64,000 nucleotides of DNA from a virus, in IMG/VR virus record IMGVR_UViG_3300008262_006986, positions 45,066-109,065 of that record. One strand, given 5' to 3'. The notes beneath the pieces are model-generated. The model saw only the letters and a list, made by a program, of their open reading frames with translations, was not told the origin of the DNA and did not search any database. Position 1 is the stretch's first letter. Each line of letters opens with the position of its first letter. This document shows positions 1-64,000 of this stretch, one piece after another. A program made the position numbers and the translations under genes.

Positions 1-639
1 AAATATTATGTTAAAGGATTTTTTGGCCCATTATTTAAAATTCAATCTACTGAAACAGGTTTAATCACTACAAAAGAATTACAGGAACGAGGAAGGCTAT
101 CAAAAAGCAAATGCACATTTTATAAGATTAAAGAACCTCAATTAGATTATGAAATTTATATAGACGCTGTTACAAAAGGCCTAGTGGAAAATACTGCTTT
201 TCATCAAAAAGTCGTTGGCCTTACCATGGATATGAAAGGTCGAACCCTCATTCTTGTTGAAAGACTTGCCCATGGGGATGCCCTGAAACAATTAATTCCG
301 CATGCCTTGTGGGTACAAGGAAAAGATGATAATGAAACCAGACAGGAAGTTATAAAAAAGCTACAAAAATCTAAAAATTGCATTGCTATTGCTACACAAG
401 GAATCTTTAATACTGGAATTAATGTTTTTGTGCATAACCTTGTAAATGCTGCTGGGGGTCAGGCAGATCACTTGATTATCCAAAGAATGGGCAGAGGATT
501 AAGAACAGCCAAGGATAAAGACGACTTAAATTATATTGATTTTGTTTTTGATATTAATCCATATTTGCACAAGCATAGCATGAAAAGAATTAAGATACTA
601 AAAGAACAAGGGCATGAGGTACAAGTATTAGATTTTTAA
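1..639 (+). CDS. uvsW: UvsW-like SF2 helicase, C-terminal part (5' end outside window)
   Basis: The frame is open from base 1, so this is the last ~212 residues of a longer protein. A GTG at 184 lies inside it and is not the real start. The visible part is the second RecA-like lobe of a superfamily 2 helicase: motif V region 'IATQGIFNTGINV' and motif VI 'QRMGRGLR'. The upstream piece 'GPLFKI...TTKELQERGRL' matches the link that follows motif III in UvsW-type proteins. UvsW in T4 unwinds R-loops and branched recombination intermediates and supports the switch to recombination-dependent replication. The UvsX-, UvsY- and gp32-like genes downstream fit that role. The stop codon overlaps the end of the convergent minus-strand gene by 4 bases. 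Confidence 0.8.
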   Translation, partial: KYYVKGFFGPLFKIQSTETGLITTKELQERGRLSKSKCTFYKIKEPQLDYEIYIDAVTKGLVENTAFHQKVVGLTMDMKGRTLILVERLAHGDALKQLIPHALWVQGKDDNETRQEVIKKLQKSKNCIAIATQGIFNTGINVFVHNLVNAAGGQADHLIIQRMGRGLRTAKDKDDLNYIDFVFDINPYLHKHSMKRIKILKEQGHEVQVLDF

Positions 640-926
640 TCTCCAAGAATTGTTTTAACCAATTCTGCTAAAGTTGCGTTTCCAGTTTCTACCATTTTAA
701 GTATTTCTTGTTTGGTAAAGTCGGATAAATCTTCAAACATCTTCCAATTCATTATTTTTGCTTTCAACAAATCAAGATCGTACTCTTTCATTCGCTTTTG
801 ATTAAGCTCTTTGTTGTCTTTAACTTTTATAGGATGTATTTGAATAAGAAGTGCGTCTTTGATATTATCAAATGTATTTCTTGATTCAGATTCTATCCAA
901 ATTTTAAAATTTGAAAAAGTATTCAT
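636..926 (-). CDS. Hypothetical protein, 96 aa
   Basis: I do not recognise this small, charged, probably helical protein (ends 'AELVKTILGD'). It is transcribed towards the UvsW-like gene. Its start is 20 bp from the divergent gene at 947. On the minus strand a perfect T4-type late box TATAAATA ends only 4 bases before the ATG, and no Shine-Dalgarno sequence is present. The mRNA may therefore be leaderless and late-expressed. Function unknown. Confidence 0.6.
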   Translation of the reverse strand: MNTFSNFKIWIESESRNTFDNIKDALLIQIHPIKVKDNKELNQKRMKEYDLDLLKAKIMNWKMFEDLSDFTKQEILKMVETGNATLAELVKTILGD

Positions 927-930
927 GTTT

Positions 931-938
931 TATTTATA
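931..938 (-). promoter_or_regulatory. Late-type promoter box TATAAATA (minus strand)
   Basis: The plus strand reads TATTTATA, so the minus strand has TATAAATA, the T4 late promoter consensus recognised by gp55-type sigma factors without a -35 element. It ends 4 bases before the ATG of the minus-strand gene, so transcription would begin at about the start codon. The 20-bp gap also has to serve the plus-strand gene at 947. Confidence 0.5.
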
Positions 939-946
939 CATAATAT

Positions 947-1771
947 ATGCAAGAAAATATGACATTTATGGAATGGCTTGGTGTCCCCCCGGAACAAATG
1001 TTCGGTTTTGTGGGAAATTTCGGACCAAAAGCAACTGAAAAAACAAAAGTTTATTCCGAAGAGCCTTTGGAACCGCTACAAGTGTCTCTCATTTTAGACG
1101 AATTAGGATGGCTCGGATCAATTAATAATAAAAAGCCTCAAAGATTGTTCGAAAATGTTATGAGCTACGGAGATGTTGCAGACAGAATGCAAGTTGTTGT
1201 ATCTCCATATGGCTCTCTTAAAATTATATTAAGAAAAGTCGCAACCACTTTGGAGGGAAGCTACATACCACTTTGTTATTCAATATATCCACTTATTAAT
1301 GATTATAATCATAATGGAGAAAATGATGATCATATTGAAAATATGATAGCAAATAAAATTGCAGATAAGCTTAATGAAATGGATAAAAGAATGATGTTAG
1401 GTGGAGAACGAAATTTTGAAGGCACCAGAGAATTGGTTTTAGAAATGGCTCAACATGTGAGAGCAAATCATCCTAGGTGTATGCACTTTGAGGGTGTAAT
1501 TCAAAATGGAGAAAATGATTACACAATATACTTGCAATATAATGGACAAGGTGTTGAGGCCCCATCTGCCAAAAGAGTTGAGCAGTTTGATATACATCTG
1601 AATTACGATAAGGATACTGGATTGATTCGTTGCTGGGCTAATGAAATTACTAGTCCTACAAGACAACATCTTTGGCAAGTCCAACCTAGTGAATGGGATG
1701 AATACTTTTCTCCTAAACAAAAAAATAGTGAGATTGTTGAGTGTATAATGAACGCTCTATATACCTATTAA
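947..1771 (+). CDS. Unknown protein with capsid-targeting-like N-terminus, 274 aa
   Basis: The protein opens MQEN-MTFMEWLGVPPE. The segment 'TFMEWL', starting at the second Met (base 959), fits the short N-terminal motif shared by about nine unrelated proteins in this window and resembles the T4 internal-protein capsid-targeting sequence. The rest has no domain I recognise. There is no Shine-Dalgarno; the A/T-rich sequence ending ATAATAT abuts the ATG, so either start could be leaderless. It is divergent from the 636-926 gene and converges with the 1768-2451 gene, overlapping it by 4 bases. A head-packaged protein is an inference from the tag only. Confidence 0.65.
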   Translation: MQENMTFMEWLGVPPEQMFGFVGNFGPKATEKTKVYSEEPLEPLQVSLILDELGWLGSINNKKPQRLFENVMSYGDVADRMQVVVSPYGSLKIILRKVATTLEGSYIPLCYSIYPLINDYNHNGENDDHIENMIANKIADKLNEMDKRMMLGGERNFEGTRELVLEMAQHVRANHPRCMHFEGVIQNGENDYTIYLQYNGQGVEAPSAKRVEQFDIHLNYDKDTGLIRCWANEITSPTRQHLWQVQPSEWDEYFSPKQKNSEIVECIMNALYTY

Positions 1772-2451
1772 AATTCAAAACCAAAATACTTATTGTACAT
1801 ATCTGATAATTCTTTGATGTCAAAGTCTTTTAGGTTTTCTATGTTCGATAGGTCTATTATATCAGTTCTTATTTGATCAGGTAATTTCTGAATCCATTTC
1901 GAGCAAAAAACATATAATGGACTTATTTTTTTAAGTATGACAAACCTCAAAATATTTGGAGATTCTTTAATATAATTTTCTAAAGAAACATCTTCTTTTA
2001 ATAAATCTTTTATTGTACGCAGAGTAAGTTCAAATTCACTAACCACATTGGCTTCGAGATGAGCATAAGCTACTTTTGTAGTTTGCCTTTTTTCCTTAAT
2101 TAATTTTTTCCACACAGCCCATCGGGCCTTTGCTTTATCTCCATGCAACAATGAGGGATCAACAAGTATACGATGGCCTTCTTTTTGGAGTTTGTGTGCT
2201 ATTTCTAGTTGTGCTCTCATATACAGAACAAATTGAAAACCACTCAATGTTTCTTTGTTTGCTTTGACAAACTTCAACATATGTTTGAAAACAATACTTT
2301 TTCGAATATCTCCTTTTTTTGCTACCCTTGGGTGGCAATAATTTGGTAAAATCTTTCTTGTTAATTCAATCCATTGACAACAAAGTTGGTAGGCAAGAAT
2401 CTCATCTTGATTGAGTCCTAGTTCCAGAGCCATATGTGGGTCGTATTTCAT
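1768..2451 (-). CDS. Hypothetical protein, 227 aa
   Basis: A mostly helical, charged protein starting MKYDPHMALELGLNQDE. It has no signal peptide, membrane segment or motif I can name. It begins next to the promoter and structured RNA at 2468-2880, which run in the opposite direction. The upstream minus-strand sequence 'CTTGGAAGT' gives a weak ribosome-binding site before the ATG at 2451. Function unknown. Confidence 0.65.
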   Translation of the reverse strand: MKYDPHMALELGLNQDEILAYQLCCQWIELTRKILPNYCHPRVAKKGDIRKSIVFKHMLKFVKANKETLSGFQFVLYMRAQLEIAHKLQKEGHRILVDPSLLHGDKAKARWAVWKKLIKEKRQTTKVAYAHLEANVVSEFELTLRTIKDLLKEDVSLENYIKESPNILRFVILKKISPLYVFCSKWIQKLPDQIRTDIIDLSNIENLKDFDIKELSDMYNKYFGFEF

Positions 2452-2467
2452 ACTTCCAAGTTTACAC

Positions 2468-2497
2468 TTTACAAAATGTTTGGCAATAGACTATAAT
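2468..2497 (+). promoter_or_regulatory. Sigma70-like promoter for the structured RNA
   Basis: TTTACA at 2468-2473 and a perfect TATAAT at 2492-2497 are separated by 18 bases. The predicted start is near 2503-2505. The next protein start is 460 bases away, and an RNA with many stems begins just after the predicted start. This supports an independent non-coding transcript. Confidence 0.65.
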
Positions 2498-2503
2498 GCA
2501 TTT

Positions 2504-2880
2504 GTGATTCAAGTAGGGTGAAGTGTCAACCCAAACGATGATCATTTTAAAAATTGAAAGAAGTGAATTTGTTAAAAATTCTATTCAATTGATTTTTAAA
2601 ATCAAAACCTGTCGGAGCGGTACTCCCTGCTAAGCCCATTAGGTAATACGGGAACCTAATGACCGACTTGAAGACAAGGTGAGCCTGTGCTTCGCCAAAA
2701 ACGGCAGGCAGTAATTAGTCTAACTAATTACAGGGGTGCAGGTTAAGCGTCTTAAAATCGACACATTAAACCAAGACTAAGTTTATATACTTAGCAATAA
2801 GGTTTAAGTAGCTGTGAGAAAACTTATTTAAGTTTTTTTTCTCACACCTCCTTAAGCCTGCCCCCCGGTTTGGTTTTATT
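2504..2880 (+). ncRNA. Candidate large structured non-coding RNA (~375 nt)
   Basis: This fills the only gap above 300 bases in the window. It has its own promoter and long complementary stems. Hairpin 2544-2602 has an 11-bp A/U base stem (2544-2554 with 2592-2602). GTCGG 2611-2615 pairs with CCGAC 2663-2667 and encloses an 8-bp stem (2637-2644/2654-2661). Other stems: GCCTG 2683-2687/CAGGC 2705-2709; the 2711-2731 hairpin; TTAAACC/GGTTTAA 2766-2807 around CTAAGT/ACTTAG; and 2814-2845. A long-range stem joins GGGG-GCAGG-TTAAG (2733-2747) to CTTAA-CCTGC-CCC (2851-2865) and closes the 3' multibranch domain. A T-rich run follows, like a terminator. It does not match tmRNA, RNase P RNA, 4.5S RNA or a clear group I/II intron core. 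It may belong with the large phage RNAs such as GOLLD or ROOL, but I cannot assign it. Confidence 0.6.
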
Positions 2881-2971
2881 TTTAAATGATTTATAATAAG
2901 CCAAATTTTAGTTTGTTTTATTGTGCCGTTTTTGTATGCTTATTGGATTCCCTTCTTTATAGGAATATTCC

Positions 2972-4300
2972 ATGATTGACTTGGAAGCCTTATGCGCTGA
3001 GTTTTTAAGTGTTGGTTCCAAAGAGCCTATTTTATTTTTAGACTGGTCCCCTTCTGATCCTGATTCAACTACCTTGGTTAATTTGGCCCTTAAAATTCGT
3101 TTACAGAGCATTTCTGGCTATAGTCGTACTCTGGACCTGAATTCGGAAAATTCCTTTTCTATTCTGCGTTTAATCGAGTCTGTTTTTTCTTCTAAGAAAA
3201 TTTTTATACTTGGATATAATTTTAAATCTTTATTTTCTTATTATCGTCGTGTCTGTCGATCTGAACTGGTTTTGACTAATGTAATTGATCTTTTTTGGTA
3301 CGAGTCTTATAGGTCAATTGAATCTAGTAAGGGTAATATGAATTTGGGCTTATCTAATTTTAAATCTCTGATAAAAGATGCAGAAACATACAAGCTATAT
3401 TCAAGTTACTATCGTGATTTAATAAGCAAAGTTGTTCCATTCATGGAATCTTTTCCTATATTGAATGATGATACTGGAACTATAGTCTATAGTAATTATA
3501 ACATTGAGGGGCAAGAGAATGGGAGGCTCTCATGTTCTTGCAATAAGAAGAATGTTTTCAATCCACATTCTTTAGGAGAAGAGAAGAAAAATCTTTTATT
3601 TTATAGTTCGAATTACAAGTATTTTATGCAATTCGACTATCGGAACATGGAAGTTGCGGTTTTGGCTGAATTGTCTGAAGACTCCGAGCTTCTTGATATT
3701 GTAAAGTCTCCTGATAATAATGTATATTCAAAGATATTTGAAAAGGTTACTGGGGTAAAGAATCACGAAGATGCAAAAAATTTGGGTAAAAAAATATTTC
3801 TCCCGCTTATATATGGGCAGACCAAGAATGGCCTATCTAAGTCATTAGACATATCAATAGATCAGGCAGAAATATATTTTAATAACGCCAAAAAATACTT
3901 CAAGAAAAGTTTTGATTATGTTGAAGCTGCACAAAATGAGGCTTCTTCTAAGGGTTATCTTGAAGACTGTTTCAGGAGAAAAAGATATTTCATAGATGGG
4001 GAATCATATAAGGCAAGGAATTTTATAATACAATCTCCTTCTGCTTTAATTTGTTTGGAATCGTTGTTAAAATTGTATAGAGAAGCTCAAGATATTTTCG
4101 CTGTTGCGTTTCATGTGCATGACGGATATTTCTTGGCAATTAAGAAAGACAGTATACAGGAAGCTTTTTATAGTGCAAAAAAAGCTCTTGAAGGTAAGTT
4201 GAACCTGATGCCAAATTTACAGTTAAAAACAACTGCAAAGTTGGGAAAAACGCTGGATAAAATGGTTTTACTTGAGAAAAGAAAAGAAGGTGTAATTTGA
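2972..4300 (+). CDS. polA: Family A DNA polymerase (Pol I-like), 442 aa
   Basis: The C-terminal half carries the three family A motifs. Motif A is 'FDYRNMEVAVLAELS' near residue 220, with the catalytic Asp. Motif B is 'NLGKKIFLPLIYGQTK' near 270. Motif C is 'FHVHDGYFLAI' near 380, where the usual HDE is HDG; the catalytic Asp is kept but the Glu is not. About 180 N-terminal residues replace the proofreading domain and show no intact exonuclease DxE motif, so proofreading is doubtful. It is short compared with bacterial Pol I (~900 aa). AGGA lies about 8 bases before the ATG. It starts an operon-like run with the sigma-like and helicase genes (4-base overlap). As a DnaE is also present, this enzyme may do gap filling or recombination synthesis. 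Confidence 0.85.
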   Translation: MIDLEALCAEFLSVGSKEPILFLDWSPSDPDSTTLVNLALKIRLQSISGYSRTLDLNSENSFSILRLIESVFSSKKIFILGYNFKSLFSYYRRVCRSELVLTNVIDLFWYESYRSIESSKGNMNLGLSNFKSLIKDAETYKLYSSYYRDLISKVVPFMESFPILNDDTGTIVYSNYNIEGQENGRLSCSCNKKNVFNPHSLGEEKKNLLFYSSNYKYFMQFDYRNMEVAVLAELSEDSELLDIVKSPDNNVYSKIFEKVTGVKNHEDAKNLGKKIFLPLIYGQTKNGLSKSLDISIDQAEIYFNNAKKYFKKSFDYVEAAQNEASSKGYLEDCFRRKRYFIDGESYKARNFIIQSPSALICLESLLKLYREAQDIFAVAFHVHDGYFLAIKKDSIQEAFYSAKKALEGKLNLMPNLQLKTTAKLGKTLDKMVLLEKRKEGVI

Positions 4301-4854
4301 GTTCAATATATTTAAATTTTCCGATCACATCTGAAGAGTATAAAAGTCTCGAAAAGAAATTTGGCCAGTTGTGTTATTATGCTGCATGGCAGTTAACCCG
4401 CAAGAACTCCAATAATAATCATCAATGTGATCTGGATGATTTTCAACAGGAATTAATGCTTGCGGTACTTCGTGCTGGCTCATATTACAAGAGGCAAGTT
4501 TATATTGATAGTAGTTTTTCTGCTTTATTTGATAGCAAGATGGATAAAGTTGCCAGAATGGTTTTGGAAGAATTGTTTGATTTATGGAAGAATCGTACTC
4601 GTCACGGCGCTAATCGGCAAAAATTTGGAGATCATCAAGAGAAAATTTTGGACAATTTGTGCGAATGCTATTTACGAGACTTCAGAATTCCTGATAAAAA
4701 AAGAGAATTGATTTTTGATGCCAAGTTTTTTACCTATTGCAAACAAATAGTATGGAATGCACAGAGAAACCTTGGTAAAAAGATTACTAGGGAAAAGCCG
4801 ATCCGAAGTGGTCAAGTAAGTTTGTCCGATCATGATTATCTTGTTTATGGGTGA
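4297..4854 (+). CDS. Possible gp55-like late sigma factor, 185 aa
   Basis: This is a tentative call. The protein has a DDFQQELMLAVLRAGSYY segment near residue 45 and 'FFTYCKQIVWNAQRNLGKK' near 145. These resemble, in order and character, the sigma region 2-like segments of T4 gp55 ('...YPFRDEMISDAI...' and '...AFLRRIQKEKK'), with an extra ~80-residue helical insert between them. TATAAATA boxes near many start codons in this window show that some gp55-type factor should exist. The start is TTG at 4297 overlapping the polA stop (TTGA), with GAAGGTG just upstream. The last codons overlap the helicase start. It could instead be an unrelated helical replication protein. Confidence 0.4.
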   Translation: MSSIYLNFPITSEEYKSLEKKFGQLCYYAAWQLTRKNSNNNHQCDLDDFQQELMLAVLRAGSYYKRQVYIDSSFSALFDSKMDKVARMVLEELFDLWKNRTRHGANRQKFGDHQEKILDNLCECYLRDFRIPDKKRELIFDAKFFTYCKQIVWNAQRNLGKKITREKPIRSGQVSLSDHDYLVYG

Positions 4855-6365
4855 GTATGAGTGATTTAAGTGAATCTGAAAAACAAACTCTTACTTCACT
4901 TATAGCAAGTGCTCCTAAACCATCTAAATTCAAATGGGACGATAATTTTCAGCGAAGAATATTAGGTCTGATTCTCACAGATAGTTTTTTTCTGGTTCAA
5001 AGTAAATCATTGATTCAGGCAGAATATTTTACAAATGAAGCGCATGTTCAAATTTGCAGTACAATTTATGATTACCATGAAAAATACAAGTCCATGCCTG
5101 AGAAGTTTGTTGTCAAACAACTTTTGTTGGAAAAAATAAAACAAAAACAAGAATCTGTAATACTTTACTATCAAAACGAATTAGAAAATATATATGAAGC
5201 TTTTGTTCCCTCGACAGCATCTAGGGAAATACTGCTTGACAAGATATTGGTATTTGCGAAAACCCAAGCTCTGCGAATAGCCATGGATGTTTCGCAAAAG
5301 GATTTGAAGAAAGACCCAGAAAGCGAAGAAGTATGGACTAAAATATACGAGCGTTTTAGAGACGCTATGAATATAAATAAGAATTTTGAAATAGGATTTG
5401 AATATTTCAAGGATATAGAATTATTCTTTGCTGATTTAGGTAAAGATACATGTGTCGAAGATACATTTACAAGTGGTTTTTCGAAGATAGACACCGCTCT
5501 TGCTGGCGGGGGCTGTAAGCGTGGAGAGATATTTGCGTGGATTGGTATGCCCGGAAAGGGCAAATCTTTGAGTCTTGTTAAGGCTGCTGTAGACAATGTG
5601 AAGCGTGGCAAGAAGGTTATGTATCTGTCTGTAGAAATGGATTGTTATAGTATCGCCAAACGATTCACAAGTCAGTTCACATTCTTGCCCCATGTCAATC
5701 TTCTCAAGCATCGTGAAGAGATTGTCAATCTTTTGTCGATGGAAACAAGGAATTATACAGACAAGAATCGATTTCTAATCAAGCAGTTCCCATCTGGTCA
5801 GATAGATGTTAACGATATTGTTGCCTACTTGAATCAATTAGAGCTTTATGGATTCAGGCCAGACCTTCTCATAGTGGATTACCCCGGTGAAATGAAAGAT
5901 GCTCCGGGTATTCCACAATGGGAAAGCAAATACAGAATCATGCGTGATTTGCGTGGCCTTGCAATTCAAAATAAAATGTGTGTTTTCACCGCAATGCAGC
6001 CAAATAAAAATGCTGCAAATTTAGCAGAATCAGAGTTTATTGATGAAGGTACGATTGGTGGAAGCTTTGATCAATTCAAGCCTTTGGATGGTTTGTGGTC
6101 AATTAATCAGACGAATGATGAAACTTCTGCTGGATTCGGAAGAGTGTTTGTGGTAAAACACAGGAATGGAAGAAGTAGGTTTAGCTTTACTGTCAAATAC
6201 AACAAAGAGAACTTGGATATATCAGAGTGCTCCGAAGGTTTGTATCGCATTGGAATGCACAATTACCAACAGGCTAAGTCTGGTGAAGTTAATTTAGACG
6301 GTGCGGTTGAAAACAAAAATTACGAACCCAAGAGTGAAGAAGAGGAGATAGATTATGCCGAGTGA
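4851..6365 (+). CDS. Replicative DNA helicase, DnaB/gp41 type, 504 aa
   Basis: An N-terminal helical DnaB-like domain (to about residue 180) is followed by a RecA-type motor. The Walker A motif is 'GMPGKGKS' near residues 231-238, followed by 'VMYLSVEMD', then the Walker B-like 'LLIVDYPGEM' and a late 'VVKHRNGRSRFSF' segment typical of the DnaB C-terminus. The enzyme should be the hexameric 5'-3' fork helicase. It overlaps the preceding gene by 4 bases and the following UvsY-like gene by 11, so it is clearly in an operon. The C-terminus is acidic and may bind partners. No primase is seen in the window. Confidence 0.9.
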   Translation: MSMSDLSESEKQTLTSLIASAPKPSKFKWDDNFQRRILGLILTDSFFLVQSKSLIQAEYFTNEAHVQICSTIYDYHEKYKSMPEKFVVKQLLLEKIKQKQESVILYYQNELENIYEAFVPSTASREILLDKILVFAKTQALRIAMDVSQKDLKKDPESEEVWTKIYERFRDAMNINKNFEIGFEYFKDIELFFADLGKDTCVEDTFTSGFSKIDTALAGGGCKRGEIFAWIGMPGKGKSLSLVKAAVDNVKRGKKVMYLSVEMDCYSIAKRFTSQFTFLPHVNLLKHREEIVNLLSMETRNYTDKNRFLIKQFPSGQIDVNDIVAYLNQLELYGFRPDLLIVDYPGEMKDAPGIPQWESKYRIMRDLRGLAIQNKMCVFTAMQPNKNAANLAESEFIDEGTIGGSFDQFKPLDGLWSINQTNDETSAGFGRVFVVKHRNGRSRFSFTVKYNKENLDISECSEGLYRIGMHNYQQAKSGEVNLDGAVENKNYEPKSEEEEIDYAE

Positions 6366-6795
6366 AAATTTCAGAATTGGTGAGCAAACTTTTGAAATTA
6401 ATGCTGAAAACCTCAAGTTTTCAGATGCGACCCTGAATACTTTTTTTGAAAAGATTTCAGGAATTACTGATTATGTTGGTGCTGCTTTGTCTGAAGCCAC
6501 AAGACAGCACTCTTTGCTGGAAGCAAAATATAAACAAGATTACATAGGCAAGTTCAAGTTTTACAAGGAAGAGGGCAAGAGCGATAAAACCTCTGAGTTA
6601 TATGCAGAGGGAGACCCTGATGTAGCTTTGGTAAAAGAAGCAGTCATAAATGCAAAATATATCAAAGATCGTCTGTATGCTCATTTAAATGCTCTTAACA
6701 ATGCCAGAGATGATGCTCATAATCGTGGTCATATGTTGAGAAAAGAAATGGATAAATTGGATATGGACATAAAGATGGGTGTCGCTGGACTTTAA
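6355..6795 (+). CDS. UvsY-like recombination mediator (tentative), 146 aa
   Basis: This helical protein has the layout of UvsY-type mediators: a central 'LEAKYKQDYIGKFKFYKEEG' stretch and a C-terminal helix 'ARDDAHNRGHMLRKEMDKL'. UvsY loads UvsX recombinase onto gp32-coated ssDNA, and UvsX- and gp32-like genes lie a few kb downstream. The start overlaps the helicase end by 11 bases. The assignment rests on length, pattern and context rather than on a diagnostic motif. Confidence 0.45.
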   Translation: MPSENFRIGEQTFEINAENLKFSDATLNTFFEKISGITDYVGAALSEATRQHSLLEAKYKQDYIGKFKFYKEEGKSDKTSELYAEGDPDVALVKEAVINAKYIKDRLYAHLNALNNARDDAHNRGHMLRKEMDKLDMDIKMGVAGL

Positions 6796-6807
6796 AAGGA
6801 TTTAGTG

Positions 6808-7605
6808 ATGCAAATTAAAAGGAAAACTGTAAGACAAGATGGAAAAATGTTTTGGGCTTACAGGTATAAACAAGGTCAGAAAAAGGAAGTATGGTTATCC
6901 CCAGATGTTTTTAAAAAATGGGATGAGACCAGAAGAAAATATGCAAGGAAGCAATACGATGAGTTCTTGAAAAAATATAAAAATGGTTCTCAAGATAAAA
7001 AATATTGTAGAGGAGAACATGATCCAGAAACGGGATTGTATTTTATCCGTGTTTCAACTTGTGGCAAACCTGTATGGGGGTCCATTGAAGAGCTTCAAAA
7101 ATACATAGGTCAAAATAGAAAAGCTAAAAGAAAATATTATTCACGATGCTCTAGTTTAAATCCTCCTTCCGTCTGCGTTGGTGATCCCCACCCAACAACA
7201 GCAGGGCTTGTTGTTAAAAGAATTTATGGACATAAAGTTTATTATGGAACGATTGAAGAGGCAAAAAAGCATACAGATAGCAGAAAAGAAAGTTATAAGA
7301 AATACAAGCAAAAAAATAAAGAGGCTATAAAACAAAGAAGTAAAAATATAAGAAATGCTAGAATGGAAAAAATTAAAATGAACCCTATTTTAAAAAGAAG
7401 GCGTGGAGATATCGATCCGGTCTTAGGAAAAATTTTTTGGGAATATAACTATCTCGGTAACGAAATTTGGCTACATAAAGATGATTTTGAAAAAAAACAT
7501 GCCAAGATTAAACAAGATAGAAAAAAATATCATTTGAAGAGAAAAGAGGCAGGCAATGACAGAGGGAGCGTTTCAATCAAAAATAATCAGACCATCATTT
7601 GTTGA
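6808..7605 (+). CDS. Basic protein with four internal repeats, 265 aa
   Basis: I do not recognise a named family. Four copies of a ~55-residue unit are visible, with a pattern like G-D-x-D-P-x-x-G-x-x-F-W-x-Y ... E-[IV]-W-L-x-x-x-x-F, each followed by a Lys/Arg-rich helix ending in K-Y. Examples are 'GKMFWAYRYKQGQKKEVWL' in unit 1 and 'GKIFWEYNYLGNEIWL' in unit 4. The protein is very basic, which suggests nucleic acid binding. AGGA lies about 8 bases before ATG 6808; GTG 6805 is an alternative. The 3' end overlaps the dCMP deaminase by 50 bases. Small repeated domains of this kind often accompany phage endonucleases, but no catalytic motif is seen. Confidence 0.6.
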   Translation: MQIKRKTVRQDGKMFWAYRYKQGQKKEVWLSPDVFKKWDETRRKYARKQYDEFLKKYKNGSQDKKYCRGEHDPETGLYFIRVSTCGKPVWGSIEELQKYIGQNRKAKRKYYSRCSSLNPPSVCVGDPHPTTAGLVVKRIYGHKVYYGTIEEAKKHTDSRKESYKKYKQKNKEAIKQRSKNIRNARMEKIKMNPILKRRRGDIDPVLGKIFWEYNYLGNEIWLHKDDFEKKHAKIKQDRKKYHLKRKEAGNDRGSVSIKNNQTIIC

Positions 7606-8059
7606 TTACTTTATGGCTATTGCAACGATTGCCAGCAAAAGAAGTCATGATATGCAGACGCAGCATGGATGTGTCATAACCGATGATAAAAACAGAATTT
7701 TGAGCATCGGTTATAATGGATTTGCAAGGGGTATGAAGGACGATGAGTTGCCAAACTTAAGGCCAAAAAAGTACACATGGATGCTTCATGCAGAAAGAAA
7801 TGCTTTAGCAAATTGTATGGTTAGGCCTGATGGTGGTATTGCATATGTTACTGGACAATGCTGCCTTGATTGTGGAATGGCTCTCTGGGAACATGGTATA
7901 AAAAAAATTTATATGATAGATGGGCATGGCACAGTTTTGTATGATGATGAAATGAAAGCTAATTGGAATACATTTATAGAACACACAGGTATTGATGTAC
8001 ACAAAATCAAGCCAGATTTAGATTGGGCAAAATCAGTTTTTGATAAGTTTTGTAATTAG
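7556..8059 (+). CDS. dcd: dCMP deaminase, 167 aa
   Basis: This is a zinc-dependent cytidine/dCMP deaminase. The proton shuttle and zinc ligand motif is 'LHAERNAL' near residue 77, and the second zinc motif is 'QCCLDCGMAL' near residue 100, where the usual PCxxC reads CCxxC. The enzyme converts dCMP to dUMP, the substrate of the ThyX encoded at 20069. It overlaps the preceding gene by 50 bases, so ATG 7556 is inside that gene; the next in-frame Met follows 'VDYF' and would cut into the fold. The gene symbol is by function; the E. coli-type dCTP deaminase is a different family. Confidence 0.85.
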   Translation: MTEGAFQSKIIRPSFVDYFMAIATIASKRSHDMQTQHGCVITDDKNRILSIGYNGFARGMKDDELPNLRPKKYTWMLHAERNALANCMVRPDGGIAYVTGQCCLDCGMALWEHGIKKIYMIDGHGTVLYDDEMKANWNTFIEHTGIDVHKIKPDLDWAKSVFDKFCN

Positions 8060-8121
8060 TTTGTATTCTCTATTTGGATTTTTTCCAGCAATAGAATAGA
8101 ATTATTGGAGCGGAGCAAAAG

Positions 8122-8898
8122 ATGGGTTACGAAATACATTTTAAATATTACAATAAAAAGGAAAACTCCTTTGACTATGACTGTGATAATCCACAAATAC
8201 TCAAAAAAGTATATGGGAAAATTGATGAGGATTATCCTATAGAAAAATTGATGTCTCATGTAAATACGCAATATGCAAGAAGAGACATTTTAGTTTTTGA
8301 TGCTGATATCTACGAATTTGTAAGAAAAAAGATTACTTTCAAACAAACAAAAAATGGTTTTAACTTAAAGAACAAAAAATTTACGATTAAAAATGACCCA
8401 ATTTTTGATTACGAAGATGAAGATACAGATGCAGCGCCTGATGTTCCAGAATTAGGGCACAAACATTTACCAGAGCACCATCCTGTCGCACCGCCACAGC
8501 CTGACTTGGTTCCAAGGCCTGCGCCTGTTGTGCAACAAACCAACATCAATCTAGCATCTGCACCGCCTCCTCCAAAACAAAAAAGAGTTATAAAAACAGT
8601 TGTTTTTGCCCCGCTGACAGCAGAGGCAAGACAAAAGTTTCCTTATAAGTTCACTATTGACAAAAGGTATCCGGTATTTTCAGAAAAACTAATTATGAAT
8701 GGAGTTGGATTAATTATCGAGACTGTTGATGATCTTGGAAATACAGTACATGTAAATGATGAACTTTTTGTATCAGATGATATTAATTTAATTGGAGATA
8801 GTGAAGTTGATTTTTCGTCAAGATCAAAATCTAGTGTTGACAATAGATTGAACTGGAGTGGTGTTGTTAAAGACGGTAGTGTTCCAAAATTGAGGTGA
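8122..8898 (+). CDS. Hypothetical protein with Pro-rich linker, 258 aa
   Basis: Two ordered parts are joined by a Pro-rich, probably flexible linker (residues ~105-155, with segments like 'APPPPKQ'). The N-terminal part (1-95) is basic and aromatic; the C-terminal part is beta-rich ('VGLIIETVDDLGNTVHVNDELF'). There is no signal peptide. The start has GGAGCGGAG about 7 bases upstream. It lies between nucleotide and recombination genes and is followed 5 bases later by a coiled-coil protein. Function unknown. Confidence 0.65.
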   Translation: MGYEIHFKYYNKKENSFDYDCDNPQILKKVYGKIDEDYPIEKLMSHVNTQYARRDILVFDADIYEFVRKKITFKQTKNGFNLKNKKFTIKNDPIFDYEDEDTDAAPDVPELGHKHLPEHHPVAPPQPDLVPRPAPVVQQTNINLASAPPPPKQKRVIKTVVFAPLTAEARQKFPYKFTIDKRYPVFSEKLIMNGVGLIIETVDDLGNTVHVNDELFVSDDINLIGDSEVDFSSRSKSSVDNRLNWSGVVKDGSVPKLR

Positions 8899-8902
8899 TG
8901 CC

Positions 8903-9265
8903 ATGAGCAAAGAAAGAAAAAAGTTACAGAAGAAGAAGGCTCGTCAAAAAGCTGTTAAGAAAAAAATTATTGAGAAGAGGCTCGAAGCCCGAAGAGAGGC
9001 AAAGCTCGTCCGTGAAAGAGATGAAGCTTATGAAAGAGCTTTTGCAAAAAAACAAAATTTGAATCTTTCCGCTGAAGAGATAAAGGAAAGACTTGAAAAT
9101 AACATGAAAATTCTTGAAGCTTTGGAAGAAGAATATTTGAAAGAAAACCCAGACAACAAGAAGAATGTTGAAAGCGTAAAAGAACAACTTGAACTTCAAA
9201 AGGAAATGCTTGCTGCTGTAAAGGAAAAAGAAGAATCTTTACAAAATCAGAAAAATTCTGATTGA
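8903..9265 (+). CDS. Highly charged coiled-coil protein, 120 aa
   Basis: Almost the whole protein is Lys/Glu/Arg-rich helix, with heptad-like spacing (for example 'EEIKERLENNMKILEALEE'). The first 30 residues are strongly basic and the rest acidic to mixed. AGGTGATGCC before the ATG provides a ribosome-binding site. It sits directly upstream of the ssDNA-binding protein gene and may be a small accessory or scaffold-like protein. I cannot assign a family. Confidence 0.6.
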   Translation: MSKERKKLQKKKARQKAVKKKIIEKRLEARREAKLVRERDEAYERAFAKKQNLNLSAEEIKERLENNMKILEALEEEYLKENPDNKKNVESVKEQLELQKEMLAAVKEKEESLQNQKNSD

Positions 9266-9310
9266 AAATTGGCGTGATAATAATACAATAATTTAAGTTG
9301 TTTGTTTTAA

Positions 9311-9327
9311 TGCATTCGTTGAATGCA
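9311..9327 (+). promoter_or_regulatory. Hairpin upstream of the ssDNA-binding protein gene
   Basis: TGCATTC-GTT-GAATGCA is a 7-bp perfect dyad in the 115-bp gap before the gp32-like gene. A TTGACA at 9338-9343 follows, but no good -10 lies at the right distance. The site could be an operator, a processing site or a weak terminator for the coiled-coil gene. Confidence 0.35.
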
Positions 9328-9380
9328 GGCAATCAACTTGACAAATTTTACTTTTTTTACTTTTTTTACGAGGTTTACAC

Positions 9381-10358
9381 ATGAGTTACGAAATTGAAGA
9401 TATTAACATGGAGCAAATGGGCCTAGAGGCTGCTGCCCTTAACAAAGAAACCACAGCGATGGATAACTTTGTTAAGATGCCCGAAAAAGAAGGATATGTC
9501 CTTCTTCGGTTGCTCCCAGCCCTAAAAGGCAAGTGGCATTTCTGCGCCACAAGAATTCACCGTCTTGGTGAATACCCCAATTCAAAAACTTTTCATTGCC
9601 TTCGCCAAAGAGTCAAGACTCCAAAAGGTTTTATGTGGTTGAATCCCACAAACAACCCGAAGGATGACTGCCCAATTTGCCAAAAATATGGTGAATTGTG
9701 GAAGATTGCCAACAACCAACATGGTGATGAGCAAATCCGTACCCAGAATACCGCCCGTGGCATCAAGCCAATCGAGCGATTTTACTGGAACACGATTGTG
9801 CGCCAACAGCTGAATCCAAAAACCAATTCCATGGACACCAATGTTGGCCCCAAGGTGTTTTCTTGCGGGAAGACCTTGCAGACCATCATAATTGATTCCA
9901 TCAATGGAAATCAAATAACCGGCTTGAAGAAGCTTGGCAATGTTCTCCATCCATCTGAAGGCAGAGACTTCCGATTGGTGAAGAAAATCAAGAAAGGCAA
10001 CGGTGGGTTTGAATACCCTGACTATGCTCAAAGTAGCTTTGAGGACATTTCTCCTCTTGGCACAGATTCCGAAATCAAATCATGGCTTGCAAATCTCCAT
10101 GATCTTGACAGTTTCAGGGTGTTGTTGCCTAGGGAAGAAATCATTGCTGCAATGGCTGAATTCTTCAACGGTGGCAATGAAAAGGCTGACTGGGAAGATG
10201 ATTCCCCCAAGTCAGCTAAACCACAACCCGCAGCTGTAAAAGCAGCAACGCCAGCAGCTAAACCTGTTGCCAAAGCTGCTCCCAAGTCCGAGATCGAGGA
10301 TTTAATCAATCTTGGAATGGATGACGAACTGCAAGCTGCCCTCGATAAGCTAGGCTGA
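9381..10358 (+). CDS. Single-stranded DNA-binding protein, gp32-like, 325 aa
   Basis: The architecture matches T4 gp32: a short N-terminal segment, a DNA-binding core with a structural zinc site (His-Cys in 'TFHCLRQRV', then 'DDCPICQKYGELW'), and an Ala/Pro-rich linker to an acidic C-terminal tail ('EIEDLINLGMDDELQ') that would bind partner proteins. The core has the aromatic and basic residues expected for an OB fold. gp32 coats ssDNA and coordinates UvsX, UvsY and the helicase, all encoded nearby. The gene is somewhat richer in G+C than its neighbours, perhaps reflecting high expression. ACGAGG precedes the ATG. Confidence 0.85.
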   Translation: MSYEIEDINMEQMGLEAAALNKETTAMDNFVKMPEKEGYVLLRLLPALKGKWHFCATRIHRLGEYPNSKTFHCLRQRVKTPKGFMWLNPTNNPKDDCPICQKYGELWKIANNQHGDEQIRTQNTARGIKPIERFYWNTIVRQQLNPKTNSMDTNVGPKVFSCGKTLQTIIIDSINGNQITGLKKLGNVLHPSEGRDFRLVKKIKKGNGGFEYPDYAQSSFEDISPLGTDSEIKSWLANLHDLDSFRVLLPREEIIAAMAEFFNGGNEKADWEDDSPKSAKPQPAAVKAATPAAKPVAKAAPKSEIEDLINLGMDDELQAALDKLG

Positions 10359-10370
10359 TATTAATTTACC

Positions 10371-10423
10371 CGCACCAAGGAGTTGTTTGGCTCCTTGGTG
10401 CGTCCTTTCGTATTCTTTTTTTT
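10371..10423 (+). terminator. Intrinsic terminator-like hairpin
   Basis: CGCACCAAGGAG (10371-10382) and CTCCTTGGTGCG (10391-10402) form a perfect 12-bp stem with an 8-base loop. The T-run lies 13-21 bases further on rather than directly after, so it may be a terminator with readthrough or an RNA-stabilising hairpin between the abundant gp32-like mRNA and uvsX. Confidence 0.6.
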
Positions 10424-10443
10424 AAAAATTTAGGAGATTTGAG

Positions 10444-11667
10444 ATGGCAAGAGCAAAAAAAGCTGATGCTGGCGATGACGATATTTTTGCAAGCCTCGCA
10501 AGCAATACTGGCGGTGAGGTAGTAGGGGAATCTGAAAAAGCCTCCAACTATTATATCGATACTGGCAATTTAGCAATTAATTATTGTTGTTCAGGAAGGT
10601 TTATCAAAGGTGGCGTTCCCGGTGGTCGTTTAACAGAGATATTCGGCCCCAGCGCTTCATCAAAGTCGTTATTGGGGACTAATTTACTCTTCGGTTGTCA
10701 GAAGCTTGGTGGCATACCGATATTGATTGATAGTGAAAACGCCATAAACAAGGATTTCATTAAGAAGGCCTCTCACGCTGACCTTAATAGAATTGTTAGA
10801 TACACACCAGAAACGCTAGAAAAGTGTTTCCATGTCATGTATCTTGCAATTGAGCATATTCGTAGCAACAAGAAATATGCTGATAAGCCTATTGTAATAG
10901 TTTATGACTCTATTTCTGTTAGCCCTTGTGCCAGAGAATTCAGGGAGACTGATCTGCCTGAAGGATATACACAGGCTGATTTTAAACGCATAGTTGGCGG
11001 TAATGAGCAGCCGGGAGAACGGGCAAAGATTTGTAGCAAGGAGCTTAGAAAACTCAATACTATCATGGAAGAAAACAATGTTAGTGTTGTGATTATGAAT
11101 CAGATTAGAGATAAAATTGGAGTTCTATACGGAAATCCTGAAACAACCGCAGGCGGGGGCAACTCTTTGCCTTTTTATGCATCTTTGAGATTTCGCACTC
11201 AAACGCAGAAAAAGATTGAAGAAAAAGTGCCGGGACTTGCGAAGAAAAAAAGTATCGGCATCAACATCAAAATTAGCAACAAGAAAAACAGGAGTGTTAG
11301 ACCTTTTATTGAGGTTGAGAACATTCCTCTATTCTTCGAAAAAGGAATTAATCCTATTGGCGGGCTTCTGGGAGCCCTGCTAGATGCGGATAGAATAGTA
11401 GCTGGAGGTGCTGGCAACTTTACAGTCAGGCCGGAATATGCAAACGGAAAAGAAGGTTTTAAATTTAAATCAAGTATGGAAAGAAATGATGTTCCTATTG
11501 AAGTGCTAACAGAATGTCCGTCCTTGATCGATGCTAGCTCATCTGAGGAGGTTTTGGAATATCTTGAGCCATTCAAAGAGGCAATCAATGCTACTGACAA
11601 TCCTGATGTTGAAGCATTTGATGCTGGCGATGGGGATGACGAAGAGATTGATAACATTCTAGGCTGA
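10444..11667 (+). CDS. uvsX: UvsX/RecA-type recombinase, 407 aa
   Basis: A RecA core with Walker A 'GPSASSKS' near residues 69-76 (T4 UvsX has the similar GPSKSFKS in place of the classical GK[ST]), 'ILIDSENAIN' after it, Walker B-like 'IVIVYDSISV', and the L2-region 'NQIRDKIGVLYGNPETTAGGG'. A very acidic C-terminal tail follows ('DAGDGDDEEIDNILG'). It catalyses strand exchange in recombination-dependent replication together with the gp32- and UvsY-like proteins. AGGAGATTTGAG precedes the ATG. It ends before a strong terminator. Confidence 0.9.
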   Translation: MARAKKADAGDDDIFASLASNTGGEVVGESEKASNYYIDTGNLAINYCCSGRFIKGGVPGGRLTEIFGPSASSKSLLGTNLLFGCQKLGGIPILIDSENAINKDFIKKASHADLNRIVRYTPETLEKCFHVMYLAIEHIRSNKKYADKPIVIVYDSISVSPCAREFRETDLPEGYTQADFKRIVGGNEQPGERAKICSKELRKLNTIMEENNVSVVIMNQIRDKIGVLYGNPETTAGGGNSLPFYASLRFRTQTQKKIEEKVPGLAKKKSIGINIKISNKKNRSVRPFIEVENIPLFFEKGINPIGGLLGALLDADRIVAGGAGNFTVRPEYANGKEGFKFKSSMERNDVPIEVLTECPSLIDASSSEEVLEYLEPFKEAINATDNPDVEAFDAGDGDDEEIDNILG

Positions 11668-11686
11668 ACCTTGATTGTTGCAAAAA

Positions 11687-11727
11687 ACAAGGACTTCCGG
11701 TACAATGCCGGGAGTCCTTGTTTTTTT
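11687..11727 (+). terminator. Strong intrinsic terminator after uvsX
   Basis: ACAAGGACTTCCGG (11687-11700) pairs with CCGGGAGTCCTTG (11708-11720) across a 7-base loop and is followed by seven T. The following ORF's leader begins inside the T-run, so the acyl carrier protein is expressed by readthrough or from its own start. Confidence 0.85.
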
Positions 11728-11738
11728 GGGGGAAAGGT

Positions 11739-11981
11739 ATGCAAGCCCAGACTACTGTTCAAGACGGCATCAAAGAAGTTTATTTCGAAATATTCAACGA
11801 AAAATTGTGCCCTGAAGATTTCGACATCTGCTTATCCAGCAAAGGAGTTGATAGTTTGGATATTGTTGATTTGATATATAATCTTGAAGATAAGTTCAAT
11901 ATTAAACTTGATATGAATAAAAAAGATTCTGCTAATTTAACATTATCAAATGTTGCAGACATGATCAAGGAGAGGATTTGA
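11739..11981 (+). CDS. acpP: Acyl carrier protein, 80 aa
   Basis: It has the acyl carrier fold signature 'SSKGVDSLDIVDLIYNLEDKF', with the phosphopantetheine-accepting Ser at about residue 39 in the DSL motif, the acidic helix II after it, and a normal ACP length. ATG 11739 follows GGGGGAAAGGT directly. A longer reading from TTG 11718 runs through the terminator and is unlikely. No ketosynthase, transferase or acyl-ACP synthetase is visible nearby. It would depend on host enzymes, perhaps to redirect lipid synthesis or act as a decoy carrier. Its end overlaps the convergent gene by 17 bases. Confidence 0.85.
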   Translation: MQAQTTVQDGIKEVYFEIFNEKLCPEDFDICLSSKGVDSLDIVDLIYNLEDKFNIKLDMNKKDSANLTLSNVADMIKERI

Positions 11982-12432
11982 TCATATAAGTGCCTTTTTT
12001 GACCATTTCAATTTGAATTCCACGAATGCTCAATTTTTTTCGCACTTCAGAAAAGTGTGTTGATAGGCTACTTGTAGAAATATTTTCTGCAAAAAAAAGT
12101 TTCTTGATTTCTTCAAGGCTAGTTTTTTGATTTTGCATGAATGTTTTTTCGATTGTATCTCTTATCTTTTTTGCTTTAGTATTTTGTCTTTTTTTTAATT
12201 GTAGATTTTTTTTCATAATTACATAACTTGAGTTATTATCCGTATAGTTTTGATTGCAAAGTAATTTTATGAAATCTTGAATTGTCTTGATGTTTTTTGT
12301 ATCAGTTTTGACAATAGAAATATTGCATCCAAAATTTTCCGAAAAATCAATTAGTTGTTTGAGGTATTTTCTTGATATGAAAAATTTTCTATTTTCTTTC
12401 GTTGTGAGCATCAAACAAATTTTCTGTGACAT
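11965..12432 (-). CDS. Hypothetical protein, possible C-terminal winged helix, 155 aa
   Basis: The N-terminal half ('MSQKICLMLTTKENRKFFI') is alpha/beta in character. The C-terminal 70 residues contain the pattern of a DNA-binding winged helix: 'TSLEEIKKLFFAENISTSS', then 'FSEVRKKLSIRGIQI' and a basic end. It converges with the ACP gene. Function is unknown; a small regulator is one possibility. Confidence 0.6.
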   Translation of the reverse strand: MSQKICLMLTTKENRKFFISRKYLKQLIDFSENFGCNISIVKTDTKNIKTIQDFIKLLCNQNYTDNNSSYVIMKKNLQLKKRQNTKAKKIRDTIEKTFMQNQKTSLEEIKKLFFAENISTSSLSTHFSEVRKKLSIRGIQIEMVKKGTYMIKSSP

Positions 12433-12489
12433 TATATTGCCTTTCTTTATGGTTATAATATTATAAGTACAAATCTATAAGGTTTGCAA

Positions 12490-13413
12490 ATGTTTAGTTT
12501 TTGTTCTAGAAGGATGGGAGTTGAATTAGAATACAACTCATTTGATCGGCTCAGTCGTTCAAGCTCGGAAAATAATCTGCCTAATGGTATTTATGTTTTT
12601 GGAGACATAATCAAAAATACACTTGGAAAAAGTGTTGATATTAATAAATGGCATCAAACAAATAATAATGATCATTGGATTGTCAAACCAGACTCTAGTT
12701 GTGGTCTTGAAGTATGCAGCCCGCCGGATCAGCCTTACCATGCCTTGTTAGAAATTCGTAAAGTAATTGAGGGCTTGTTAAGCCACAAGTCTATTGCTGC
12801 CGACGATAGATGTAGCTTGCACTTACATGTAGAGGTTGAGGACTTTGATGAAAAAGATTTGTGCGCTTTAGTTGCGAGATGGATTCAATTTGAGCATTTT
12901 TTCTTTTTCTTGACTAAGAAAAACAGGTGGTTGAACAGATACTGCAAACCGCTAGGATTTTACTATGAGTTTGATGGCTCATGTAGAGTCACAATAAAAA
13001 AATGCATGGAGATATTAAGTGAAAATAAATATTTTGCTATAAATTTTTTCCATTATAAAAAGGAAAAGAGGAAGACAGTTGAATTTAGGATTATGGGAAA
13101 TGATGCTTGCATGGATGTAGATGATGCCATAAATTGGTGTAAGTTAATTCTATGTTTTGTTGAAAGATGTAAAAAATTGAATTACGAATCAACATTTATA
13201 GGTGATATTAGTTATGCAAATATTGATCAAGTAAACAAATTCCTCAACATTCATGATTTTTTTGATGAAGATGATGTTATTCTATGGGTAATATCTAGAC
13301 TGAATGAAACATTGAATGAGCATTTACATGATGGGAATATTTGGAAGCAAATAATTCAATATTGTAAACCAAGTATCAGAAACCTCATAGAAGAGTTGCA
13401 AGGAAAAATATAA
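12490..13413 (+). CDS. Putative amidoligase (COOH-NH2 ligase family), 307 aa
   Basis: It matches the Amidoligase_2 pattern: 'RMGVELEYNSF' near the N-terminus, 'VKPDSSCGLEVCSPP', 'CSLHLHVEVEDF' with paired His, and 'TVEFRIMGNDACMD'. These are the acidic and basic residues of a glutamine-synthetase/GCS-like active site. Such enzymes are predicted to form amide bonds and are often linked to cell-surface or peptide modification. ATG 12490 has AAGG 7 bases upstream; TTG 12484 is less likely. The stop overlaps the next start (TAATG), so the next gene is a likely partner. Confidence 0.75.
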   Translation: MFSFCSRRMGVELEYNSFDRLSRSSSENNLPNGIYVFGDIIKNTLGKSVDINKWHQTNNNDHWIVKPDSSCGLEVCSPPDQPYHALLEIRKVIEGLLSHKSIAADDRCSLHLHVEVEDFDEKDLCALVARWIQFEHFFFFLTKKNRWLNRYCKPLGFYYEFDGSCRVTIKKCMEILSENKYFAINFFHYKKEKRKTVEFRIMGNDACMDVDDAINWCKLILCFVERCKKLNYESTFIGDISYANIDQVNKFLNIHDFFDEDDVILWVISRLNETLNEHLHDGNIWKQIIQYCKPSIRNLIEELQGKI

Positions 13414-13859
13414 TGTTGAAATCAAAAAATTTTATAGAGATGGTCGATCTTTGCAAACTCTGGGCTAAGGTCATGCGACCTTTTTCATCTTTTAAAATGA
13501 GCTATGAAGTAGAAAAAAGGTTCAATGCTTACAGATTATGGAATGTTGATTTAGACGGATATAACATATGTGTGTTTTACACAGAGACAGAAATTGAGAA
13601 AAGTATAGTCAGAAGCATTCAGATTTTTAGTAAGAATCTTTTTACCTTGCCATTTCATATTGTGTTCAAGGTTGGAATATCTATTTTAGGGAATCAAGAT
13701 TCAAATATCTTTTTTTCATTTGTAAGAGAAGGCACTACAGTTTTTTGTTGGACCAAGGTAGAGGATGAAAATGGTGAGCCGTTGCCACTAGTTGAGGAGG
13801 AAGTTGAGTATAAATATTATATGGGAAGAAAATTTGCTTATATAAGTGATCAGCATTAA
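13413..13859 (+). CDS. Hypothetical amidoligase-linked protein, 148 aa
   Basis: I do not recognise this protein. It is beta-rich and aromatic, with an acidic Glu-rich segment near residues 115-130. It overlaps the amidoligase stop by one base and is therefore translationally coupled. Amidoligase genes are often paired with a small protein (for example AIG2/GGCT-like), but no GGCT motif is evident here. Function unknown. Confidence 0.6.
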   Translation: MLKSKNFIEMVDLCKLWAKVMRPFSSFKMSYEVEKRFNAYRLWNVDLDGYNICVFYTETEIEKSIVRSIQIFSKNLFTLPFHIVFKVGISILGNQDSNIFFSFVREGTTVFCWTKVEDENGEPLPLVEEEVEYKYYMGRKFAYISDQH

Positions 13860-13880
13860 TTTAGTTTTATGTCTGTATAG

Positions 13881-13888
13881 CATAAATA
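13881..13888 (+). promoter_or_regulatory. Late-type promoter box CATAAATA
   Basis: It matches TATAAATA at 7 of 8 positions and lies 29 bases before ATG 13918, leaving a short leader with an AAAGGA ribosome-binding site. Confidence 0.4.
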
Positions 13889-13917
13889 TAGTAGTCTTTT
13901 TTATAAAGGACACTTCA

Positions 13918-14220
13918 ATGAAAAAAACAGACAAGATTCAGGCCTTGCTCATCAACCATCTTTTAAAACATGGGCACATTCAGTTAAGGCTACCAGATGG
14001 AGTTCTTCTAGAGATAGGGATCACGGAAGAAAGTGAAAACGGAAAAATTCTGAAGTCAGATGATTACTGTTGGGTTATTGCTAAAAAAGAGAACAGAGCA
14101 GCTGTTATCGATAGCTACAATCTTGGTATTCGATTTGAAGACGAAGACAAAGCGATAGTTCTAGATGAAACATTTGTTGATTCTGATGGTATATCCATAA
14201 GACAAGTGAATGTAGTCTAA
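13918..14220 (+). CDS. Hypothetical protein, 100 aa
   Basis: The start is ATG 13918, with AAAGGA 7 bases upstream and a late-type box at 13881. Earlier in-frame starts run through that box. The protein has an N-terminal basic helix ('KTDKIQALLINHLLKHG') and a beta-rich remainder. It overlaps the convergent gene by 4 bases. No family recognised. Confidence 0.6.
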   Translation: MKKTDKIQALLINHLLKHGHIQLRLPDGVLLEIGITEESENGKILKSDDYCWVIAKKENRAAVIDSYNLGIRFEDEDKAIVLDETFVDSDGISIRQVNVV

Positions 14221-14546
14221 GGACTATAAAATAAATTACCAACTATTTGTTCTATACGGTAATTACCAGATAATTCTTGGCAGAATTGAATAGTGCCAAT
14301 AGCTACTTTGTTTTCTATTGGCACTTCAAAGTCTACCCAGAAAACTAAACCATGTTTTTCTATTATGGTTTTGCTGATCATTATTTTATTTCCTTGAATT
14401 TTTTTGTCATATTCTAACATCGACCAATTATTTGCATATAATTTTACAGAGTTTATTGCAAGGCTCATAAGGGTTCTGTAATCAATAAACTTTGTCCAAT
14501 TGGCTGTTAGCAAATCTGCTAATTTTTCTTTTTTTAAAATTGACAT
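14217..14546 (-). CDS. Hypothetical protein, 109 aa
   Basis: Starts MSILKKEKLADLLTANW. It is a mixed alpha/beta protein with no recognisable motif. It is divergent from the 14558 gene with only 11 bases between start codons, and the minus-strand start has little room for a ribosome-binding site. Function unknown. Confidence 0.55.
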   Translation of the reverse strand: MSILKKEKLADLLTANWTKFIDYRTLMSLAINSVKLYANNWSMLEYDKKIQGNKIMISKTIIEKHGLVFWVDFEVPIENKVAIGTIQFCQELSGNYRIEQIVGNLFYSP

Positions 14547-14557
14547 GGAGAAATCTC

Positions 14558-14848
14558 ATGGCAAGTAAGAAACCAGAGTCTGTATTCAAAACTTTTGCAC
14601 ATACTCTGGGTGATGGTGATCTTAATTTCCTGTGTAGCAGACTACACTATAGGTATCAAGATGATTTTGCAGAAGCTTTGAATTATCTAGATACTTTGAA
14701 GCTTGATGAAAATGAACTTAACCCTGCATCCTACTGCTTATCAAATGCAAAAAACAATGAGGAATTTGATAAGTTGACAGATATGCTTACATACTTCTTG
14801 CTGAAAGAGTATGATAAAAGAGGATTCAGGTCCGAACAACTCGTATAA
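14558..14848 (+). CDS. Hypothetical protein, 96 aa
   Basis: ATG 14558 is chosen because GGAG lies 7 bases upstream; the reading from 14492 overlaps the divergent gene. The protein is small, helical and acidic ('LDTLKLDENELNPASYCLS'). It ends at the structured terminator region 14849-14925. Function unknown. Confidence 0.6.
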   Translation: MASKKPESVFKTFAHTLGDGDLNFLCSRLHYRYQDDFAEALNYLDTLKLDENELNPASYCLSNAKNNEEFDKLTDMLTYFLLKEYDKRGFRSEQLV

Positions 14849-14925
14849 TTGAGTCGTTTCCCTTGAAAGGTGGTGATTTCCAACCCTGACTCAATTTGCC
14901 GGATTCCTTCGGGAATCCGGCTTTT
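14849..14925 (+). terminator. Structured 3' region with strong terminator
   Basis: An outer stem TTGAGTC (14849-14855)/GACTCAA (14888-14894) encloses a smaller GGTGG/CCAACC stem. It is followed by a textbook terminator: GCCGGATTCC, loop TTCG, GGAATCCGGC (14898-14921) and TTTT. The first element begins right after the preceding stop codon, so it may be an RNA element in that gene's 3' UTR or part of a small stable RNA. Confidence 0.75.
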
Positions 14926-14928
14926 CTA

Positions 14929-14956
14929 TTGACATTTTGCTGATTTGTTCGATAAT
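14929..14956 (+). promoter_or_regulatory. Sigma70-like promoter of the Hel308-like gene
   Basis: TTGACA 14929-14934 and GATAAT 14951-14956 have a 16-base spacer. The -10 ends 6 bases before ATG 14963 and no Shine-Dalgarno is present, so the transcript would start at or within a base or two of the start codon (leaderless). Confidence 0.65.
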
Positions 14957-14962
14957 TAATTC

Positions 14963-16969
14963 ATGAGCCAAACAATTGAACTAATAGAAGTAAACAATCT
15001 AGTTGCAACCTCAAATCATAAGTTTGCGAAATGGCCTTTTGAAAATTTCAATATAGTTCAATCTTCAATATTTGAAACTATTGAAAAAGACTGTAATTGT
15101 TTGATTGCAGCGTCTACAAGTGCTGGTAAGACAGTAATATCAGAAATGTATGGGTCTTATGAAATAAGAAAAAATAGAAAAAAGTTTTTATTTTTGTGTC
15201 CTCTTAGAGCCTTGGCTAATGAAAAATATTATGACTGGACGCATGCTTCACATCATTTTTCAGACTTGAAAATCGGCATATTTACAGGTGATTATAAGAA
15301 AGATAACAAATTAAACGATTTTGATAGCTTTGATGTCATAATAATGACTTCGGAAATGTTAAACCACAAGTTAAGGACTAGTAAGAAAAATCAAGATTGG
15401 GTTAAAAACATAGGGGTATGCGTTGTAGATGAATCTCACCTGCTAACAGTAGAGGGTCGTGGAGATCATCTAGAAGCAGCGCTAATGAATTTTTCTACAA
15501 TAAACCCACAATGTCGAATGGTATTCCTGTCAGCAACTTTGCCTAATGTGCATGAAATAGCTGAATGGATGTCAGTATCCTTGAATCAAAAACCAACATA
15601 CATTATCAAAAGCAAGTATAGGCCTTGCGTTTTGAATATTCACACAAAAACATACGACGATCAATCAGGTGTCAGATCATCAATTTACGAAATGATTGAT
15701 GAAGCCTGTGAATTAGTACTTAGGCATTTCAGCGACAAGTTTCTTATTTTTGTTCATGCCAAGAAAATTGGAGAGACATTCGTTGAAGAACTCAAAAGAA
15801 AAAATATCAAGGCTGAATTTCATAACGCAAATTTAGATAAAGATCAGAGAGAAAAGCTGGAAACAAAATTCAAATCAGACAAAGAATTTAGAGTTTTGGT
15901 AGCAACTAGTACATTAGCGTGGGGCGTTAATTTACCAGCAAGAAGAGTGATTATTGCAGGAGTTACTAGAGGAAATGAAGTAGTTCCGTCATATGATGTT
16001 TTGCAAATGATTGGAAGAGCAGGCCGCCCAGCATTTGATCCCCAAGGGGACGCATATATTTTATTCCCTGCTAATAGAAGAACAGAGCTAGAAAAGGTTG
16101 TTTTGACACCACAAAATATAGAATCTCGTATGCTTGCGATAAGTGCTTTAACGACCTATGACACATTAGCATTTCATATAGTCTATGAAATTCATGTGGA
16201 AAATGTTAAAAATATTGACGATATAAAAACATGGTTTTCCAAGACTTTAGCATCATTTCAGAATAAAAAACTAAGTGACAGCATTTTAGAGAAAACAGTA
16301 TCTCGTTTGGTTATGCTTGGAATAATAGGCATAGATGATGCAACACAAAGTTTTTTCATTAAAGGACTCGGTAAGGTCTCCGCTTTGTTTTATGCTAACC
16401 CATATGATGTTGCAAACTGGTCTTCAAACTTCAACAAACTATTTCAAAATCAACAAATTTATGATATTGATCTGTCTTTAGCTTTGGCAAATACATCATC
16501 AAATCTAGTTGGAAATTTATCTAAAGAAGATAAAAACGAAATGGAAAAATTTCTTAGTGCGATAAGCAAGAGGTCAACAAAACAATATCCAGAGAATGTT
16601 TTGAAAATTGCCTTTCTGTATTACAAAATTATGAACGGTAGATATGAGGCCAGACATATTTCAGTATACAAAAACTTACAAAACGATTTCCCAAGAGTAT
16701 CTGAAATTCTTAAGGGGATAGATTCAATAGCAAAAGGATGGAATCAAAAACAGTTTTTTGATGTTCTGCAAAAACGCATGCAACATGGCGTTCCAGCTAA
16801 GTTAGTTGATCTGATAGAAGTTAAGGGAATTGGTAAAATCAAAGCAGAAAAACTATATGAAAAGGGTTTCAAGAATAAAAAAGATGTATTACAAAAATTA
16901 GAAGAAGCATCTAAAGTATGTGGATTGAAGCCAGATACACTAAAAAAGTATTTAGAAGGAAGTATTTAA
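14963..16969 (+). CDS. Ski2/Hel308-like SF2 helicase, 668 aa
   Basis: It has two RecA lobes: motif I 'ASTSAGKT' near residue 50, motif Ib/'CPLRALANEK', DESH motif II near 155, 'LSATLPN' motif III, 'TSTLAWGVNLPAR' motif V and 'QMIGRAGRP' motif VI near 347. These are followed by a winged-helix/ratchet-like region and a C-terminal helix-hairpin-helix ('LIEVKGIGKIKAEKLYEKG'). The order matches Hel308/Brr2-family helicases, which unwind stalled forks in archaea and eukaryotes and are not standard in T4-type phages. It has its own promoter and appears leaderless. It may process forks or recombination intermediates alongside the UvsW-like protein. Confidence 0.85.
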   Translation: MSQTIELIEVNNLVATSNHKFAKWPFENFNIVQSSIFETIEKDCNCLIAASTSAGKTVISEMYGSYEIRKNRKKFLFLCPLRALANEKYYDWTHASHHFSDLKIGIFTGDYKKDNKLNDFDSFDVIIMTSEMLNHKLRTSKKNQDWVKNIGVCVVDESHLLTVEGRGDHLEAALMNFSTINPQCRMVFLSATLPNVHEIAEWMSVSLNQKPTYIIKSKYRPCVLNIHTKTYDDQSGVRSSIYEMIDEACELVLRHFSDKFLIFVHAKKIGETFVEELKRKNIKAEFHNANLDKDQREKLETKFKSDKEFRVLVATSTLAWGVNLPARRVIIAGVTRGNEVVPSYDVLQMIGRAGRPAFDPQGDAYILFPANRRTELEKVVLTPQNIESRMLAISALTTYDTLAFHIVYEIHVENVKNIDDIKTWFSKTLASFQNKKLSDSILEKTVSRLVMLGIIGIDDATQSFFIKGLGKVSALFYANPYDVANWSSNFNKLFQNQQIYDIDLSLALANTSSNLVGNLSKEDKNEMEKFLSAISKRSTKQYPENVLKIAFLYYKIMNGRYEARHISVYKNLQNDFPRVSEILKGIDSIAKGWNQKQFFDVLQKRMQHGVPAKLVDLIEVKGIGKIKAEKLYEKGFKNKKDVLQKLEEASKVCGLKPDTLKKYLEGSI

Positions 16970-16971
16970 AA

Positions 16972-17253
16972 TTACTTTGTGACCATATCTTCAGGTCCAA
17001 AAAAATCATTTGGATATTCAATTTTCACTTTTCCATCACCATCAGTTGGATTTCCGTTTTCATCTTCTACCCACCACCTTACTTGTTTGATTTCGATTCC
17101 AAGTTCGTCCATATGGCAACTATCTCCCGGATCAACTGGAAGGTGGTATTCATCACCTTCGATCAATACTGCAACTTTACATGTTGAATTTGCTCTATTG
17201 TAAAGCAAACAGTTATTGCATATTTTTTTTACTTTATTTGAAATCGAATCCAT
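16972..17253 (-). CDS. Small cysteine-rich protein, 93 aa
   Basis: The start is ATG 17253 (MDSISNKV) with GAGG 9 bases upstream; a TTG 15 bases earlier is less likely. Four or five Cys and a His ('ICNNCLLYNR', 'STCKVAVL', 'PGDSCHMDELG') suggest a zinc-binding site, and a 'RWWVEDENGNPTDGDG' turn-rich segment follows. It overlaps the upstream minus-strand gene by 20 bases. Function unknown. Confidence 0.6.
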   Translation of the reverse strand: MDSISNKVKKICNNCLLYNRANSTCKVAVLIEGDEYHLPVDPGDSCHMDELGIEIKQVRWWVEDENGNPTDGDGKVKIEYPNDFFGPEDMVTK

Positions 17254-17524
17254 TATGTACAACCTCAAGAATTTTTGGCTCTTTGCCTATAAAGTTATTA
17301 TAGGTTTCCAAAGCTTCAAATTCATGGAGGGTAAATGTATCCCCATATTTTAAAGGTCTAGGAACATAAGGTATCCATACAGTTTGAGCTTTAAGCTGTA
17401 ATAAAATGTTTTCCATGTTGCCGTCTGGAGAAGATTGAGAAAGTATTTTAGGAAAATCTATGTTTGATACTTTGAATGTGATTGATGGGAGACCAAATGT
17501 TTGATTGCTTATTTTTATTGACAC
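17234..17524 (-). CDS. Hypothetical protein, 96 aa
   Basis: Starts MSIKISNQTFGLPSI and is probably beta-rich. AGAGAGG lies just upstream on the minus strand. It forms a two-gene unit with the Cys-rich protein. Its start region overlaps the plus-strand promoter of the dNMP kinase gene. No family recognised. Confidence 0.6.
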   Translation of the reverse strand: MSIKISNQTFGLPSITFKVSNIDFPKILSQSSPDGNMENILLQLKAQTVWIPYVPRPLKYGDTFTLHEFEALETYNNFIGKEPKILEVVHNGFDFK

Positions 17525-17547
17525 GACATTCCTCTCTATGTTAAAAT
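17518..17547 (+). promoter_or_regulatory. Sigma70-like promoter of the dNMP kinase gene
   Basis: TTGACA 17518-17523 and TAAAAT 17542-17547 have an 18-base spacer. The start codon lies 35 bases downstream with a GAGAG ribosome-binding site. Confidence 0.6.
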
Positions 17548-17581
17548 TTCAATATAGTTATTTTAATTAAGAGAGAAAAAA

Positions 17582-18205
17582 ATGAAATTAATTGCTGTCT
17601 ACGGTCAACTGGCAAACGGAAAAGATGCTTTATGTGATGATTTGGCATTAGCCTTGAATGAAAAATCCGAAAATAAATGGGAGCGTGGAGCATTTGCTAA
17701 CGCCGTAAAAGATACTTTTTGCCGTTCCTTTGATGTAGATCGTGAATTTATTGAAAAATGGAAAAGAATCGATGAGCCACCTCCGGGGTTTTTATTACCA
17801 ATTCGGAAAGGTCTTCAAAATATAGGAGATGGCTTCAGGCAAATTGTCCCAGACATTTGGATAAAAATTGCTCTTAGAGAAGCGAGAAATAAGAATACTA
17901 TTATTTCTGACGGAAGATATATTAATGAGGCAAAAAGTGTAAGAGAAAATAAAGGAATAAATGTTTTAATTTACAGAGATGGATTTTTGAATAACGATCC
18001 TAACCCTTCAGAGGCACAGTTAAAACCATTGATCATTTATGCAAAGGATCATTTAATTGACGGTGTTATCAACAAGAATAATCTCATGGATGCCCCTGCT
18101 GGACTTGAGTATTTCGATGTTTTTATACGAAATGAATCAGATAAACTGACATTTCTCAAGAAGTCTAGAAGTATTTTGGTTCCTATTGCAAACAATCTTG
18201 CTTAG
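17582..18205 (+). CDS. Deoxynucleoside monophosphate kinase, 207 aa
   Basis: The P-loop is 'GQLANGKD' at residues 8-15 of the N-terminal strand-loop-helix. It is followed by 'ERGAFANAVKDTFC' and the 'ISDGRYINEAKSV' segment that resembles the nucleotide-binding part of T4 gp1-type dNMP kinases. It phosphorylates dNMPs for phage DNA synthesis and fits with dCMP deaminase, dUTPase and ThyX in the window. The 3' end overlaps the convergent nuclease gene by 4 bases. Confidence 0.7.
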   Translation: MKLIAVYGQLANGKDALCDDLALALNEKSENKWERGAFANAVKDTFCRSFDVDREFIEKWKRIDEPPPGFLLPIRKGLQNIGDGFRQIVPDIWIKIALREARNKNTIISDGRYINEAKSVRENKGINVLIYRDGFLNNDPNPSEAQLKPLIIYAKDHLIDGVINKNNLMDAPAGLEYFDVFIRNESDKLTFLKKSRSILVPIANNLA

Positions 18206-18828
18206 ACCGGATTTCTTCCTTTTTTGAACAGTCTCAGTCCTCGTTCGGTGAGGACGATAAATTCCCAGTTTCTGCGTTTGCAGTATTCGTTTGCTGCTTT
18301 CCATTTAGCTTGGTTTTTTGGCAGCTTTCTTTGATGGAATGGTTTAATTTCCCACAATTGTTTTTTCCCATCGCTGTATTCAACTAGTATGTCTGGGATA
18401 TATCGATGGGATGATCCTTCAAATATGTAGTCGATTTCAATTGGCTCTACATTATATTTTGATACATCGGTTTTATCTTCTAGTATTTTATAAAATTCTA
18501 GTTCCATGCCTGATCTGAAAAATAAATCCTTGTTGTTTTTTTTACTAAAATAATTGCCTTGTTTGTAAGCTGGTTTTTTCTTTTTTTGCTTTTTAATATC
18601 ACGAAGTATAATTGGCTTAGTTGGATAGTCTTTTGGTATTTGAAGTTCTGGGTGTTTCAAAGCCAGATGAGTTTTAAGCTCTCTTAGTGGAAATTTGCAA
18701 TGTGGGCAGAATATAAAATCTGTGCCTTCTTCATGGTTTGTGATTATATGATCTCTGAATGAATCGATATCCTCAAATCCTTCGAAGCAGACAAAGCAAA
18801 CATAGTCTCTTGTGTTTTTGATGCTCAT
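18202..18828 (-). CDS. TnsA-like PD-(D/E)xK nuclease with two zinc fingers, 208 aa
   Basis: The N-terminus has two C2H2 fingers: Cys11-Cys14/His27-His32 and Cys41-Cys44/His54-His59. After a basic linker comes a restriction-like fold: 'FRSGMELEFYKIL', then 'RYIPDILVEYSDGKKQLWEIKP' (PD...ExK) and a C-terminal 'RNWEFIVLTERGLRLF'. This resembles the TnsA N-terminal nuclease domain and the T4 gp4-type head-completion nuclease. It overlaps the next minus-strand gene start by 4 bases. A DNA-end trimming role at packaging is plausible but inferred. Confidence 0.7.
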   Translation of the reverse strand: MSIKNTRDYVCFVCFEGFEDIDSFRDHIITNHEEGTDFIFCPHCKFPLRELKTHLALKHPELQIPKDYPTKPIILRDIKKQKKKKPAYKQGNYFSKKNNKDLFFRSGMELEFYKILEDKTDVSKYNVEPIEIDYIFEGSSHRYIPDILVEYSDGKKQLWEIKPFHQRKLPKNQAKWKAANEYCKRRNWEFIVLTERGLRLFKKGRNPV

Positions 18829-19265
18829 AATCTGTCAGTAAGTGATGATCCGCTGTCCTCATAAGGAATATAAGTTTTAGCATCTTTTATCTTGGCAAGC
18901 TCTTTTGCCACATCTTTTTTATCCTCTATTATTGTGATGCTTGGAATATCACCTTTTGTAAAAGGTCTTTGTTGCATATTAGAAGGGTCTTTGACAGCAG
19001 CTTCTAAATCAACTCCACCAAAGTATTCGTATTTATCAACAGGGTCTTCTTTGCGTGGGTTTTTCATGATTGAATACGCAATTCTGTCATCTTCGTTAGA
19101 GCCATATAAATGCTGCTTGCCTGTATTTTTATCTTTGAATTTGAAGAACATGGATAGGCCTTTGCCTGCCAAAAATCCAAGAATATCGTTTTCAGTTGCT
19201 TCTTTTTGTGATATTGCATCGAAAAAAGCTTTGAATCCTATAGTGTTGCTATTTACTGTATTCAT
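18825..19265 (-). CDS. Hypothetical, possibly tagged protein, 146 aa
   Basis: ATG 19265 is preferred. The open frame continues further upstream but only across the divergent plus-strand gene. The N-terminus 'MNTVNSNTIGFKAFFDAISQKE' loosely resembles the capsid-targeting-like tag (F-K-A-F-F). The body is charged and helical with a 'KNTGKQHLYGSNEDDR' turn. Start codons of this gene and 19282 are separated by only 16 bp containing TATATAT. Function unknown. Confidence 0.6.
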   Translation of the reverse strand: MNTVNSNTIGFKAFFDAISQKEATENDILGFLAGKGLSMFFKFKDKNTGKQHLYGSNEDDRIAYSIMKNPRKEDPVDKYEYFGGVDLEAAVKDPSNMQQRPFTKGDIPSITIIEDKKDVAKELAKIKDAKTYIPYEDSGSSLTDRL

Positions 19266-19281
19266 AAGCATATATATTAAC
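19266..19281. promoter_or_regulatory. Minimal divergent promoter (16 bp between start codons)
   Basis: The whole gap reads AAGCATATATATTAAC. There is no room for a -35 element or ribosome-binding site on either side. A TATA-type late box used in both directions, giving leaderless mRNAs, is the simplest reading. Confidence 0.4.
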
Positions 19282-19716
19282 ATGACAGTCTTAAATTTTA
19301 AGTCTTTTCTGGAAGCTGATGAAAACGACCCCAACAAAGACAAAGGGCCTCCTTTTCAAGCATTGACAACAGTTGTTGGTATCGATCAAAAAGATATACC
19401 TGATGCTGTTAATACTGGCAGTTATTTGCTAGGGAAAGTGATTGGTAAAAATCAGTATTCCGCTGCTGTCGCTAAAATGAACCCTAAGCTTAAAGGAAAG
19501 CGTGTAGTTGGGGCTTCTTTTGAGGTTGATCCAAACATACTGCAAAATAAAAATACAGCAGCGTATTATAAAAATTCACAAAACCCAAATGCTTTAAAAA
19601 AGAAGACTGGATGGATTGACACCGATACAGCAGCAGACTTAATGACTCTAGGATTTCCATCCACGGGTGCAGGTGGAGCAGGTGCAATGCCGGGAATTGG
19701 AGGGGCACCAGCATGA
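19282..19716 (+). CDS. Capsid-targeting-like tagged protein, 144 aa
   Basis: The start is ATG 19282; the longer reading from 18892 runs antisense through the neighbouring gene. The N-terminus 'MTVLNFKSFLEADE' matches the shared tag (F-K-S-F-L-E), with a possible prohead protease site after L-E. The remainder is basic and ends with a Gly/Ala/Pro-rich tail ('GAGGAGAMPGIGGAPA'). It overlaps the next tagged gene by 4 bases. No enzymatic motif is visible. A packaged internal protein is inferred from the tag. Confidence 0.65.
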   Translation: MTVLNFKSFLEADENDPNKDKGPPFQALTTVVGIDQKDIPDAVNTGSYLLGKVIGKNQYSAAVAKMNPKLKGKRVVGASFEVDPNILQNKNTAAYYKNSQNPNALKKKTGWIDTDTAADLMTLGFPSTGAGGAGAMPGIGGAPA

Positions 19717-19898
19717 AATTTTCGGAATGGCTTAAATTGAAAGAAGTTGGTACGAGTACAGCTAATGTCGCTCATGTTCCTATGAAACTTTTTGGTGGCG
19801 GTCAAATTTTTAGAAGAATATTTGCAAATATCAAAAAATTTGGATTGGCTGGACCAATACATACCATGCGGTTTAGTGAAAAAAAACAAAGAGGGTAA
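19713..19898 (+). CDS. Small basic tagged protein, 61 aa
   Basis: It begins 'MKFSEWLKLKEVGTS', one of the clearest examples of the tag, with an L-K-E that would suit a gp21-type protease. The rest is basic and Gly-rich ('KLFGGGQIFRRIFANIKKF'), like T4 internal proteins that bind packaged DNA. It is coupled to 19282-19716 by an ATGA overlap. Confidence 0.65.
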   Translation: MKFSEWLKLKEVGTSTANVAHVPMKLFGGGQIFRRIFANIKKFGLAGPIHTMRFSEKKQRG

Positions 19899-19945
19899 CT
19901 ATGTTATCTTCGGCCCCTTTTAATAGTTTTTTGTAATTATTATTA

Positions 19946-19972
19946 TTGACTTTAACTGTTCGGTTTGATAAT
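19946..19972 (+). promoter_or_regulatory. Promoter upstream of thyX leader
   Basis: TTGACT 19946-19951 and GATAAT 19967-19972 are 15 bases apart. The -10 is the same as in the Hel308-like promoter. Transcription would start near 19980, giving a ~70-nt RNA up to the terminator at 20049. Confidence 0.45.
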
Positions 19973-19999
19973 TTTTAATATAGGAAAATCAAGGGGTCA

Positions 20000-20049
20000 A
20001 CACATATGTGTTAAAGGTTTGCGGGATTTCCTTAAAATCCCGTTTTTTT
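20000..20049 (+). terminator. Palindrome plus intrinsic terminator ahead of thyX
   Basis: The palindrome ACACATATGTGT (20000-20011) is followed by a terminator: CGGGATTT (20022-20029), loop, AAATCCCG (20035-20042) and seven T. It lies 20 bases before the thyX start and downstream of a promoter. It either terminates a short RNA or acts as an attenuator for thyX. Confidence 0.7.
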
Positions 20050-20068
20050 ATTTCATAGGGAAAAACAA

Positions 20069-20953
20069 ATGGATGCGCTCGATCTTCTGAAAACTAGAAG
20101 AATTGATTGTTTAGATAAGGGTTTTGTTGAGATTGTTGATGTTATGCCGAGGATTATTCCAGACGGGCAAACATGTGATTATGCAATAGCGCAGATGGCA
20201 AGAGTTTCTTATGGTGATGGTACAAAGAGTATTAACGAGGACAGGGGATTAATACGATTCTTATTGAGACATGCTCATACAAGCCCGTTTGAAGGCATAG
20301 AATTTAAACTACACATGAAGATGCCTATATTCATTGCTAGACAAGCAATTAGGCATAGAACAGTATCTTTGAATGAAATAAGTGGTCGTTACTCTGTCAT
20401 GAAGGATGAATTCTATTTTCCCAAGGCAGAGGAACTTAGAATGCAATCCAAAACAAATAAACAGGGATCGGATGGTTTTGTTGATATTACTGAAGCTCAA
20501 AAGTATGTTCAGGCTATAGCTGATCAATGTTCAGAATCATATAAGTGGTATATGGACATGCTTGATTGTGGTATTTCAAGGGAACAGGCAAGAATGATTC
20601 TTCCCTTGAATCTTTATACAGAATGGTATTGGAAACAGGACTTGCATAACTTATTGCATTTTCTTGCTTTAAGGGCTGACAGTCATGCTCAATATGAAAT
20701 TCAGGTTTATGCCAATGCAATACTTGATTTGATTCGTCCTCTTGTACCTCACACTATTGAAGCATGGGAAGACTACCACATAATGCGTGGAGCCATGAAA
20801 TTAACTAAGTTGGAGGTTGATGCTCTGAAGAACTACAATCGATCTAATAATGAAAAAGGAATCGTTTCTTTGGTTGGTTCAATAAGTACTGAAAACAAAA
20901 GAGAGCAAAATGAATGGCAAGATAAAGCAAAGCAGCTTGGCTACGAAGTCTAA
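20069..20953 (+). CDS. thyX: FAD-dependent thymidylate synthase ThyX, 294 aa
   Basis: The ThyX signature RHRxxSxNExSxRY is present as 'RHRTVSLNEISGRYS' near residue 95. It is followed by 'ISREQARMILPLNLYTEWYW' and 'HFLALRADSHAQYEIQ', which hold the FAD- and dUMP-binding residues. It makes dTMP from dUMP using FAD and methylene-THF. The length is slightly above the usual ~220-250 aa because of a C-terminal extension. It works downstream of the dCMP deaminase and dUTPase in this window. A promoter-terminator pair upstream suggests attenuation or a small leader RNA. Confidence 0.95.
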   Translation: MDALDLLKTRRIDCLDKGFVEIVDVMPRIIPDGQTCDYAIAQMARVSYGDGTKSINEDRGLIRFLLRHAHTSPFEGIEFKLHMKMPIFIARQAIRHRTVSLNEISGRYSVMKDEFYFPKAEELRMQSKTNKQGSDGFVDITEAQKYVQAIADQCSESYKWYMDMLDCGISREQARMILPLNLYTEWYWKQDLHNLLHFLALRADSHAQYEIQVYANAILDLIRPLVPHTIEAWEDYHIMRGAMKLTKLEVDALKNYNRSNNEKGIVSLVGSISTENKREQNEWQDKAKQLGYEV

Positions 20954-20962
20954 TTGTTAAAT

Positions 20963-20999
20963 AAAAAAGCCCCCATAGAAATTCTATGGGGGCTTTTTT
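20963..20999. terminator. Bidirectional intrinsic terminator
   Basis: AAAAAAGCCCCCATAG (20963-20978) pairs with CTATGGGGGCTTTTTT (20984-20999). Runs of A on one side and T on the other serve both the plus-strand thyX and the minus-strand protease unit. Confidence 0.9.
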
Positions 21000-21012
21000 A
21001 TTTGTACTTGTA

Positions 21013-21933
21013 TCACCAACGAATTTTACGAAGCGGAAACCCTTCGACAGCAGAGAAAGCGAAGCTATCTTTTTCTGCCAGCATATTATCTACAACGCTA
21101 GCAGCTGCATAAAATCCTTCTGGACCGGGATCACCGGGGCCAGTAGGTCCGGTGTGGGCATTAGCCCCCCAGCTATTATCTATTCTAAAGTAAATTTTAC
21201 CATCTATCGTTGTCCATCCGCACAGACACATACAATGTGCCCATGATCCGCTAGCACGGCATATACCGTTACTATCACGGCGCATAGTGAATCCTTGGCC
21301 ACTACAAATTGCAATGCCCCACCCCTGATATAGAGCTTTCATCGCTTGATCTGTGTTTGTGACAAGAACCGTCTCCTTTACAGGATGTTTTTTTACTTCA
21401 GGTTCGATATCATTAGGCACACCATACTTACCATATTCTCTGCATCGTGTTTCACTATACTTGGTGAAATCATATTTTCCATGAACTTTACGATCTATAA
21501 TGCCATATTTTTTCACAAAAGAAGCTGCCCAAGCACCTATGCTTCCATCGCCATATCCTAATCTTCCTCCACCTATTTCAACTCTTGATCCTCCATATAT
21601 AACTTCTTCAACAAGTTTAGCAAATTCTTCATTTTGGCCATTAACTATTTCGGCACATATGCTATATTCTATAGCTCTTGCTGTTCCAAAAGCTACACAA
21701 CTGCCAACTTGCCCTTGGTTTGCTGGAGGCAGTAACTTTCCAGTTATTTGTCTAGCAAAGTCCCAAAGATAGCAACGATCAGGAAGCTCATCTGCAAATA
21801 ATTTATATGCTGGAGTTTCATCAAATGATTTGTATGGAAGTGTTTGGACTACTTCGGAAACTGCAACTGGATCATTTACCCAGCCAAATGCAACACCTTC
21901 TGGTGGGAGGTCGTTATCTATATCATCAGCCAT
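21013..21933 (-). CDS. Papain-like (C1) cysteine protease, 306 aa
   Basis: The catalytic set is visible: oxyanion Gln and nucleophile in 'NQGQVGSCVAF' (Cys79), the His in 'SGSWAHCMCLCGW' (His233) and the Asn in 'RIDNSWG' (Asn253). There is no signal peptide; a ~70-residue N-terminal part could be a propeptide or virion anchor. It is the last gene of a four-gene minus-strand unit with two signal-peptide proteins. Its start overlaps the preceding stop by 8 bases behind GGAGG. Possible roles are virion protein processing or attack on host surface proteins; nothing here decides between them. Confidence 0.85.
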   Translation of the reverse strand: MADDIDNDLPPEGVAFGWVNDPVAVSEVVQTLPYKSFDETPAYKLFADELPDRCYLWDFARQITGKLLPPANQGQVGSCVAFGTARAIEYSICAEIVNGQNEEFAKLVEEVIYGGSRVEIGGGRLGYGDGSIGAWAASFVKKYGIIDRKVHGKYDFTKYSETRCREYGKYGVPNDIEPEVKKHPVKETVLVTNTDQAMKALYQGWGIAICSGQGFTMRRDSNGICRASGSWAHCMCLCGWTTIDGKIYFRIDNSWGANAHTGPTGPGDPGPEGFYAAASVVDNMLAEKDSFAFSAVEGFPLRKIRW

Positions 21934-22708
21934 TTAATCCTCCAAGAGTATTAGATATCAATAAAAAGTATTGTTTCATTTTCTTGCGAGTTTGATCGTC
22001 AAGATTTGTATTGATTAGATTTGGGTCTGTGCCTAGCTTGGAATCCAAATAGTCACTAATCGAATCTCTGATTGGCTGAATTCTTCCCGGAGGCATAGTT
22101 TTGAAAAGTATAGATTTATAAGCTCCAAGTAGATCGCCAACAGTCTTATGGTTTTTATTGTCGGCTTCAGTTGCCGAAAGAGAATAAACTGTAGCTAGTT
22201 TTTTAACATTCGAAACCTTATCAGATTCTTGCAGGCCTCCAAAAATACTTTTGATTGAACTCGAAAATCCCTCATCAACTAAATTGTCGTTATTGTTATT
22301 ATTATTATTATTGTTATTATTGTTGTTATTGTTATTATTGTTGTTATTGTTATTATTATTGTTATTGTTATTATTGTTGTTATTGTTGTTGTTATTATTT
22401 TCGTCTGGATTTCCAACTATTACCAATGTATAAGCTGGCAATGATGGTTTATTTTCTATGCTTGTGTATGCTAACACACGATATTTTCCGGGTTTAGCGC
22501 TGACAACGACTGTGGTTTTCTTATCAACCAATAAATTAGCTGGAAATATCGATAGTCCGGGATCAATTGCTACAAATTGAACAATTTCTCCTTTTGTGGT
22601 TGCTGTGATTGGAACAAAAACACCAACTTCGGCTTTAGTGCTTGGTGGCAAAGTAATATCTGCTTGCCCCAAACATAAAAAACACGATAATACTAATGAT
22701 GCAAACAT
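21926..22708 (-). CDS. Secreted beta-sandwich protein with 37-residue Asn tract, 260 aa
   Basis: It has an N-terminal signal peptide with a Cys ('FASLVLSCFLCLGQA'). A beta-sandwich segment follows, with the pattern 'ITATTKGEIVQFVAIDPGL' and 'KPGKYRVLAYTSIENKPS', closely like secreted proteins abundant in Planctomycetota. Residues ~105-141 are 37 consecutive Asn, then an Asp and a helical C-terminal domain (~115 aa). GGAG precedes the ATG. The homopolymer probably acts as a flexible linker between host-derived and phage-specific parts. It is co-transcribed with the papain-like protease. Confidence 0.75.
   Translation of the reverse strand: MFASLVLSCFLCLGQADITLPPSTKAEVGVFVPITATTKGEIVQFVAIDPGLSIFPANLLVDKKTTVVVSAKPGKYRVLAYTSIENKPSLPAYTLVIVGNPDENNNNNNNNNNNNNNNNNNNNNNNNNNNNNNNNNNNNNDNLVDEGFSSSIKSIFGGLQESDKVSNVKKLATVYSLSATEADNKNHKTVGDLLGAYKSILFKTMPPGRIQPIRDSISDYLDSKLGTDPNLINTNLDDQTRKKMKQYFLLISNTLGGLNG
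22289..22399 (-). repeat. Trinucleotide microsatellite AAT/AAC encoding poly-Asn
   Basis: 37 uninterrupted Asn codons (111 bases), a mix of AAT and AAC, lie within the secreted protein. Such tracts change length by slippage in steps of whole codons, so linker length could vary between phage isolates without breaking the frame. Confidence 0.9.
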
Positions 22709-22733
22709 AAAAATCTCCTATTCTATTATTCTA

Positions 22734-23168
22734 CTAGTCTTCTTTTGTATACTTATCAATAGCAGTTATGACGGCAGCAAGCATATCTGGGCCATACTTC
22801 TTGATTACATATGGCAGCAGTTTGGTGAAAAGAACTTTTACTAGCTCTTCGGGTAACCCTTGTACGGGGCTTCCCTTAAGAAGTTTTTCTAATTCCACTT
22901 CTTCATCAGATTCAGTCATGCCCATCTTTTTCTTTTCAGTAAATAAAGAAATAGCAAAGTCCAAAAATAGTGGTCCAAAAAGACGGAATAACTCAAGAAT
23001 GAAAGGGACGCTGAATCCGCTCTTTAGACCTTCTACCATGGTGGACATAACATCTGGGCCATATTTTGAAATGATGTCGGCTACATCAGTTGGTGCCATG
23101 CCCATAGCAACTGCATCGCTTTGGACTTGGGTTTGTTCAGCCATCGACATTTGTGTTTTTGTTTCCAT
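22734..23168 (-). CDS. Hypothetical protein with hydrophobic segment, 144 aa
   Basis: A hydrophobic stretch 'VPFILELFRLFGPLFLDFAISLF' near residues 50-72 could be membrane-associated or an amphipathic helix. Twice the sequence uses 'KYGPD' (residues ~35 and ~127), hinting at an internal repeat. GGAG precedes the ATG. It lies between the two signal-peptide proteins of this unit. A holin-like role is conceivable but unsupported. Confidence 0.6.
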   Translation of the reverse strand: METKTQMSMAEQTQVQSDAVAMGMAPTDVADIISKYGPDVMSTMVEGLKSGFSVPFILELFRLFGPLFLDFAISLFTEKKKMGMTESDEEVELEKLLKGSPVQGLPEELVKVLFTKLLPYVIKKYGPDMLAAVITAIDKYTKED

Positions 23169-23197
23169 AGATTCTCCAAGGTAAGTGTGTTAGCTTA

Positions 23198-23821
23198 TTA
23201 ATAGTATCTCTTTACTATTTCTAAAAGTTCTTGGTCGTTGCTAGGAACTGTTTGTGACAAAATAATTTTTCCAGAATCGTCTTCAACCACAAGCAATGAA
23301 TTTCCAGATACTTCTTGATATAATTCTCTAAATTTTGGTTGAGTTAATAATGGTGAAGATAAATCGTTGCAAACAAAATTAATTTTTTTATTTTGGTATA
23401 TTGTATCAAAAAGATTTAATTTTTTATCTGATAGTGTTTTAAAATCAACAAATGCGTAAATTGTGGGTGGCTTTTTTTCAACTAATGGGAGTTTTTTGTC
23501 TTCGCCTTTGACTCTAATTTTAGTTGTTGCAAACTCTGTTGGCTTGCCTTCAATTATGCCGATAGCAATCACATCAACTGACCCGGATGATGGTAGTTGA
23601 ATTGTAATTGTGTTTTTATTTTCTTCTATTGTATATTTTGTTTTGATATCGCTAGCAACAAGCCATTTTATAACACCTTGGCATTTTCCTTCGATTGTGT
23701 GTGTTTTTTTGCTTGCGTCAAGTTCTACACTTGGAGGTAATTCTAAATCTTTTACCTTATTTTGTGCTGCAACTAGATTTACCCAAAGCAGGAATGTCAT
23801 TAATAAAAAAAATATTCTCAT
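23198..23821 (-). CDS. Secreted two-domain protein, beta-sandwich plus thioredoxin-like, 207 aa
   Basis: A signal peptide ('MRIFFLLMTFLLWVNLVAAQ') is followed by a beta-sandwich similar in pattern to the one in the 21926-22708 protein ('GVIKWLVASDIKTKYTI', then 'DVIAIGIIEGKPT'). A C-terminal alpha/beta domain ('TIYAFVDFKTLSD' to 'SLLVVEDDSGKIIL') has thioredoxin-like order but no CxxC. AGGAG precedes the ATG and a TATATAA box lies further upstream. It is the first gene of the minus-strand secreted-protein unit. Confidence 0.65.
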   Translation of the reverse strand: MRIFFLLMTFLLWVNLVAAQNKVKDLELPPSVELDASKKTHTIEGKCQGVIKWLVASDIKTKYTIEENKNTITIQLPSSGSVDVIAIGIIEGKPTEFATTKIRVKGEDKKLPLVEKKPPTIYAFVDFKTLSDKKLNLFDTIYQNKKINFVCNDLSSPLLTQPKFRELYQEVSGNSLLVVEDDSGKIILSQTVPSNDQELLEIVKRYY

Positions 23822-23973
23822 GTTCGCTCCTGTCTCATGTTTATATATGGTATTGTTTCGAAACAGTTGTAAAAAATAAAATAAAAATTATTATTTCGAA
23901 GTTTGCACTATATTAATGCGCTGGGTGAGCCAGCATCTGTTCATTAAGTAATTTGTCTCCTTATTTCTGGTTG

Positions 23974-24011
23974 AAGTGTGGCCTATAATTTTTGTAGGCC
24001 ACACTTTTTTT
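23974..24011 (+). terminator. Intrinsic terminator just before the HldE-like gene
   Basis: GTGTGGCCTA (23976-23985) and TAGGCCACAC (23995-24004) form a 10-bp stem followed by TTTTTTT. Upstream, 23822-23973 holds no ORF, only a GCTGG/CCAGC hairpin near 23920. This suggests a short RNA or leader that ends here, 7 bases before the next start codon. Confidence 0.75.
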
Positions 24012-24017
24012 AATTAT

Positions 24018-25391
24018 ATGAACATCATCAAAAAATTTCTAGAACACGATGCTAAAAGTAAGATAACTATTAATGTTATCGGTGATCCGTTAATTGATGA
24101 GTACTACGATGTCGCTGTAAACAGAATTAGTCCAGAGTTTCCAATTCCTGTCTATAAAAGCGTTGATGAAAGTCCCATATCTGGAATGATACCGGGAGGG
24201 GCAGCAAATGTTGCGTTTCAGTTTAAGTATTTCAATGTGAATTTTGAATTGATTTGTTTGCTTTCTAATTTGGCACAAATAATTTATGATTCTAGGGGCA
24301 TAAAAACAAATTATAGCAAAGTTGTCGGAAGCATTTCTATACCAAGCAAAAAGAGATTGTATTCGCAAAACATTCCAATTTGCCGGTGGGATTTTGAAAA
24401 AGAAAATTTTGGATTAGATGATATTAAAAAGCACTTGCTTGATTTGAACATTCCAGATAGCGACTTGAATGTTTTTTCTGATTACAACAAAGGAATGTTT
24501 TCTTATCCTTGGTTTAGAAAATTTTTTAAAAAATCAAAATCTGTTGTTGATCCAAAAAACAGCAACATTGACTTATGGCAAGATTGTACAGTTTTCAAAC
24601 CGAATTCTATTGAAGCAAAACAGTTAAGCGATAGAAAGAATTGGCATGATCAAATTGATTATTTTATGAATTCTCTCCGATGTGATTCAGTTGTAATTAC
24701 ACAAGGTGGACAAGGTGTAGTTGGCAAAGAGGCTGATTATTTTGAATATAGATCGAAAAATTCTTTTTCTGATCCAAAAAGTGTTATAGGCGCTGGAGAT
24801 TGTTTTTGTTGTTTTCTATCTATGGCATTAGCTAGAGGCTTTAGCATGAAAGATGCTTGCGAGATAGCCTTCGAAGCTGGTGCTATTTATGTTAAAAGAG
24901 AATTGAATAGACCGTTGAGCCCAGCGGAGTTGTGGCAAGCTACAGGTAGTAAAATTGTCACATGTCCTGATGTTTTGTTCAATCGCAATTTCAAATTAGC
25001 TTTCACGAATGGATGTTTTGATTTGTTGCACGGGGGCCATCTATCGAGTTTGAAATATGCCTCTCAGCAGGGAGATAAACTTTGTGTTGCTATAAATTCT
25101 GATGAAAGTGTTAGAAAGATAAAAGGGGAAAACAGACCAATTATGCAGTTGGCAGACAGGTTGGCTTTGCTAGAAAATTTGGAATTTGTTGATTATATTA
25201 TTGTGTTTGATGACGAAACACCAATTGAAATAATAAAATCAATAGAACCGGATGTAATAGTAAAAGGTGCAGAATATGAGAATAAAGTTGTCATAGGCAG
25301 AGAGTTTTGCAAAGAAGTTCGTTTTGCGCCAACTTATGGCAACATGTCTACAACAAACATCATCACCAAGATAAAATCTCAGCAGGTATAG
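24018..25391 (+). CDS. hldE: HldE-like bifunctional heptose kinase/adenylyltransferase, 457 aa
   Basis: The N-terminal two thirds is a PfkB/ribokinase-type domain ('VIGDPLIDEYYDV', 'PGGAANVAFQ', and the catalytic loop 'VIGAGDCFCCF'). From about residue 320 a nucleotidyltransferase follows, with the HxGH motif in 'TNGCFDLLHGGHLSSLK' and 'VKGAEYENKVVIG'. The order matches HldE (RfaE), which converts heptose-7-phosphate towards ADP-heptose, the LPS core precursor. ATG 24018 lies directly behind the terminator without a Shine-Dalgarno; a TTG reading from 23976 would run through the terminator. The product could feed the phage's glycosyltransferases or alter the host surface. Confidence 0.85.
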   Translation: MNIIKKFLEHDAKSKITINVIGDPLIDEYYDVAVNRISPEFPIPVYKSVDESPISGMIPGGAANVAFQFKYFNVNFELICLLSNLAQIIYDSRGIKTNYSKVVGSISIPSKKRLYSQNIPICRWDFEKENFGLDDIKKHLLDLNIPDSDLNVFSDYNKGMFSYPWFRKFFKKSKSVVDPKNSNIDLWQDCTVFKPNSIEAKQLSDRKNWHDQIDYFMNSLRCDSVVITQGGQGVVGKEADYFEYRSKNSFSDPKSVIGAGDCFCCFLSMALARGFSMKDACEIAFEAGAIYVKRELNRPLSPAELWQATGSKIVTCPDVLFNRNFKLAFTNGCFDLLHGGHLSSLKYASQQGDKLCVAINSDESVRKIKGENRPIMQLADRLALLENLEFVDYIIVFDDETPIEIIKSIEPDVIVKGAEYENKVVIGREFCKEVRFAPTYGNMSTTNIITKIKSQQV

Positions 25392-26037
25392 GTTTTGATG
25401 GAGGTGTGATGCCAAGCCTGACAAGCTGACGGTTGACTTGTTTTACGATTTCTGCCCATGGAACTGAGTGTCCACCATCAAATGAAATAAGTTCAAGACC
25501 ATATTTTTCTGCCAATTCTACAGAATCATCATATGGTACAGTCCAGTCCTTTTTGCCAGCTATGACAATAGTATCGTGAGGTAGTCTGCTTGGATCAGCA
25601 TGGAAGATTTTCCAAGCAGGGTTGCCTAAAACAACTTTGGCATTTGGATGCTGATCAATAATTTCCATAACCACAGCACCGCCTTGGCTAGTTCCAACAA
25701 TTACATCCGGTTCAAATTCGTCAATTTCTTTATTGTGTTTTTCAACATTTGCAGCCATATGAGCCTTGCCAAGTTTTTCGGCCTTTTTTTGCAAGAACAT
25801 TTTTGCCCAAGCATAGCGCTCAAATCTTCCTATGTACGCAGCTTTTCTACTTGTGAGGGTGCTTATCGCTTTACAGTCGTAGCCCATGTTGTTGAGAAAT
25901 TTTGGTCCATCACCTGTGCTTGCCATGCCTGTGATCCATAAAACCTTGGGAGGCAATGATACTACTTCTGTGTCTTCAATAATATAATTTTCATTTAGTA
26001 TTTTATGGTAGGAAACCCATTCTCTAAAGTTTAACAT
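25363..26037 (-). CDS. Alpha/beta hydrolase (esterase-like) with N-terminal tag, 224 aa
   Basis: It begins 'MLNFREWVSYHKILNE', the shared capsid-targeting-like tag with an L-N-E possible cleavage site. The hydrolase starts near residue 31 ('KVLWITGMASTGDGP'). The nucleophile elbow is 'VGTSQGGAV' (Ser117), the acid is Asp164 ('GKKDWTVP') and the catalytic His is 190 ('FDGGHSVPW'). The fold is complete and compact, like small esterases or lipases. It is divergent from the phospholipase A2-like gene with 27 bp between starts; TGAGG precedes the ATG. A packaged and injected esterase is the inference. The 3' end overlaps hldE by 29 bases. Confidence 0.8.
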   Translation of the reverse strand: MLNFREWVSYHKILNENYIIEDTEVVSLPPKVLWITGMASTGDGPKFLNNMGYDCKAISTLTSRKAAYIGRFERYAWAKMFLQKKAEKLGKAHMAANVEKHNKEIDEFEPDVIVGTSQGGAVVMEIIDQHPNAKVVLGNPAWKIFHADPSRLPHDTIVIAGKKDWTVPYDDSVELAEKYGLELISFDGGHSVPWAEIVKQVNRQLVRLGITPPSKPIPAEILSW

Positions 26038-26064
26038 TTTTACCTCAAAATATATAGATATAGT

Positions 26065-26463
26065 ATGTTTAATTTTTCAACTATGCGTTACGGCAACTTC
26101 TGTGGTCCCGGACCATATGATGAGAAGGGATTTGCCAAGTCCCCAATCAACCCTGTGGATGCAGCATGTAAAACTCACGATATAGGCTATAGAGACTGCG
26201 GTTTGATAGGACTCGATGCTGTCAAAGCAGCCTTACCCGGAAGCAAAAACCCATGTGCAATGCCTTATGATGTCACGCTAATCAAGGATTTAGATGATGT
26301 TATCGAAGACCCTAAGACACCTATGGGACAAAAACAAGTCGCAAAAATAATTCGTGGATACTTTGGATTAAAAACCAAGATAGCGTTGCCATCCAAAAAA
26401 TTAGATTTTGCTAATTGGTTAGTAAATAAAGAAACAGATGCAAAAAGTGAAGGGAATTCTTAA
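26065..26463 (+). CDS. Phospholipase A2-like protein, 132 aa
   Basis: The secreted-PLA2 signature is clear: calcium loop 'YGNFCGPGP' (residues 9-17) and active-site helix 'PVDAACKTHDIGYRDC' with the His38-Asp39 pair flanked by Cys35 and Cys45. PLA2 hydrolyses the sn-2 ester of phospholipids. There is no signal peptide. Unusually, the C-terminus carries 'KLDFANWLVNKE', very like the N-terminal tag of other proteins here. The stop is followed at once by a gene that starts with the tag. The upstream 27 bp has TATATA-type boxes and no ribosome-binding site on this strand. ATG 26083 is an alternative start. Confidence 0.8.
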   Translation: MFNFSTMRYGNFCGPGPYDEKGFAKSPINPVDAACKTHDIGYRDCGLIGLDAVKAALPGSKNPCAMPYDVTLIKDLDDVIEDPKTPMGQKQVAKIIRGYFGLKTKIALPSKKLDFANWLVNKETDAKSEGNS

Positions 26464-26697
26464 ATGAAAAACTTTAAAGATTGGGTTCAAGAACAATACC
26501 ATGAAGATGCATCATTTTTTGATTTACAGGGCATGGCAAAAGCTTTGGGAGATATCGCAAAAAATCAAGCAGCCAAGGCAAATGCTCCAAAGCCACCAGC
26601 GAAGCTTGATCCTAAAAATCAGCTTGCTATTGACAAATATGTTAGAGACCCAAGGCAAAAAAAGGTTCTTCAAAATCTTGTCATGGGAGCACAATGA
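26464..26697 (+). CDS. Small tagged protein, 77 aa
   Basis: Starts 'MKNFKDWVQEQYHEDAS', a clear copy of the tag, directly after the phospholipase stop codon (no gap). The rest is Ala/Lys/Pro-rich and probably disordered to helical ('AKANAPKPPAKLDPKNQ'). It overlaps the next tagged ORF by 4 bases. Likely a packaged basic protein; function unknown. Confidence 0.65.
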   Translation: MKNFKDWVQEQYHEDASFFDLQGMAKALGDIAKNQAAKANAPKPPAKLDPKNQLAIDKYVRDPRQKKVLQNLVMGAQ

Positions 26698-26855
26698 CAT
26701 TTAAAGAATTTTTAGTTTTAAGTGAAAAGAATTTCAATAATCATGGTGGGGATAGAAGTACGCATCGTGCTTTGATTACTAGATCAAAGACTAAACATGT
26801 GAGTCCACACTTCGGTCCTCTGTATAAAAAAAGAAAAAGCCTGTTTAAAATATAA
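26694..26855 (+). CDS. Very small basic tagged protein, 53 aa
   Basis: This short gene begins at the ATGA overlap with the previous stop. The N-terminus 'MTFKEFLVLSEKN' is the closest of all to the T4 tag MKTYQEFIAEA, and L-S-E would be a good prohead protease site. The remainder is strongly basic ('KKRKSLFKI' at the end), like DNA-associated internal proteins. It is supported by the overlap, the tag and its place in the cluster. Confidence 0.6.
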   Translation: MTFKEFLVLSEKNFNNHGGDRSTHRALITRSKTKHVSPHFGPLYKKRKSLFKI

Positions 26856-26876
26856 AATACGATATCAATTAATACC

Positions 26877-26899
26877 GATTGTAACATCTTGTTACAATC
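26877..26899. promoter_or_regulatory. Perfect 10-bp dyad, possible operator
   Basis: GATTGTAACA-TCT-TGTTACAATC. It is too AT-rich and lacks a T-run for a terminator. It precedes a late-type AATAAATA box (26915-26922) that could drive the gene at 27005, so a regulator-binding site is plausible. Confidence 0.45.
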
Positions 26900-27004
26900 T
26901 GTGTTCGTTGTTTTAATAAATACTTTTGGCACTCAGCAAGATTGGGCGAATGAAAAGATAGAAAAAATGAATTGATTGTTTTTAGCTCATGAGGGAGGCC
27001 GATT

Positions 27005-27280
27005 ATGGGAAATAGATTTGATTTTCCTTTTGATGATAGTTTTGATGATGATTCTGGCAAGAAAAAGAAAAAGGACATGCCTATAGAGGATCAAATAATC
27101 ATGGCACAGCAAGAGCAGACAGATATTCTCAGAAGCGATGTTGATGAGAAAATTTTACATGATGCAATATCTGTTGCTAGTAAAGATTGGCTATGGTCGT
27201 TTCGTACTACGAAAAACAAACTGACAATCATTAAGAAAATTTATTCGAATCTGAAAAAAATGGTAAACGAATTGTTTTAA
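27005..27280 (+). CDS. Hypothetical acidic/basic protein, 91 aa
   Basis: Starts 'MGNRFDFPFDDSFDDDSGKKKKK': an acidic cluster followed by a Lys run, then a helical segment ('IEDQIIMAQQEQTDIL'). GGGAGG precedes the ATG. It has a ~75-base leader after a possible late box. It ends before a strong terminator. No family recognised. Confidence 0.6.
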   Translation: MGNRFDFPFDDSFDDDSGKKKKKDMPIEDQIIMAQQEQTDILRSDVDEKILHDAISVASKDWLWSFRTTKNKLTIIKKIYSNLKKMVNELF

Positions 27281-27310
27281 TTAGTAACAATTATTTTTGT
27301 GTTTACTTTA

Positions 27311-27344
27311 TTAACCGAAGGCCGATGCCTTCGGTTAATTTTTT
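27311..27344 (+). terminator. Intrinsic terminator
   Basis: TTAACCGAAGGC, loop CGAT, GCCTTCGGTTAA, then TTTTTT. It separates the 27005 gene from the FmdB-PrkA unit, whose first ribosome-binding site (GGAG) starts in the T-run. Confidence 0.85.
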
Positions 27345-27353
27345 GGAGTAATT

Positions 27354-27683
27354 ATGCCAACATATAGTTTTGCCTGTTTGAAATGTAAAAAAGAATACGA
27401 CTCATTGACAAACTTTGATTCTTCTGGAAAATATAAAGATGTTGTTTGCCCATCCTGTGGGTCAAAGAGGAAGAAGCAACAAGTGACTTTCATTTCCAAC
27501 ATAAAATTTACTAATCCGAAAGATACAAGTAAATTTGATAACTTTGGTTATCGTGCTGGATATAATTTAGAACAAGCGCAAGACCTTCGCCGTAAAGCGG
27601 AGGAAGCGTCACATGTGGGTGGCCAACCATATCGTGAGATTGATGACATTCAAAGTGGTCAGTTCTTTGGAGAAGTTGAGTAA
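27354..27683 (+). CDS. FmdB-type zinc ribbon protein, 109 aa
   Basis: The N-terminal 'MPTYSFACLKCKKEYD...' with a second CxxC in 'VVCPSCGSKRKKQ' is the FmdB/YgiT-like putative regulatory zinc ribbon found in many bacteria and phages. The C-terminal part ('LEQAQDLRRKAEEASHVGG') is helical. It is 24 bases upstream of prkA and probably co-transcribed with it. The family has no firm biochemical role. Confidence 0.75.
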   Translation: MPTYSFACLKCKKEYDSLTNFDSSGKYKDVVCPSCGSKRKKQQVTFISNIKFTNPKDTSKFDNFGYRAGYNLEQAQDLRRKAEEASHVGGQPYREIDDIQSGQFFGEVE

Positions 27684-27707
27684 TTTTGCACATTTGAGGA
27701 TTAAGAC

Positions 27708-29777
27708 ATGAGCAAACTCGAACAAGTAGCACAAAAATTTAACAAAACAGAATATGCAGCAATCAATGAAGAGATGTCTTTTCAAGAGTATCTCGAAAAG
27801 TGTTATGAAAATCCCAAGCTGATAAGAACTGCATATCAAAGACTTTATGATATGGTTGTCGCAAAAGGCACCAGAGAAGTCGAAAGATATCGCAACATAC
27901 TTACACATTACAACTTTTTTGACGATCTGGATATTCCTATTTTTGGTTTGGAGGAAACTCTAGACCGTTTTATGAAACATATTAAAGGTGCTGCTGGGTT
28001 TTACGGTACAGAAAAAAGAATTCTCTTGCTACATGGTCCTGTTGGTTCATCCAAGAGTACCATTTGCAGATTGCTTAAAAAAGGGTTAGAAAAATATAGT
28101 CGTACAAATGAGGGAGCTTGGTATTCTTTCAAGTGGGTCAATTTACCAACTGGACAAGATGGTATTTACACTTCCGATACTGACTGCTGCCCTATGCATG
28201 AAGAGCCTTTGCGCTTGATGCCAGAGGATATGCGACAAGAGGTGCTAGCTGATCTCAACAAAATACACAGAGATCAAGCAGACCAAAAAGATTTGGCTAC
28301 TTTGTATTCTTTGAATGTCGATGGAGAGCTTGACCCAAGGTGCAAGCTATTCATGCAAAGGCTTTTAAAGAAGTATGATGGTGATTGGCTTAAAGTCGTT
28401 ACTAATCACATTCGTGTGATTCGCTTGACACATTCCGAAAGTGATAGAGTGGGAATTGCTACTTTCCAGCCGAAAGATGAAAAGAATCAAGATTCAACTG
28501 AACTGACTGGTGACATTAACTTCGCAAAAATCCCACATTTTGGAAGCGACTCCGATCCCAGAGCTTTCAGCTTTGATGGAGAGTTATGCGTTGGTAACCG
28601 TGGCGTTGTTGAATTTATTGAAATGCTCAAATTAGAGCAAGCTTTCCTATATGACCTTTTGGGTGCATCGCAAGAAAGACAAATCAAACCCAAAAAGTTT
28701 TCGCAGATTAGAGTTGATATGGCAATTCTTGGCCATACTAATCAACCTGAATTTGAAAAACTCAAAAACAATCCATTTATGGAAGCTTTGCGAGACAGAA
28801 CTGTTAAGATTGATGTCCCATATTTATTGAAGTGGGATGACGAAATTAAAGTTTTAGAACAAGACTACTCAAACGGCAAAGTTCGTCAGCATGTAGCACC
28901 TCATACTTTGGAGGTTGCTGCGCTGTGGGCAATTCTTACTCGACTTCAAGACGATAAGGACGGTAAGCTAAGTCTTGTAGAAAAAGCCGAGCTATACAAT
29001 GATAAGATGCTCCCCGGCTGGACCGAAGACTCTGTCAAAGAGCTAAGAGATAAGTATCCAGATGAAGGTATGGCTGGTGGCGTTAGCGCAAGGTATGTGC
29101 AAGATAAAATTGCTAATTGCCTTTCTGATAGGCATGATTACATTAACCCATTCATGGTTCTTAACAGTTTGATGGATGGTCTTGAAAACCATAGTTTGAT
29201 TACAAACAAAGACCAGATTAAACAGTATACTAACTGTATTACTTTGGCCAAGAATAAGCTTGATGAGATTCTGAAAGCGGAGGTTCAAAAAGCACTTGTG
29301 GGTGATGAGGAAGCAGTTGTTAGACTTTGTTCAAACTATATAGACAACTTGATGGCTTATATCAACAAGTCTAAAGTAAAGAATCCATATACTGGCCGTG
29401 AGGAGCAGCCTGATGAGCGACTGATGCGTAACATTGAAACAAAAATTGATGTTGCTGAAAACGCAGTCGATGATTTCAGAAGAATGATTGCTGCTTTCAT
29501 CGGTGAATTGAGCCACAAGAAGAAAACTTTTGCTTGGGACTCTTCTCCTTTACTGAAAAAAGCTTTCGAGATGAAGTTGTTTGAAGATACTAAAGATCAT
29601 ATTAAGTTATCTGCTTTGCATGTTTCTGGAAGTTCTGTTGTTGATCCGAAGATTCAGGAAAAGATTGATGCTATAATTGAGAGGATGAAAGAATATGGAT
29701 ACAACGAACAATCCGCAAGGGATGTTCTAGATTATGTTGGGTCCATATTTGCCCGTGGTGACTTAGCAGAAGAATAA
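27708..29777 (+). CDS. prkA: PrkA-type AAA+ serine protein kinase, 689 aa
   Basis: The full-length match to bacterial PrkA (E. coli YeaG) has the N-terminal 'FQEYLEKCYENPKLIRTAYQ' segment, AAA Walker A 'GPVGSSKST' near residues 110-117, and a long helical C-terminus ending 'YGYNEQSARDVLDYVGSIFARGD', the PrkA C-terminal domain. In bacteria PrkA acts with YeaH and SpoVR in stationary-phase, nitrogen-stress and sporulation-linked responses. Both partners are encoded about 1.5 kb downstream, so the full module is present. AGGATTAAGAC precedes the ATG. Length is close to the bacterial ~640 aa, which suggests function rather than decay. Confidence 0.9.
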   Translation: MSKLEQVAQKFNKTEYAAINEEMSFQEYLEKCYENPKLIRTAYQRLYDMVVAKGTREVERYRNILTHYNFFDDLDIPIFGLEETLDRFMKHIKGAAGFYGTEKRILLLHGPVGSSKSTICRLLKKGLEKYSRTNEGAWYSFKWVNLPTGQDGIYTSDTDCCPMHEEPLRLMPEDMRQEVLADLNKIHRDQADQKDLATLYSLNVDGELDPRCKLFMQRLLKKYDGDWLKVVTNHIRVIRLTHSESDRVGIATFQPKDEKNQDSTELTGDINFAKIPHFGSDSDPRAFSFDGELCVGNRGVVEFIEMLKLEQAFLYDLLGASQERQIKPKKFSQIRVDMAILGHTNQPEFEKLKNNPFMEALRDRTVKIDVPYLLKWDDEIKVLEQDYSNGKVRQHVAPHTLEVAALWAILTRLQDDKDGKLSLVEKAELYNDKMLPGWTEDSVKELRDKYPDEGMAGGVSARYVQDKIANCLSDRHDYINPFMVLNSLMDGLENHSLITNKDQIKQYTNCITLAKNKLDEILKAEVQKALVGDEEAVVRLCSNYIDNLMAYINKSKVKNPYTGREEQPDERLMRNIETKIDVAENAVDDFRRMIAAFIGELSHKKKTFAWDSSPLLKKAFEMKLFEDTKDHIKLSALHVSGSSVVDPKIQEKIDAIIERMKEYGYNEQSARDVLDYVGSIFARGDLAEE

Positions 29778-29786
29778 GGAGCAAAC

Positions 29787-30014
29787 ATGAGTGCAGCTAA
29801 TTTGAAGAATCCTTGGTTGAATTCTGCCAAATCTAGGCAGTTGCTTGAAGACCTCGATGAGCATATCATGAACGGATGGGCCTCTGATGCAACCTTGGGT
29901 GAGCTAATCAATAGCCTGCCCAACGAGCTACGAGACTTTTTCTTGAACATGAAGTTCTCATCCCCGCTTGAGACAGATAAAGGCTTTGATCTGTCTTTTA
30001 ACTCTGGAGAGTAA
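29787..30014 (+). CDS. Hypothetical protein, 75 aa
   Basis: A small helical protein 9 bases after prkA ('WLNSAKSRQLLEDLDEHIM', 'LGELINSLPNELRDFFL'). AAGGAG precedes the ATG. Tight linkage suggests it works with PrkA, but I recognise no family. Confidence 0.6.
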   Translation: MSAANLKNPWLNSAKSRQLLEDLDEHIMNGWASDATLGELINSLPNELRDFFLNMKFSSPLETDKGFDLSFNSGE

Positions 30015-30019
30015 TCAAA

Positions 30020-30373
30020 ATGTGGGCGTTTTTGTTGCTGACCTGTTTTATTAATACAGCAGATTTACAAAAACGCCCACTTGATATTTTTAGTCAATTC
30101 GATTCAGAAAATTATCCAACTAAAACTTTTTCTGGCTATGTTGAATATGACAAGAACATTTTAACACTTAGTCATATGCCAGTCGGAAAATTTCCGAATG
30201 CCGTCATGTATAAACATCAGTTAATTGTTACAAATCCACAACAAAAAGTTTTGCTAGATCGAGCAGAAAAACAAGAAAAAGCAGTAAAAGTAGTTGGTCA
30301 AATAACTAATATTCTTGGAAAGCAAGTCATAGTTGTTGATTCTGTCATAATTTTAGAATTTAATTCAAATTAG
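30020..30373 (+). CDS. Hypothetical exported protein, 117 aa
   Basis: It has a short signal-like N-terminus ('MWAFLLLTCFINTA'), then a beta-rich domain with 'KTFSGYVEYDKNILTLSH' and 'VKVVGQITNILGKQVIVV', which has the look of a small OB-like barrel. It is 5 bases from the previous gene. Function unknown. Confidence 0.55.
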   Translation: MWAFLLLTCFINTADLQKRPLDIFSQFDSENYPTKTFSGYVEYDKNILTLSHMPVGKFPNAVMYKHQLIVTNPQQKVLLDRAEKQEKAVKVVGQITNILGKQVIVVDSVIILEFNSN

Positions 30374-30392
30374 AAGCGAAAGGGTAAAAATA

Positions 30393-31205
30393 ATGAATCC
30401 TAAATTTTCTGTAGGCCAAAAAGTACGGTTTTCTAAACAAGATTGTACAGTTGAAAAGATTGGCCAAGGCCTAGATGGTTTGCCTAAGTATTATGTCAGG
30501 CCAGTAGATGTCGATCTTCCTATGTGGGTCTTGGAAAAAGATTTAAATTTTTCTAGTTCATTTTCGGTAAATCATAATATTTTCAACAAAAGAAATCCAC
30601 ATTTGCTTGTAGTTGACAATTTTTACAAAAATCCTGATGATATTAGAGGGATGGCTCTTGAACAAGAGTTTCACGAAGACCTTCGTTGGTATAAGGGTAA
30701 AAGGACCACAGAAAGGTTTTTGTGGCCTTATTTAAAGGAAGAGTTTGAAAGACTTCTGGGTACACAAATTGAGGGCTGGCTGTTCCAGATTGCTAATGGC
30801 TGTTTCCAAATCACAGGTTTTCAAGACCCCTTGGTATACCATAGTGATGCTCAAAACTATGCAGCTGCAATATACTTAACACCTGATGCCCCTATAACTG
30901 CTGGCACAAGTTTCTGGAAAAGCAAGAAACATGGATGCCGTAGACCTCCAGCTAATCCACTAGAGTCGCACAAGTTTGCCAACCAAGAAGCGATTCAAAA
31001 AGCAGATTCAGAAATATACAATCAATATAATTTTGTACATCCAGATAATTGGGAGCTATGTGATAAGGTCGGCGCTGTTTATAATAGGTTAGCAATTTGG
31101 GATGCAAAGCTGATACATTCTGCCAGCACTTATGAGGGCTTATCTGTCGAAGATGCAAGTAAGGCCAGATTGGTTCAGCTTTTCTTTTTTAATATTGTTC
31201 AATGA
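30393..31205 (+). CDS. DUF6445-like 2OG-oxygenase-fold protein, 270 aa
   Basis: A ~50-residue N-terminal SH3-like segment ('VGQKVRFSKQDCTVEKIG') is followed by an oxygenase-like barrel: 'LVYHSDAQNYAAAIYLTP' with an HxD pair, then 'TSFWKSKKHG', and late 'NRLAIWDAKLIHSASTY' supplying the second His. The order matches the DUF6445 family, related to Fe(II)/2-oxoglutarate oxygenases. The substrate is unknown. It is one of three oxygenase-fold proteins in 30-38 kb. It lies between prkA and yeaH. Confidence 0.65.
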   Translation: MNPKFSVGQKVRFSKQDCTVEKIGQGLDGLPKYYVRPVDVDLPMWVLEKDLNFSSSFSVNHNIFNKRNPHLLVVDNFYKNPDDIRGMALEQEFHEDLRWYKGKRTTERFLWPYLKEEFERLLGTQIEGWLFQIANGCFQITGFQDPLVYHSDAQNYAAAIYLTPDAPITAGTSFWKSKKHGCRRPPANPLESHKFANQEAIQKADSEIYNQYNFVHPDNWELCDKVGAVYNRLAIWDAKLIHSASTYEGLSVEDASKARLVQLFFFNIVQ

Positions 31206-31224
31206 GTGCATTTTTAGGACAGAG

Positions 31225-31262
31225 CCAGAACCGTTAGATTTGTCTAATGGTTCTGGTTTTTT
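31225..31262 (+). terminator. Intrinsic terminator
   Basis: CCAGAACCGTTAGA (31225-31238), loop TTTG, TCTAATGGTTCTGG (31243-31256) and six T. It separates the prkA transcript from yeaH-spoVR. Confidence 0.85.
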
Positions 31263-31344
31263 CGTATATATTTTGATGAAAATTAATTTGCAAAACATGG
31301 TTGCATAGAAGTATACTTAAAGGAAACTGAAAGAGAGGTGACTT

Positions 31345-32526
31345 ATTCCTCGTAGAATAAATGAAGACCATAAAGAATTTCGAGATGTTGTTTCTGGTAA
31401 AATTCGTAAGGAGCTTAAAAAATTTATAAAATCGGGAAATATTTTTAGAAGCAGAGGGAAGAATGGGAAAATTTCAATTTCCATTCCAAAAATTGACATT
31501 CCACATATTGTTTTCGGTAACAACGGCACAGGTGTTGGACGAGGAGATGGAAAGCCGGGAGATGTTATCGGAAGAGATGATCCAAAGGGAAAAGGCAAAG
31601 GTAATAAAGCTGGCTCGGAAGAGGCAGAAGGCATCACAATCAGTTTAGATTTGGAAGAAATTCTTAAATTCTTACAAGATGAATTGGAACTTCCTGATTT
31701 AAATCCGAAAGAAGATAATACTTTTGAAGATATAAAAATTAAATACAATAATATTTCTTTAGTTGGCCCAGAGTCGCTTAGGCATACTAGAAGAACCATG
31801 CTTACTGCGTTGAAAAGAATGTGTAGCACGGGGGAAATCAATCAGTTGCATCAAGTGCCGGGGTATAAAGACCCAGTTCGTTTGATTCTGCCAATTAATA
31901 GTGACAAGAGGTATAGACAATACAAAGAGATCAAAAACCCATCTACTAATGCATTGATAATTTATGCAAGAGATGGAAGCGCCAGCATGGATACTGCAAA
32001 ATGCGAAATAGTTTCAGATATGGCTTGGTGGATTGATGTATGGATAAAGAGATTTTATAAGCGTGTTGAAAGAATGTTTGTATGGCACGATACACAAGCA
32101 CAAGAAGTTGACGAACAAAAATTTTACAAATATAGATTTGGTGGTGGAACAGTTTGCAGTTCCTCACTAAAATTAATTGCCAAACAATTTGAAAATAGGT
32201 TCCCGCCAAATAAATGGAATATTTATGTGTTTTACTTTACCGATGGTGAAAATCAAATAAATGACAACGAAGTTTTTATTCAGACTTTGAAAAAAGAATT
32301 CCCTGAAAAAGTCGTCAATTTTGTTGGAATTACGCAGATTTTTGCATACGACTATCGTGGATCAGTTTTGGAGGCAGTCAGAGATGCTAAAGAGGATGAT
32401 ACACTTGGTGAAAATATAAAGACGGCTGAAATAGAAAATTCTTCCTCCAACCTAAGTGGTGAGGCAAGAAACGAGGCCGTTTTAAAAGCTATTAAAGACT
32501 TGCTTGGTAAAACAAAGATATCTTGA
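31345..32526 (+). CDS. yeaH: YeaH/DUF444 protein, 393 aa, apparent ATT start
   Basis: The family N-terminus ('PRRINEDHKEFRDVV', 'KIRKELKKFIKSGNIF', 'NNGTGVGRGDGKPGD') is fully encoded upstream of the first ATG (31651). No ATG, GTG or TTG exists in this frame between the stop at 31339 and these residues. An ATT at 31345 aligns with the family's initiator Met and has GAGAGGTGA at ideal spacing, so ATT is the likely start. The C-terminal half is a von Willebrand A-like domain ('IIYARDGSASMD' and 'VFYFTDGENQIND'). YeaH is the partner of PrkA and SpoVR. The 3' end nearly touches spoVR. Confidence 0.9.
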   Translation: MPRRINEDHKEFRDVVSGKIRKELKKFIKSGNIFRSRGKNGKISISIPKIDIPHIVFGNNGTGVGRGDGKPGDVIGRDDPKGKGKGNKAGSEEAEGITISLDLEEILKFLQDELELPDLNPKEDNTFEDIKIKYNNISLVGPESLRHTRRTMLTALKRMCSTGEINQLHQVPGYKDPVRLILPINSDKRYRQYKEIKNPSTNALIIYARDGSASMDTAKCEIVSDMAWWIDVWIKRFYKRVERMFVWHDTQAQEVDEQKFYKYRFGGGTVCSSSLKLIAKQFENRFPPNKWNIYVFYFTDGENQINDNEVFIQTLKKEFPEKVVNFVGITQIFAYDYRGSVLEAVRDAKEDDTLGENIKTAEIENSSSNLSGEARNEAVLKAIKDLLGKTKIS

Positions 32527-32533
32527 GGTTGCG

Positions 32534-34144
32534 ATGACTGACAAATTCATGTATGGCTCTTCAATTCTGCAAGGGAGTGCTACCACTCCCGGTGTTTCTA
32601 TACCACATGAATTGAAGGTTTTAATTCCAGATATTTTAAAGGCATGCACAGACTTCGGATTGGATTTCTATCCCACCGTGGTTCAAATGCTTACCTATGA
32701 CGAAATTTCCGAAGTTGCAGCTTATGGAGGGTTTCCAGTAAGATATCCCCATTGGCGTTGGGGTATGGAGTACGAAGAACTGCAACGAGGTTACATGTAT
32801 GGAATGCATCGCATTTATGAAATGGTTCTCAATACAAATCCTTGCTACATTTATTGCCTTAATAGCAATACCCTTCTTGATAATGTTACTGTTATTGCTC
32901 ATGCTACTGGGCACAACCACTTTTTCAAGAATAACCACTATTTCAAACACACATCCCAGAATATGATTAATGAGCTAGCTAACCATGGCAGCAGAATCAG
33001 AAAGTATATGGCAAGGTGGGGGAAAGAAAAAGTAACTGAATTTATTGATAATTTATTAAGAATCGAAACTTTGATTGATCCATCCAAAGCTTGGGAAACT
33101 AGACAAGTAAAAAATCCTATTGTTAGAGATGAAAGAAAATATCGTTATCCAAAAAGGATTAAAATAGACAAAGATAGAAATTATATGGAAGATTGGATCA
33201 ATACAAAAGAATATATTAAGTCAGAGAAGTATCGTATTGAAAGAGAAGAAAAAATTGAAGATTTGGGAATACCCCGGTCTCCAGAAAGAGATATTTATGG
33301 ATGGATAAAAGATAACTGCAATCTCAAGCCTTGGCAATCAGACATCATGAGTATGCTTTATGACGAAGCACACTATTTTGCTCCACAAGGCATGACAAAA
33401 ATGGCGAATGAAGGATTTGCCAGCTATGTTGACTACCATTTGATAGCCAAACAAGGGCTTTGTGCTTTGGGTCAAAAGAGTCATGATGAAGGAATTGTAG
33501 AGTATTCGATTCATAAGGCTGGTGTTCTTGGTGGTAAGTACAGTATGAACCCATATAAGCTTGGGTTTAATTTGTTGATAGATATTGAGGAAAGATGGGA
33601 TAAAGGAAGGTTTGGTTCTGATTACGACAATTGTGCTAGTTTCAAAGAAAAAGAAAACTGGGATTTGAAGCTTGGCGAGGGTAAAAATAAAGTTTTTGAA
33701 GTTGTAAAGATATATGATGATGTCAATTTGATCAATGAATTCTTTACTCAGGATTTTTGCGAAAAGTATCAGTTCTTTGAATGGAAAAAGTATCCTAATG
33801 GTGAAGTAGTAATTGAATCAAAGGATGCCAAGAAAATTAAGAAAAAGCTCATTCAAAGATATTCCAACAGAGGTTTACCAGATATTAGGATGACCGACCA
33901 CAATCATCTTGGTAGGAACATAATGCTTTTAGAGCATCAATGGGAAGGCAGAACTTTGTATATGCCGTACCTTGATGAAACTTTGAAATCATTAAATGCT
34001 GTTTCTGGCAAATCAGTTCTTCTGGTCACCAAAGATGAAAACCAAGAAGAACTCATGTTTTATTGCGATGAGAATGACGGGTCAAATGTAATTCAATTGA
34101 CAAGAGAACAGTATAAAAGGGAATTCGGTTTGACAAGAAGTTGA
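32534..34144 (+). CDS. spoVR: SpoVR/YcgB family protein, 536 aa
   Basis: Full-length SpoVR-type sequence: 'GLDFYPTVVQMLTYDEISEVA', 'RYPHWRWGMEYEELQRGY', 'IAHATGHNHFFKNN', 'YFAPQGMTKMANEGFASY' and a C-terminal 'GRTLYMPYLDETL'. The His- and Glu-rich 'HATGHNHFFK' and 'NEGFASY' segments look metal-binding. SpoVR is linked to spore cortex formation in Bacillus and to stress regulation elsewhere, acting with PrkA and YeaH. ATG 32534 has TTGAGG 5 bases upstream; TTG 32504 is less likely. It follows yeaH by 7 bases, so the two are one unit. Confidence 0.9.
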   Translation: MTDKFMYGSSILQGSATTPGVSIPHELKVLIPDILKACTDFGLDFYPTVVQMLTYDEISEVAAYGGFPVRYPHWRWGMEYEELQRGYMYGMHRIYEMVLNTNPCYIYCLNSNTLLDNVTVIAHATGHNHFFKNNHYFKHTSQNMINELANHGSRIRKYMARWGKEKVTEFIDNLLRIETLIDPSKAWETRQVKNPIVRDERKYRYPKRIKIDKDRNYMEDWINTKEYIKSEKYRIEREEKIEDLGIPRSPERDIYGWIKDNCNLKPWQSDIMSMLYDEAHYFAPQGMTKMANEGFASYVDYHLIAKQGLCALGQKSHDEGIVEYSIHKAGVLGGKYSMNPYKLGFNLLIDIEERWDKGRFGSDYDNCASFKEKENWDLKLGEGKNKVFEVVKIYDDVNLINEFFTQDFCEKYQFFEWKKYPNGEVVIESKDAKKIKKKLIQRYSNRGLPDIRMTDHNHLGRNIMLLEHQWEGRTLYMPYLDETLKSLNAVSGKSVLLVTKDENQEELMFYCDENDGSNVIQLTREQYKREFGLTRS

Positions 34145-34209
34145 TAAATTAAAATTTTACTACTGCTCACTAGATAGATTATGAAAAGCTAATCTATTTG
34201 AGGTGGGTT

Positions 34210-35205
34210 GTGGCGCAAGGTAAAAAATATGATCAAGATTTTGTTGTCAAAGTTTTTGAAGATGCTGGGTGCAAATTATTGGACAGGTATTGTAATGCAA
34301 AAAATAAATTAAAATATATTTGTGTTTGCAGAAATATTTCTTATATAAAACTAAGTAATTTTATGCAAGGAGGCAGATGTAAAAATTGTTTAAAAAATAA
34401 ATTCAAACTTAAATATGACTATGTCAAAAAATTTTTTGAAGATAGGAACTGTTATCTTCTAAGTGAAAATTACATAAATGCCAGAGCTAAATTAGATTAT
34501 ATTTGTGAGTGTGGCAATAAATCTAAAATAGTATTTGATAGTTTTAGAAAAGGTAATAGATGCAAAAAATGTGGTAACATAAAAAATTCAAAGAAGCAAA
34601 CTTTATCACAAGATCAAGTTGCAAAATTTTTCAAAGATCAAGGATGCAAATTAATTGGCTTATATAAAAAAGCAAGACTGCCAGTAGAATTTATTTGTAA
34701 ATGCGGACAGAATCATAAAAAAACTTTAAATAATTTCCAAAAAGTTCCTAGGTGTCCTGCTTGTTCTTTGTTAGGAAGAAGTGGTTCTCATCATTATGAA
34801 TGGATATCTGATCGTGAAAAGAAAAGGACTAATGATTTGTTTAGACAGAAATGCAGATCGATGATTAACATTTGCATAAGATATTTAAAAATAAATAAAA
34901 ACAAAAAAACAAAAGAATTGTTGGGCTATACCGCTGTGCAACTACGGGAACACATATTTAATCACAAAAACTGGCATAAATTAATAGGAAAAAAATGGCA
35001 CCTTGATCATATTTTTCCTATTAAAGCATTTTTAGACTATGGCATTAGAGACATTAAATTAATTAATTGTTTGGAAAATTTACAGCCATTGACAGTTGTT
35101 GAGAACTGTGTTAAAAATGACAACTATGATGCCTGTGCTTTTGAAAACTGGCTTCAATCAAAAGGTTTTAAGGTAAAATCATGTCCAACCAAGGGTCAAG
35201 TGTGA
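34210..35205 (+). CDS. HNH homing-type endonuclease with zinc-binding repeats, 331 aa
   Basis: The C-terminal domain has an HNH core: 'KKWHLDHIFPIKAF' (paired His), then 'LENLQPLTVVENCVKND' with the Asn. The N-terminal ~200 residues are three copies of a Cys-rich unit (F-x-x-x-G-C-K-L ... Y-I-C-x-C-G ... RC-x-x-C), each able to bind zinc and probably DNA. GTG 34210 follows GAGGTGG; the TTG at 34198 lies inside that site. It is a free-standing mobile endonuclease sitting directly at the 5' end of dnaE, whose ATG (35181) lies inside its last 25 bases. Its target may be the dnaE site now filled by the hairpin insert. Confidence 0.85.
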   Translation: MAQGKKYDQDFVVKVFEDAGCKLLDRYCNAKNKLKYICVCRNISYIKLSNFMQGGRCKNCLKNKFKLKYDYVKKFFEDRNCYLLSENYINARAKLDYICECGNKSKIVFDSFRKGNRCKKCGNIKNSKKQTLSQDQVAKFFKDQGCKLIGLYKKARLPVEFICKCGQNHKKTLNNFQKVPRCPACSLLGRSGSHHYEWISDREKKRTNDLFRQKCRSMINICIRYLKINKNKKTKELLGYTAVQLREHIFNHKNWHKLIGKKWHLDHIFPIKAFLDYGIRDIKLINCLENLQPLTVVENCVKNDNYDACAFENWLQSKGFKVKSCPTKGQV

Positions 35206-36602
35206 AGATAGTAGGTTTTGAACACCTACATCTTCACACAGACATACTGCCCCCGGCATAATTTAATGCCGGGGGCGCAAAAAACTATAGTCTTTTAGAT
35301 GGATTTGGCCAAGTTGAAGAATACGCAGAGCATTGGCACCACCATGGTCAGTTTCTCTGCATAAGTGATCATGGCATGCTCGGTGCTGTTCCCAGACAAG
35401 TAAAAGCTTGTGAACAAATTTGTGAACAACACGGAAAAAATAAGCTTAGTGCAATTTTTGCCTGTGAGTTATATGTCAACCGCATGCACTCCGAGCCTAC
35501 TCCTGATGAAGAGAGTAGAAAGAAATTCATGGACCAACTTGGTCCTGAAGAGCTTGAAGAATTCAAAGTAAAAGGCAGTCACTTACTTGCGATTGCCACA
35601 TCTAAACAAGGTTATTCCAATCTTGTTCAATTATCATCTTATGGTTTTCTGAAGGGTTTCTATGCGAAACCCCGTGTAAACTATGAGATGCTTCAAAAAC
35701 ATAAAGAAGGATTGATTTTTACATCTTGCTGTTATGCAAGTGAAATAGGCAGAACATTCGATAAAAAAGGGGAGGAAGCAGCTGAAGAAGTTTTAGTAAG
35801 ATATATCAACATGTTCAAAGGTCAGTTTTACTTAGAAATTATGATGTTGGATTTCAAAAAGCAAAAACCATATGATGTTTTCATTTTGAAAATGAAAGAT
35901 AAGTATAATCTTCCAATTATTCTTACTAACGACTGCCATTATTGCAAACAGGAAGATAGTCATTATCAAAGATTGATGCTGATGATTCAGACAAAAAGAA
36001 CTTTGCCAGAAATACAAAAGATGATTGAAGAAAATGAAAATCAAGATTTTTTTGAACTCCAAGACAGTAATTTGTGGATGAAAACAGAAGAAGAGCTTAA
36101 TGAGATGTGGCAAAAAAAATATAGTGATGTCATACCACTCGAAATATTTGAAGAAGCCAAGGCCACTACAGTTGCTATTTGTCAAAAAGCCAAGGGCGTT
36201 GAACTAGACAGAAGCATAAAATTTCCACTACAAGAGGAAGAAAAGAAAGCTCTAGCGCAGGCTGTCGCAGATGGATTGCGGTTTAGAAACATCAAGCCAC
36301 AAGGGGAATACGGCAAACGAGTTGCGGAAGAATTTGATATAATCACACGAAAGGGGTTTGCTAGTTACTTTCTAGTCCAGAAGATGATGACCGATGAGGC
36401 CAGAAGAGTTTGTCCTGAGCTTTTGGGTTGGGGAGATGGAAGGGAGGCTGTTGGCCCCGGAAGAGGTTCTGGTGGTGGGTCTTTGATTCTTTATTTATTG
36501 GGTGTCACCGATGTTGATCCGATACGACATGGTTTGCTTTTCTCAAGATTTTTGAGCGAGGCTAGAGGTGGAAAACAAATTAAGTTAAAATTTTCAAATT
36601 AG
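35181..36602 (+). CDS. dnaE: DNA polymerase III alpha (DnaE), N-terminal piece, in-frame stop in hairpin insert
   Basis: From ATG 35181 (AAGGT upstream) the frame encodes 'EHLHLHTD', the first PHP motif. A 42-base insert (35244-35285) with TAA at 35259-35261 follows, and then in the same frame 'YSLLDGFGQVEEYAEHW' and 'CISDHGMLGAVPRQ', which complete the PHP domain. No start codon lies between the TAA and ATG 35376. The piece continues to the polymerase motif 'GPGRGSGGGS' and ends at 'LLFSRFLSEARGG...', just before the catalytic Asp motif, which is on the separate 39540 gene. Expression needs recoding (bypass or readthrough) or starts at 35376 with a truncated PHP domain. 474 codons in all. 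Confidence 0.75.
35249..35276 (+). other. GC-rich hairpin insert carrying the in-frame TAA
   Basis: GCCCCCGGCAT (35249-35259), loop AATTTA, ATGCCGGGGGC (35266-35276): an 11-bp perfect stem, far richer in G+C than its surroundings. The stop codon occupies the top of the stem and the loop. The codon before the stop is GCA (35256) and an identical GCA (35277) follows the 3' arm in the same frame, the arrangement of matched take-off and landing codons in T4 gene 60. The full insert between PHP residues is 42 bases, a multiple of three. Confidence 0.8.
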
Positions 36603-36640
36603 GATAAAAATATACTATAATAGTTTAAAAGTAGGCTATT

Positions 36641-37147
36641 ATGTATATTTTCTTTGAAAAGCTTTTAAATCAAAAACAATGCGATGAATTGAATCAAGCT
36701 GCTCTCCGTATGATGATGGAGAATAGATTGAGTCATGAGGTCGATAACTCACATTATGGCAACAGTTATGGGACAGCAAGGATTCCGTTATATGAAAAGC
36801 TTTTGCATGATTTGACTCCCCAAATTAAACAGGCAACTGGATTTAATAACATCAAAGAAGAAAACAGTTATACAAGAATTTATTATGATGGATCGAAGCT
36901 AAAAAAGCATAAAGATAGAGAAGGTCTTGATATAACTTTAACTGTTTGCACATTCAGTAATATCAACAAGCCATGGCCTTTATATGTTGAAACTGTAGAC
37001 GGCATCAAAGGATTTGAGACAAGAGTTGGCGATGGTGCTTTAATATTGGGAACAACGATGAACCATTGGAGAGATGATCTGCAATGCGAAAAACATCAAA
37101 TGGTAATACAATCATTTTATCATTGGAGATTTACAAATGCTTCTTAA
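36641..37147 (+). CDS. 2OG-Fe(II) oxygenase-like protein, 168 aa
   Basis: It is a compact double-stranded beta-helix protein. The iron ligands are likely in 'LKKHKDREGLDITLTV' (H-x-D) and 'TMNHWRDDL' (distal His), followed by 'VIQSFYHW' and an Arg for 2-oxoglutarate. It lies in the 2.9-kb block separating the two dnaE pieces. The upstream region has TATAATAG but no clear Shine-Dalgarno. It overlaps the next oxygenase gene by 11 bases, so the pair probably acts together. Substrate unknown. Confidence 0.7.
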   Translation: MYIFFEKLLNQKQCDELNQAALRMMMENRLSHEVDNSHYGNSYGTARIPLYEKLLHDLTPQIKQATGFNNIKEENSYTRIYYDGSKLKKHKDREGLDITLTVCTFSNINKPWPLYVETVDGIKGFETRVGDGALILGTTMNHWRDDLQCEKHQMVIQSFYHWRFTNAS

Positions 37148-37979
37148 AACATTTAGCGATGATTGGAAGTGGTGGATTTGGAATCATGTGAAAGCAGAAA
37201 AGAATAAAGAGAATCTATTCGTGATTCTCCTGAATCATGGCTTCTGTTGGGATGCAATAGCCAAAGAATTAAATTTCATGCCTTCCAATGTTAAAACTTT
37301 GATCAGAAGACAAACACAAAAAATTTTGGATAATGATGAAAAGCCTATTATTTTCCCTCTTTACAAGCCTTTAGCTGATAACCCAAGAGCACATAGAATA
37401 GATAATAACTATGTAGAGCTTTATGAAGTCGAAGACTTTTTTACTGATGAGCAATGTGATAGGTTTGTGCAAATTATCAAAGGTAATTTGACCAAGTCTT
37501 TGGTGACTAACCCAGAGGCAGAAGCCACCGTAAGAACAAGTAGAACTTCTTATCTTAGATTGCACGAAACACCAGAAAATATGGAAATGAACAAATATGT
37601 TCATGATTTTTTAAGAATTCCCTATGGGAATTCTGAAGAACCGCAAGGACAGTTATATGAAGTGGGACAAGAGTTCAAGCCACATAATGATTGGTTTGAT
37701 AAAAACTCTGCATATAATCAAGTTCATTTAGATAAGGGACAAAGGACTTGGACATTTATGGTTTATTTGAATGATGTCACGGCGGGTGGACATACCAAGT
37801 TTACTAAGATCGGGATAGATTTTGCCCCCAAGAAAAGGACCGCTTTATTCTGGAATAACATTTTACCAAATGGGGATGGTAATCCTTGGACAGAACATTG
37901 GGGCATGCCTGTCGAGCGTGGTGAAAAGGTAATTATTACGAAATGGTTCAGAGAGCATGATGGAACAAAACAGTCTTAA
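37137..37979 (+). CDS. Prolyl 4-hydroxylase-type oxygenase, 280 aa
   Basis: The N-terminal ~80 residues contain a small helical, helix-turn-helix-like segment ('GFCWDAIAKELNFMPSNVKTL'). The P4H-type catalytic domain follows: 'GQEFKPHNDWFD' (H-x-D), 'TWTFMVYLNDVTAGGHTKF', and 'TEHWGMPVERGEKVIITKWF' with the distal His and Lys for 2-oxoglutarate. Members hydroxylate proline in proteins. The Pro-rich linkers of the RCC1/Kelch proteins downstream are possible substrates, which is inference only. The 3' end overlaps a convergent gene by 4 bases. Confidence 0.8.
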   Translation: MLLKTFSDDWKWWIWNHVKAEKNKENLFVILLNHGFCWDAIAKELNFMPSNVKTLIRRQTQKILDNDEKPIIFPLYKPLADNPRAHRIDNNYVELYEVEDFFTDEQCDRFVQIIKGNLTKSLVTNPEAEATVRTSRTSYLRLHETPENMEMNKYVHDFLRIPYGNSEEPQGQLYEVGQEFKPHNDWFDKNSAYNQVHLDKGQRTWTFMVYLNDVTAGGHTKFTKIGIDFAPKKRTALFWNNILPNGDGNPWTEHWGMPVERGEKVIITKWFREHDGTKQS

Positions 37980-38608
37980 AGAAACATATCTTTTGTTCTT
38001 ATTTTATATTTGTTTTCTTTATCAAATATAGAAGGCCAAACTCTTTCTATACTCCATGGTTCGTGTCCTTTCCAAGAAAATGAACTCATGATTTTTTTAT
38101 AGAATGTGATTGGCTTGTTTCGAATATTATTTTTATGAACAATATACTGTGCTCCAGAAGCGTATAGAAAATTTTTCTTTGGAACTCTAAAAAATGTGTC
38201 GTGAAAATCTGCTGGATAGACTCGCATCGGACTAATTTTCTCTTGAGTTTCATTTAGTATTTTATCTGCGATTGCCCAGCAGCCATCGCTGAATTTGTAA
38301 AGTGGTTCTATGCTTTCTGGTATGCCGTGTAAAAGTTCTTTTGTTTTTGTATAGTGTTGAAATGGATTTCCCTGTAAGAAAATAGTGTATTCACTTAAGT
38401 TGTCATATTGAGTTATTATGTGATAAAGAATTGTGGTCGCTTCTCTTCCAATATTTGCAAGAGGAATAAAATCTCGATTGATGTTGTTTTGACCTTTATT
38501 ATAAATTTTGATTTTATGTTTAATGCCATTAAGCCATGACAAGTCTTCTTCAAATCTGGCTACTACTATTTCATACATATTAAATTTTAACACCCTGTTG
38601 ACTTGCAT
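37976..38608 (-). CDS. DUF3431-like putative glycosyltransferase, 210 aa
   Basis: The core 'YEIVVARFEEDLSWLNGI', 'LANIGREATTILYHII', 'YTIFLQGNPFQHY' and 'YASGAQYIVHKNNI' match the DUF3431 pattern, a family distantly related to glycosyltransferases and seen in phages and viruses. The family usually starts at 'MYEIVVAR', i.e. ATG 38578; the longer form from 38608 adds ten residues and sits 13 bases after a TATAATAG box on the minus strand. It lies in the block between the dnaE pieces. Confidence 0.65.
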   Translation of the reverse strand: MQVNRVLKFNMYEIVVARFEEDLSWLNGIKHKIKIYNKGQNNINRDFIPLANIGREATTILYHIITQYDNLSEYTIFLQGNPFQHYTKTKELLHGIPESIEPLYKFSDGCWAIADKILNETQEKISPMRVYPADFHDTFFRVPKKNFLYASGAQYIVHKNNIRNKPITFYKKIMSSFSWKGHEPWSIERVWPSIFDKENKYKIRTKDMFL

Positions 38609-38625
38609 TCATCTTCATCTATTAT
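38598..38625 (+). promoter_or_regulatory. Sigma70-like promoter
   Basis: TTGACT 38598-38603 and TATTAT 38620-38625 have a 16-base spacer. ATG 38648 follows behind GGAG. Confidence 0.45.
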
Positions 38626-38647
38626 ATTTAAGTTTAGGAGACAAAAC

Positions 38648-38917
38648 ATGCGAGAAAAAATTGCGAATATGTGTGAAGAATTCGGGTGCAATGTTCTTTT
38701 TATGGATGGTTTCGATGATGCAATCATGGGGACGGGGACCAAGTTTCATCAATTATCAGTTGTTTACAGCAAGAAGAAGATACTTCAAAAATTGTGTAAT
38801 GATATGGATTATGAGGATGCAATAGAGTATTTTAATTTCAACATAGCTGGCGCATATGTTGGAGAAAATACTCCGATAATATTCGAAGATGATATAGATT
38901 TAGATGATTTTAAATAG
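38648..38917 (+). CDS. Hypothetical protein, 89 aa
   Basis: Starts MREKIANMCEEFGCN behind TTAGGAG. It is a small, acidic alpha/beta protein ending 'EDDIDLDDFK'. It converges with the 38910-39488 gene (8-base overlap). No family recognised. The earlier in-frame start at 38603 runs through the promoter. Confidence 0.6.
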   Translation: MREKIANMCEEFGCNVLFMDGFDDAIMGTGTKFHQLSVVYSKKKILQKLCNDMDYEDAIEYFNFNIAGAYVGENTPIIFEDDIDLDDFK

Positions 38918-39488
38918 AACTTATTTTATGAGCTAAGTGATGAATCCCATCATCACCGCCATAACGCTTTCCAAGACTTCGATATACTTCTGGGAATCTT
39001 GTTAGATAATCGGTATACTTTTCAAGGCATCCCATTTTCCTTGCTTCGTGCATCAAAGCTTTTAGAATATTTTCATTCTCATTGGTCAGATACACAATAT
39101 ATTTGATTGCTTGAATTGGATCAGGATGGAATGCTCCTGATGAGTAAGCAACAACAAATGGTGCCTTTTTGCTTTCGCATCCACAATGTTCCTTCAATTC
39201 AGAAAAATTAACAACATTTGTTCTGGTGTCTGTGTACTCGATGCCGGGAGTTCCAAAGAAACCTAAACCAGCTTGATCTTCCTTACCTTGAGCTACATCA
39301 ATTGTTTTGGCTGAGTACGGCAATGGCTTGCTATCTAATGCTGCCGAAAACGCATAGTTTTTCCCATGGGTAGCATATTTTTCTGGTGCATCTGGTGACT
39401 TATCCATTTGCAAATCCATAATATCTTCGGCTTTTTCTATTGTTTTGCCTTTGGAGTTCAGATATTCTCTAAAATTGGTAAGTGCCAT
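38910..39488 (-). CDS. Tagged protein, 192 aa
   Basis: It begins 'MALTNFREYLNSKGK', matching the shared tag (F-R-E-Y-L). The body is soluble, with 'ELKEHCGCESKKAPFVVAY' and 'AIKYIVYLTNENENILKAL', and ends in a 'GGDDGIHHLAHKI' His-rich segment. A minus-strand AATAAATA (39506-39513) lies 17 bases upstream and GAGG serves as ribosome-binding site, so it looks late-expressed. A packaged protein of unknown activity is inferred. Confidence 0.65.
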   Translation of the reverse strand: MALTNFREYLNSKGKTIEKAEDIMDLQMDKSPDAPEKYATHGKNYAFSAALDSKPLPYSAKTIDVAQGKEDQAGLGFFGTPGIEYTDTRTNVVNFSELKEHCGCESKKAPFVVAYSSGAFHPDPIQAIKYIVYLTNENENILKALMHEARKMGCLEKYTDYLTRFPEVYRSLGKRYGGDDGIHHLAHKISSI

Positions 39489-39539
39489 GATTAAACCTCG
39501 TATTCTATTTATTATTGTGAATTTGTTTTTGAGGACACA

Positions 39540-42071
39540 ATGGAAAAATTGAAATCCCTACTTCTTGAAAGGAAGCATCTTTATCCTGAATTGTGTCTTC
39601 ATAAGAATTTTGAAAAAAGACTCAAATGGGAGTTAATCGAGGTTGAGGTTCAAGACCTAGAAGAATATTTTATCAAAATGTTTTATGAAGGTAAAAAATA
39701 TCCAAATAACGAAAACAATCTTTTAATATGTAAGCTTCTTGATATTGTTGATTATGTAAATCTTGATGAGGAACCATCGACAAAAAATGGGGAATATCCA
39801 GATGTTGATGTAGATTATTTGCCAATAGTTCGTGATTATCTGAAGAATACTTGGGCTCCTCAAACTTTTGGCGAAGACAAAGTATGCAATATTGGAAACT
39901 ATGGTACTTTTGGACTCAAAAGCACTTTTATTGATATGGCCCGTGTTCATGGGCTTGACAGATCAGAAATTCTTCAAATCACAACAAATTTGCGACTTAA
40001 AGATGATGAGGGGGAGGCTTTAACTTATCAGAAAGCTTTGGAGTTGTATCCTGAATTGAATGCATATTGTCAAAAGCATCCTGATGTGGCAGCAGCAGTT
40101 CAAAAATTATTACATCGCAATAGAAGCATGGGAAAACATGCTGGTGGATTGATACTCTGCAATCAACCCATTGATAAATTTGTGCCGTTGGTCAAAGGCT
40201 CCGAAGGAGAAGCTGTTTCTGCGTGGGTTGAAGGCTTGAGTGGTCAAGACCTTGGCCCAGTTGGCTTGATCAAATTTGACTTGTTGGTTGTAAGTAGTCT
40301 TTGGCAAATTGCATTAACAGTAAAGATGGTAAAACAACGGCACAGTTTGAAAAACATTTCTGCATTAGAAGGTCAATGGGATTGGAGTGATCTGTCTTAC
40401 TTGAATGATGCAAAATGCATGGAAATGGCTAATGCTGGTGATCTTAAATGTGTTTTCCAGTATGACTCTGAAGGTATCAGAAAATTAGCTAGAAAATGTG
40501 GAATGGATTGCTTTGATGATTTAGTTAACCTTGTAGCTCTGTATCGTCCCGGCCCTTTGAATCAAGGAATGGATGAGACATACACACTCAGAAAGCGTGG
40601 CAAACAGGAATATAAATTGCATCCTGTTATAGAACCAATTTTAGGTAAAACTTATGGCATTATGATTTTCCAAGAGGATGTTATGAAAATTCTTGCTGCT
40701 GTAGGCAAGATTCCTCTTCGTGATTGTTATGTCGTTATAAAAGCTATTTCTAAAAAGAAAATAGAAGCGTTTGGGAAATATAAAGACAAGTTTATTGAGA
40801 ATGGCCAGCTTGTTTTGGAAACTACTAAAGAAGAGGTAACAAAACTTTTTGATCAGATACAATCTTTCGCTGAATACGGTTTTAATCTAAGCCATTCCGT
40901 AGCTTATTCATATATTTCTGCTAGGCAGTTGTATTTAAAAGCACATTATCCTTTAGAATTCTACACAGCAACTCTACAATGTGAAAGTGATGACGAAAAG
41001 CTAAGGGACTATATCTCCGAGGCAATTAATCATGGGGTTGAAGTTTGTCCATTAGATATTAATTTGTCTAAGGAAACATTTAGCATATTTGATGGTAAGA
41101 TTTACATAGGTTTTTCTAACATCAAAGGTATAGGTGAGGATAAAGCCAAGCGAATTGTTGAACTCCAGCCATACGATGGCTTTGAAGACTTTCTTTCCCG
41201 TTTTGGAACCGAGGCAACTGTTCTAAGGGCTTTGATCCCTTTAGGAGTTTTCAAGGAAAACAATCCGGTTGAACTCTATAAATTTTGGTTATTATTTGCA
41301 GATTATCAAAAGATAGTGAAGGATAGACAAAAAAGATTTGAAGCCTCTTTGACTAAACTTGCCGAAGTCATCAAGGAAGCATTGCCAGAGCAACTGCATG
41401 TCATAAAGCTTGCGACACCCAAAAATATACAGATATTATCTGATTATATCGAAAGAAAGGATTTTGAAAATAAAGATCAATATATTTCATTGTTAGCAGG
41501 TGCTAAGAAAAAAGCTGAAGCAGCACTTAAACGATTTGCTGATAAGGCTCCTGTTAAGCCAACTTTGGAAACATTCGTCAGCGAGGAAGTAAAAATTGAC
41601 GATGCGAAGGTTTTGCCTTTACTAAATAATAGTAGGCTGGCTCAGGAGACATATTATGGTTATCCATGGGATAACCGTATTAGAAATGCAGCAGGTTATC
41701 AGCCGAACAAAAACTTTAACAATCTCAAACTACAAGATGAAGCAGGCGTTTTATGGTCAACAGTAATTTGTGAGATACTCGAAGTAAATATTAAAAAGTT
41801 CAAAAGTGGCAAAGGCTCTTTTGCTAGCTTGTCTGTTATGGATGATAATTTTGAGATGGGAAGGATAACGATTTGGGATGATGATTACCAAAGATTTAAA
41901 TCAGAATTAAAAAAAGGCAACTTAATTAGTATACAGGTTTGTCCACCATCTAATGGGTTTTCGACTTATACCTTTAAGTCTCCTCCAAGGCATAAAAGGT
42001 ATGAACTCCCAAAAGAAAAAAGTATGGATTATCGACTCGTATTGATAGAAGAAAGTAAAAAAGATGAGTGA
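39540..42071 (+). CDS. dnaE: DNA polymerase III alpha (DnaE), C-terminal piece, 843 aa
   Basis: After a ~86-residue N-terminal segment comes 'YPDVDVDYLPIVRDYL' (Asp88 and Asp90 aligned with the two catalytic Asp of PolIII alpha), then 'IKFDLLVVSSLW' (third Asp), 'LYRPGPLNQGMDETY', 'YGIMIFQEDVMKI', the fingers and 'FNLSHSVAYSYIS', a helix-hairpin-helix ('FSNIKGIGEDKAKRIVE') and a C-terminal OB-like domain. GAGG precedes ATG 39540, so it is translated on its own. With the 35181-36602 piece it would rebuild one polymerase, the palm domain being split between two chains. No intein motifs are seen. Confidence 0.85.
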   Translation: MEKLKSLLLERKHLYPELCLHKNFEKRLKWELIEVEVQDLEEYFIKMFYEGKKYPNNENNLLICKLLDIVDYVNLDEEPSTKNGEYPDVDVDYLPIVRDYLKNTWAPQTFGEDKVCNIGNYGTFGLKSTFIDMARVHGLDRSEILQITTNLRLKDDEGEALTYQKALELYPELNAYCQKHPDVAAAVQKLLHRNRSMGKHAGGLILCNQPIDKFVPLVKGSEGEAVSAWVEGLSGQDLGPVGLIKFDLLVVSSLWQIALTVKMVKQRHSLKNISALEGQWDWSDLSYLNDAKCMEMANAGDLKCVFQYDSEGIRKLARKCGMDCFDDLVNLVALYRPGPLNQGMDETYTLRKRGKQEYKLHPVIEPILGKTYGIMIFQEDVMKILAAVGKIPLRDCYVVIKAISKKKIEAFGKYKDKFIENGQLVLETTKEEVTKLFDQIQSFAEYGFNLSHSVAYSYISARQLYLKAHYPLEFYTATLQCESDDEKLRDYISEAINHGVEVCPLDINLSKETFSIFDGKIYIGFSNIKGIGEDKAKRIVELQPYDGFEDFLSRFGTEATVLRALIPLGVFKENNPVELYKFWLLFADYQKIVKDRQKRFEASLTKLAEVIKEALPEQLHVIKLATPKNIQILSDYIERKDFENKDQYISLLAGAKKKAEAALKRFADKAPVKPTLETFVSEEVKIDDAKVLPLLNNSRLAQETYYGYPWDNRIRNAAGYQPNKNFNNLKLQDEAGVLWSTVICEILEVNIKKFKSGKGSFASLSVMDDNFEMGRITIWDDDYQRFKSELKKGNLISIQVCPPSNGFSTYTFKSPPRHKRYELPKEKSMDYRLVLIEESKKDE

Positions 42072-42561
42072 ACTTGTTATTGATGATTCAAATTTTCATG
42101 AATACTTTAAGGATGTATTGACTCATAGGCCTCAAAAAGGCGATGTTATGGCATGTTATAAAGCCATAGCGGAACTTAGAGATGGAGATTTGAAGGAACA
42201 AATAGTTGAGGCTCTGTTCTTAGAAAACATAGGGCCAAAAAAAGCTGTAACCTTGATGACAAAGTTGGGGAAAGCTCCTCGAAAAGAAGCAATAAGATTA
42301 GTTAGAAAAATATTTATGGACTTATACAATGGTATGACGAAACCTATGGTTATAGCAAAGACATATGAATATTTGTTTGAAATTTTTTATTATACAAAAG
42401 AAGAATATGTGCCGAAGGATGATATGCATTGGGAAATAGTGAAAATAAATAACTTAGATCAGTATTTTGAAAAAACAGATATAAATAGTAAAAAAAATAT
42501 AGAATATATAAAAGATGCTGAAGATAACGAAAAATGTGTTGATGCAATTTGTGAGGGATGA
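42064..42561 (+). CDS. Hypothetical protein, 165 aa
   Basis: Overlaps dnaE by 8 bases and is therefore coupled to it. It is helical, with 'AIAELRDGDLKEQIVEALFL' and 'IGPKKAVTLMTKLGKAP', and has a charged C-terminus. The linkage suggests a polymerase accessory role, but no family is recognised. Confidence 0.6.
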   Translation: MSELVIDDSNFHEYFKDVLTHRPQKGDVMACYKAIAELRDGDLKEQIVEALFLENIGPKKAVTLMTKLGKAPRKEAIRLVRKIFMDLYNGMTKPMVIAKTYEYLFEIFYYTKEEYVPKDDMHWEIVKINNLDQYFEKTDINSKKNIEYIKDAEDNEKCVDAICEG

Positions 42562-43081
42562 TATTTGTGAAATACCCATCTTATACAATTGCTGCAATAT
42601 AGCGTTTTCGGTAGCAGAAGAGTTCAGAAATAAAGTTTGTGTACCGTGTTGGTATGACTGTAGAGAAATATTTCATGCAGATTACCCCAAGCCTAATCAT
42701 ATTTTTATAAACCATAAGAAATATAAGTTTCAAAAGTTAAAAGTTTTTATTCAATCTCTTGAATCCAAACTTTTCATTAAGAGAAAAAGCAAGATATACA
42801 AAACTGCTAAAAAAACTGCCATGCTCGTAGTTTTGTCTCCTTATTGGAGAGACAAATGCTTGTTCGGTTTGTTTACTTTATTAGTAAGGGCAGCAGCCTA
42901 CAATAGTTTGGATACTTTCGATATTACTATTATCAATAAATGCAAGTATTTGCATGATACGAGGAATGCTTTGCGACTCATAATTGCAGGGCGCAACAAA
43001 TATGTTGGCAAACATGACGGTTGGTACAAGCAATTTAAGGGTTTGACAATTGAAGAATGCAAAAAATTGCTGAAACCATGA
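42515..43081 (+). CDS. Hypothetical protein, 188 aa
   Basis: The start is uncertain: ATG 42515 overlaps the previous gene by 47 bases, while ATG 42542 or GTG 42551 would overlap less; none has a good ribosome-binding site. The protein is basic with several Cys near the N-terminus ('ILYNCCNIAF', 'VCVPCWYDC') and a hydrophobic segment near the middle ('KCLFGLFTLLVRAAAY'). It ends 'KHDGWYKQFKGLTIEECKKL'. Function unknown. Confidence 0.5.
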   Translation: MLKITKNVLMQFVRDDICEIPILYNCCNIAFSVAEEFRNKVCVPCWYDCREIFHADYPKPNHIFINHKKYKFQKLKVFIQSLESKLFIKRKSKIYKTAKKTAMLVVLSPYWRDKCLFGLFTLLVRAAAYNSLDTFDITIINKCKYLHDTRNALRLIIAGRNKYVGKHDGWYKQFKGLTIEECKKLLKP

Positions 43082-43111
43082 TATATAATAAGGTCTAAAT
43101 GGAGATAATTC

Positions 43112-43819
43112 ATGACTGATTCATGGCAACAACAAAAAGATGAGTTCAACAGGCTTTGTGATTTATGGGATAGTGCCCAGAATAAAGGCATATTTAAGGC
43201 TACAGAGGTTGATCAAACTCCTAAGAGTGACTTCTTTGGTAATTATGCTGTCCAAGAAAAATCACTAAGCTCTGACGATGCCAGTTATTGGACTGATGTT
43301 ATTACCAGAAGTGGCAAGATGTTCCCCGACGAGACAACTGTGCTTATGGAAGCTGCTTTGAATGAAGCCAAAGCAAAGAAAAAAGCTAAGAAGGCAAAAG
43401 ATGGAACTGGTAAAGTAGAAAAAAAAGCTGGACAATATCAAGTTGATGGAGGCAAGCCTCTCAATGATTTAGTTAAGACATCACTTGAAAAAGCTGGCAA
43501 ACTAGACAACGGCGAAAAAGCCGTAGGATTAGCCAATAATCCCAATCCTATTTACCCTGATACAGTTGGTCCAGATGCTGTTGATAAAGAAAATAAAGTG
43601 AAGGTGACAGCGGGTTTAGCTGCTCATCCAGCGTATCCAAAACTGGAAAAACTCAAGCGTGACCTATACAATCTTGAAGTTGAAATGAATACTAAAACTG
43701 GCCTCAACGAGAAAAAGGCTAGTTCTTTCAAAAAGAAATTTGAGAATTTGAGAAACCAAATTGAAAAGATTAGTAATTCTTTAGGTGGAAGTTTTAAAGA
43801 CGGTCAATACCACGCTTAA
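43112..43819 (+). CDS. Hypothetical Lys-rich protein, 235 aa
   Basis: It has a helical N-terminus ('WQQQKDEFNRLCDLWDSAQNKG'), a Lys/Ala-rich middle ('EAKAKKKAKKAKDG') and a C-terminal coiled coil ('KLEKLKRDLYNLEVEM'). GGAG precedes the ATG; TATATAATA lies ~20 bases upstream, so late expression is likely. It ends at a strong terminator. A structural or scaffolding role is possible but not shown. Confidence 0.6.
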   Translation: MTDSWQQQKDEFNRLCDLWDSAQNKGIFKATEVDQTPKSDFFGNYAVQEKSLSSDDASYWTDVITRSGKMFPDETTVLMEAALNEAKAKKKAKKAKDGTGKVEKKAGQYQVDGGKPLNDLVKTSLEKAGKLDNGEKAVGLANNPNPIYPDTVGPDAVDKENKVKVTAGLAAHPAYPKLEKLKRDLYNLEVEMNTKTGLNEKKASSFKKKFENLRNQIEKISNSLGGSFKDGQYHA

Positions 43820-43835
43820 TAATAAAATAATAATT

Positions 43836-43869
43836 AAAAGCCCATGCAATTTTTTGCATGGGCTTTTTT
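43836..43869. terminator. Strong intrinsic terminator
   Basis: AAAAGCCCATGCAA (43836-43849), loop TTTT, TTGCATGGGCTTTT (43854-43867), then more T. The symmetric A and T runs would let it act on both strands. Confidence 0.9.
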
Positions 43870-43879
43870 GTTTTTAACT

Positions 43880-43885
43880 ATAATA
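43880..43885 (+). promoter_or_regulatory. TATAAT box immediately before a start codon
   Basis: TATAAT ends 5 bases before ATG 43891, with no Shine-Dalgarno and no clear -35. Transcription would start at the ATG itself, another candidate leaderless gene. Confidence 0.4.
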
Positions 43886-43890
43886 TCTCT

Positions 43891-44073
43891 ATGGAAAAGC
43901 AATACATGATTAGGTGTTTGAAATGCCGTTGGGGGAGAACATCCACAGGAACCTCAGAGGATTTAAAAGATTTGTATGAGCTTAAAAATCATTGCTCTAC
44001 TTGTGGAAAAAAAAGACAATTTCGTTGCCCGAAGTGTGGTAAGCCAGCTACGATGACAAGGGTAGCAACTTGA
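43891..44073 (+). CDS. Double zinc-ribbon protein, 60 aa
   Basis: Three CxxC pairs ('IRCLKCRWG', 'NHCSTCGKK', 'FRCPKCGKP') fit one or two zinc ribbons. ATG 43891 is preferred, since longer readings cross the terminator. The stop overlaps the TTG start of the next gene (TTGA). Probably nucleic-acid or protein binding; role unknown. Confidence 0.65.
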   Translation: MEKQYMIRCLKCRWGRTSTGTSEDLKDLYELKNHCSTCGKKRQFRCPKCGKPATMTRVAT

Positions 44074-45227
44074 TCTTTCTAAATGTCGGATACGACAATT
44101 TGGATGGAAAAGAATTTGTTCAAGAGCAGAAGCTCAAAAATATAGAGTTTTATAGAAATGTTTATAATCAGTATAAAAAAAATAAAACTATTTTTATAAT
44201 TGCTTTAGTTGAGTTCGGTTGTGAATGGCTGATTCCTCATTATCTGTTACCGAAAATAGCTAAAAGGAACAAAGACAAAAACATAGTTGTAGTTGGTTGG
44301 TATGGAAGGGAATTTTTATATAAACATTTAGTAGATGAATTTTGGGAACTGAGTGAAAACTGTATGGGTCTTAGAGAAACCGTGAGGGCTCTGCATCATC
44401 ATTCTAAGACAATAAAAAAACTAGAATTATACTTGAAAAATTTTGGAGAGGTTCTGCCAAGCCATTTTTTAGGTAACATGCTTATGGAATCAAGATGCCT
44501 TGAATGTGGCAAAGCATTTGGCAGTAGAGACTCAAGACAAGTTTGTCCAGTTTGTTTGAAAGATAATATAAGACGATCTTTTTTTTCTGCTCCTGAAAAA
44601 AACAAAAGGCATTTTCTGCCTTTGCCAAAACCGTCGATAGCATCTTTGGAGTGGGCCGAAAAAAACAAACTGCCAAGAATGGTTGGAATATTTGCGAGAT
44701 CAAGAAAGTCTTATGGAAGAAATTTGAGTCAAGATTTTTATGTTCAATTAATACATGATCTTAAGGAAAAAGGTTTCAATCCAGTTTGGATGGGAGAAAA
44801 ACAAAGCGTACATAAGTGTCCAGTAGATGATATACTTGATTTGACTTTGATGCCCGAATCGAGAAATTTAGAAAATGTTATTGCTTTTTTAAAACATTTT
44901 GAATTTACGATTCAATTTTGGACGGCCTCCACTCGTTTGAGCATGGCTGCAAATTGTCCATATTTGCTTGTTGAAAGCCCTGATCAACTTTATGGGGCTG
45001 GACAGGAAGGGCTGCGATTGCGATTATTGAATGTTGCGAACACTAAGCAGAAAATTGTTTTGTGTAATTATAAAAAAGTTTGTGAAAATATTGCAGAATT
45101 TAATTCAATTATTCATGAAGCAACAAATGAGTTGTTAAGGTCTGACACAAGTATCAAGATTGGTCTTGTTGATGATGCCGATTATGTTCAAAATATAATA
45201 GATAGACAAAATAATGAATGGTCCTGA
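44070..45227 (+). CDS. GT-B-like glycosyltransferase with zinc ribbon, 385 aa
   Basis: The C-terminal half has a GT-B/GT9-like pattern: 'MVGIFARSRKSYGRNLS', 'LKEKGFNPVWMGEKQS', and 'QFWTASTRLSMAANCPYLLVES' (nucleotide-sugar-binding side). A four-Cys ribbon ('CLECGKAF...VCPVC') is inserted near residue 140. The TTG start overlaps the previous stop and AAGGG is upstream. The next gene is a second protein of similar size and layout, overlapping by 14 bases. With the HldE-like enzyme these could transfer heptose or another sugar, which is inference. Confidence 0.6.
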   Translation: MIFLNVGYDNLDGKEFVQEQKLKNIEFYRNVYNQYKKNKTIFIIALVEFGCEWLIPHYLLPKIAKRNKDKNIVVVGWYGREFLYKHLVDEFWELSENCMGLRETVRALHHHSKTIKKLELYLKNFGEVLPSHFLGNMLMESRCLECGKAFGSRDSRQVCPVCLKDNIRRSFFSAPEKNKRHFLPLPKPSIASLEWAEKNKLPRMVGIFARSRKSYGRNLSQDFYVQLIHDLKEKGFNPVWMGEKQSVHKCPVDDILDLTLMPESRNLENVIAFLKHFEFTIQFWTASTRLSMAANCPYLLVESPDQLYGAGQEGLRLRLLNVANTKQKIVLCNYKKVCENIAEFNSIIHEATNELLRSDTSIKIGLVDDADYVQNIIDRQNNEWS

Positions 45228-46353
45228 AGAATATCTCATCAGATATGTAAACAAAACAGGTTTACAACGAGAAAAAATCACACAAAAGAGCCTTGCTGAT
45301 ATAAGGTCCGTAAAAATTTTCGTAATAGTTGGAGAGCTTGCACAAACAGTTTTCTTTGCCAAGACTGTTTATGACTATGAAGTTGCAGATGACAATTCGT
45401 ACAACATCGTAATTTCTTGGAATGGATTACGATGCTTTTTTGGTAAAGCTGATGAGTTTTGGTATTTAGGAAATGGTCATAATACCGATGAATTGTATAG
45501 ACATACGGATGGTATAAATAATGAATCTACATTATTAAGAGTCTTATCTCGTAGTCTGAACGAAGTATTTTTCAATGTAAAACACGCTCATGAGTATAAT
45601 AAATTTTTTAAAAGTTATTTGACTGATGAATTTATTCAAAAACACCCAGAGATTCTTGTAACTTTTCCACCCTTCTTTTCAAGAGCACATTTGCCTACAT
45701 TCTTAAATGAAAAATTGCCAGATTTACCACAAAATAAAGTTGTAATAATGCCATTTAAGAAATCCATTAGTTTTCAATACGGTAAAAATCATGCAATCGA
45801 GCATTATGAATTTTTATATCAAAGTATAATCAAAAGTTTTTTGGATAATGGCATAGGCGTAATCTGTATTCAAAATGATTTTACTTTTGATTTGAGCATG
45901 AGATTAGAACATAAAAATTTATTGTTTATTAAGGAAAGCGATTTTCAGAAAATACTAACGATATGCCATTTAATTGGAAGCTATATTGATTATTTTGGTA
46001 ATTCATTTTTCGTTGGTGCCCTAAGTCAATCCAAGTGTCTGTCGGTACTTGAAAGATTGACATGGTTCGAGGGTAAAAAGATTCAAGAGTTCGAGGTATA
46101 CAATTCTGGAAATAGGATGAAAAACTATTTTTCATTCTTAAATTTCAATAACATGGATGATAGTACATTGAATGCTTACTATTTCAATAATATAATTTCA
46201 TGTCTTAATCAATTTTTTGATGAAAGGCAAAATTCGGATAAATTTGCTATTAAACATAAGAATGTTAATTTTTCGGAAATTATTAAATTAACAACTCCCA
46301 AGTTTTTTGGCAAATTACTTAAGATAAAAGGGTTAAAAAATGCGGAAGTGTAA
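45214..46353 (+). CDS. GT-B-like glycosyltransferase, 379 aa
   Basis: Similar size and order to its upstream neighbour: an N-terminal alpha/beta half ('VKIFVIVGELAQTVFFAK', 'NIVISWNGLRCFFG') and a C-terminal half with 'NKVVIMPFKKSISFQYG', 'GIGVICIQNDFTFD' and 'LIGSYIDYFGNSFFVGALSQSKC', typical of the donor-binding Rossmann lobe. No metal DxD motif is seen, as in GT-B enzymes. It is overlapped by the bS21 gene by 14 bases. Moderate confidence; divergent. Confidence 0.5.
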   Translation: MNGPEEYLIRYVNKTGLQREKITQKSLADIRSVKIFVIVGELAQTVFFAKTVYDYEVADDNSYNIVISWNGLRCFFGKADEFWYLGNGHNTDELYRHTDGINNESTLLRVLSRSLNEVFFNVKHAHEYNKFFKSYLTDEFIQKHPEILVTFPPFFSRAHLPTFLNEKLPDLPQNKVVIMPFKKSISFQYGKNHAIEHYEFLYQSIIKSFLDNGIGVICIQNDFTFDLSMRLEHKNLLFIKESDFQKILTICHLIGSYIDYFGNSFFVGALSQSKCLSVLERLTWFEGKKIQEFEVYNSGNRMKNYFSFLNFNNMDDSTLNAYYFNNIISCLNQFFDERQNSDKFAIKHKNVNFSEIIKLTTPKFFGKLLKIKGLKNAEV

Positions 46354-46624
46354 TGTAAAAGTTGAAGCTAGAGACTTGCCCATGAATGCCTCTTTCGAGG
46401 AACGGGAAAGGAATTTCAGGAATTTATTGTCATCCTTCAGGCAAGCTTGTAACAAAGCAGGCATTATGAAGGAAATCAAAAGGCTTGAGTACTATGAATC
46501 AAAAAGTCAAATTGCCCGAAGAAAGCAGAGAGAAAAGGATGCAACTCTCCTTAAGTTGAAACTTAAGGAATCTTTTATTGAAAAGGCTCCTAAGAAGAAA
46601 AAGAAAAAGGAAGAAAGAAGATAA
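46340..46624 (+). CDS. rpsU: Ribosomal protein bS21 homologue, 94 aa
   Basis: The core 'NFRNLLSSFRQACNKAGIMKEIKRLEYYES' follows the bS21 pattern (basic residues, 'FK..CEKAG...E.RR.E.YE'), with a longer N-terminus and a very basic tail ('APKKKKKKEERR'). bS21 sits near the anti-Shine-Dalgarno end of 16S rRNA and affects initiation. Phage copies are known from huge and marine phages and can replace the host protein. Here it sits with peptide deformylase, and an IF3 gene lies 4 kb away, suggesting control of translation initiation. Confidence 0.85.
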   Translation: MRKCNVKVEARDLPMNASFEERERNFRNLLSSFRQACNKAGIMKEIKRLEYYESKSQIARRKQREKDATLLKLKLKESFIEKAPKKKKKKEERR

Positions 46625-46628
46625 TATC

Positions 46629-46895
46629 ATGGCAACAAGAAAAGATAGAATACTGAATTTGGTTGTTGATACTCGTTATAAAGAAATTTTGAAGAAACAT
46701 GCGGACAAGCGTGGAGTATCAATTAGTCAAGTTATTAGAGACTATGTTGACAAGCAATTGTCAGCGGAGCCAGATTCTGTTAAAGTTGTTTTAAACATCC
46801 CAAATTCTATCGTTTCTAATGCAGAAAGTCTTGAAAAATGGCTCAACACGAAAGTGCAAGCACTCATGCAACATTTCAAAAATGGTTCCCATTAA
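46629..46895 (+). CDS. Ribbon-helix-helix protein, 88 aa
   Basis: Starts MATRKDRILNLVVD behind GGAAGAAAGAAG; the longer reading from 46578 overlaps bS21. 'RILNLVVDTRYKEILKKHADKRGVSISQVIRDYVDKQ' (two pieces) matches the CopG/Arc ribbon-helix-helix DNA-binding fold. The C-terminal 45 residues are extra. It overlaps the deformylase gene by 58 bases and may autoregulate the translation cluster. Confidence 0.7.
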   Translation: MATRKDRILNLVVDTRYKEILKKHADKRGVSISQVIRDYVDKQLSAEPDSVKVVLNIPNSIVSNAESLEKWLNTKVQALMQHFKNGSH

Positions 46896-47380
46896 AAATT
46901 GTTGAGATTGCAGAAATGCCACATCCCAGCAAGATTGCTGAAGCATCAAGCGAGGATGTGGCATTTCTGTCGTTGCTAGCAAAACACATGATTTCACTAT
47001 GCATGAAAAATCATGGAGTTGGACTTTCTGCTGTTCAATGTGGTATTCCACTCAAGTTTTTTATAGCCAGTAAGGATGGCATGAATTACAGGTGTTTTGT
47101 TGATATGGAATACACAAGTGAAGAGGCTAAACAAGATTCATTAGAGGGCTGTTTGAGTATCAAGGACAAAAATGGCGGTATGCGTAGATTTTTGGTTAAG
47201 CGATACAACAACGCTTTGTTTAAAGGCAAGGAATTATCCATTAATGAGAGTAATGCTACTGTTAACGATATCAGCGAGACTTTTTCAGGATTGTTTAGCG
47301 TAGTATGTCAACATGAGATTGATCATCACAATGGAATTTTGATTTCTGACCACGGTAAAGAAGTTGAGGTAGTTAATTAG
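46838..47380 (+). CDS. def: Peptide deformylase, 180 aa
   Basis: All three deformylase motifs are present: 'GVGLSAVQCGIP' near residue 60, 'EGCLSI' near 101 with the metal Cys, and 'QHEIDHHNG' near 157 with the two metal His and catalytic Glu. It removes the N-formyl group from new proteins. Phage deformylases occur in marine and huge phages. The start is inside the preceding gene; later Met codons would remove the first strand. Length is normal. Confidence 0.9.
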   Translation: MAQHESASTHATFQKWFPLKIVEIAEMPHPSKIAEASSEDVAFLSLLAKHMISLCMKNHGVGLSAVQCGIPLKFFIASKDGMNYRCFVDMEYTSEEAKQDSLEGCLSIKDKNGGMRRFLVKRYNNALFKGKELSINESNATVNDISETFSGLFSVVCQHEIDHHNGILISDHGKEVEVVN

Positions 47381-47388
47381 GGGTTTGT

Positions 47389-47655
47389 ATGCCGTTATCT
47401 AATTTGCATGTAGTTCATGTTTGTAACTTGATGGCTAAGGCCAATGATGGGTGCAGATATTTATCAGAGGATTCTTTGAAATCCGGTGTGTATCATTGCC
47501 TCAAACTGACAGGACAGAAGAAGCAAATTGATGAGGCTGTTGCTGACCATTTGCGAACTGATTTTTCAGATGACCGTGTGCCTTTGGGTGACAATTGCCC
47601 CGGTTACCCAGTTTTACATCATGCAGTAGTAGGTTACGATCAAAAAAAAGATTGA
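47389..47655 (+). CDS. Hypothetical protein, 88 aa
   Basis: A small protein, 'NLHVVHVCNLMAKANDGCRYL' at the N-terminus, with Cys and His that might bind metal and a 'LGDNCPGYPVLHHAVVGYDQ' end. It follows deformylase by 8 bases behind AGGGG. No family recognised. Confidence 0.55.
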   Translation: MPLSNLHVVHVCNLMAKANDGCRYLSEDSLKSGVYHCLKLTGQKKQIDEAVADHLRTDFSDDRVPLGDNCPGYPVLHHAVVGYDQKKD

Positions 47656-47656
47656 G

Positions 47657-47684
47657 TTGACAGAGTTCTTTTTTTTGGTATCTT
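47657..47684 (+). promoter_or_regulatory. Sigma70-like promoter
   Basis: TTGACA 47657-47662 and TATCTT 47679-47684 have a 16-base spacer. A second TTGACA lies at 47694. Either could serve the run of small genes starting at 47727. Confidence 0.4.
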
Positions 47685-47726
47685 GCTCTTGGGTTGACAG
47701 GATGTCACTTTTTTCAAGGAGGATTT

Positions 47727-48149
47727 ATGAGCTTTATGAAAATCCGTGCTACTGATGTTTTTGATGCCGAGTTATCTAAAGATAGCAGTTTTGTGACTGA
47801 AACTACTGCATACGATAAAATCAATGAATGTTTTCATAAAATATTTGAGTTTTATCCCCATTTCAAACCTACAGAAAACATCACACAAAAAGATTTTAAT
47901 ATTGTAAATTCTTTTACCAATGAAAAATCTTTTGAAAAGTCGGTTGATGTTTGTTTGCGATTGCTTGAAAAATTTTCGCACCAAGAGTACGAAAAGATTG
48001 TTGATGATGATGATGAGTTTGATGGCTCTGTGACCAGAGACTCTCAAATTATCGTTACTTGCATGAATCAATTAATTGATTGTAAAGTACCACATCATTA
48101 CAAGCCGGGATTTTTAATTTTGCTGGTTCGCTACTGTTATTACAACTAG
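47727..48149 (+). CDS. Hypothetical protein, 140 aa
   Basis: ATG 47727 has GGAGGATTT upstream; the reading from 47694 lies in the promoter region. It is a helical, acidic protein ('KIVDDDDEFDGSVTRDSQ') with no recognised domain. First of a run of small plus-strand genes (47.7-49.7 kb) that look like phage early or accessory genes. Confidence 0.6.
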   Translation: MSFMKIRATDVFDAELSKDSSFVTETTAYDKINECFHKIFEFYPHFKPTENITQKDFNIVNSFTNEKSFEKSVDVCLRLLEKFSHQEYEKIVDDDDEFDGSVTRDSQIIVTCMNQLIDCKVPHHYKPGFLILLVRYCYYN

Positions 48150-48167
48150 AATGTTACAGGAGGCCTC

Positions 48168-48497
48168 ATGTTAAATATAAGGTGTAAGGCCGATCTGGAA
48201 GCAATAAAAAAAAGACTCAACAGTCTTCCTCAAGGAGATTTTTCAGTCACCAGTATAGGTGCTAAAAACTACTTGATGTGGGCTGGAGGAGACTGGGAAC
48301 CAGAATATGACTTTGCGGTCCATGAGTTTTTTGCTAACTCGAAAGCCGATTTGAAGAATCTTTTGGATGATTTGAATTTTTACAAGCAAGCTAACATGAA
48401 GCTTTTGGAAGTTCAAAATAAACAGTCAGAAGACATTGAATTGCTAAGGATACAAATTGAAGAATTGAGAAATTCTTTAATGGATGACCTCAGATAG
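48168..48497 (+). CDS. Hypothetical protein with C-terminal coiled coil, 109 aa
   Basis: The C-terminal 45 residues form a likely coiled coil ('LKNLLDDLNFYKQANMKLLE...'). The N-terminus has 'NYLMWAGGDWEPEYDFA'. GGAGG precedes the ATG. Function unknown. Confidence 0.6.
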   Translation: MLNIRCKADLEAIKKRLNSLPQGDFSVTSIGAKNYLMWAGGDWEPEYDFAVHEFFANSKADLKNLLDDLNFYKQANMKLLEVQNKQSEDIELLRIQIEELRNSLMDDLR

Positions 48498-48507
48498 GAG
48501 TTTCTAG

Positions 48508-48711
48508 ATGAAAGTTTTTGAAAAGAGTTTGCTTGCTGTTGATAATATGGGATTGTCCCAAAAAGACAATTCTATCACCTTGCCAGAAGCGGAGATTTAT
48601 AAAATTAAGTATGAGGATAAATATGGCCGTCAATTACTTGCTGCTGGAGAAGAGCAAAAAGTAATGAGGACTTTAGCTAAAGCAGGCTATAAAATCAATA
48701 TAGAAAGATGA
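48508..48711 (+). CDS. Hypothetical protein, 67 aa
   Basis: Small basic alpha/beta protein starting MKVFEKSLLAVDN behind AGGAG, ending 'LAKAGYKINIER'. It overlaps the next start by 4 bases (ATGA). No family recognised. Confidence 0.55.
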   Translation: MKVFEKSLLAVDNMGLSQKDNSITLPEAEIYKIKYEDKYGRQLLAAGEEQKVMRTLAKAGYKINIER

Positions 48712-49028
48712 ATTATTTCGAAAGAAATTTGTATTTTATAAATCAAGGTTATCATAAATTTGATTTACCTAAAGAACATGTTTGGATCAAGAGATATTTT
48801 AAAACTAAGCTTCAATCAGTTTTTTTAAAGTATTTTTATACTACTAGAACGGCCAAACATTTTGTAGAACATACAGGGTATTATACAACTATACCAAATT
48901 TAAGTAAATTATCGAATAAGTTTTATTTTTTGATGGACATGTTCGCAGAAGCAAAAAAAAATATGGACCTTGATTTGTTGACAAAAATAACCACTAAAAA
49001 AGTTAGAATGCCAAAAAGATTTTATTGA
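48708..49028 (+). CDS. Hypothetical protein, 106 aa
   Basis: Basic, aromatic protein starting MNYFERNLYFINQGY, translationally coupled to the previous gene. It contains 'AKHFVEHTGYYTTIPNLSKL'. No recognised motif. Confidence 0.55.
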   Translation: MNYFERNLYFINQGYHKFDLPKEHVWIKRYFKTKLQSVFLKYFYTTRTAKHFVEHTGYYTTIPNLSKLSNKFYFLMDMFAEAKKNMDLDLLTKITTKKVRMPKRFY

Positions 49029-49041
49029 ACATATATATTGC

Positions 49042-49254
49042 ATGAAGAAATTTGCAGAGTGGTTAAAAACAAGAGAATCATCAGCTACTACAAGGGCTAG
49101 AGAAGCGTGGGCTCGATATGGGGCATATCCACCTAGTGCTGGCTTTACATCACATTCCTCTTCACCTCCTTTTGCATGGGAAAAGATGAATAAGGAATTT
49201 CCCAAGATTCTTGTTCCCAAGAAAAAGAAGAAAAAAAACAAAAAGAAAAAATAA
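49042..49254 (+). CDS. Small tagged protein with poly-Lys tail, 70 aa
   Basis: It begins 'MKKFAEWLKTRESSATT', a clear copy of the tag with a T-R-E that a prohead protease might use. The middle is rich in Ser, Pro and aromatics, and the last ~14 residues are almost all Lys. Such a protein would bind packaged DNA, as T4 internal proteins do. ACATATATATTGC abuts the ATG with no ribosome-binding site, so late and leaderless expression is likely. Confidence 0.65.
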   Translation: MKKFAEWLKTRESSATTRAREAWARYGAYPPSAGFTSHSSSPPFAWEKMNKEFPKILVPKKKKKKNKKKK

Positions 49255-49257
49255 TTC

Positions 49258-49266
49258 TGGTATAAT
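49258..49266 (+). promoter_or_regulatory. Extended -10 promoter
   Basis: TGGTATAAT, an extended -10 (TGnTATAAT), lies 23 bases before the ATG at 49290. Confidence 0.45.
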
Positions 49267-49289
49267 TTGTTACCGGATGAGTTTTTGTA

Positions 49290-49673
49290 ATGTACAAAAA
49301 GTATTTCAACTTAAAAAAAATAAAAGGCGTTACTGAAGTATACTTTGTGTTTAAATACGCAGAGTTTTTTAGCAATCGTCGCTTAAATATTCCTACTAAT
49401 AACTTTATTCCTTTGAACCCTGCACTCATAGACCACACAAATAACTCGTTCGTTTTTCATGCCAATCAAATTGAAAAAATAAAAACTTATAATTTTATAG
49501 TCAGCTTGGAAATGAATGAGTCCAATCAACTGGAACGGCTTCTTCCAGTACCATTTGAACACATAACCAAATCTTTGACTAAAAACGAAAGAGCTAGAAT
49601 TGATGAATTGAAAAAGATCAATTATGATTGTCAATTAGAAGTTTTTCAAGTTTATATGAAATCTAGTAATTGA
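49290..49673 (+). CDS. Hypothetical protein, 127 aa
   Basis: Starts MYKKYFNLKKIKGVTEVYFVF. Beta-rich first half, helical end ('LTKNERARIDELKKINYD'). It has its own extended -10 promoter but no strong ribosome-binding site. Function unknown. Confidence 0.55.
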   Translation: MYKKYFNLKKIKGVTEVYFVFKYAEFFSNRRLNIPTNNFIPLNPALIDHTNNSFVFHANQIEKIKTYNFIVSLEMNESNQLERLLPVPFEHITKSLTKNERARIDELKKINYDCQLEVFQVYMKSSN

Positions 49674-49719
49674 TGTAAAACATACAAATACAGTTCAAAG
49701 TACAAAATTCCTTAGACAG

Positions 49720-49727
49720 CATAAATA
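49720..49727 (+). promoter_or_regulatory. Late-type promoter box CATAAATA
   Basis: It matches TATAAATA at 7 of 8 positions and ends 5 bases before ATG 49733. No ribosome-binding site is present, so the mRNA would be leaderless. Confidence 0.5.
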
Positions 49728-49732
49728 ATAGT

Positions 49733-50452
49733 ATGATAAACTATAGCAATCAAATTCAGTACGACTGTCATGGTGTTCCGGTAGATTGTGCTGATTTTAC
49801 GATAAAAAGGCATGATACCAGACCAGTTTTCAAAGTAGATGTGACAGACTGTGAGCAGCCAATAAACTTGACCAACCTCGTTGTTGAAGCAAGTATGTGG
49901 GTTAACGCTAAATTGAAGTCTAATATAACGACACTAACATCGACTATTCAATTTGCAGATAATATTGGATTTGAGCAAATTAATATGGATACTATTATCC
50001 AAGTTGGTAATGGTCGTGCATTTGAAAGAATGCTTGTAGAATCAATAGACGAAGAAAATAAAACTGTAAATGTATTTCGTGGTCAAATGAATACAGAAAT
50101 ATACAGTTGGAAGAAAGGAACAGGCATACGACTTTTAAGATTTTTGAATAATTCTGCTATCGGAGAAATGGAATTTCAAGATATTGAGCAACTAGATGGA
50201 ACAACATTAGAAAATCAATTAATAAGAAGTACTCTTATATATGAATGGATGCCTGATGACACTTGTCTTTCAGGAAAATACTTCCTAGAATTTAAGTTGT
50301 TGGAAATATGTGCAACTGCACCAGCACCTATAGCATCAAATGTTCCGAACTATCATTGCTATTTGGGTGACAATGTTTGTTGGGCAAGAAGATTTCCAAA
50401 TGACAGAGAAGGTTTTTTGATTGAGGTTTTAGATTCACCCACAGCAGAATGA
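49733..50452 (+). CDS. Probable virion protein, 239 aa
   Basis: A beta-rich protein with 'RPVFKVDVTDCEQPINLTNLV', 'GRAFERMLVESIDEENKTV' and 'FLEFKLLEI', the style of phage baseplate- or fibre-associated proteins that carry an 'attribute of parameter' layer. It lies directly behind a late box and lacks enzyme motifs. The structural role is inferred from composition and the late promoter. Confidence 0.5.
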   Translation: MINYSNQIQYDCHGVPVDCADFTIKRHDTRPVFKVDVTDCEQPINLTNLVVEASMWVNAKLKSNITTLTSTIQFADNIGFEQINMDTIIQVGNGRAFERMLVESIDEENKTVNVFRGQMNTEIYSWKKGTGIRLLRFLNNSAIGEMEFQDIEQLDGTTLENQLIRSTLIYEWMPDDTCLSGKYFLEFKLLEICATAPAPIASNVPNYHCYLGDNVCWARRFPNDREGFLIEVLDSPTAE

Positions 50453-50469
50453 GGAGCTAAATAAATCTG

Positions 50470-51015
50470 ATGAGTTTTGATCATAAAAGATACAGAATAA
50501 ATTTTCAAATTCGGGCAAATACAGTAAGAGTTAGTCATGATAATAATCAGCTAGGTATCATGACTGTTGATAAAGCTAGGCAATATGCACAAACACAAGG
50601 TTTAGACCTTATAGAAACGGTACCGGGAGCAAATCCTCCCGTTTGTATAATTGAAAATTTTAGTAAGTTTAAATATGAAAATAAGTTGCGAGAGAAAGAA
50701 GCTCGTAAAAAACAGAAAAAGACGATGGTCGTTCTGAAAGAAATTCGTCTGACACCATCAATTACAGATCATGATTTGGAAACCAAAGCCAAGATGGCTG
50801 TAAGGTTTCTGCAAGAAGAAAAAAAGGTTCTAGTGAGTATGAAATTTACTCATAGAGAAATGAACCACAAGGATATTGGTTTTCAAACATTTGAAAAATT
50901 GTTCTTAGTAACTAAAGATTATGGACAAGTTGACGGTGTTTTGAAGTTTGCGGGGCAAAAACTGTGCTGCACGATAAGTCCTGTGGGACAAAAAAATGAA
51001 TCTAGAACAAATTAA
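50470..51015 (+). CDS. infC: Translation initiation factor IF3, 181 aa
   Basis: Both IF3 domains are present: the N-terminal 'RINFQIRANTVRVSHDNNQ' and 'GLDLIETVPGANPPVCIIE' with 'FSKFKYEN', a Lys-rich linker helix ('EARKKQKKTMVVLKEIRL'), and the C-terminal 'KAKMAVRFLQEEKKVLVSM', 'FTHREMNHKDIG'. Length equals bacterial IF3. IF3 checks start codons and rejects leaderless mRNAs and unusual starts. A phage copy could shift these rules for phage mRNAs. GGAG lies 13 bases before ATG 50470, which is long. It overlaps the next gene by 20 bases. Confidence 0.9.
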   Translation: MSFDHKRYRINFQIRANTVRVSHDNNQLGIMTVDKARQYAQTQGLDLIETVPGANPPVCIIENFSKFKYENKLREKEARKKQKKTMVVLKEIRLTPSITDHDLETKAKMAVRFLQEEKKVLVSMKFTHREMNHKDIGFQTFEKLFLVTKDYGQVDGVLKFAGQKLCCTISPVGQKNESRTN

Positions 51016-51952
51016 ACAAGCTAATAATTTTTTGTATTCTTCAATCTTGTGTGAAACAAAACAAGAAATAGATACATTTAGCTCTGTATCTTGCTTGAAA
51101 AATTTATTAGCACTATTAAGTAGCCCTGTGTCTAAAAATTACAATAATCCTTTTGCTAGGATTCATGAATTTTTTAATGCAATTGATTTAAACCATAAAG
51201 GATTATCTGGTTTTTTGGAAACTGTTTTTACACCTGCTTTTTTTCAAAAGTGTCATGAAATTAATTCAATCATACAATTTTGTGAAGAAAAAGCTTTTTC
51301 GCTCAAAAAGGATTTAACATCGCTATCGAAAGTTATCATAGATGAAATACAACCAGATTTTTTGAATTTTGTAGGTAATCCAGAAGTTACTAAAGTGTAT
51401 ACTCGCTTTCTTCCAGAAAAGACCAGATGGCTTTCAAGAACAAATAAGAAAAATCAGTCGATACATATTAAAAACAATACAACAATATCAAGTTCTTCGA
51501 ATATATTCAATATAGAAAATTATTATCACAACTCAAATTTGATTGATAATTTGAAAGATGATTTGCAAAATAAAAAAGATGTCATGTATAAAATGGGATG
51601 TACAAATATTTCTAAAGAAATTTGTTCAACAATAAAAAGCATAGAAGAATCAATTTCTTTAAAAAGACATGGTTTTCAAAGGGTAACAATATCGAAACTT
51701 TTAAGATGTCTTTCTGATTATGTTCATTGTGATGCAATAAATGTTAAACCTATCACATATATGGAATCATTATCTGGTACGGATGCTTATAAATTCATAC
51801 GCTTATGTGAAGCATTTCCACATGGGAAAGACTGGCAAGGACCGATATTCGACCATTATGCCGAACTTACATGGAAAAATGCGGAGTTTACCATTTTAAT
51901 TGGTGAAATAGACACCAGATCGTATTTCATCAGCTACATCATCGAGGAATAA
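50996..51952 (+). CDS. Hypothetical protein, 318 aa
   Basis: Starts inside the end of infC behind GGGAC. Mostly helical ('LKKDLTSLSKVIIDEIQ', 'SICSTIKSIEESIS'-like segments), with a low-complexity Asn/Ser middle ('NNTTISSSSNIFNIEN') and an ordered C-terminus ('FPHGKDWQGPIFDHYAELTW'). No family recognised. Confidence 0.6.
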   Translation: MNLEQIKQANNFLYSSILCETKQEIDTFSSVSCLKNLLALLSSPVSKNYNNPFARIHEFFNAIDLNHKGLSGFLETVFTPAFFQKCHEINSIIQFCEEKAFSLKKDLTSLSKVIIDEIQPDFLNFVGNPEVTKVYTRFLPEKTRWLSRTNKKNQSIHIKNNTTISSSSNIFNIENYYHNSNLIDNLKDDLQNKKDVMYKMGCTNISKEICSTIKSIEESISLKRHGFQRVTISKLLRCLSDYVHCDAINVKPITYMESLSGTDAYKFIRLCEAFPHGKDWQGPIFDHYAELTWKNAEFTILIGEIDTRSYFISYIIEE

Positions 51953-51954
51953 AA

Positions 51955-52332
51955 ATGGATAAGGTTGAATTTAATCTTGCAGACTTAAAAGAGCTTTTAG
52001 TTTCTGTTTATAAGAAGGCTGTAAATTCTTACCATGATTTATCAGAAATAATTGCAGAACAAGCAATAGCAGAATTCATAAATCAAAAAAAGAAACCTTT
52101 TACAGCAAGCTTGATCATTAATGATGATAAGGTTAAAACAGATACAACTTTGTGTCCGACAACATATAACAATACTACTTGGAATACAGTTAGTTTCCAA
52201 GAGGATTTTGTTTCAAATTATGTTCCTTTGCCTTTCAGCGATTCACTACCGCACTTTGGTAACTATAATAATTATAGTTTGGCAACTACGAACACAATTT
52301 CCGTAGTTACTACAACAGATTCAACAAATTAG
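51955..52332 (+). CDS. Hypothetical protein, 125 aa
   Basis: Helical N-terminus ('LADLKELLVSVYKKAVNSY') and a Thr/Asn/Tyr-rich, probably disordered C-terminus ('NNYSLATTNTISVVTT'). It begins 2 bases after the previous stop and precedes the GroES-like gene by 9 bases. Function unknown. Confidence 0.55.
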   Translation: MDKVEFNLADLKELLVSVYKKAVNSYHDLSEIIAEQAIAEFINQKKKPFTASLIINDDKVKTDTTLCPTTYNNTTWNTVSFQEDFVSNYVPLPFSDSLPHFGNYNNYSLATTNTISVVTTTDSTN

Positions 52333-52341
52333 GAGTTTAGA

Positions 52342-52680
52342 ATGGCGTGTAAGAAAAATTGTGAGACTAAGGCTTGTGCTAATTTCGAAGTTAAGGAAGT
52401 TAAGGGCTGCAAGCCTGTTGGCTCTCAAGTACTTCTTGAACTGCTTACAGCACAAGAGATTATGAACACCAAGCTGCATTTGAACAACAACAAGCCTACA
52501 AATGAATACCAAGCGTTTGTAAAGGATTTGGGGCCAAACTTGAATCCAGAAAACTGGGGATTCAAGATTGGTGATCGTGTTATTCTTTCTGGTAGTGGTG
52601 TGCCTGTGCCAAATTTTGATGATTCAGAGAGAGATCGTGTTTTGATGGAGCCACATTGCATTAAAGGTGTTTTAGTCTAA
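52342..52680 (+). CDS. groES: GroES/gp31-like co-chaperonin, 112 aa
   Basis: The GroES-type barrel is recognisable: 'PVGSQVLLELLTAQEIM', a mobile-loop-like insert ('NNNKPTNEYQAFVKDLGP') and 'WGFKIGDRVILSGSGVPV'. The N-terminus has a Cys-rich leader ('ACKKNCETKACANF'). T4 gp31 replaces GroES to fold the large capsid protein with host GroEL; no GroEL is seen here. TTAGGAG precedes the ATG. It is followed 2 bases later by dnaJ. Confidence 0.8.
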   Translation: MACKKNCETKACANFEVKEVKGCKPVGSQVLLELLTAQEIMNTKLHLNNNKPTNEYQAFVKDLGPNLNPENWGFKIGDRVILSGSGVPVPNFDDSERDRVLMEPHCIKGVLV

Positions 52681-52682
52681 TC

Positions 52683-53636
52683 GTGAACTTTTATGAAATC
52701 TTGGAAGTTAGCCATGCTGCTTCTCAAGATGAAATAGAAAAAGCTTATCGCAAAAAAGCACTTCAGTATCACCCTGATAGAAATCCGGGTAATACTGAAG
52801 TGCATTCTAAGTTTGTTGAAATACAAAATGCTTATGATACTTTGAAAAACAAAGAAAAAAGACAACAATACGATTTCAGTTTACAAGGTGGAAATAACAA
52901 TTTAGTTTTTGATATATTTGATCAAGAAAATTTAGATATAAAAATTATTTACAAGATAACAATACAAGACAGTATCCATGGCGGTGAAAAAAGTTTACGC
53001 ATTAGCAAGAAATTACCATGCGGTACTTGCAGGGGGTTCGGAGCAACATCCTTTAGGCCTTGTGATGCTTGTCATGGCTCAGGACATGTCGTTAATGCTT
53101 TGAACTCTATCTTCCAGTTTCAAACCCTTTGTGGTCGGTGCTTGGGTCACGGGAAGATTGCTTTAAATAAATGTGAAAAATGTTTTGGTTCCAAAAAAAC
53201 CAATTCGGACGAACAAACAATTGGTTTTATGGTTCCTAAAGGAATACAGAATAATATGACTCTGTGCCTAAATGGGCAAGGAAATATAGGAAATAACGGT
53301 AGAATTGGCAATCTTTATGTGCAATGTGTTTTCGAACCTGACGAAACTTTTAAAATTGATGGATTAAATCTTCTTTGTAATGTAAGGGCCAAATTTAGTA
53401 CCATGTTATTTGGTGGAAAGATAGAAATACCAACAGCAGAAAATGATGTCGTTGAAATTGAAATGCCTGCTAAAACAGAATGTTTGACTAAACTACGAGT
53501 GAAGAATAAAGGCATGTATGACATCAGAAACAACCTCAAACGAGGCGACATTATTGCGAATGTCATAGTAGACATGCCACAAGGATTTAGTAATCCAGAT
53601 GAAGTGAGAAAATTCTTAGTTGCTCATGGCATCTGA
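52683..53636 (+). CDS. dnaJ: DnaJ (Hsp40) co-chaperone, 317 aa
   Basis: Complete type I DnaJ: J domain with 'YHPDRNPGNTEV' (HPD), no long Gly/Phe linker, then the zinc-binding centre with four CxxCxGxG-like repeats ('CGTCRGFG', 'CDACHGSG', 'CGRCLGHG', 'CEKCFGS') and C-terminal substrate-binding domains. GTG start at 52683. DnaJ delivers clients to DnaK, which is not in the window, so it would act with host DnaK. Its end overlaps the convergent tagged gene by 13 bases. Confidence 0.9.
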   Translation: MNFYEILEVSHAASQDEIEKAYRKKALQYHPDRNPGNTEVHSKFVEIQNAYDTLKNKEKRQQYDFSLQGGNNNLVFDIFDQENLDIKIIYKITIQDSIHGGEKSLRISKKLPCGTCRGFGATSFRPCDACHGSGHVVNALNSIFQFQTLCGRCLGHGKIALNKCEKCFGSKKTNSDEQTIGFMVPKGIQNNMTLCLNGQGNIGNNGRIGNLYVQCVFEPDETFKIDGLNLLCNVRAKFSTMLFGGKIEIPTAENDVVEIEMPAKTECLTKLRVKNKGMYDIRNNLKRGDIIANVIVDMPQGFSNPDEVRKFLVAHGI

Positions 53637-54079
53637 TTTTTATTCTTAATTCCGTAACTTGCTTTAAGGTACTCTGGTCCAATAAACTTAGCTATACATT
53701 TGACAATCTGTGATACTTCAGACTTGTTGTCATCTGGTCTTCTTTGAAAATGAATTACAAGTGATGTAAGCTTTGGAACAATTGGCAAATCCCCTACAAT
53801 ATTATTATATTGTTTTACATCCATCGCTAGTTTAGTTCCGTTTTCCAATTCAATAGTAATTGGATTAGTGCGGTAGCTGAAATGTTTGACTACGCCGTCT
53901 ACTTGAGTGTTGGGAATTTCCATGGGAGAATAACTGATTGCAACATCTGTCCCCGGTAGAAATGTAGGATGCCCAGCAAGGGAAGAACTTGGATCGGCTT
54001 CTGTGCCAGTCCAAGTCGTTGGAAGAAAACTGCCTCCACCGATAGATTCGATGAATTTTTTGAACCCTGAAAATCTCAT
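53624..54079 (-). CDS. Tagged protein, 151 aa
   Basis: Begins 'MRFSGFKKFIESIGGGSF', a version of the tag with possible cleavage after I-E. The rest is beta-rich ('VDGVVKHFSYRTNPITIEL', 'LAMDVKQYNNIVGDLP'). A perfect minus-strand TATAAATA (54095-54088) lies 8 bases before the ATG with no ribosome-binding site. It is divergent from 54095 with 15 bp between starts. Likely a late, packaged protein; activity unknown. Confidence 0.65.
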   Translation of the reverse strand: MRFSGFKKFIESIGGGSFLPTTWTGTEADPSSSLAGHPTFLPGTDVAISYSPMEIPNTQVDGVVKHFSYRTNPITIELENGTKLAMDVKQYNNIVGDLPIVPKLTSLVIHFQRRPDDNKSEVSQIVKCIAKFIGPEYLKASYGIKNKNQMP

Positions 54080-54087
54080 TACTATCT

Positions 54088-54095
54088 TATTTATA
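54088..54095 (-). promoter_or_regulatory. Late-type promoter box TATAAATA (minus strand)
   Basis: A perfect match to the T4 late consensus. It overlaps the first base of the divergent plus-strand start codon and would begin transcription within a few bases of ATG 54079. Confidence 0.55.
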
Positions 54096-54376
54096 TGATA
54101 ACAGTAAAAAGTTTATTGTCTTTTCTTGTTGATATAGATGGAAAAAAGATAATATGTTTTTATGATCAAGAATCAAATGACATAATAACTGCTTCAGAAA
54201 TGACTGATGATGAAAAAAAACAAGTATTGGAACAAATAAACAAGGATATCTACGCACCAATTCAAGTTGTCGGCCCAGTTGAATATGCGGAGACACAAGA
54301 TATACAACAACAGTTCGATAAAATGAAGGAAGACTATGACGGCAGAAAATACGAATTTCAAGATATCAAACTCTGA
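54095..54376 (+). CDS. Hypothetical protein, 93 aa
   Basis: Starts MITVKSLLSFLVDIDGKKI; small and acidic with a helical end ('QDIQQQFDKMKEDYDGRKY'). No ribosome-binding site; TTATTTAT touches the ATG. It overlaps the next gene by 41 bases. Function unknown. Confidence 0.55.
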   Translation: MITVKSLLSFLVDIDGKKIICFYDQESNDIITASEMTDDEKKQVLEQINKDIYAPIQVVGPVEYAETQDIQQQFDKMKEDYDGRKYEFQDIKL

Positions 54377-54746
54377 TTCAGTCAAAAATAGACTGTCTGA
54401 CAGAGAAAAAAGGCTTAGAGAGACAACGGATTTGACACCAATTTATTTGAGTCAAATAATCAATTATATTGAAGCAAAAATTGAAGATGTAACAATCAAA
54501 AATATGATGTTGCAAAGAGCTAAAAAATATCCTCATTCAGCCCTGAAGAATTTTTTTTCTCGTTTTGAAAGCATTTTGAATGATTGTATCAAAATCAATA
54601 GCGAGAGAAAAAACAAGGAGTTTCTACTCAAAGAAAATAAAACTGATCCTACCCCTGTCATTGCAAAACAGGATATCTTAGAATTACAAGAGCAGATGGA
54701 ACAAGGCGTTCTTTCGGAGAAACAAGATGATCAAGCGAATTCTTGA
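54336..54746 (+). CDS. Hypothetical protein, 136 aa
   Basis: Helical, charged protein ('VKNRLSDREKRLRETTDL', 'FFSRFESILNDCIKINSER') with an acidic Gln/Glu-rich end. It starts well inside the preceding gene and overlaps dUTPase by 20 bases. Function unknown. Confidence 0.55.
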   Translation: MTAENTNFKISNSDSVKNRLSDREKRLRETTDLTPIYLSQIINYIEAKIEDVTIKNMMLQRAKKYPHSALKNFFSRFESILNDCIKINSERKNKEFLLKENKTDPTPVIAKQDILELQEQMEQGVLSEKQDDQANS

Positions 54747-55206
54747 GAAGCTGAAACAGAAGAAAGAAAAAAAAGTTGTTGTCAACATTGTTGTTGATAA
54801 TTGTGACTATTTTCCTCAGAGACAAACTGATGGGGCAGCTGGGTACGATTTGAGGGCATCAATAACAGAACCTTTAGTTCTGAAATCTTTTATTCCTATG
54901 CTGGTAGGTACTGGAATCAAGGTTGAAATTCCACATGGGTATCACGGGAAGATTTGCATCAGAAGTTCTATGGGTAAAAAAGGACTGATTATCCCAAATG
55001 CTCCCGGAATAATTGATTCAGATTACAGAGATGAAATTAAGGTGATTTTGATGAATATTTCATCGAACGAAATAACAATACAGCCAAAAGAGAGAATAGC
55101 TCAGTTTTTACTCGAAAAAAACAACGAAGTTGATTGGTCTGTTGTCAATATTTTGAGTGTCACAAAAAGAAATTTAGGTGGTTTTGGTTCAACAGGAGCT
55201 TTATGA
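54727..55206 (+). CDS. dut: Trimeric dUTPase, 159 aa
   Basis: All five dUTPase motifs: 'GAAGYDLRA', 'IRSSMGKKGL', 'GIIDSDYRDEIKV', 'RIAQFLL' and the C-terminal 'GGFGSTG'. A ~20-residue basic N-terminal extension is extra. It hydrolyses dUTP to dUMP, keeping uracil out of DNA and feeding ThyX. It overlaps both neighbours, so it is part of an operon. Confidence 0.95.
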   Translation: MIKRILEKLKQKKEKKVVVNIVVDNCDYFPQRQTDGAAGYDLRASITEPLVLKSFIPMLVGTGIKVEIPHGYHGKICIRSSMGKKGLIIPNAPGIIDSDYRDEIKVILMNISSNEITIQPKERIAQFLLEKNNEVDWSVVNILSVTKRNLGGFGSTGAL

Positions 55207-55415
55207 AAGTATTTATTTGTTTAACTGTCGCACAGGAAATTGATGGCCGTAATTTATTTGTCAGAGTGGACAAGGCATCTAAATCAAAGGATGTCGTAGA
55301 GAGTTTTATGTCTAAGGAAAAAGCTTCTTGGGTTGAAAAAATTACAACTCCAGAAGGAGAACTAAGTTTTGCTTGTGAGAGACATCCTCACGAACTAGAG
55401 GTTGAAGACGCATGA
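55203..55415 (+). CDS. Hypothetical protein, 70 aa
   Basis: ATG 55203 overlaps the dut stop (ATGA) with GGAG upstream. Small beta-alpha protein ('MKVFICLTVAQEIDGRNLF') ending in an acidic segment. Coupled to both dut and the GT2 gene. No family recognised. Confidence 0.6.
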   Translation: MKVFICLTVAQEIDGRNLFVRVDKASKSKDVVESFMSKEKASWVEKITTPEGELSFACERHPHELEVEDA

Positions 55416-55912
55416 AAACACCACATGTTCACAATCCATTAGAAGGTAATAAACCTGATCTCGTTTTTAATCTTGATGATTGTGTTGGTGAAGCAGTAAG
55501 CATCATCATAATCCACAAAGACAGACCGTCTTACTTGAACTTATGCTTGCAGTCGATAGCTGTAAATTCAAGGAATAATTCTTATGAAGTAATTGTAGTT
55601 GATAACGCTTCTGGTCCAGAAACTCAATTATTTCTTGATGAAATACAAGAACAAGTAAAGGTTGTTAGAAATCCCAAGAATCTTTATTGGTCCGAAGCAG
55701 CCAATCTGGGGGTACAAGCTTCAGACCCTCGATCAAAGTATTTAATATTCATGCATTCAGATGTAGTAATTCTGAATCCATCTTGGATTGATGTGTTTGT
55801 AAATGTTGCGGAAGCAAATCAATCTGGCATGGTAGGATTGCAGATGGGATCGTACCAGATGGGAAATCAAAAAGTTGATTTCATTCAGGAATGGTGTATC
55901 AACGGGGGATAA
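55412..55912 (+). CDS. Short GT2 family glycosyltransferase, 166 aa
   Basis: GT-A nucleotide-binding half: 'VSIIIIHKDRPSYLNLCLQS', 'YEVIVVDNASGPETQ', and the metal-binding region 'LIFMHSDVVILNPSW' (x-D-S-D-like). It stops at 'QEWCINGG', where full GT2 enzymes (~250-300 aa) continue with the acceptor half. The stop is clean and the phoH ribosome-binding site overlaps it, so this is either a natural short form or a truncation. Confidence 0.75.
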   Translation: MKTPHVHNPLEGNKPDLVFNLDDCVGEAVSIIIIHKDRPSYLNLCLQSIAVNSRNNSYEVIVVDNASGPETQLFLDEIQEQVKVVRNPKNLYWSEAANLGVQASDPRSKYLIFMHSDVVILNPSWIDVFVNVAEANQSGMVGLQMGSYQMGNQKVDFIQEWCINGG

Positions 55913-55913
55913 A

Positions 55914-56603
55914 TTGAGCAAGAAAAAAACTGTCAGACAACCAAAAAGCCAACCAAGAATTACAGAAACCAGAGAAAAAAAATCAGGCACATTCCATATA
56001 GAATTTTTGAATTCTGAGCAAAAAAATGCATGGAAAACATTCGAAGAAAATGACATTATCTTTTGCCTCGGTGCAGCTGGTTCTGGTAAAACTTTTTTGA
56101 GTACAGCCTACGCTTGCCAAGCAATTTTGACTAAAAGTAAGAAAAAAATTACTTTGACAAGGCCAATTATTGAAAGTCAAGAAAGTCTTGGATATTTGCC
56201 GGGATCATTTTCTGAAAAAGTAGCGCCATATTTGATGCCGATGTATGATTCTCTCGATGATTTGGTTGGCAAAGCTGGCTTGCAAAGAGACATTATCAAC
56301 CACAGTATTGAGGTTTCACCTATCGCATATCAAAGAGGTAGGACGCATAAAGACGCTATTTGCCTTTTTGACGAAGCCCAAAATGCTACTTACATGGGAT
56401 TAAAACTGTTTTTAACCAGAATTGGAAGTAATGCTAAGCTGATTATCAATGGTGACCCCGCTCAATCGGACCTAAGAGGCCCTGTTGCCTTGATGGATAT
56501 CGTAAAACGACTGGAGGGAACTCCGGGAATAGCTGTTATTAGGTTTAGTGACAATGCAATTGTAAGGCATCCTCTGATTAAGACTATGTTGGAAAAATTA
56601 TGA
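55914..56603 (+). CDS. phoH: PhoH-like ATPase, 229 aa
   Basis: P-loop 'GAAGSGKT' near residues 52-59, then 'ITLTRPIIESQESLGYLPG', Walker B 'AICLFDEAQNAT' and 'LIINGDPAQSDLRG', typical of PhoH proteins. These are common in marine and large phages and are probably RNA-related SF1-type ATPases. TTG 55914 is chosen because GGGGG lies 5 bases upstream; the longer frame from 55875 overlaps the GT2 gene. A basic N-terminal stretch ('KKKTVRQPKSQPR') may bind nucleic acid. Confidence 0.85.
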   Translation: MSKKKTVRQPKSQPRITETREKKSGTFHIEFLNSEQKNAWKTFEENDIIFCLGAAGSGKTFLSTAYACQAILTKSKKKITLTRPIIESQESLGYLPGSFSEKVAPYLMPMYDSLDDLVGKAGLQRDIINHSIEVSPIAYQRGRTHKDAICLFDEAQNATYMGLKLFLTRIGSNAKLIINGDPAQSDLRGPVALMDIVKRLEGTPGIAVIRFSDNAIVRHPLIKTMLEKL

Positions 56604-56663
56604 TATTTAGTCGTGGTTTTTGCCTATATAAACTAGGTCAATAATGAAAGTACGAGAGAGGGC

Positions 56664-58109
56664 ATGCCATCAAAACGAAAAGTTCAAGATGATATTATAA
56701 ATCATTATGGAATTCAAACACCTGACATCCTTTTCGAAAAAAAGGATGGTGGCGTTCGCATACCTGATGATACGATAATTGCACAGACTCCATCCGTTTC
56801 TCCAATTGCTCCTTTTAGCCCCGGAGCACCTATTGTGCCTGTACCGACTCCGACTCCTCCGGGGCCGACACCAACGCCGACACCAACGCCTACGCCCACA
56901 CCTGCCCCGGTTCCTGTTCCGACACCGACTCCTTTAGTCCCGATACCGCCACCTATTCCAGCAGTATTTAAGAATCTCTGGTTGTGGGGTGATAACAGTT
57001 ATGGGCAACTTGGTAATTTTAATTTTCCATATGGATTTCCACCATCATATGGTTACCCCGTACAAACTATCGATAGTAATTTTTACTATTCTAAAATTTC
57101 TGCTGGTGGAAATCATTTTGGGGCAATTACCACAGATGGCTATTTGTGGATGTGGGGGATGAATGACAACGGACAGCTTGGAGATGGTACAAATATTACT
57201 CGTACATCTCCTGTTTTAATAGGAACTGCAAATAATTGGTCTGAAATATCTTGTGGAACATTTCATACAGCTGCAATAAAGAGCGACAATACACTTTTTA
57301 CTTGGGGTTATAATATAGCTGGTATTTTAGGACAGAATGATACGGATACGAGGAGTAGTCCTACGCAGGTTGGTTCGGATACAACTTGGTCTAGTGTTTC
57401 GTGTGGATATTTAAATACTGCTGCCATAAAAACGGACGGGACGCTTTGGGTGTGGGGAAATAACTCATACGGCCAGCTTGGAAATAATAATGATGGTTAT
57501 TTTGCGTTGCCTTTATTAACTCAAAAATACGAAAAATCTCCTATTCAAGTTGGTGCTGATACTGACTGGCATCAAGTTGCATGCGGAAAGTTCGTTGTTG
57601 CTGCCTTGAAAAATAATAGTTCAACAGGAGCAGAGCTATGGGTATGGGGAAATAATTCATATGGACAGCTAGGCACAAATGATACTGTTAATAGAAGCAG
57701 CCCTGTTCAAACAGTCATGGCAACTCAATCTTGGGTTTATGTAGACACAAGAAATTCACACACACAAGTCGTTGATTATGATGGCAAAATATGGGCTTTT
57801 GGAAATAATACCTTCGGACAGCTTGCTTCCCCAGATTTATTACCAAGAAGCTCTCCAGTACAAAATATAGTTGGTGGTTTTTTTACTAAGGTTGCAGCGG
57901 GTAGTAATCATGCAGCAGGTATTACAGATGATGGCCTTTTATGGACATGGGGGCTAGGAAGTAGTGGACAAATCGGTAATAACACTTATGGTATTCAATT
58001 TTCTCCAGTACAAACATTAGCTACAGGTGGAATTTGGACAAATGTTTCTGCTGGTTATAGTTTTACAGCTGGATTGGGAGAGATTCAGTTTGCACCTCCT
58101 AATAACTAG
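56664..58109 (+). CDS. RCC1-repeat beta-propeller protein with Pro/Thr linker, 481 aa
   Basis: A short N-terminal part (~45 aa) is followed by a Pro/Thr/Val linker ('TPTPTPTPAPVPVPTPTP', residues ~55-95). Then come about seven RCC1 repeats of ~50 residues with 'LWVWGNNSYGQLG' and 'RSSPVQ' in each, forming one seven-bladed propeller. In phages such proteins are likely fibre or receptor-binding parts. GAGAGAGGG precedes the ATG and CTATATAAAC lies in the leader, so late expression is likely. Confidence 0.85.
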   Translation: MPSKRKVQDDIINHYGIQTPDILFEKKDGGVRIPDDTIIAQTPSVSPIAPFSPGAPIVPVPTPTPPGPTPTPTPTPTPTPAPVPVPTPTPLVPIPPPIPAVFKNLWLWGDNSYGQLGNFNFPYGFPPSYGYPVQTIDSNFYYSKISAGGNHFGAITTDGYLWMWGMNDNGQLGDGTNITRTSPVLIGTANNWSEISCGTFHTAAIKSDNTLFTWGYNIAGILGQNDTDTRSSPTQVGSDTTWSSVSCGYLNTAAIKTDGTLWVWGNNSYGQLGNNNDGYFALPLLTQKYEKSPIQVGADTDWHQVACGKFVVAALKNNSSTGAELWVWGNNSYGQLGTNDTVNRSSPVQTVMATQSWVYVDTRNSHTQVVDYDGKIWAFGNNTFGQLASPDLLPRSSPVQNIVGGFFTKVAAGSNHAAGITDDGLLWTWGLGSSGQIGNNTYGIQFSPVQTLATGGIWTNVSAGYSFTAGLGEIQFAPPNN

Positions 58110-58212
58110 GATTTGGCGTTGGTAAAAAATTGGATTGGGAAATAATTTCAAAAATTATGTGAGTTTTTGATTTATGAAAAGTTAATAGTATAAGAGGTTT
58201 ATTGGAGAAAAA

Positions 58213-61200
58213 ATGGCTTGCAATGGTTTTTATTTTGGAGAATTCTTTAATGAAGTCCGTACTTTTCGGGCACAACTGAATCCAAATTATAGCCCTAATC
58301 CAGAAACTCTTATTAATGAACCGGCGTGTTCCAGTCTTAACATTGTGCCCAGCGGTACCCGTGAACTATGGGAAATATTTCCATTAGGTGATGATGCAAC
58401 GAGTGTAGGTTTTGACATAACTTTTGACAATAATTGTTGTGGATGTATTCAGTTATACGAGATTGGTCCAAGAGAATGCAATCTTGAGGGATTAGAGCCT
58501 TATCCATCGTGTCGAGGGGGAACTACTTCCTTATTGAGAGTAAGTAGGTTGGAGCCAACTCAGTCAGGTGGGTATCCAATATGGACAGAAGAAGGAACCA
58601 AGGTTTGCGAAGGTTGGCTTTTAGGGCAACTTTTATGTCAAAGAGTGCCTGAACCTGAAAGGGGAGAAACATTAAGACGCAATCGTGAGAAATTTGGTGA
58701 CCCTCCGATTTTTTTCAATGAGGAAACACGAAAATTACGGGTAACATACAGCAGTATGTTGCGAGAGGTGCCACCGGGATATCGAATTGGAGTTGGTGTA
58801 ATTGGAACAATTTACACATGCCCTTCTCCATCACCTAGTCCATCTCCCTCACCTGTGCCCGCACCTGTTCCAGTACCAACACCAACACCAGCCCCTGAGC
58901 CAGAATCAACTCCCGCACCACCAGAACCAACACCAACATATCAGATTTATACTTGGGGAACAAATTTAAATGGAGAGCTTGGAGATAATACTAGCGCAGC
59001 TTCGGGCGTAATTGCAAGAAGCTCACCAGTACAGGTTGGAGGACTCATACAAGATTGGGTTGATGTAGATGTAGGAAACTCATACAAAATTGCTCTTGAT
59101 TCCAACAGATACCTGTATGGGTGGGGATATCCAGTTTATGGTTATAGCGCACTTGGTCCTACAAACTCTTCTATTCCAATTCAGCTTGGTGGCTTGAAAT
59201 TCAATAAAATATCAGCTGGGGATACGAATTTTGCTGCTATTTCAAACACAGCCATTCTTTACATGGCTGGTAACAATACATTTGGTGAATGCGGTAGAAA
59301 TAATACAAATCCAGTAAATTTACTTTCTTCAACAAAAGTTGATATTGCTGATGTTTCAGTTGGCAAAAATCACACTTTGGCTGTTGATGTCTTTGGTAAA
59401 TTATGGGCATGGGGAATCAATGAATTTGGAGCCCTTGGTGATTCGACAACCACGAATAGAAGCAGCCCTGTTCAAATTGGCATAGATACAGATTGGCAAT
59501 ATGTTGCAGCTGGAGATAGGTTTAGTGCTGCTCTTAAGACAGACGGCACTCTTTACACTTGGGGATACAACTACATAGGTCAACTTGGAGATGATTCTGT
59601 TGTTAGTAAAAGTTCACCAATAAATGTGGCTATTTTGACTGGGCCTTGGAGTACTATTGCTGCTGGAGATGCACACTTAGCTGCAATTACCCGAACAGGA
59701 CAACTATGGTGTTGGGGAAGTAACATTTATGGAGCGTGTGGGGTTAATTATACTGGCTCTACATTAGCTTTTAGTTCTCCGGTACAGACCCAAGCGGGAG
59801 GATATAACTGGACTGCTGTTGATGCTGGCAGCAATTGGACTGGAGCCTTGAAGACTGATAATAGTCTCTGGAATTGGGGTCAAAATAATTTTGGGCAGCT
59901 TGGAACAAATAATAATGTTTCTTATGACTCTCCTGTCGAGACTATTGCTGGTGGCAATCAATGGTTTAAAGTTTCTGGAAATGCCTATGGTTCAGCAGGC
60001 TTGGGCATTTTGCCCTTGCCAACACCTTCTCCATCTCCGACTCCTACTCCGACCCCGACAGAAGGAAGTAATATTTGGGGTTCTGGTTACAATCAAAATG
60101 GAACTTTAGGTGATGGAACAATAGTTAGTAGAAGTTCCCCTGTTCAAAATATAGCAGCGGGATCATCATGGAAAGGTATATCTTCTGGCAACTTACATGC
60201 TGGAGCAATAGATTCCTACGATAAGTTGTGGATGTGGGGAGCAAATGGTTCTCGTCAGTTAGGTGGTAATTTCGGTCCTTTTGTTAATAGTCCTGTCAAT
60301 GTAACTACTGGCGCTTCTAATTGGAGTATGATATCTTGTGGTGGATTTCATACTACTGGAATAGGGAACGATCAGTCTTTGTGGACATGGGGCTACAATT
60401 ATTTCGGACAATGTGGAAATGGATATACAACAAATGTATTAAGTCCGAGTCTTTTAGATACTTCATATGATTGGAAATTTGTTTCAGCTGGAGCAAATTT
60501 TACAGCTGCAATAAAAGCTAGTGACAAAAGTCTTTGGCTCTGGGGAGATAATTACTGGGGGCAATTAGGCAATGGTATCCTTCTGCCTAGTGGTCATGGA
60601 GTAAGTCAGAGTTCTCCTGTGCAAGAAGCAACAAATTCACAATGGAGCCAAGTTTCGTGTGGCTACTATCATGCTGCTGCGATTGCTTATCCCTCGAATG
60701 AATTATATGTTTGGGGAAGAAATGACCAAGGTCAGCTTGGATTAAACGACACAGCAGACAGAATTATTCCAGACTTGTTGGTCGCAGGTGAGCAATGGGT
60801 CTATGTGTCTTGTGGTTTTTCAAATACGGCAGCTATTAGAAATAATGGACAATTATTTTGTTGGGGGGCTGGGGCAAGCGGTGTTTTGGGTGATGGTACT
60901 ACTTCAAGTAAATCATCGCCAGTTCAAACATACATCGGAGGTAATACATGGGTGCAAGTAAAATATGGAGTCAATTCTTCAAATGCTTGCGCTATAAAGT
61001 CTGATGGCTCTCTTTGGGTTTGGGGAAGTGGATATTACGGTGCTTTGGGAACAGACAATCAGTTACAATATACTTCCCCTGTCAATACTGTTGCAGACAT
61101 TACTACTCAATGGACTGAAATTAGTACTTTTCAGAACGGATTTTTAGCTTTATATGGTACTCCTCCGACTCCTGTGCCCGTCCCGACACCGACACCCACA

Positions 61201-61320
61201 CCTACACCGTCTCCGAGCCCAACACCGTCTCCGAGCCCATCGCCATCTCCGAGCCCATCACCATCTCCGAGCCCATCACCATCTCCGAGCCCATCACCAC
61301 ATCAGCTAGTAACAAAGTAG
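58213..61320 (+). CDS. Large RCC1-repeat protein with two propellers, 1035 aa
   Basis: A ~200-residue Cys-containing N-terminal domain ('DITFDNNCCGCIQLYEIG') is followed by a Ser/Pro linker ('SPSPSPSPSPVPAPVPVP'), a first RCC1 propeller (~residues 250-590), a 'TPSPSPTPTPTPT' linker and a second propeller (~620-1000). A long Ser/Pro tail repeats an 18-base unit. It ends with 'HQLVTK'. The same RCC1 units are seen in the previous gene, so these are paralogous. TTGGAG precedes the ATG. Probably a long modular virion or surface protein. The tail runs up against the Kelch ORF in another frame. Confidence 0.85.
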   Translation: MACNGFYFGEFFNEVRTFRAQLNPNYSPNPETLINEPACSSLNIVPSGTRELWEIFPLGDDATSVGFDITFDNNCCGCIQLYEIGPRECNLEGLEPYPSCRGGTTSLLRVSRLEPTQSGGYPIWTEEGTKVCEGWLLGQLLCQRVPEPERGETLRRNREKFGDPPIFFNEETRKLRVTYSSMLREVPPGYRIGVGVIGTIYTCPSPSPSPSPSPVPAPVPVPTPTPAPEPESTPAPPEPTPTYQIYTWGTNLNGELGDNTSAASGVIARSSPVQVGGLIQDWVDVDVGNSYKIALDSNRYLYGWGYPVYGYSALGPTNSSIPIQLGGLKFNKISAGDTNFAAISNTAILYMAGNNTFGECGRNNTNPVNLLSSTKVDIADVSVGKNHTLAVDVFGKLWAWGINEFGALGDSTTTNRSSPVQIGIDTDWQYVAAGDRFSAALKTDGTLYTWGYNYIGQLGDDSVVSKSSPINVAILTGPWSTIAAGDAHLAAITRTGQLWCWGSNIYGACGVNYTGSTLAFSSPVQTQAGGYNWTAVDAGSNWTGALKTDNSLWNWGQNNFGQLGTNNNVSYDSPVETIAGGNQWFKVSGNAYGSAGLGILPLPTPSPSPTPTPTPTEGSNIWGSGYNQNGTLGDGTIVSRSSPVQNIAAGSSWKGISSGNLHAGAIDSYDKLWMWGANGSRQLGGNFGPFVNSPVNVTTGASNWSMISCGGFHTTGIGNDQSLWTWGYNYFGQCGNGYTTNVLSPSLLDTSYDWKFVSAGANFTAAIKASDKSLWLWGDNYWGQLGNGILLPSGHGVSQSSPVQEATNSQWSQVSCGYYHAAAIAYPSNELYVWGRNDQGQLGLNDTADRIIPDLLVAGEQWVYVSCGFSNTAAIRNNGQLFCWGAGASGVLGDGTTSSKSSPVQTYIGGNTWVQVKYGVNSSNACAIKSDGSLWVWGSGYYGALGTDNQLQYTSPVNTVADITTQWTEISTFQNGFLALYGTPPTPVPVPTPTPTPTPSPSPTPSPSPSPSPSPSPSPSPSPSPSPSPHQLVTK
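61200..61299 (+). repeat. Tandem 18-bp Ser/Pro-coding repeats
   Basis: Units like TCTCCGAGCCCATCACCA recur in tandem and encode alternating Ser and Pro. As 18 is a multiple of three, gain or loss changes linker length but not frame. Confidence 0.8.
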
Positions 61321-61325
61321 ACAGG

Positions 61326-64000
61326 ATGCTCTACTACACAGAAACTATGTCGGCTGTTGTGGCCACCCTGTCGCAGGCAAGGGTTTACTCAGCGGGCACT
61401 ACAAACTCCTATTCTAAAGGATATATTTCAGGAGGCTACACAGGAGCATCTGTAAATACAACAGATCGCATCGCATATGCAGATGATACTATTGCTGCTG
61501 TCACTACAGCAGATTTATCTACTATAAGATCGGGAATGGCATCTTTGCATGGCAACAGCGCATACGGCTATTACGCTGGAGGCTATTCCTCTGCTCAGGT
61601 AGATACTTTTGATAAGATAGACTATTCAATTGACACAACTAATTCTCTTACATCTCCTGTATTATCCGAACAAAAAAGATACATGGGATCAGTATCTCAC
61701 GCTTGGTTGGACGGATATTTTATAGGTGGTTACAGTAGCGGGACCATGCTGCAAACAGCAGAGTTTTTGAATTACTCGAACGATACGCTAAATGCTGTTA
61801 CCACGGCAAAGATTGAAATTGCCACATCCGCTATGATAAGCATAGATGGAAACAACAATAAAGGATATCTTGCTGGTGGAGACACAGGCGCTGCAATTTT
61901 GTCTAATAGGATTTATGAGGTAAATTATAATACACAAGTAACAAGTCTTTTGACTACTGTAAATTTACAGCAAAGAGTATCAAGTTCTGCTGGCGCATCG
62001 GATTATTACAGTAGAGGTTATTTTTCAGGAGGAAATCAAGAAAACACGATAGTTGACACTACATATAGACTTGATTTTGCTACTAATGCCTTATCGCTAC
62101 TATCAGATCAAGCTCTTGATCAGCCAAGGGCAGGCCTCTCAGCTGTGAGCAGGGTTTTTGTTGAATTTGATTTTCCACCTCTAATTGGAGATGGAGATTA
62201 TGGGTACTTTGCTGGAGGAAGTTCGGTCGCCGGAACCGTAGTGTCAACTTTTGATAAAATAGATTATACGACTGAGGCTTTGGTAAGTACGACAGCAGCA
62301 TTTAATGTTGCCAGAGAAAAACAAGCGGGTTTATCAGAAAACATAACGGTTGGTTACTTTTCTGGTGGCAATACTGGTGCTTACATTCTTTCTACAGAAA
62401 GGCTCACATATTCTACAGATGTAGTTGATTTAGTGACAAGTTTGGATTTAGATACTGTTACTGACACACTAGGTGGAATATCACAAGGTATATCTAAAGG
62501 TTACTTCGTTGGCGGTTTCACAGGTAGTGAAACAGAAAATACTATCAAAGTATTGTTTGCCACAGAAACAAAACTTGCGTTGACAAGTGCGAACTTGGAG
62601 ACAGCAAGAAATGCCATGGGTACGATAGATGGAAATAGTTACAAGGGATATGTTGGTGGAGGCAGCATTGAAGCAGGCTTCGGCACAAGGTTGACAGAAA
62701 TATTCTACTATACTACTGAAATAAGTAGAAATACTGAATCAGCAAGCTTGACAGATGGCAAGAGATATTTAACTGGTATAGGAAACAGATTCGATAAGGG
62801 TTACTTTTTAGGTGGGATTGGAGAAAATTATGATTCCGTTGATACCATAGCTTTTGCTGTTGACACAACATCTGCTCTGACAAATGTGCTTAGTTCTGGA
62901 AGATATGCGTTGGCTGGGGTTAATTTAACCAAAGGTGGATACTCTAACGCAAAAGGTTTTATAGGTGGAGGAAGGAGTTCTTCTACTATTTCGGATGTAA
63001 TTGATAAAATTATATTTTCCACAGATGTAATTTCATCTTTATCGCCTGTTGTTTTGTCTCAAGCAAGATATGCTTTGGCTGCGGTTTCTCAGATCACAGT
63101 TCCGCAACCAATATACTTATCACAAGGCAACATATTAATTTCTGGAAATGCTCAATTCATAATTAATACAAATATAGACACACAGGGAACAATAATAATA
63201 TATGGCTCTGCAACTTTTTCATGTAATTCATATGCATATACATCTTCAGGTGGAGTGACTTTAGGTGGCACTTATAATAATTATAGCTTTACACTTTCTT
63301 TGCCGATAACTTATAAAGTATTAGCAGTTATAAATGTTTCCCTGCCTATATTTTACAGTATTGCACAAGAAATTTATTATGGTTATAGAATCGAAGGAGA
63401 GTGCTTAGACTTAACTAACTGTAATGGTCCATTCAATGAAGAATCTCCCGAATGTAGGAAAAGGTCTATTGTAACCTTGATTGCGAGAAGTCCCCGTGAG
63501 GCTTGCGAACAATTGAAAAAACAAAACTGGAATTGGCCAATTAAGAAGTTCCAAAAGTTCACAAAACCAGTCTATAAAAATGATGAACAGTATTTGATAG
63601 AGCAAGGAATTTTAAATGAATCTTGTCCTCAGTTGGAAGAGACTCCGTTTTGTTTTGATAGTGAATGTGCCGACTACTGCCTTGCGTATGACATAGTTGA
63701 AAATATATCTTTAGTTGGTACTGCTATACTTGAAAATTCTGAATATGTAGGTTCCGGCTCCTTGATCGTTTTCGGTTCTGCAAATTATCTTGGCAGCATA
63801 TATGGAGATTATTTGCATTATCCGAAAATAAATCCGGGTAGTGGTGCAACGGCAGGTTACTTTGCAGGGGGATCGACTGGATCAAACTATAACACAACAC
63901 AAGTATCCAGTATTTATAAAATAATATACGCAACAAATGTGATGGACGCATATACATCTAATTCTTTGTCACAAGCTAGATATGGTGGTGTAGGCTGCAC
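61326..64000 (+). CDS. Kelch-like repeat protein, runs past the window end (>890 aa)
   Basis: The frame is open from before 61326 to the last base. About twelve repeats of ~50-60 residues carry 'GYF.GG' turns (e.g. 'GYISGGYTG', 'GYYAGGYSS', 'GYFVGGFTG') followed by 'D.I.Y.T.T..L' and 'L..AR', as in Kelch-like propellers. Near 63090-63840 a different segment is inserted, with Cys residues and 'CRKRSIVTLIARSPREACEQL', before Kelch repeats resume. ATG 61326 is 5 bases after the RCC1 stop with ACAGG touching it. Repeat homology begins before this ATG, in the same frame, so the true beginning is unclear. Confidence 0.75.
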   Translation, partial: MLYYTETMSAVVATLSQARVYSAGTTNSYSKGYISGGYTGASVNTTDRIAYADDTIAAVTTADLSTIRSGMASLHGNSAYGYYAGGYSSAQVDTFDKIDYSIDTTNSLTSPVLSEQKRYMGSVSHAWLDGYFIGGYSSGTMLQTAEFLNYSNDTLNAVTTAKIEIATSAMISIDGNNNKGYLAGGDTGAAILSNRIYEVNYNTQVTSLLTTVNLQQRVSSSAGASDYYSRGYFSGGNQENTIVDTTYRLDFATNALSLLSDQALDQPRAGLSAVSRVFVEFDFPPLIGDGDYGYFAGGSSVAGTVVSTFDKIDYTTEALVSTTAAFNVAREKQAGLSENITVGYFSGGNTGAYILSTERLTYSTDVVDLVTSLDLDTVTDTLGGISQGISKGYFVGGFTGSETENTIKVLFATETKLALTSANLETARNAMGTIDGNSYKGYVGGGSIEAGFGTRLTEIFYYTTEISRNTESASLTDGKRYLTGIGNRFDKGYFLGGIGENYDSVDTIAFAVDTTSALTNVLSSGRYALAGVNLTKGGYSNAKGFIGGGRSSSTISDVIDKIIFSTDVISSLSPVVLSQARYALAAVSQITVPQPIYLSQGNILISGNAQFIINTNIDTQGTIIIYGSATFSCNSYAYTSSGGVTLGGTYNNYSFTLSLPITYKVLAVINVSLPIFYSIAQEIYYGYRIEGECLDLTNCNGPFNEESPECRKRSIVTLIARSPREACEQLKKQNWNWPIKKFQKFTKPVYKNDEQYLIEQGILNESCPQLEETPFCFDSECADYCLAYDIVENISLVGTAILENSEYVGSGSLIVFGSANYLGSIYGDYLHYPKINPGSGATAGYFAGGSTGSNYNTTQVSSIYKIIYATNVMDAYTSNSLSQARYGGVGC

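Follow-up and report, generated by a model that had tools for sequence, protein, structure and literature searches.

In the 64,000-nucleotide stretch of viral DNA analyzed here (the window, part of a 109-kb viral contig), the dnaE gene is interrupted inside its PHP motif by a 42-nucleotide (nt) insert that is probably a mobile translational-bypass element resembling the one in T4 gene 60. It belongs to a family of about 45 phage contigs, representing some 34 distinct sequences, in which dnaE is interrupted.

The open reading frame (ORF) that begins at 35181 reads MSNQGSSVKIVGFEHLHLHTD, up to GAC at 35241-35243. Beyond that point the sequence and its translation agree with the preliminary description of this DNA, which had noted HLHLHTD, 42 extra bases (35244-35285) and YSLLDGFG in a single frame, a G+C-rich stem with TAA at its tip, a GCA codon (35256) that recurs in frame at 35277, and no in-frame ATG, GTG, or TTG from the TAA to 35376. 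The stem, GCCCCCGGCAT/ATGCCGGGGGC, is 11 bp long, or 12 bp with a U-G pair (35248-35277), the in-frame TAA occupies 35259-35261, and there is an out-of-frame ATG at 35266. Three things had been missed: an HNH gene overlapping dnaE at its start, the family of related inserts, and a 5' stem-loop located directly upstream of the insert and longer than the hairpin inside it. The stem-loop is made of codons for the conserved PHP strand and ends at GAC, the likely take-off codon. Folding of the region gives these two hairpins, with z scores from -8 to -11 when compared with dinucleotide shuffles. The features are listed in the table.

Table. Features at the interrupted dnaE of the window (positions counted from the first nucleotide of the window)
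Feature	Position	Strand	Remarks
HNH homing-endonuclease-like gene	34198..35205	+	PHROG 559/681 HNH endonuclease, E 6e-24 and 1e-18
dnaE leader ORF	35181..35243	+	Translation MSNQGSSVKIVGFEHLHLHTD; ends at the probable take-off codon
Internal Shine-Dalgarno-like AAGGG	35191..35195	+	Just 5' of the stem-loop; a role in landing is speculative
5' stem-loop	35195..35243	+	Core 35200-35239, 16 bp with one bulge; outer pairs GTC/GAC; fold z -11
Probable take-off codon GAC (Asp)	35241..35243	+	Last native codon; stem end tracks take-off across classes
Insert, 42 nt	35244..35285	+	Relatives lacking it include L006 and L022
Second hairpin, 12 bp, TAA at tip	35248..35277	+	L026 and L034 retain the stem although its bases differ
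Probable landing triplet AAC	35283..35285	+	Precedes the native resume codon; landing statistics
Remainder of dnaE N-terminal gene	35286..36602	+	Restarts TAT AGT (YSLLDG); Pfam PF02811, PF07733

The gene portion downstream of the insert encodes the PHP domain and the first part of the Pol III alpha palm domain. DnaE is split inside the palm domain into two genes, 35286-36602 (with PGRGS) and 39540-42071 (with the catalytic DVDVDY), separated by other genes that include a 2OG-Fe(II) oxygenase and a DUF3431 protein (37137-37979 on the plus strand and 37976-38608 on the minus strand). The N-terminal dnaE genes of L006, L007, and L010, the ones that were read, stop at the same point, and two separate DnaE pieces were also found in three further contigs. 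The full contig of the window phage has a second DnaE-like ORF (L164; contig 3300008267_013251, 31890-32558), PHP-less and of 573 aa, and for this reason the essentiality of the split dnaE in this phage is not certain.

The second hairpin was considered as an intrinsic transcription terminator and rejected, as it is followed by CAAAAAAC on the plus strand and AGTATGTC on the minus strand, with no T run. No match to the group I intron core (RF00028) was found in the window with Rfam, and a search for the window hairpin elsewhere gave matches in dnaE only. A blind scan of all collected loci for 12-bp hairpins abutting a stop codon, with open frames on both sides, gave 27 sites, 22 of them this dnaE site. 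The scan also found, on the minus strand of the window, a G+C-rich hairpin of 12 bp immediately followed by a stop codon (53633, counted on the reverse complement), which is probably due to chance or a terminator.

An assembly error had been put forward as one alternative. However, four other metagenome assemblies from different samples carry the identical sequence, so that five assemblies in all share the same insert inside the PHP motif, and close variants occur in more divergent phages; therefore, the insert of the window is not an artifact. The preliminary description had also proposed comparing dnaE among related phages. Collecting dnaE relatives from IMG/VR, together with a search for the pattern G[FY]EHLHLH with a stop codon after it, yielded the family described above and 35 distinct insert-free relatives. 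No DNA match to the insert site was found among INPHARED phages, no relatives appeared in the genome contigs collection searched, and the C-terminal dnaE gene used as bait gave few new loci.

Inserts occupy three neighboring sites, namely after HLHLH, after HLHLH[T/S]D, and before (L)DG, and measure either 5 to 8 or 40 to 47 nt, in all three frames and mostly containing a stop codon. In the first class (H), the apparent take-off codon CAC or CAT comes directly after HLHL, the stop is TAG or TGA, and the insert has 5, 6, 7, or 8 nt. The second (D) includes the window, L024, L061, L026, L034, L036, L063, and L042, with inserts of 40 to 47 nt that contain the second hairpin. The third (L; L046, L138, and L148) has CTC/CTT TAA CTT/CTA before DG, near position 3500 of these loci, an arrangement with the appearance of natural in-frame stop-hops. 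One locus, L064, combines an H element with a 46-nt hairpin at the L site. The stop codon directly follows the take-off codon in the H- and L-class loci and in L042 but not in the window, L024, L026, L034, or L036; L026 and L034 have no in-frame stop nearby. Deleting each insert restores the native sequence, and native codons always flank it on both sides.

The reading frame after the insert is strongly conserved. From the insert to the DHG motif, dN and dS are 0.03 and 1.6 for L138/L148, 0.08 and 2.3 for L043/L044, and 0.17 and 1.0 for window/L024. L110, which has neither insert nor HNH gene, differs from L152, which has both, by 61 synonymous and 15 nonsynonymous codons, with no stops; their identity after the junction is mostly 91 to 98%, lower in a few 100-column blocks, and their similarity ends at the insertion point. 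No internal start codon is common to all the insert-bearing loci: 14 of 31 have no ATG, GTG, or TTG in the resume frame 5' of LDG, and L133, L138, and L148 lack a usual start codon for 40 to 70 further codons. The purifying selection, the start-codon gaps, and the L110/L152 comparison together suggest, indirectly, that both sides are kept as one protein.

These data bear on two other explanations. A decayed PHP domain had been suggested, and the window phage does have its second DnaE-like ORF, while two relatives have PolA-like genes; nevertheless, that the genes have decayed and the phages depend on another polymerase is hardly credible given conserved frames and low dN/dS in many lineages, an insert identical in five assemblies, and a contig (L116) with the split DnaE only and no PolA match. 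Relatives with frameshifts, which the preliminary description would have counted against bypassing, do occur, but they are not decayed genes, since past the insert their frame shows strong conservation. It is also improbable that internal initiation or stop-restart yields a DnaE lacking its N-terminal residues, the leader being a separate peptide or a regulatory upstream ORF. This would fit the ATG at 35376 of the window and the ATG inside the hairpin of L024 and L061, which is in frame with YSLLDG; however, the window hairpin ATG is out of frame, the start codons mentioned above are lacking in nearly half of the loci, the intervening stretch is under purifying selection, and such a protein would lack the metal-binding HxH. 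Reinitiation at the hairpin ATG was rejected as a common solution, being in frame in L024 and L061 only, as was a -1 slip on the A6 run after it, which applies to the window class only.

The 5' stem-loop lies ahead of the inserts and is absent from insert-free relatives. Compared with synonymous recodings, the leader folds with z scores of -3 to -7 in most insert-bearing loci, whereas the average for insert-free loci is +0.4 (Mann-Whitney p 3e-9). It is weaker in L036 and L063 (z of -2 to -2.7 when the SD codons are counted in), and the 11-bp stem of the L class, which ends just before CTY, is a different one and less significant (z of -1.3 to -2.3). The 3' end of the stem tracks the insertion point, from the His codon in the H class to the Asp two codons on in the D class, and later still in the L class. 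Among 15 distinct H-class stems, 180 of 180 pairs are formed, while the same columns are 51% paired in insert-free relatives; four pairs are altered on both sides (16 cells), against 0 of 500 shuffles. G-U pairs are tolerated in these stems, so the selected form is probably RNA rather than DNA. The leader is also conserved as protein, since its loop codons (IVGFE) vary mostly synonymously. An in-frame ATG lies 5' of the stem-loop in 26 of 27 distinct elements, mostly 20 to 27 codons before take-off, and although this start exists, 24 of the 27 also have a Shine-Dalgarno-like sequence just 5' of the stem.

The preliminary description proposed that ribosomes either hop or read through the insert and that a hop would run from one GCA to the other. 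Bypassing is the best-supported reading. Simple stop readthrough is excluded by the 40-nt version of the insert in L024 and L061, which shifts the frame, and insert lengths in all three frames rule out a common frameshift or readthrough. An alternative code or readthrough could be entertained for the window alone, but besides the shifted frame of L024 and L061, TAG acts as an ordinary stop in these genes. As to the codons involved, take-off in the window is most likely at GAC, rather than GCA, with translation resuming at TAT (35286), because the upstream stem ends at GAC, the exact native HTD-YSLLDG results, and the second GCA of L024 and L061 is out of frame. A GCA-to-GCA hop is unlikely, since in these two loci it would end out of frame unless landing took place at GCG, and the extra residues ILPPAKN would remain. 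In spite of the in-frame recurrence of GCA in the window and the A6 run that follows the second hairpin, conventional recoding by programmed frameshifting or stop readthrough, with the GCA hop included, is very unlikely for the family, as it would need shifts into all three frames.

In 30 of 31 loci (47% expected), at least two positions of the triplet preceding the resume codon can pair with the take-off tRNA, a significance that is optimistic because the sequences are related. This triplet is identical to the take-off codon in few loci; in the H class it is NAY in 15 of 19 cases, and its position follows the length of the insert (7 or 8 nt), as expected if the triplet sets the frame. One exception is L142, where GTC is a poor match for His tRNA. 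The rarity of full matches speaks against bypassing, as do L142, a cognate CAC lying out of frame across the landing site of several HLHLH-class loci, the short leader, the lack of a stop next to GAC in the window class, and the second DnaE-like ORF of the window phage.

HNH homologs, some of them remnants, immediately precede dnaE in 15 of 32 insert-bearing loci versus 3 of 37 others (Fisher p 3e-4, or 2e-4 omitting three loci with little upstream sequence). The three insert-free loci with an HNH gene are L006, whose target has diverged, L047, where one base is deleted, and L052. The HNH gene of the window has N-terminal repeated zinc-binding-like modules and a C-terminal motif, DHIFPIKAF...LINCLENLQPL...N..K, that aligns with relatives; a search of the PDB gave no sequence match to the endonuclease. 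Identity between the window and L061 is about 95% from 35185 to the end of the insert and about 75% beyond it, but only about 50% in the body of the endonuclease. The sequences show that the endonuclease gene, the 5' stem-loop, and the noncoding insert, side by side where dnaE begins, have moved among phages as a cassette. Regarding L047 (~3460-3520), its dnaE has a T run one base shorter (GATTTTCTTTATTGG), with the HNH gene upstream and no 5' stem-loop, and the deletion may be a frameshift, slippage, or a sequencing error.

Two of the insert sites are occupied by group I introns (RF00028) in other phages, after HTD in L060 (3225-3487) and at FSL/LDG in L049 (3267-3492). L049 also encodes a phage tmRNA (7203-7561, RF00023). 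Intein-like insertions were found further down dnaE, before CELYV or CHYC, in L053/L102 (3300035670_013167), L052, and L066, and in L053 the same gene has an 8-nt bypass element as well. The introns at these sites, the exact native flanking codons, and the incomplete codon matching at the landing site would also fit seamless excision of the inserts from RNA before translation, by mini-splicing of a new kind or by cleavage and ligation beside the stem-loop. We consider this unlikely, given that there is no conserved splice-site sequence and that introns as small as 5 to 8 nt are not known to exist.

In the bypass reading, ribosomes would start at 35181 and translate to GAC, where the peptidyl-tRNA would leave its codon, aided by the 5' stem-loop, which would refold behind the ribosome, and in the D class also by the second hairpin lying in front. 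After sliding across the insert, the ribosome would re-pair loosely at AAC (35283-35285) and resume at TAT, giving the native HLHLHTD-YSLLDG. The same process in other phages would span 5 to 8 nt at CAY-stop or CTY-TAA-CTN. The insert would destroy the endonuclease's own target, as has been proposed for that of T4 gene 60. A broader and more tentative proposal, possible but doubtful as a whole, is that of a widespread HNH-linked bypass class in phage dnaE, natural stop-hops included, with landing set by mRNA geometry and not by full codon identity; the refolded 5' stem-loop, with the second hairpin where present, would loop out the RNA and bring the internal Shine-Dalgarno sequence beside the landing site. 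That this sequence, near the landing site once the stem is folded, has a role in landing is speculation.

To our knowledge, T4 gene 60 is the only phage gene proven to be read by bypassing. The homing endonuclease upstream of it is MobA, and its nascent-peptide signal, KKYK, is located 25 to 30 residues before take-off. KKYK is lacking in the dnaE leaders, which with 20 to 27 residues are too short for a tunnel signal of the gene 60 type but may carry a different signal. Gene 60 combines a 5' stem-loop that refolds behind the ribosome, a take-off hairpin, a stop after the take-off codon, and an upstream endonuclease, and its insert is thought to protect from cleavage and perhaps derives from a group I intron (PMC5009743, PMC11194080). 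The dnaE family shares with it a noncoding insert in a replication gene with a 5' stem-loop and an upstream endonuclease gene, the stop after the take-off codon in two of the three classes, and the hairpin at take-off in the D class. However, the dnaE gaps before the landing triplet range from 2 to 44 nt, the stem extends as far as the take-off codon, the match of most landing codons is limited to two positions, and the elements occur in many lineages at three sites instead of one gene. The earlier suggestion of a second, gene 60-like phage bypass locus holds as to its kind and is strengthened by the relatives, but its take-off and landing codons were probably wrong.

The byp elements of yeast mitochondria (Magnusiomyces capitatus) are short mobile inserts bypassed in coding genes, with many instances; in their relaxed mitochondrial system, they reportedly seem not to depend on mRNA context (PMC5009743). 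The dnaE inserts are likewise short, mobile, and numerous, but they come with a specific upstream stem-loop and are found in phages of bacteria. Synthetic stop-hops in Escherichia coli use matched codons on either side of a stop (Weiss 1987, cited in PMC5009743), and a 2016 recoding review stated that no natural in-frame stop-hop was known. L148 (CTT-TAA-CTT) and L046 (CTC-TAA-CTT) have the same 9-nt form but are natural, with a stem-loop ending just upstream. We found no report of bypassing in dnaE among open-licence papers.

T4 gene 60 alone cannot tell general bypass signals from particular ones. The dnaE family would add to the one proven phage case a series of some 34 natural variants, with three sites and gaps of 2 to 44 nt. 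The features kept in these variants are a 5' stem-loop ending at take-off and a loosely matched landing triplet, but not a long nascent signal, a second hairpin, or a fixed gap. The shortest elements are simple enough for tests in E. coli, and, with group I introns at the same sites in other phages, the proposed origin of bypass inserts in protection from homing endonucleases becomes testable.
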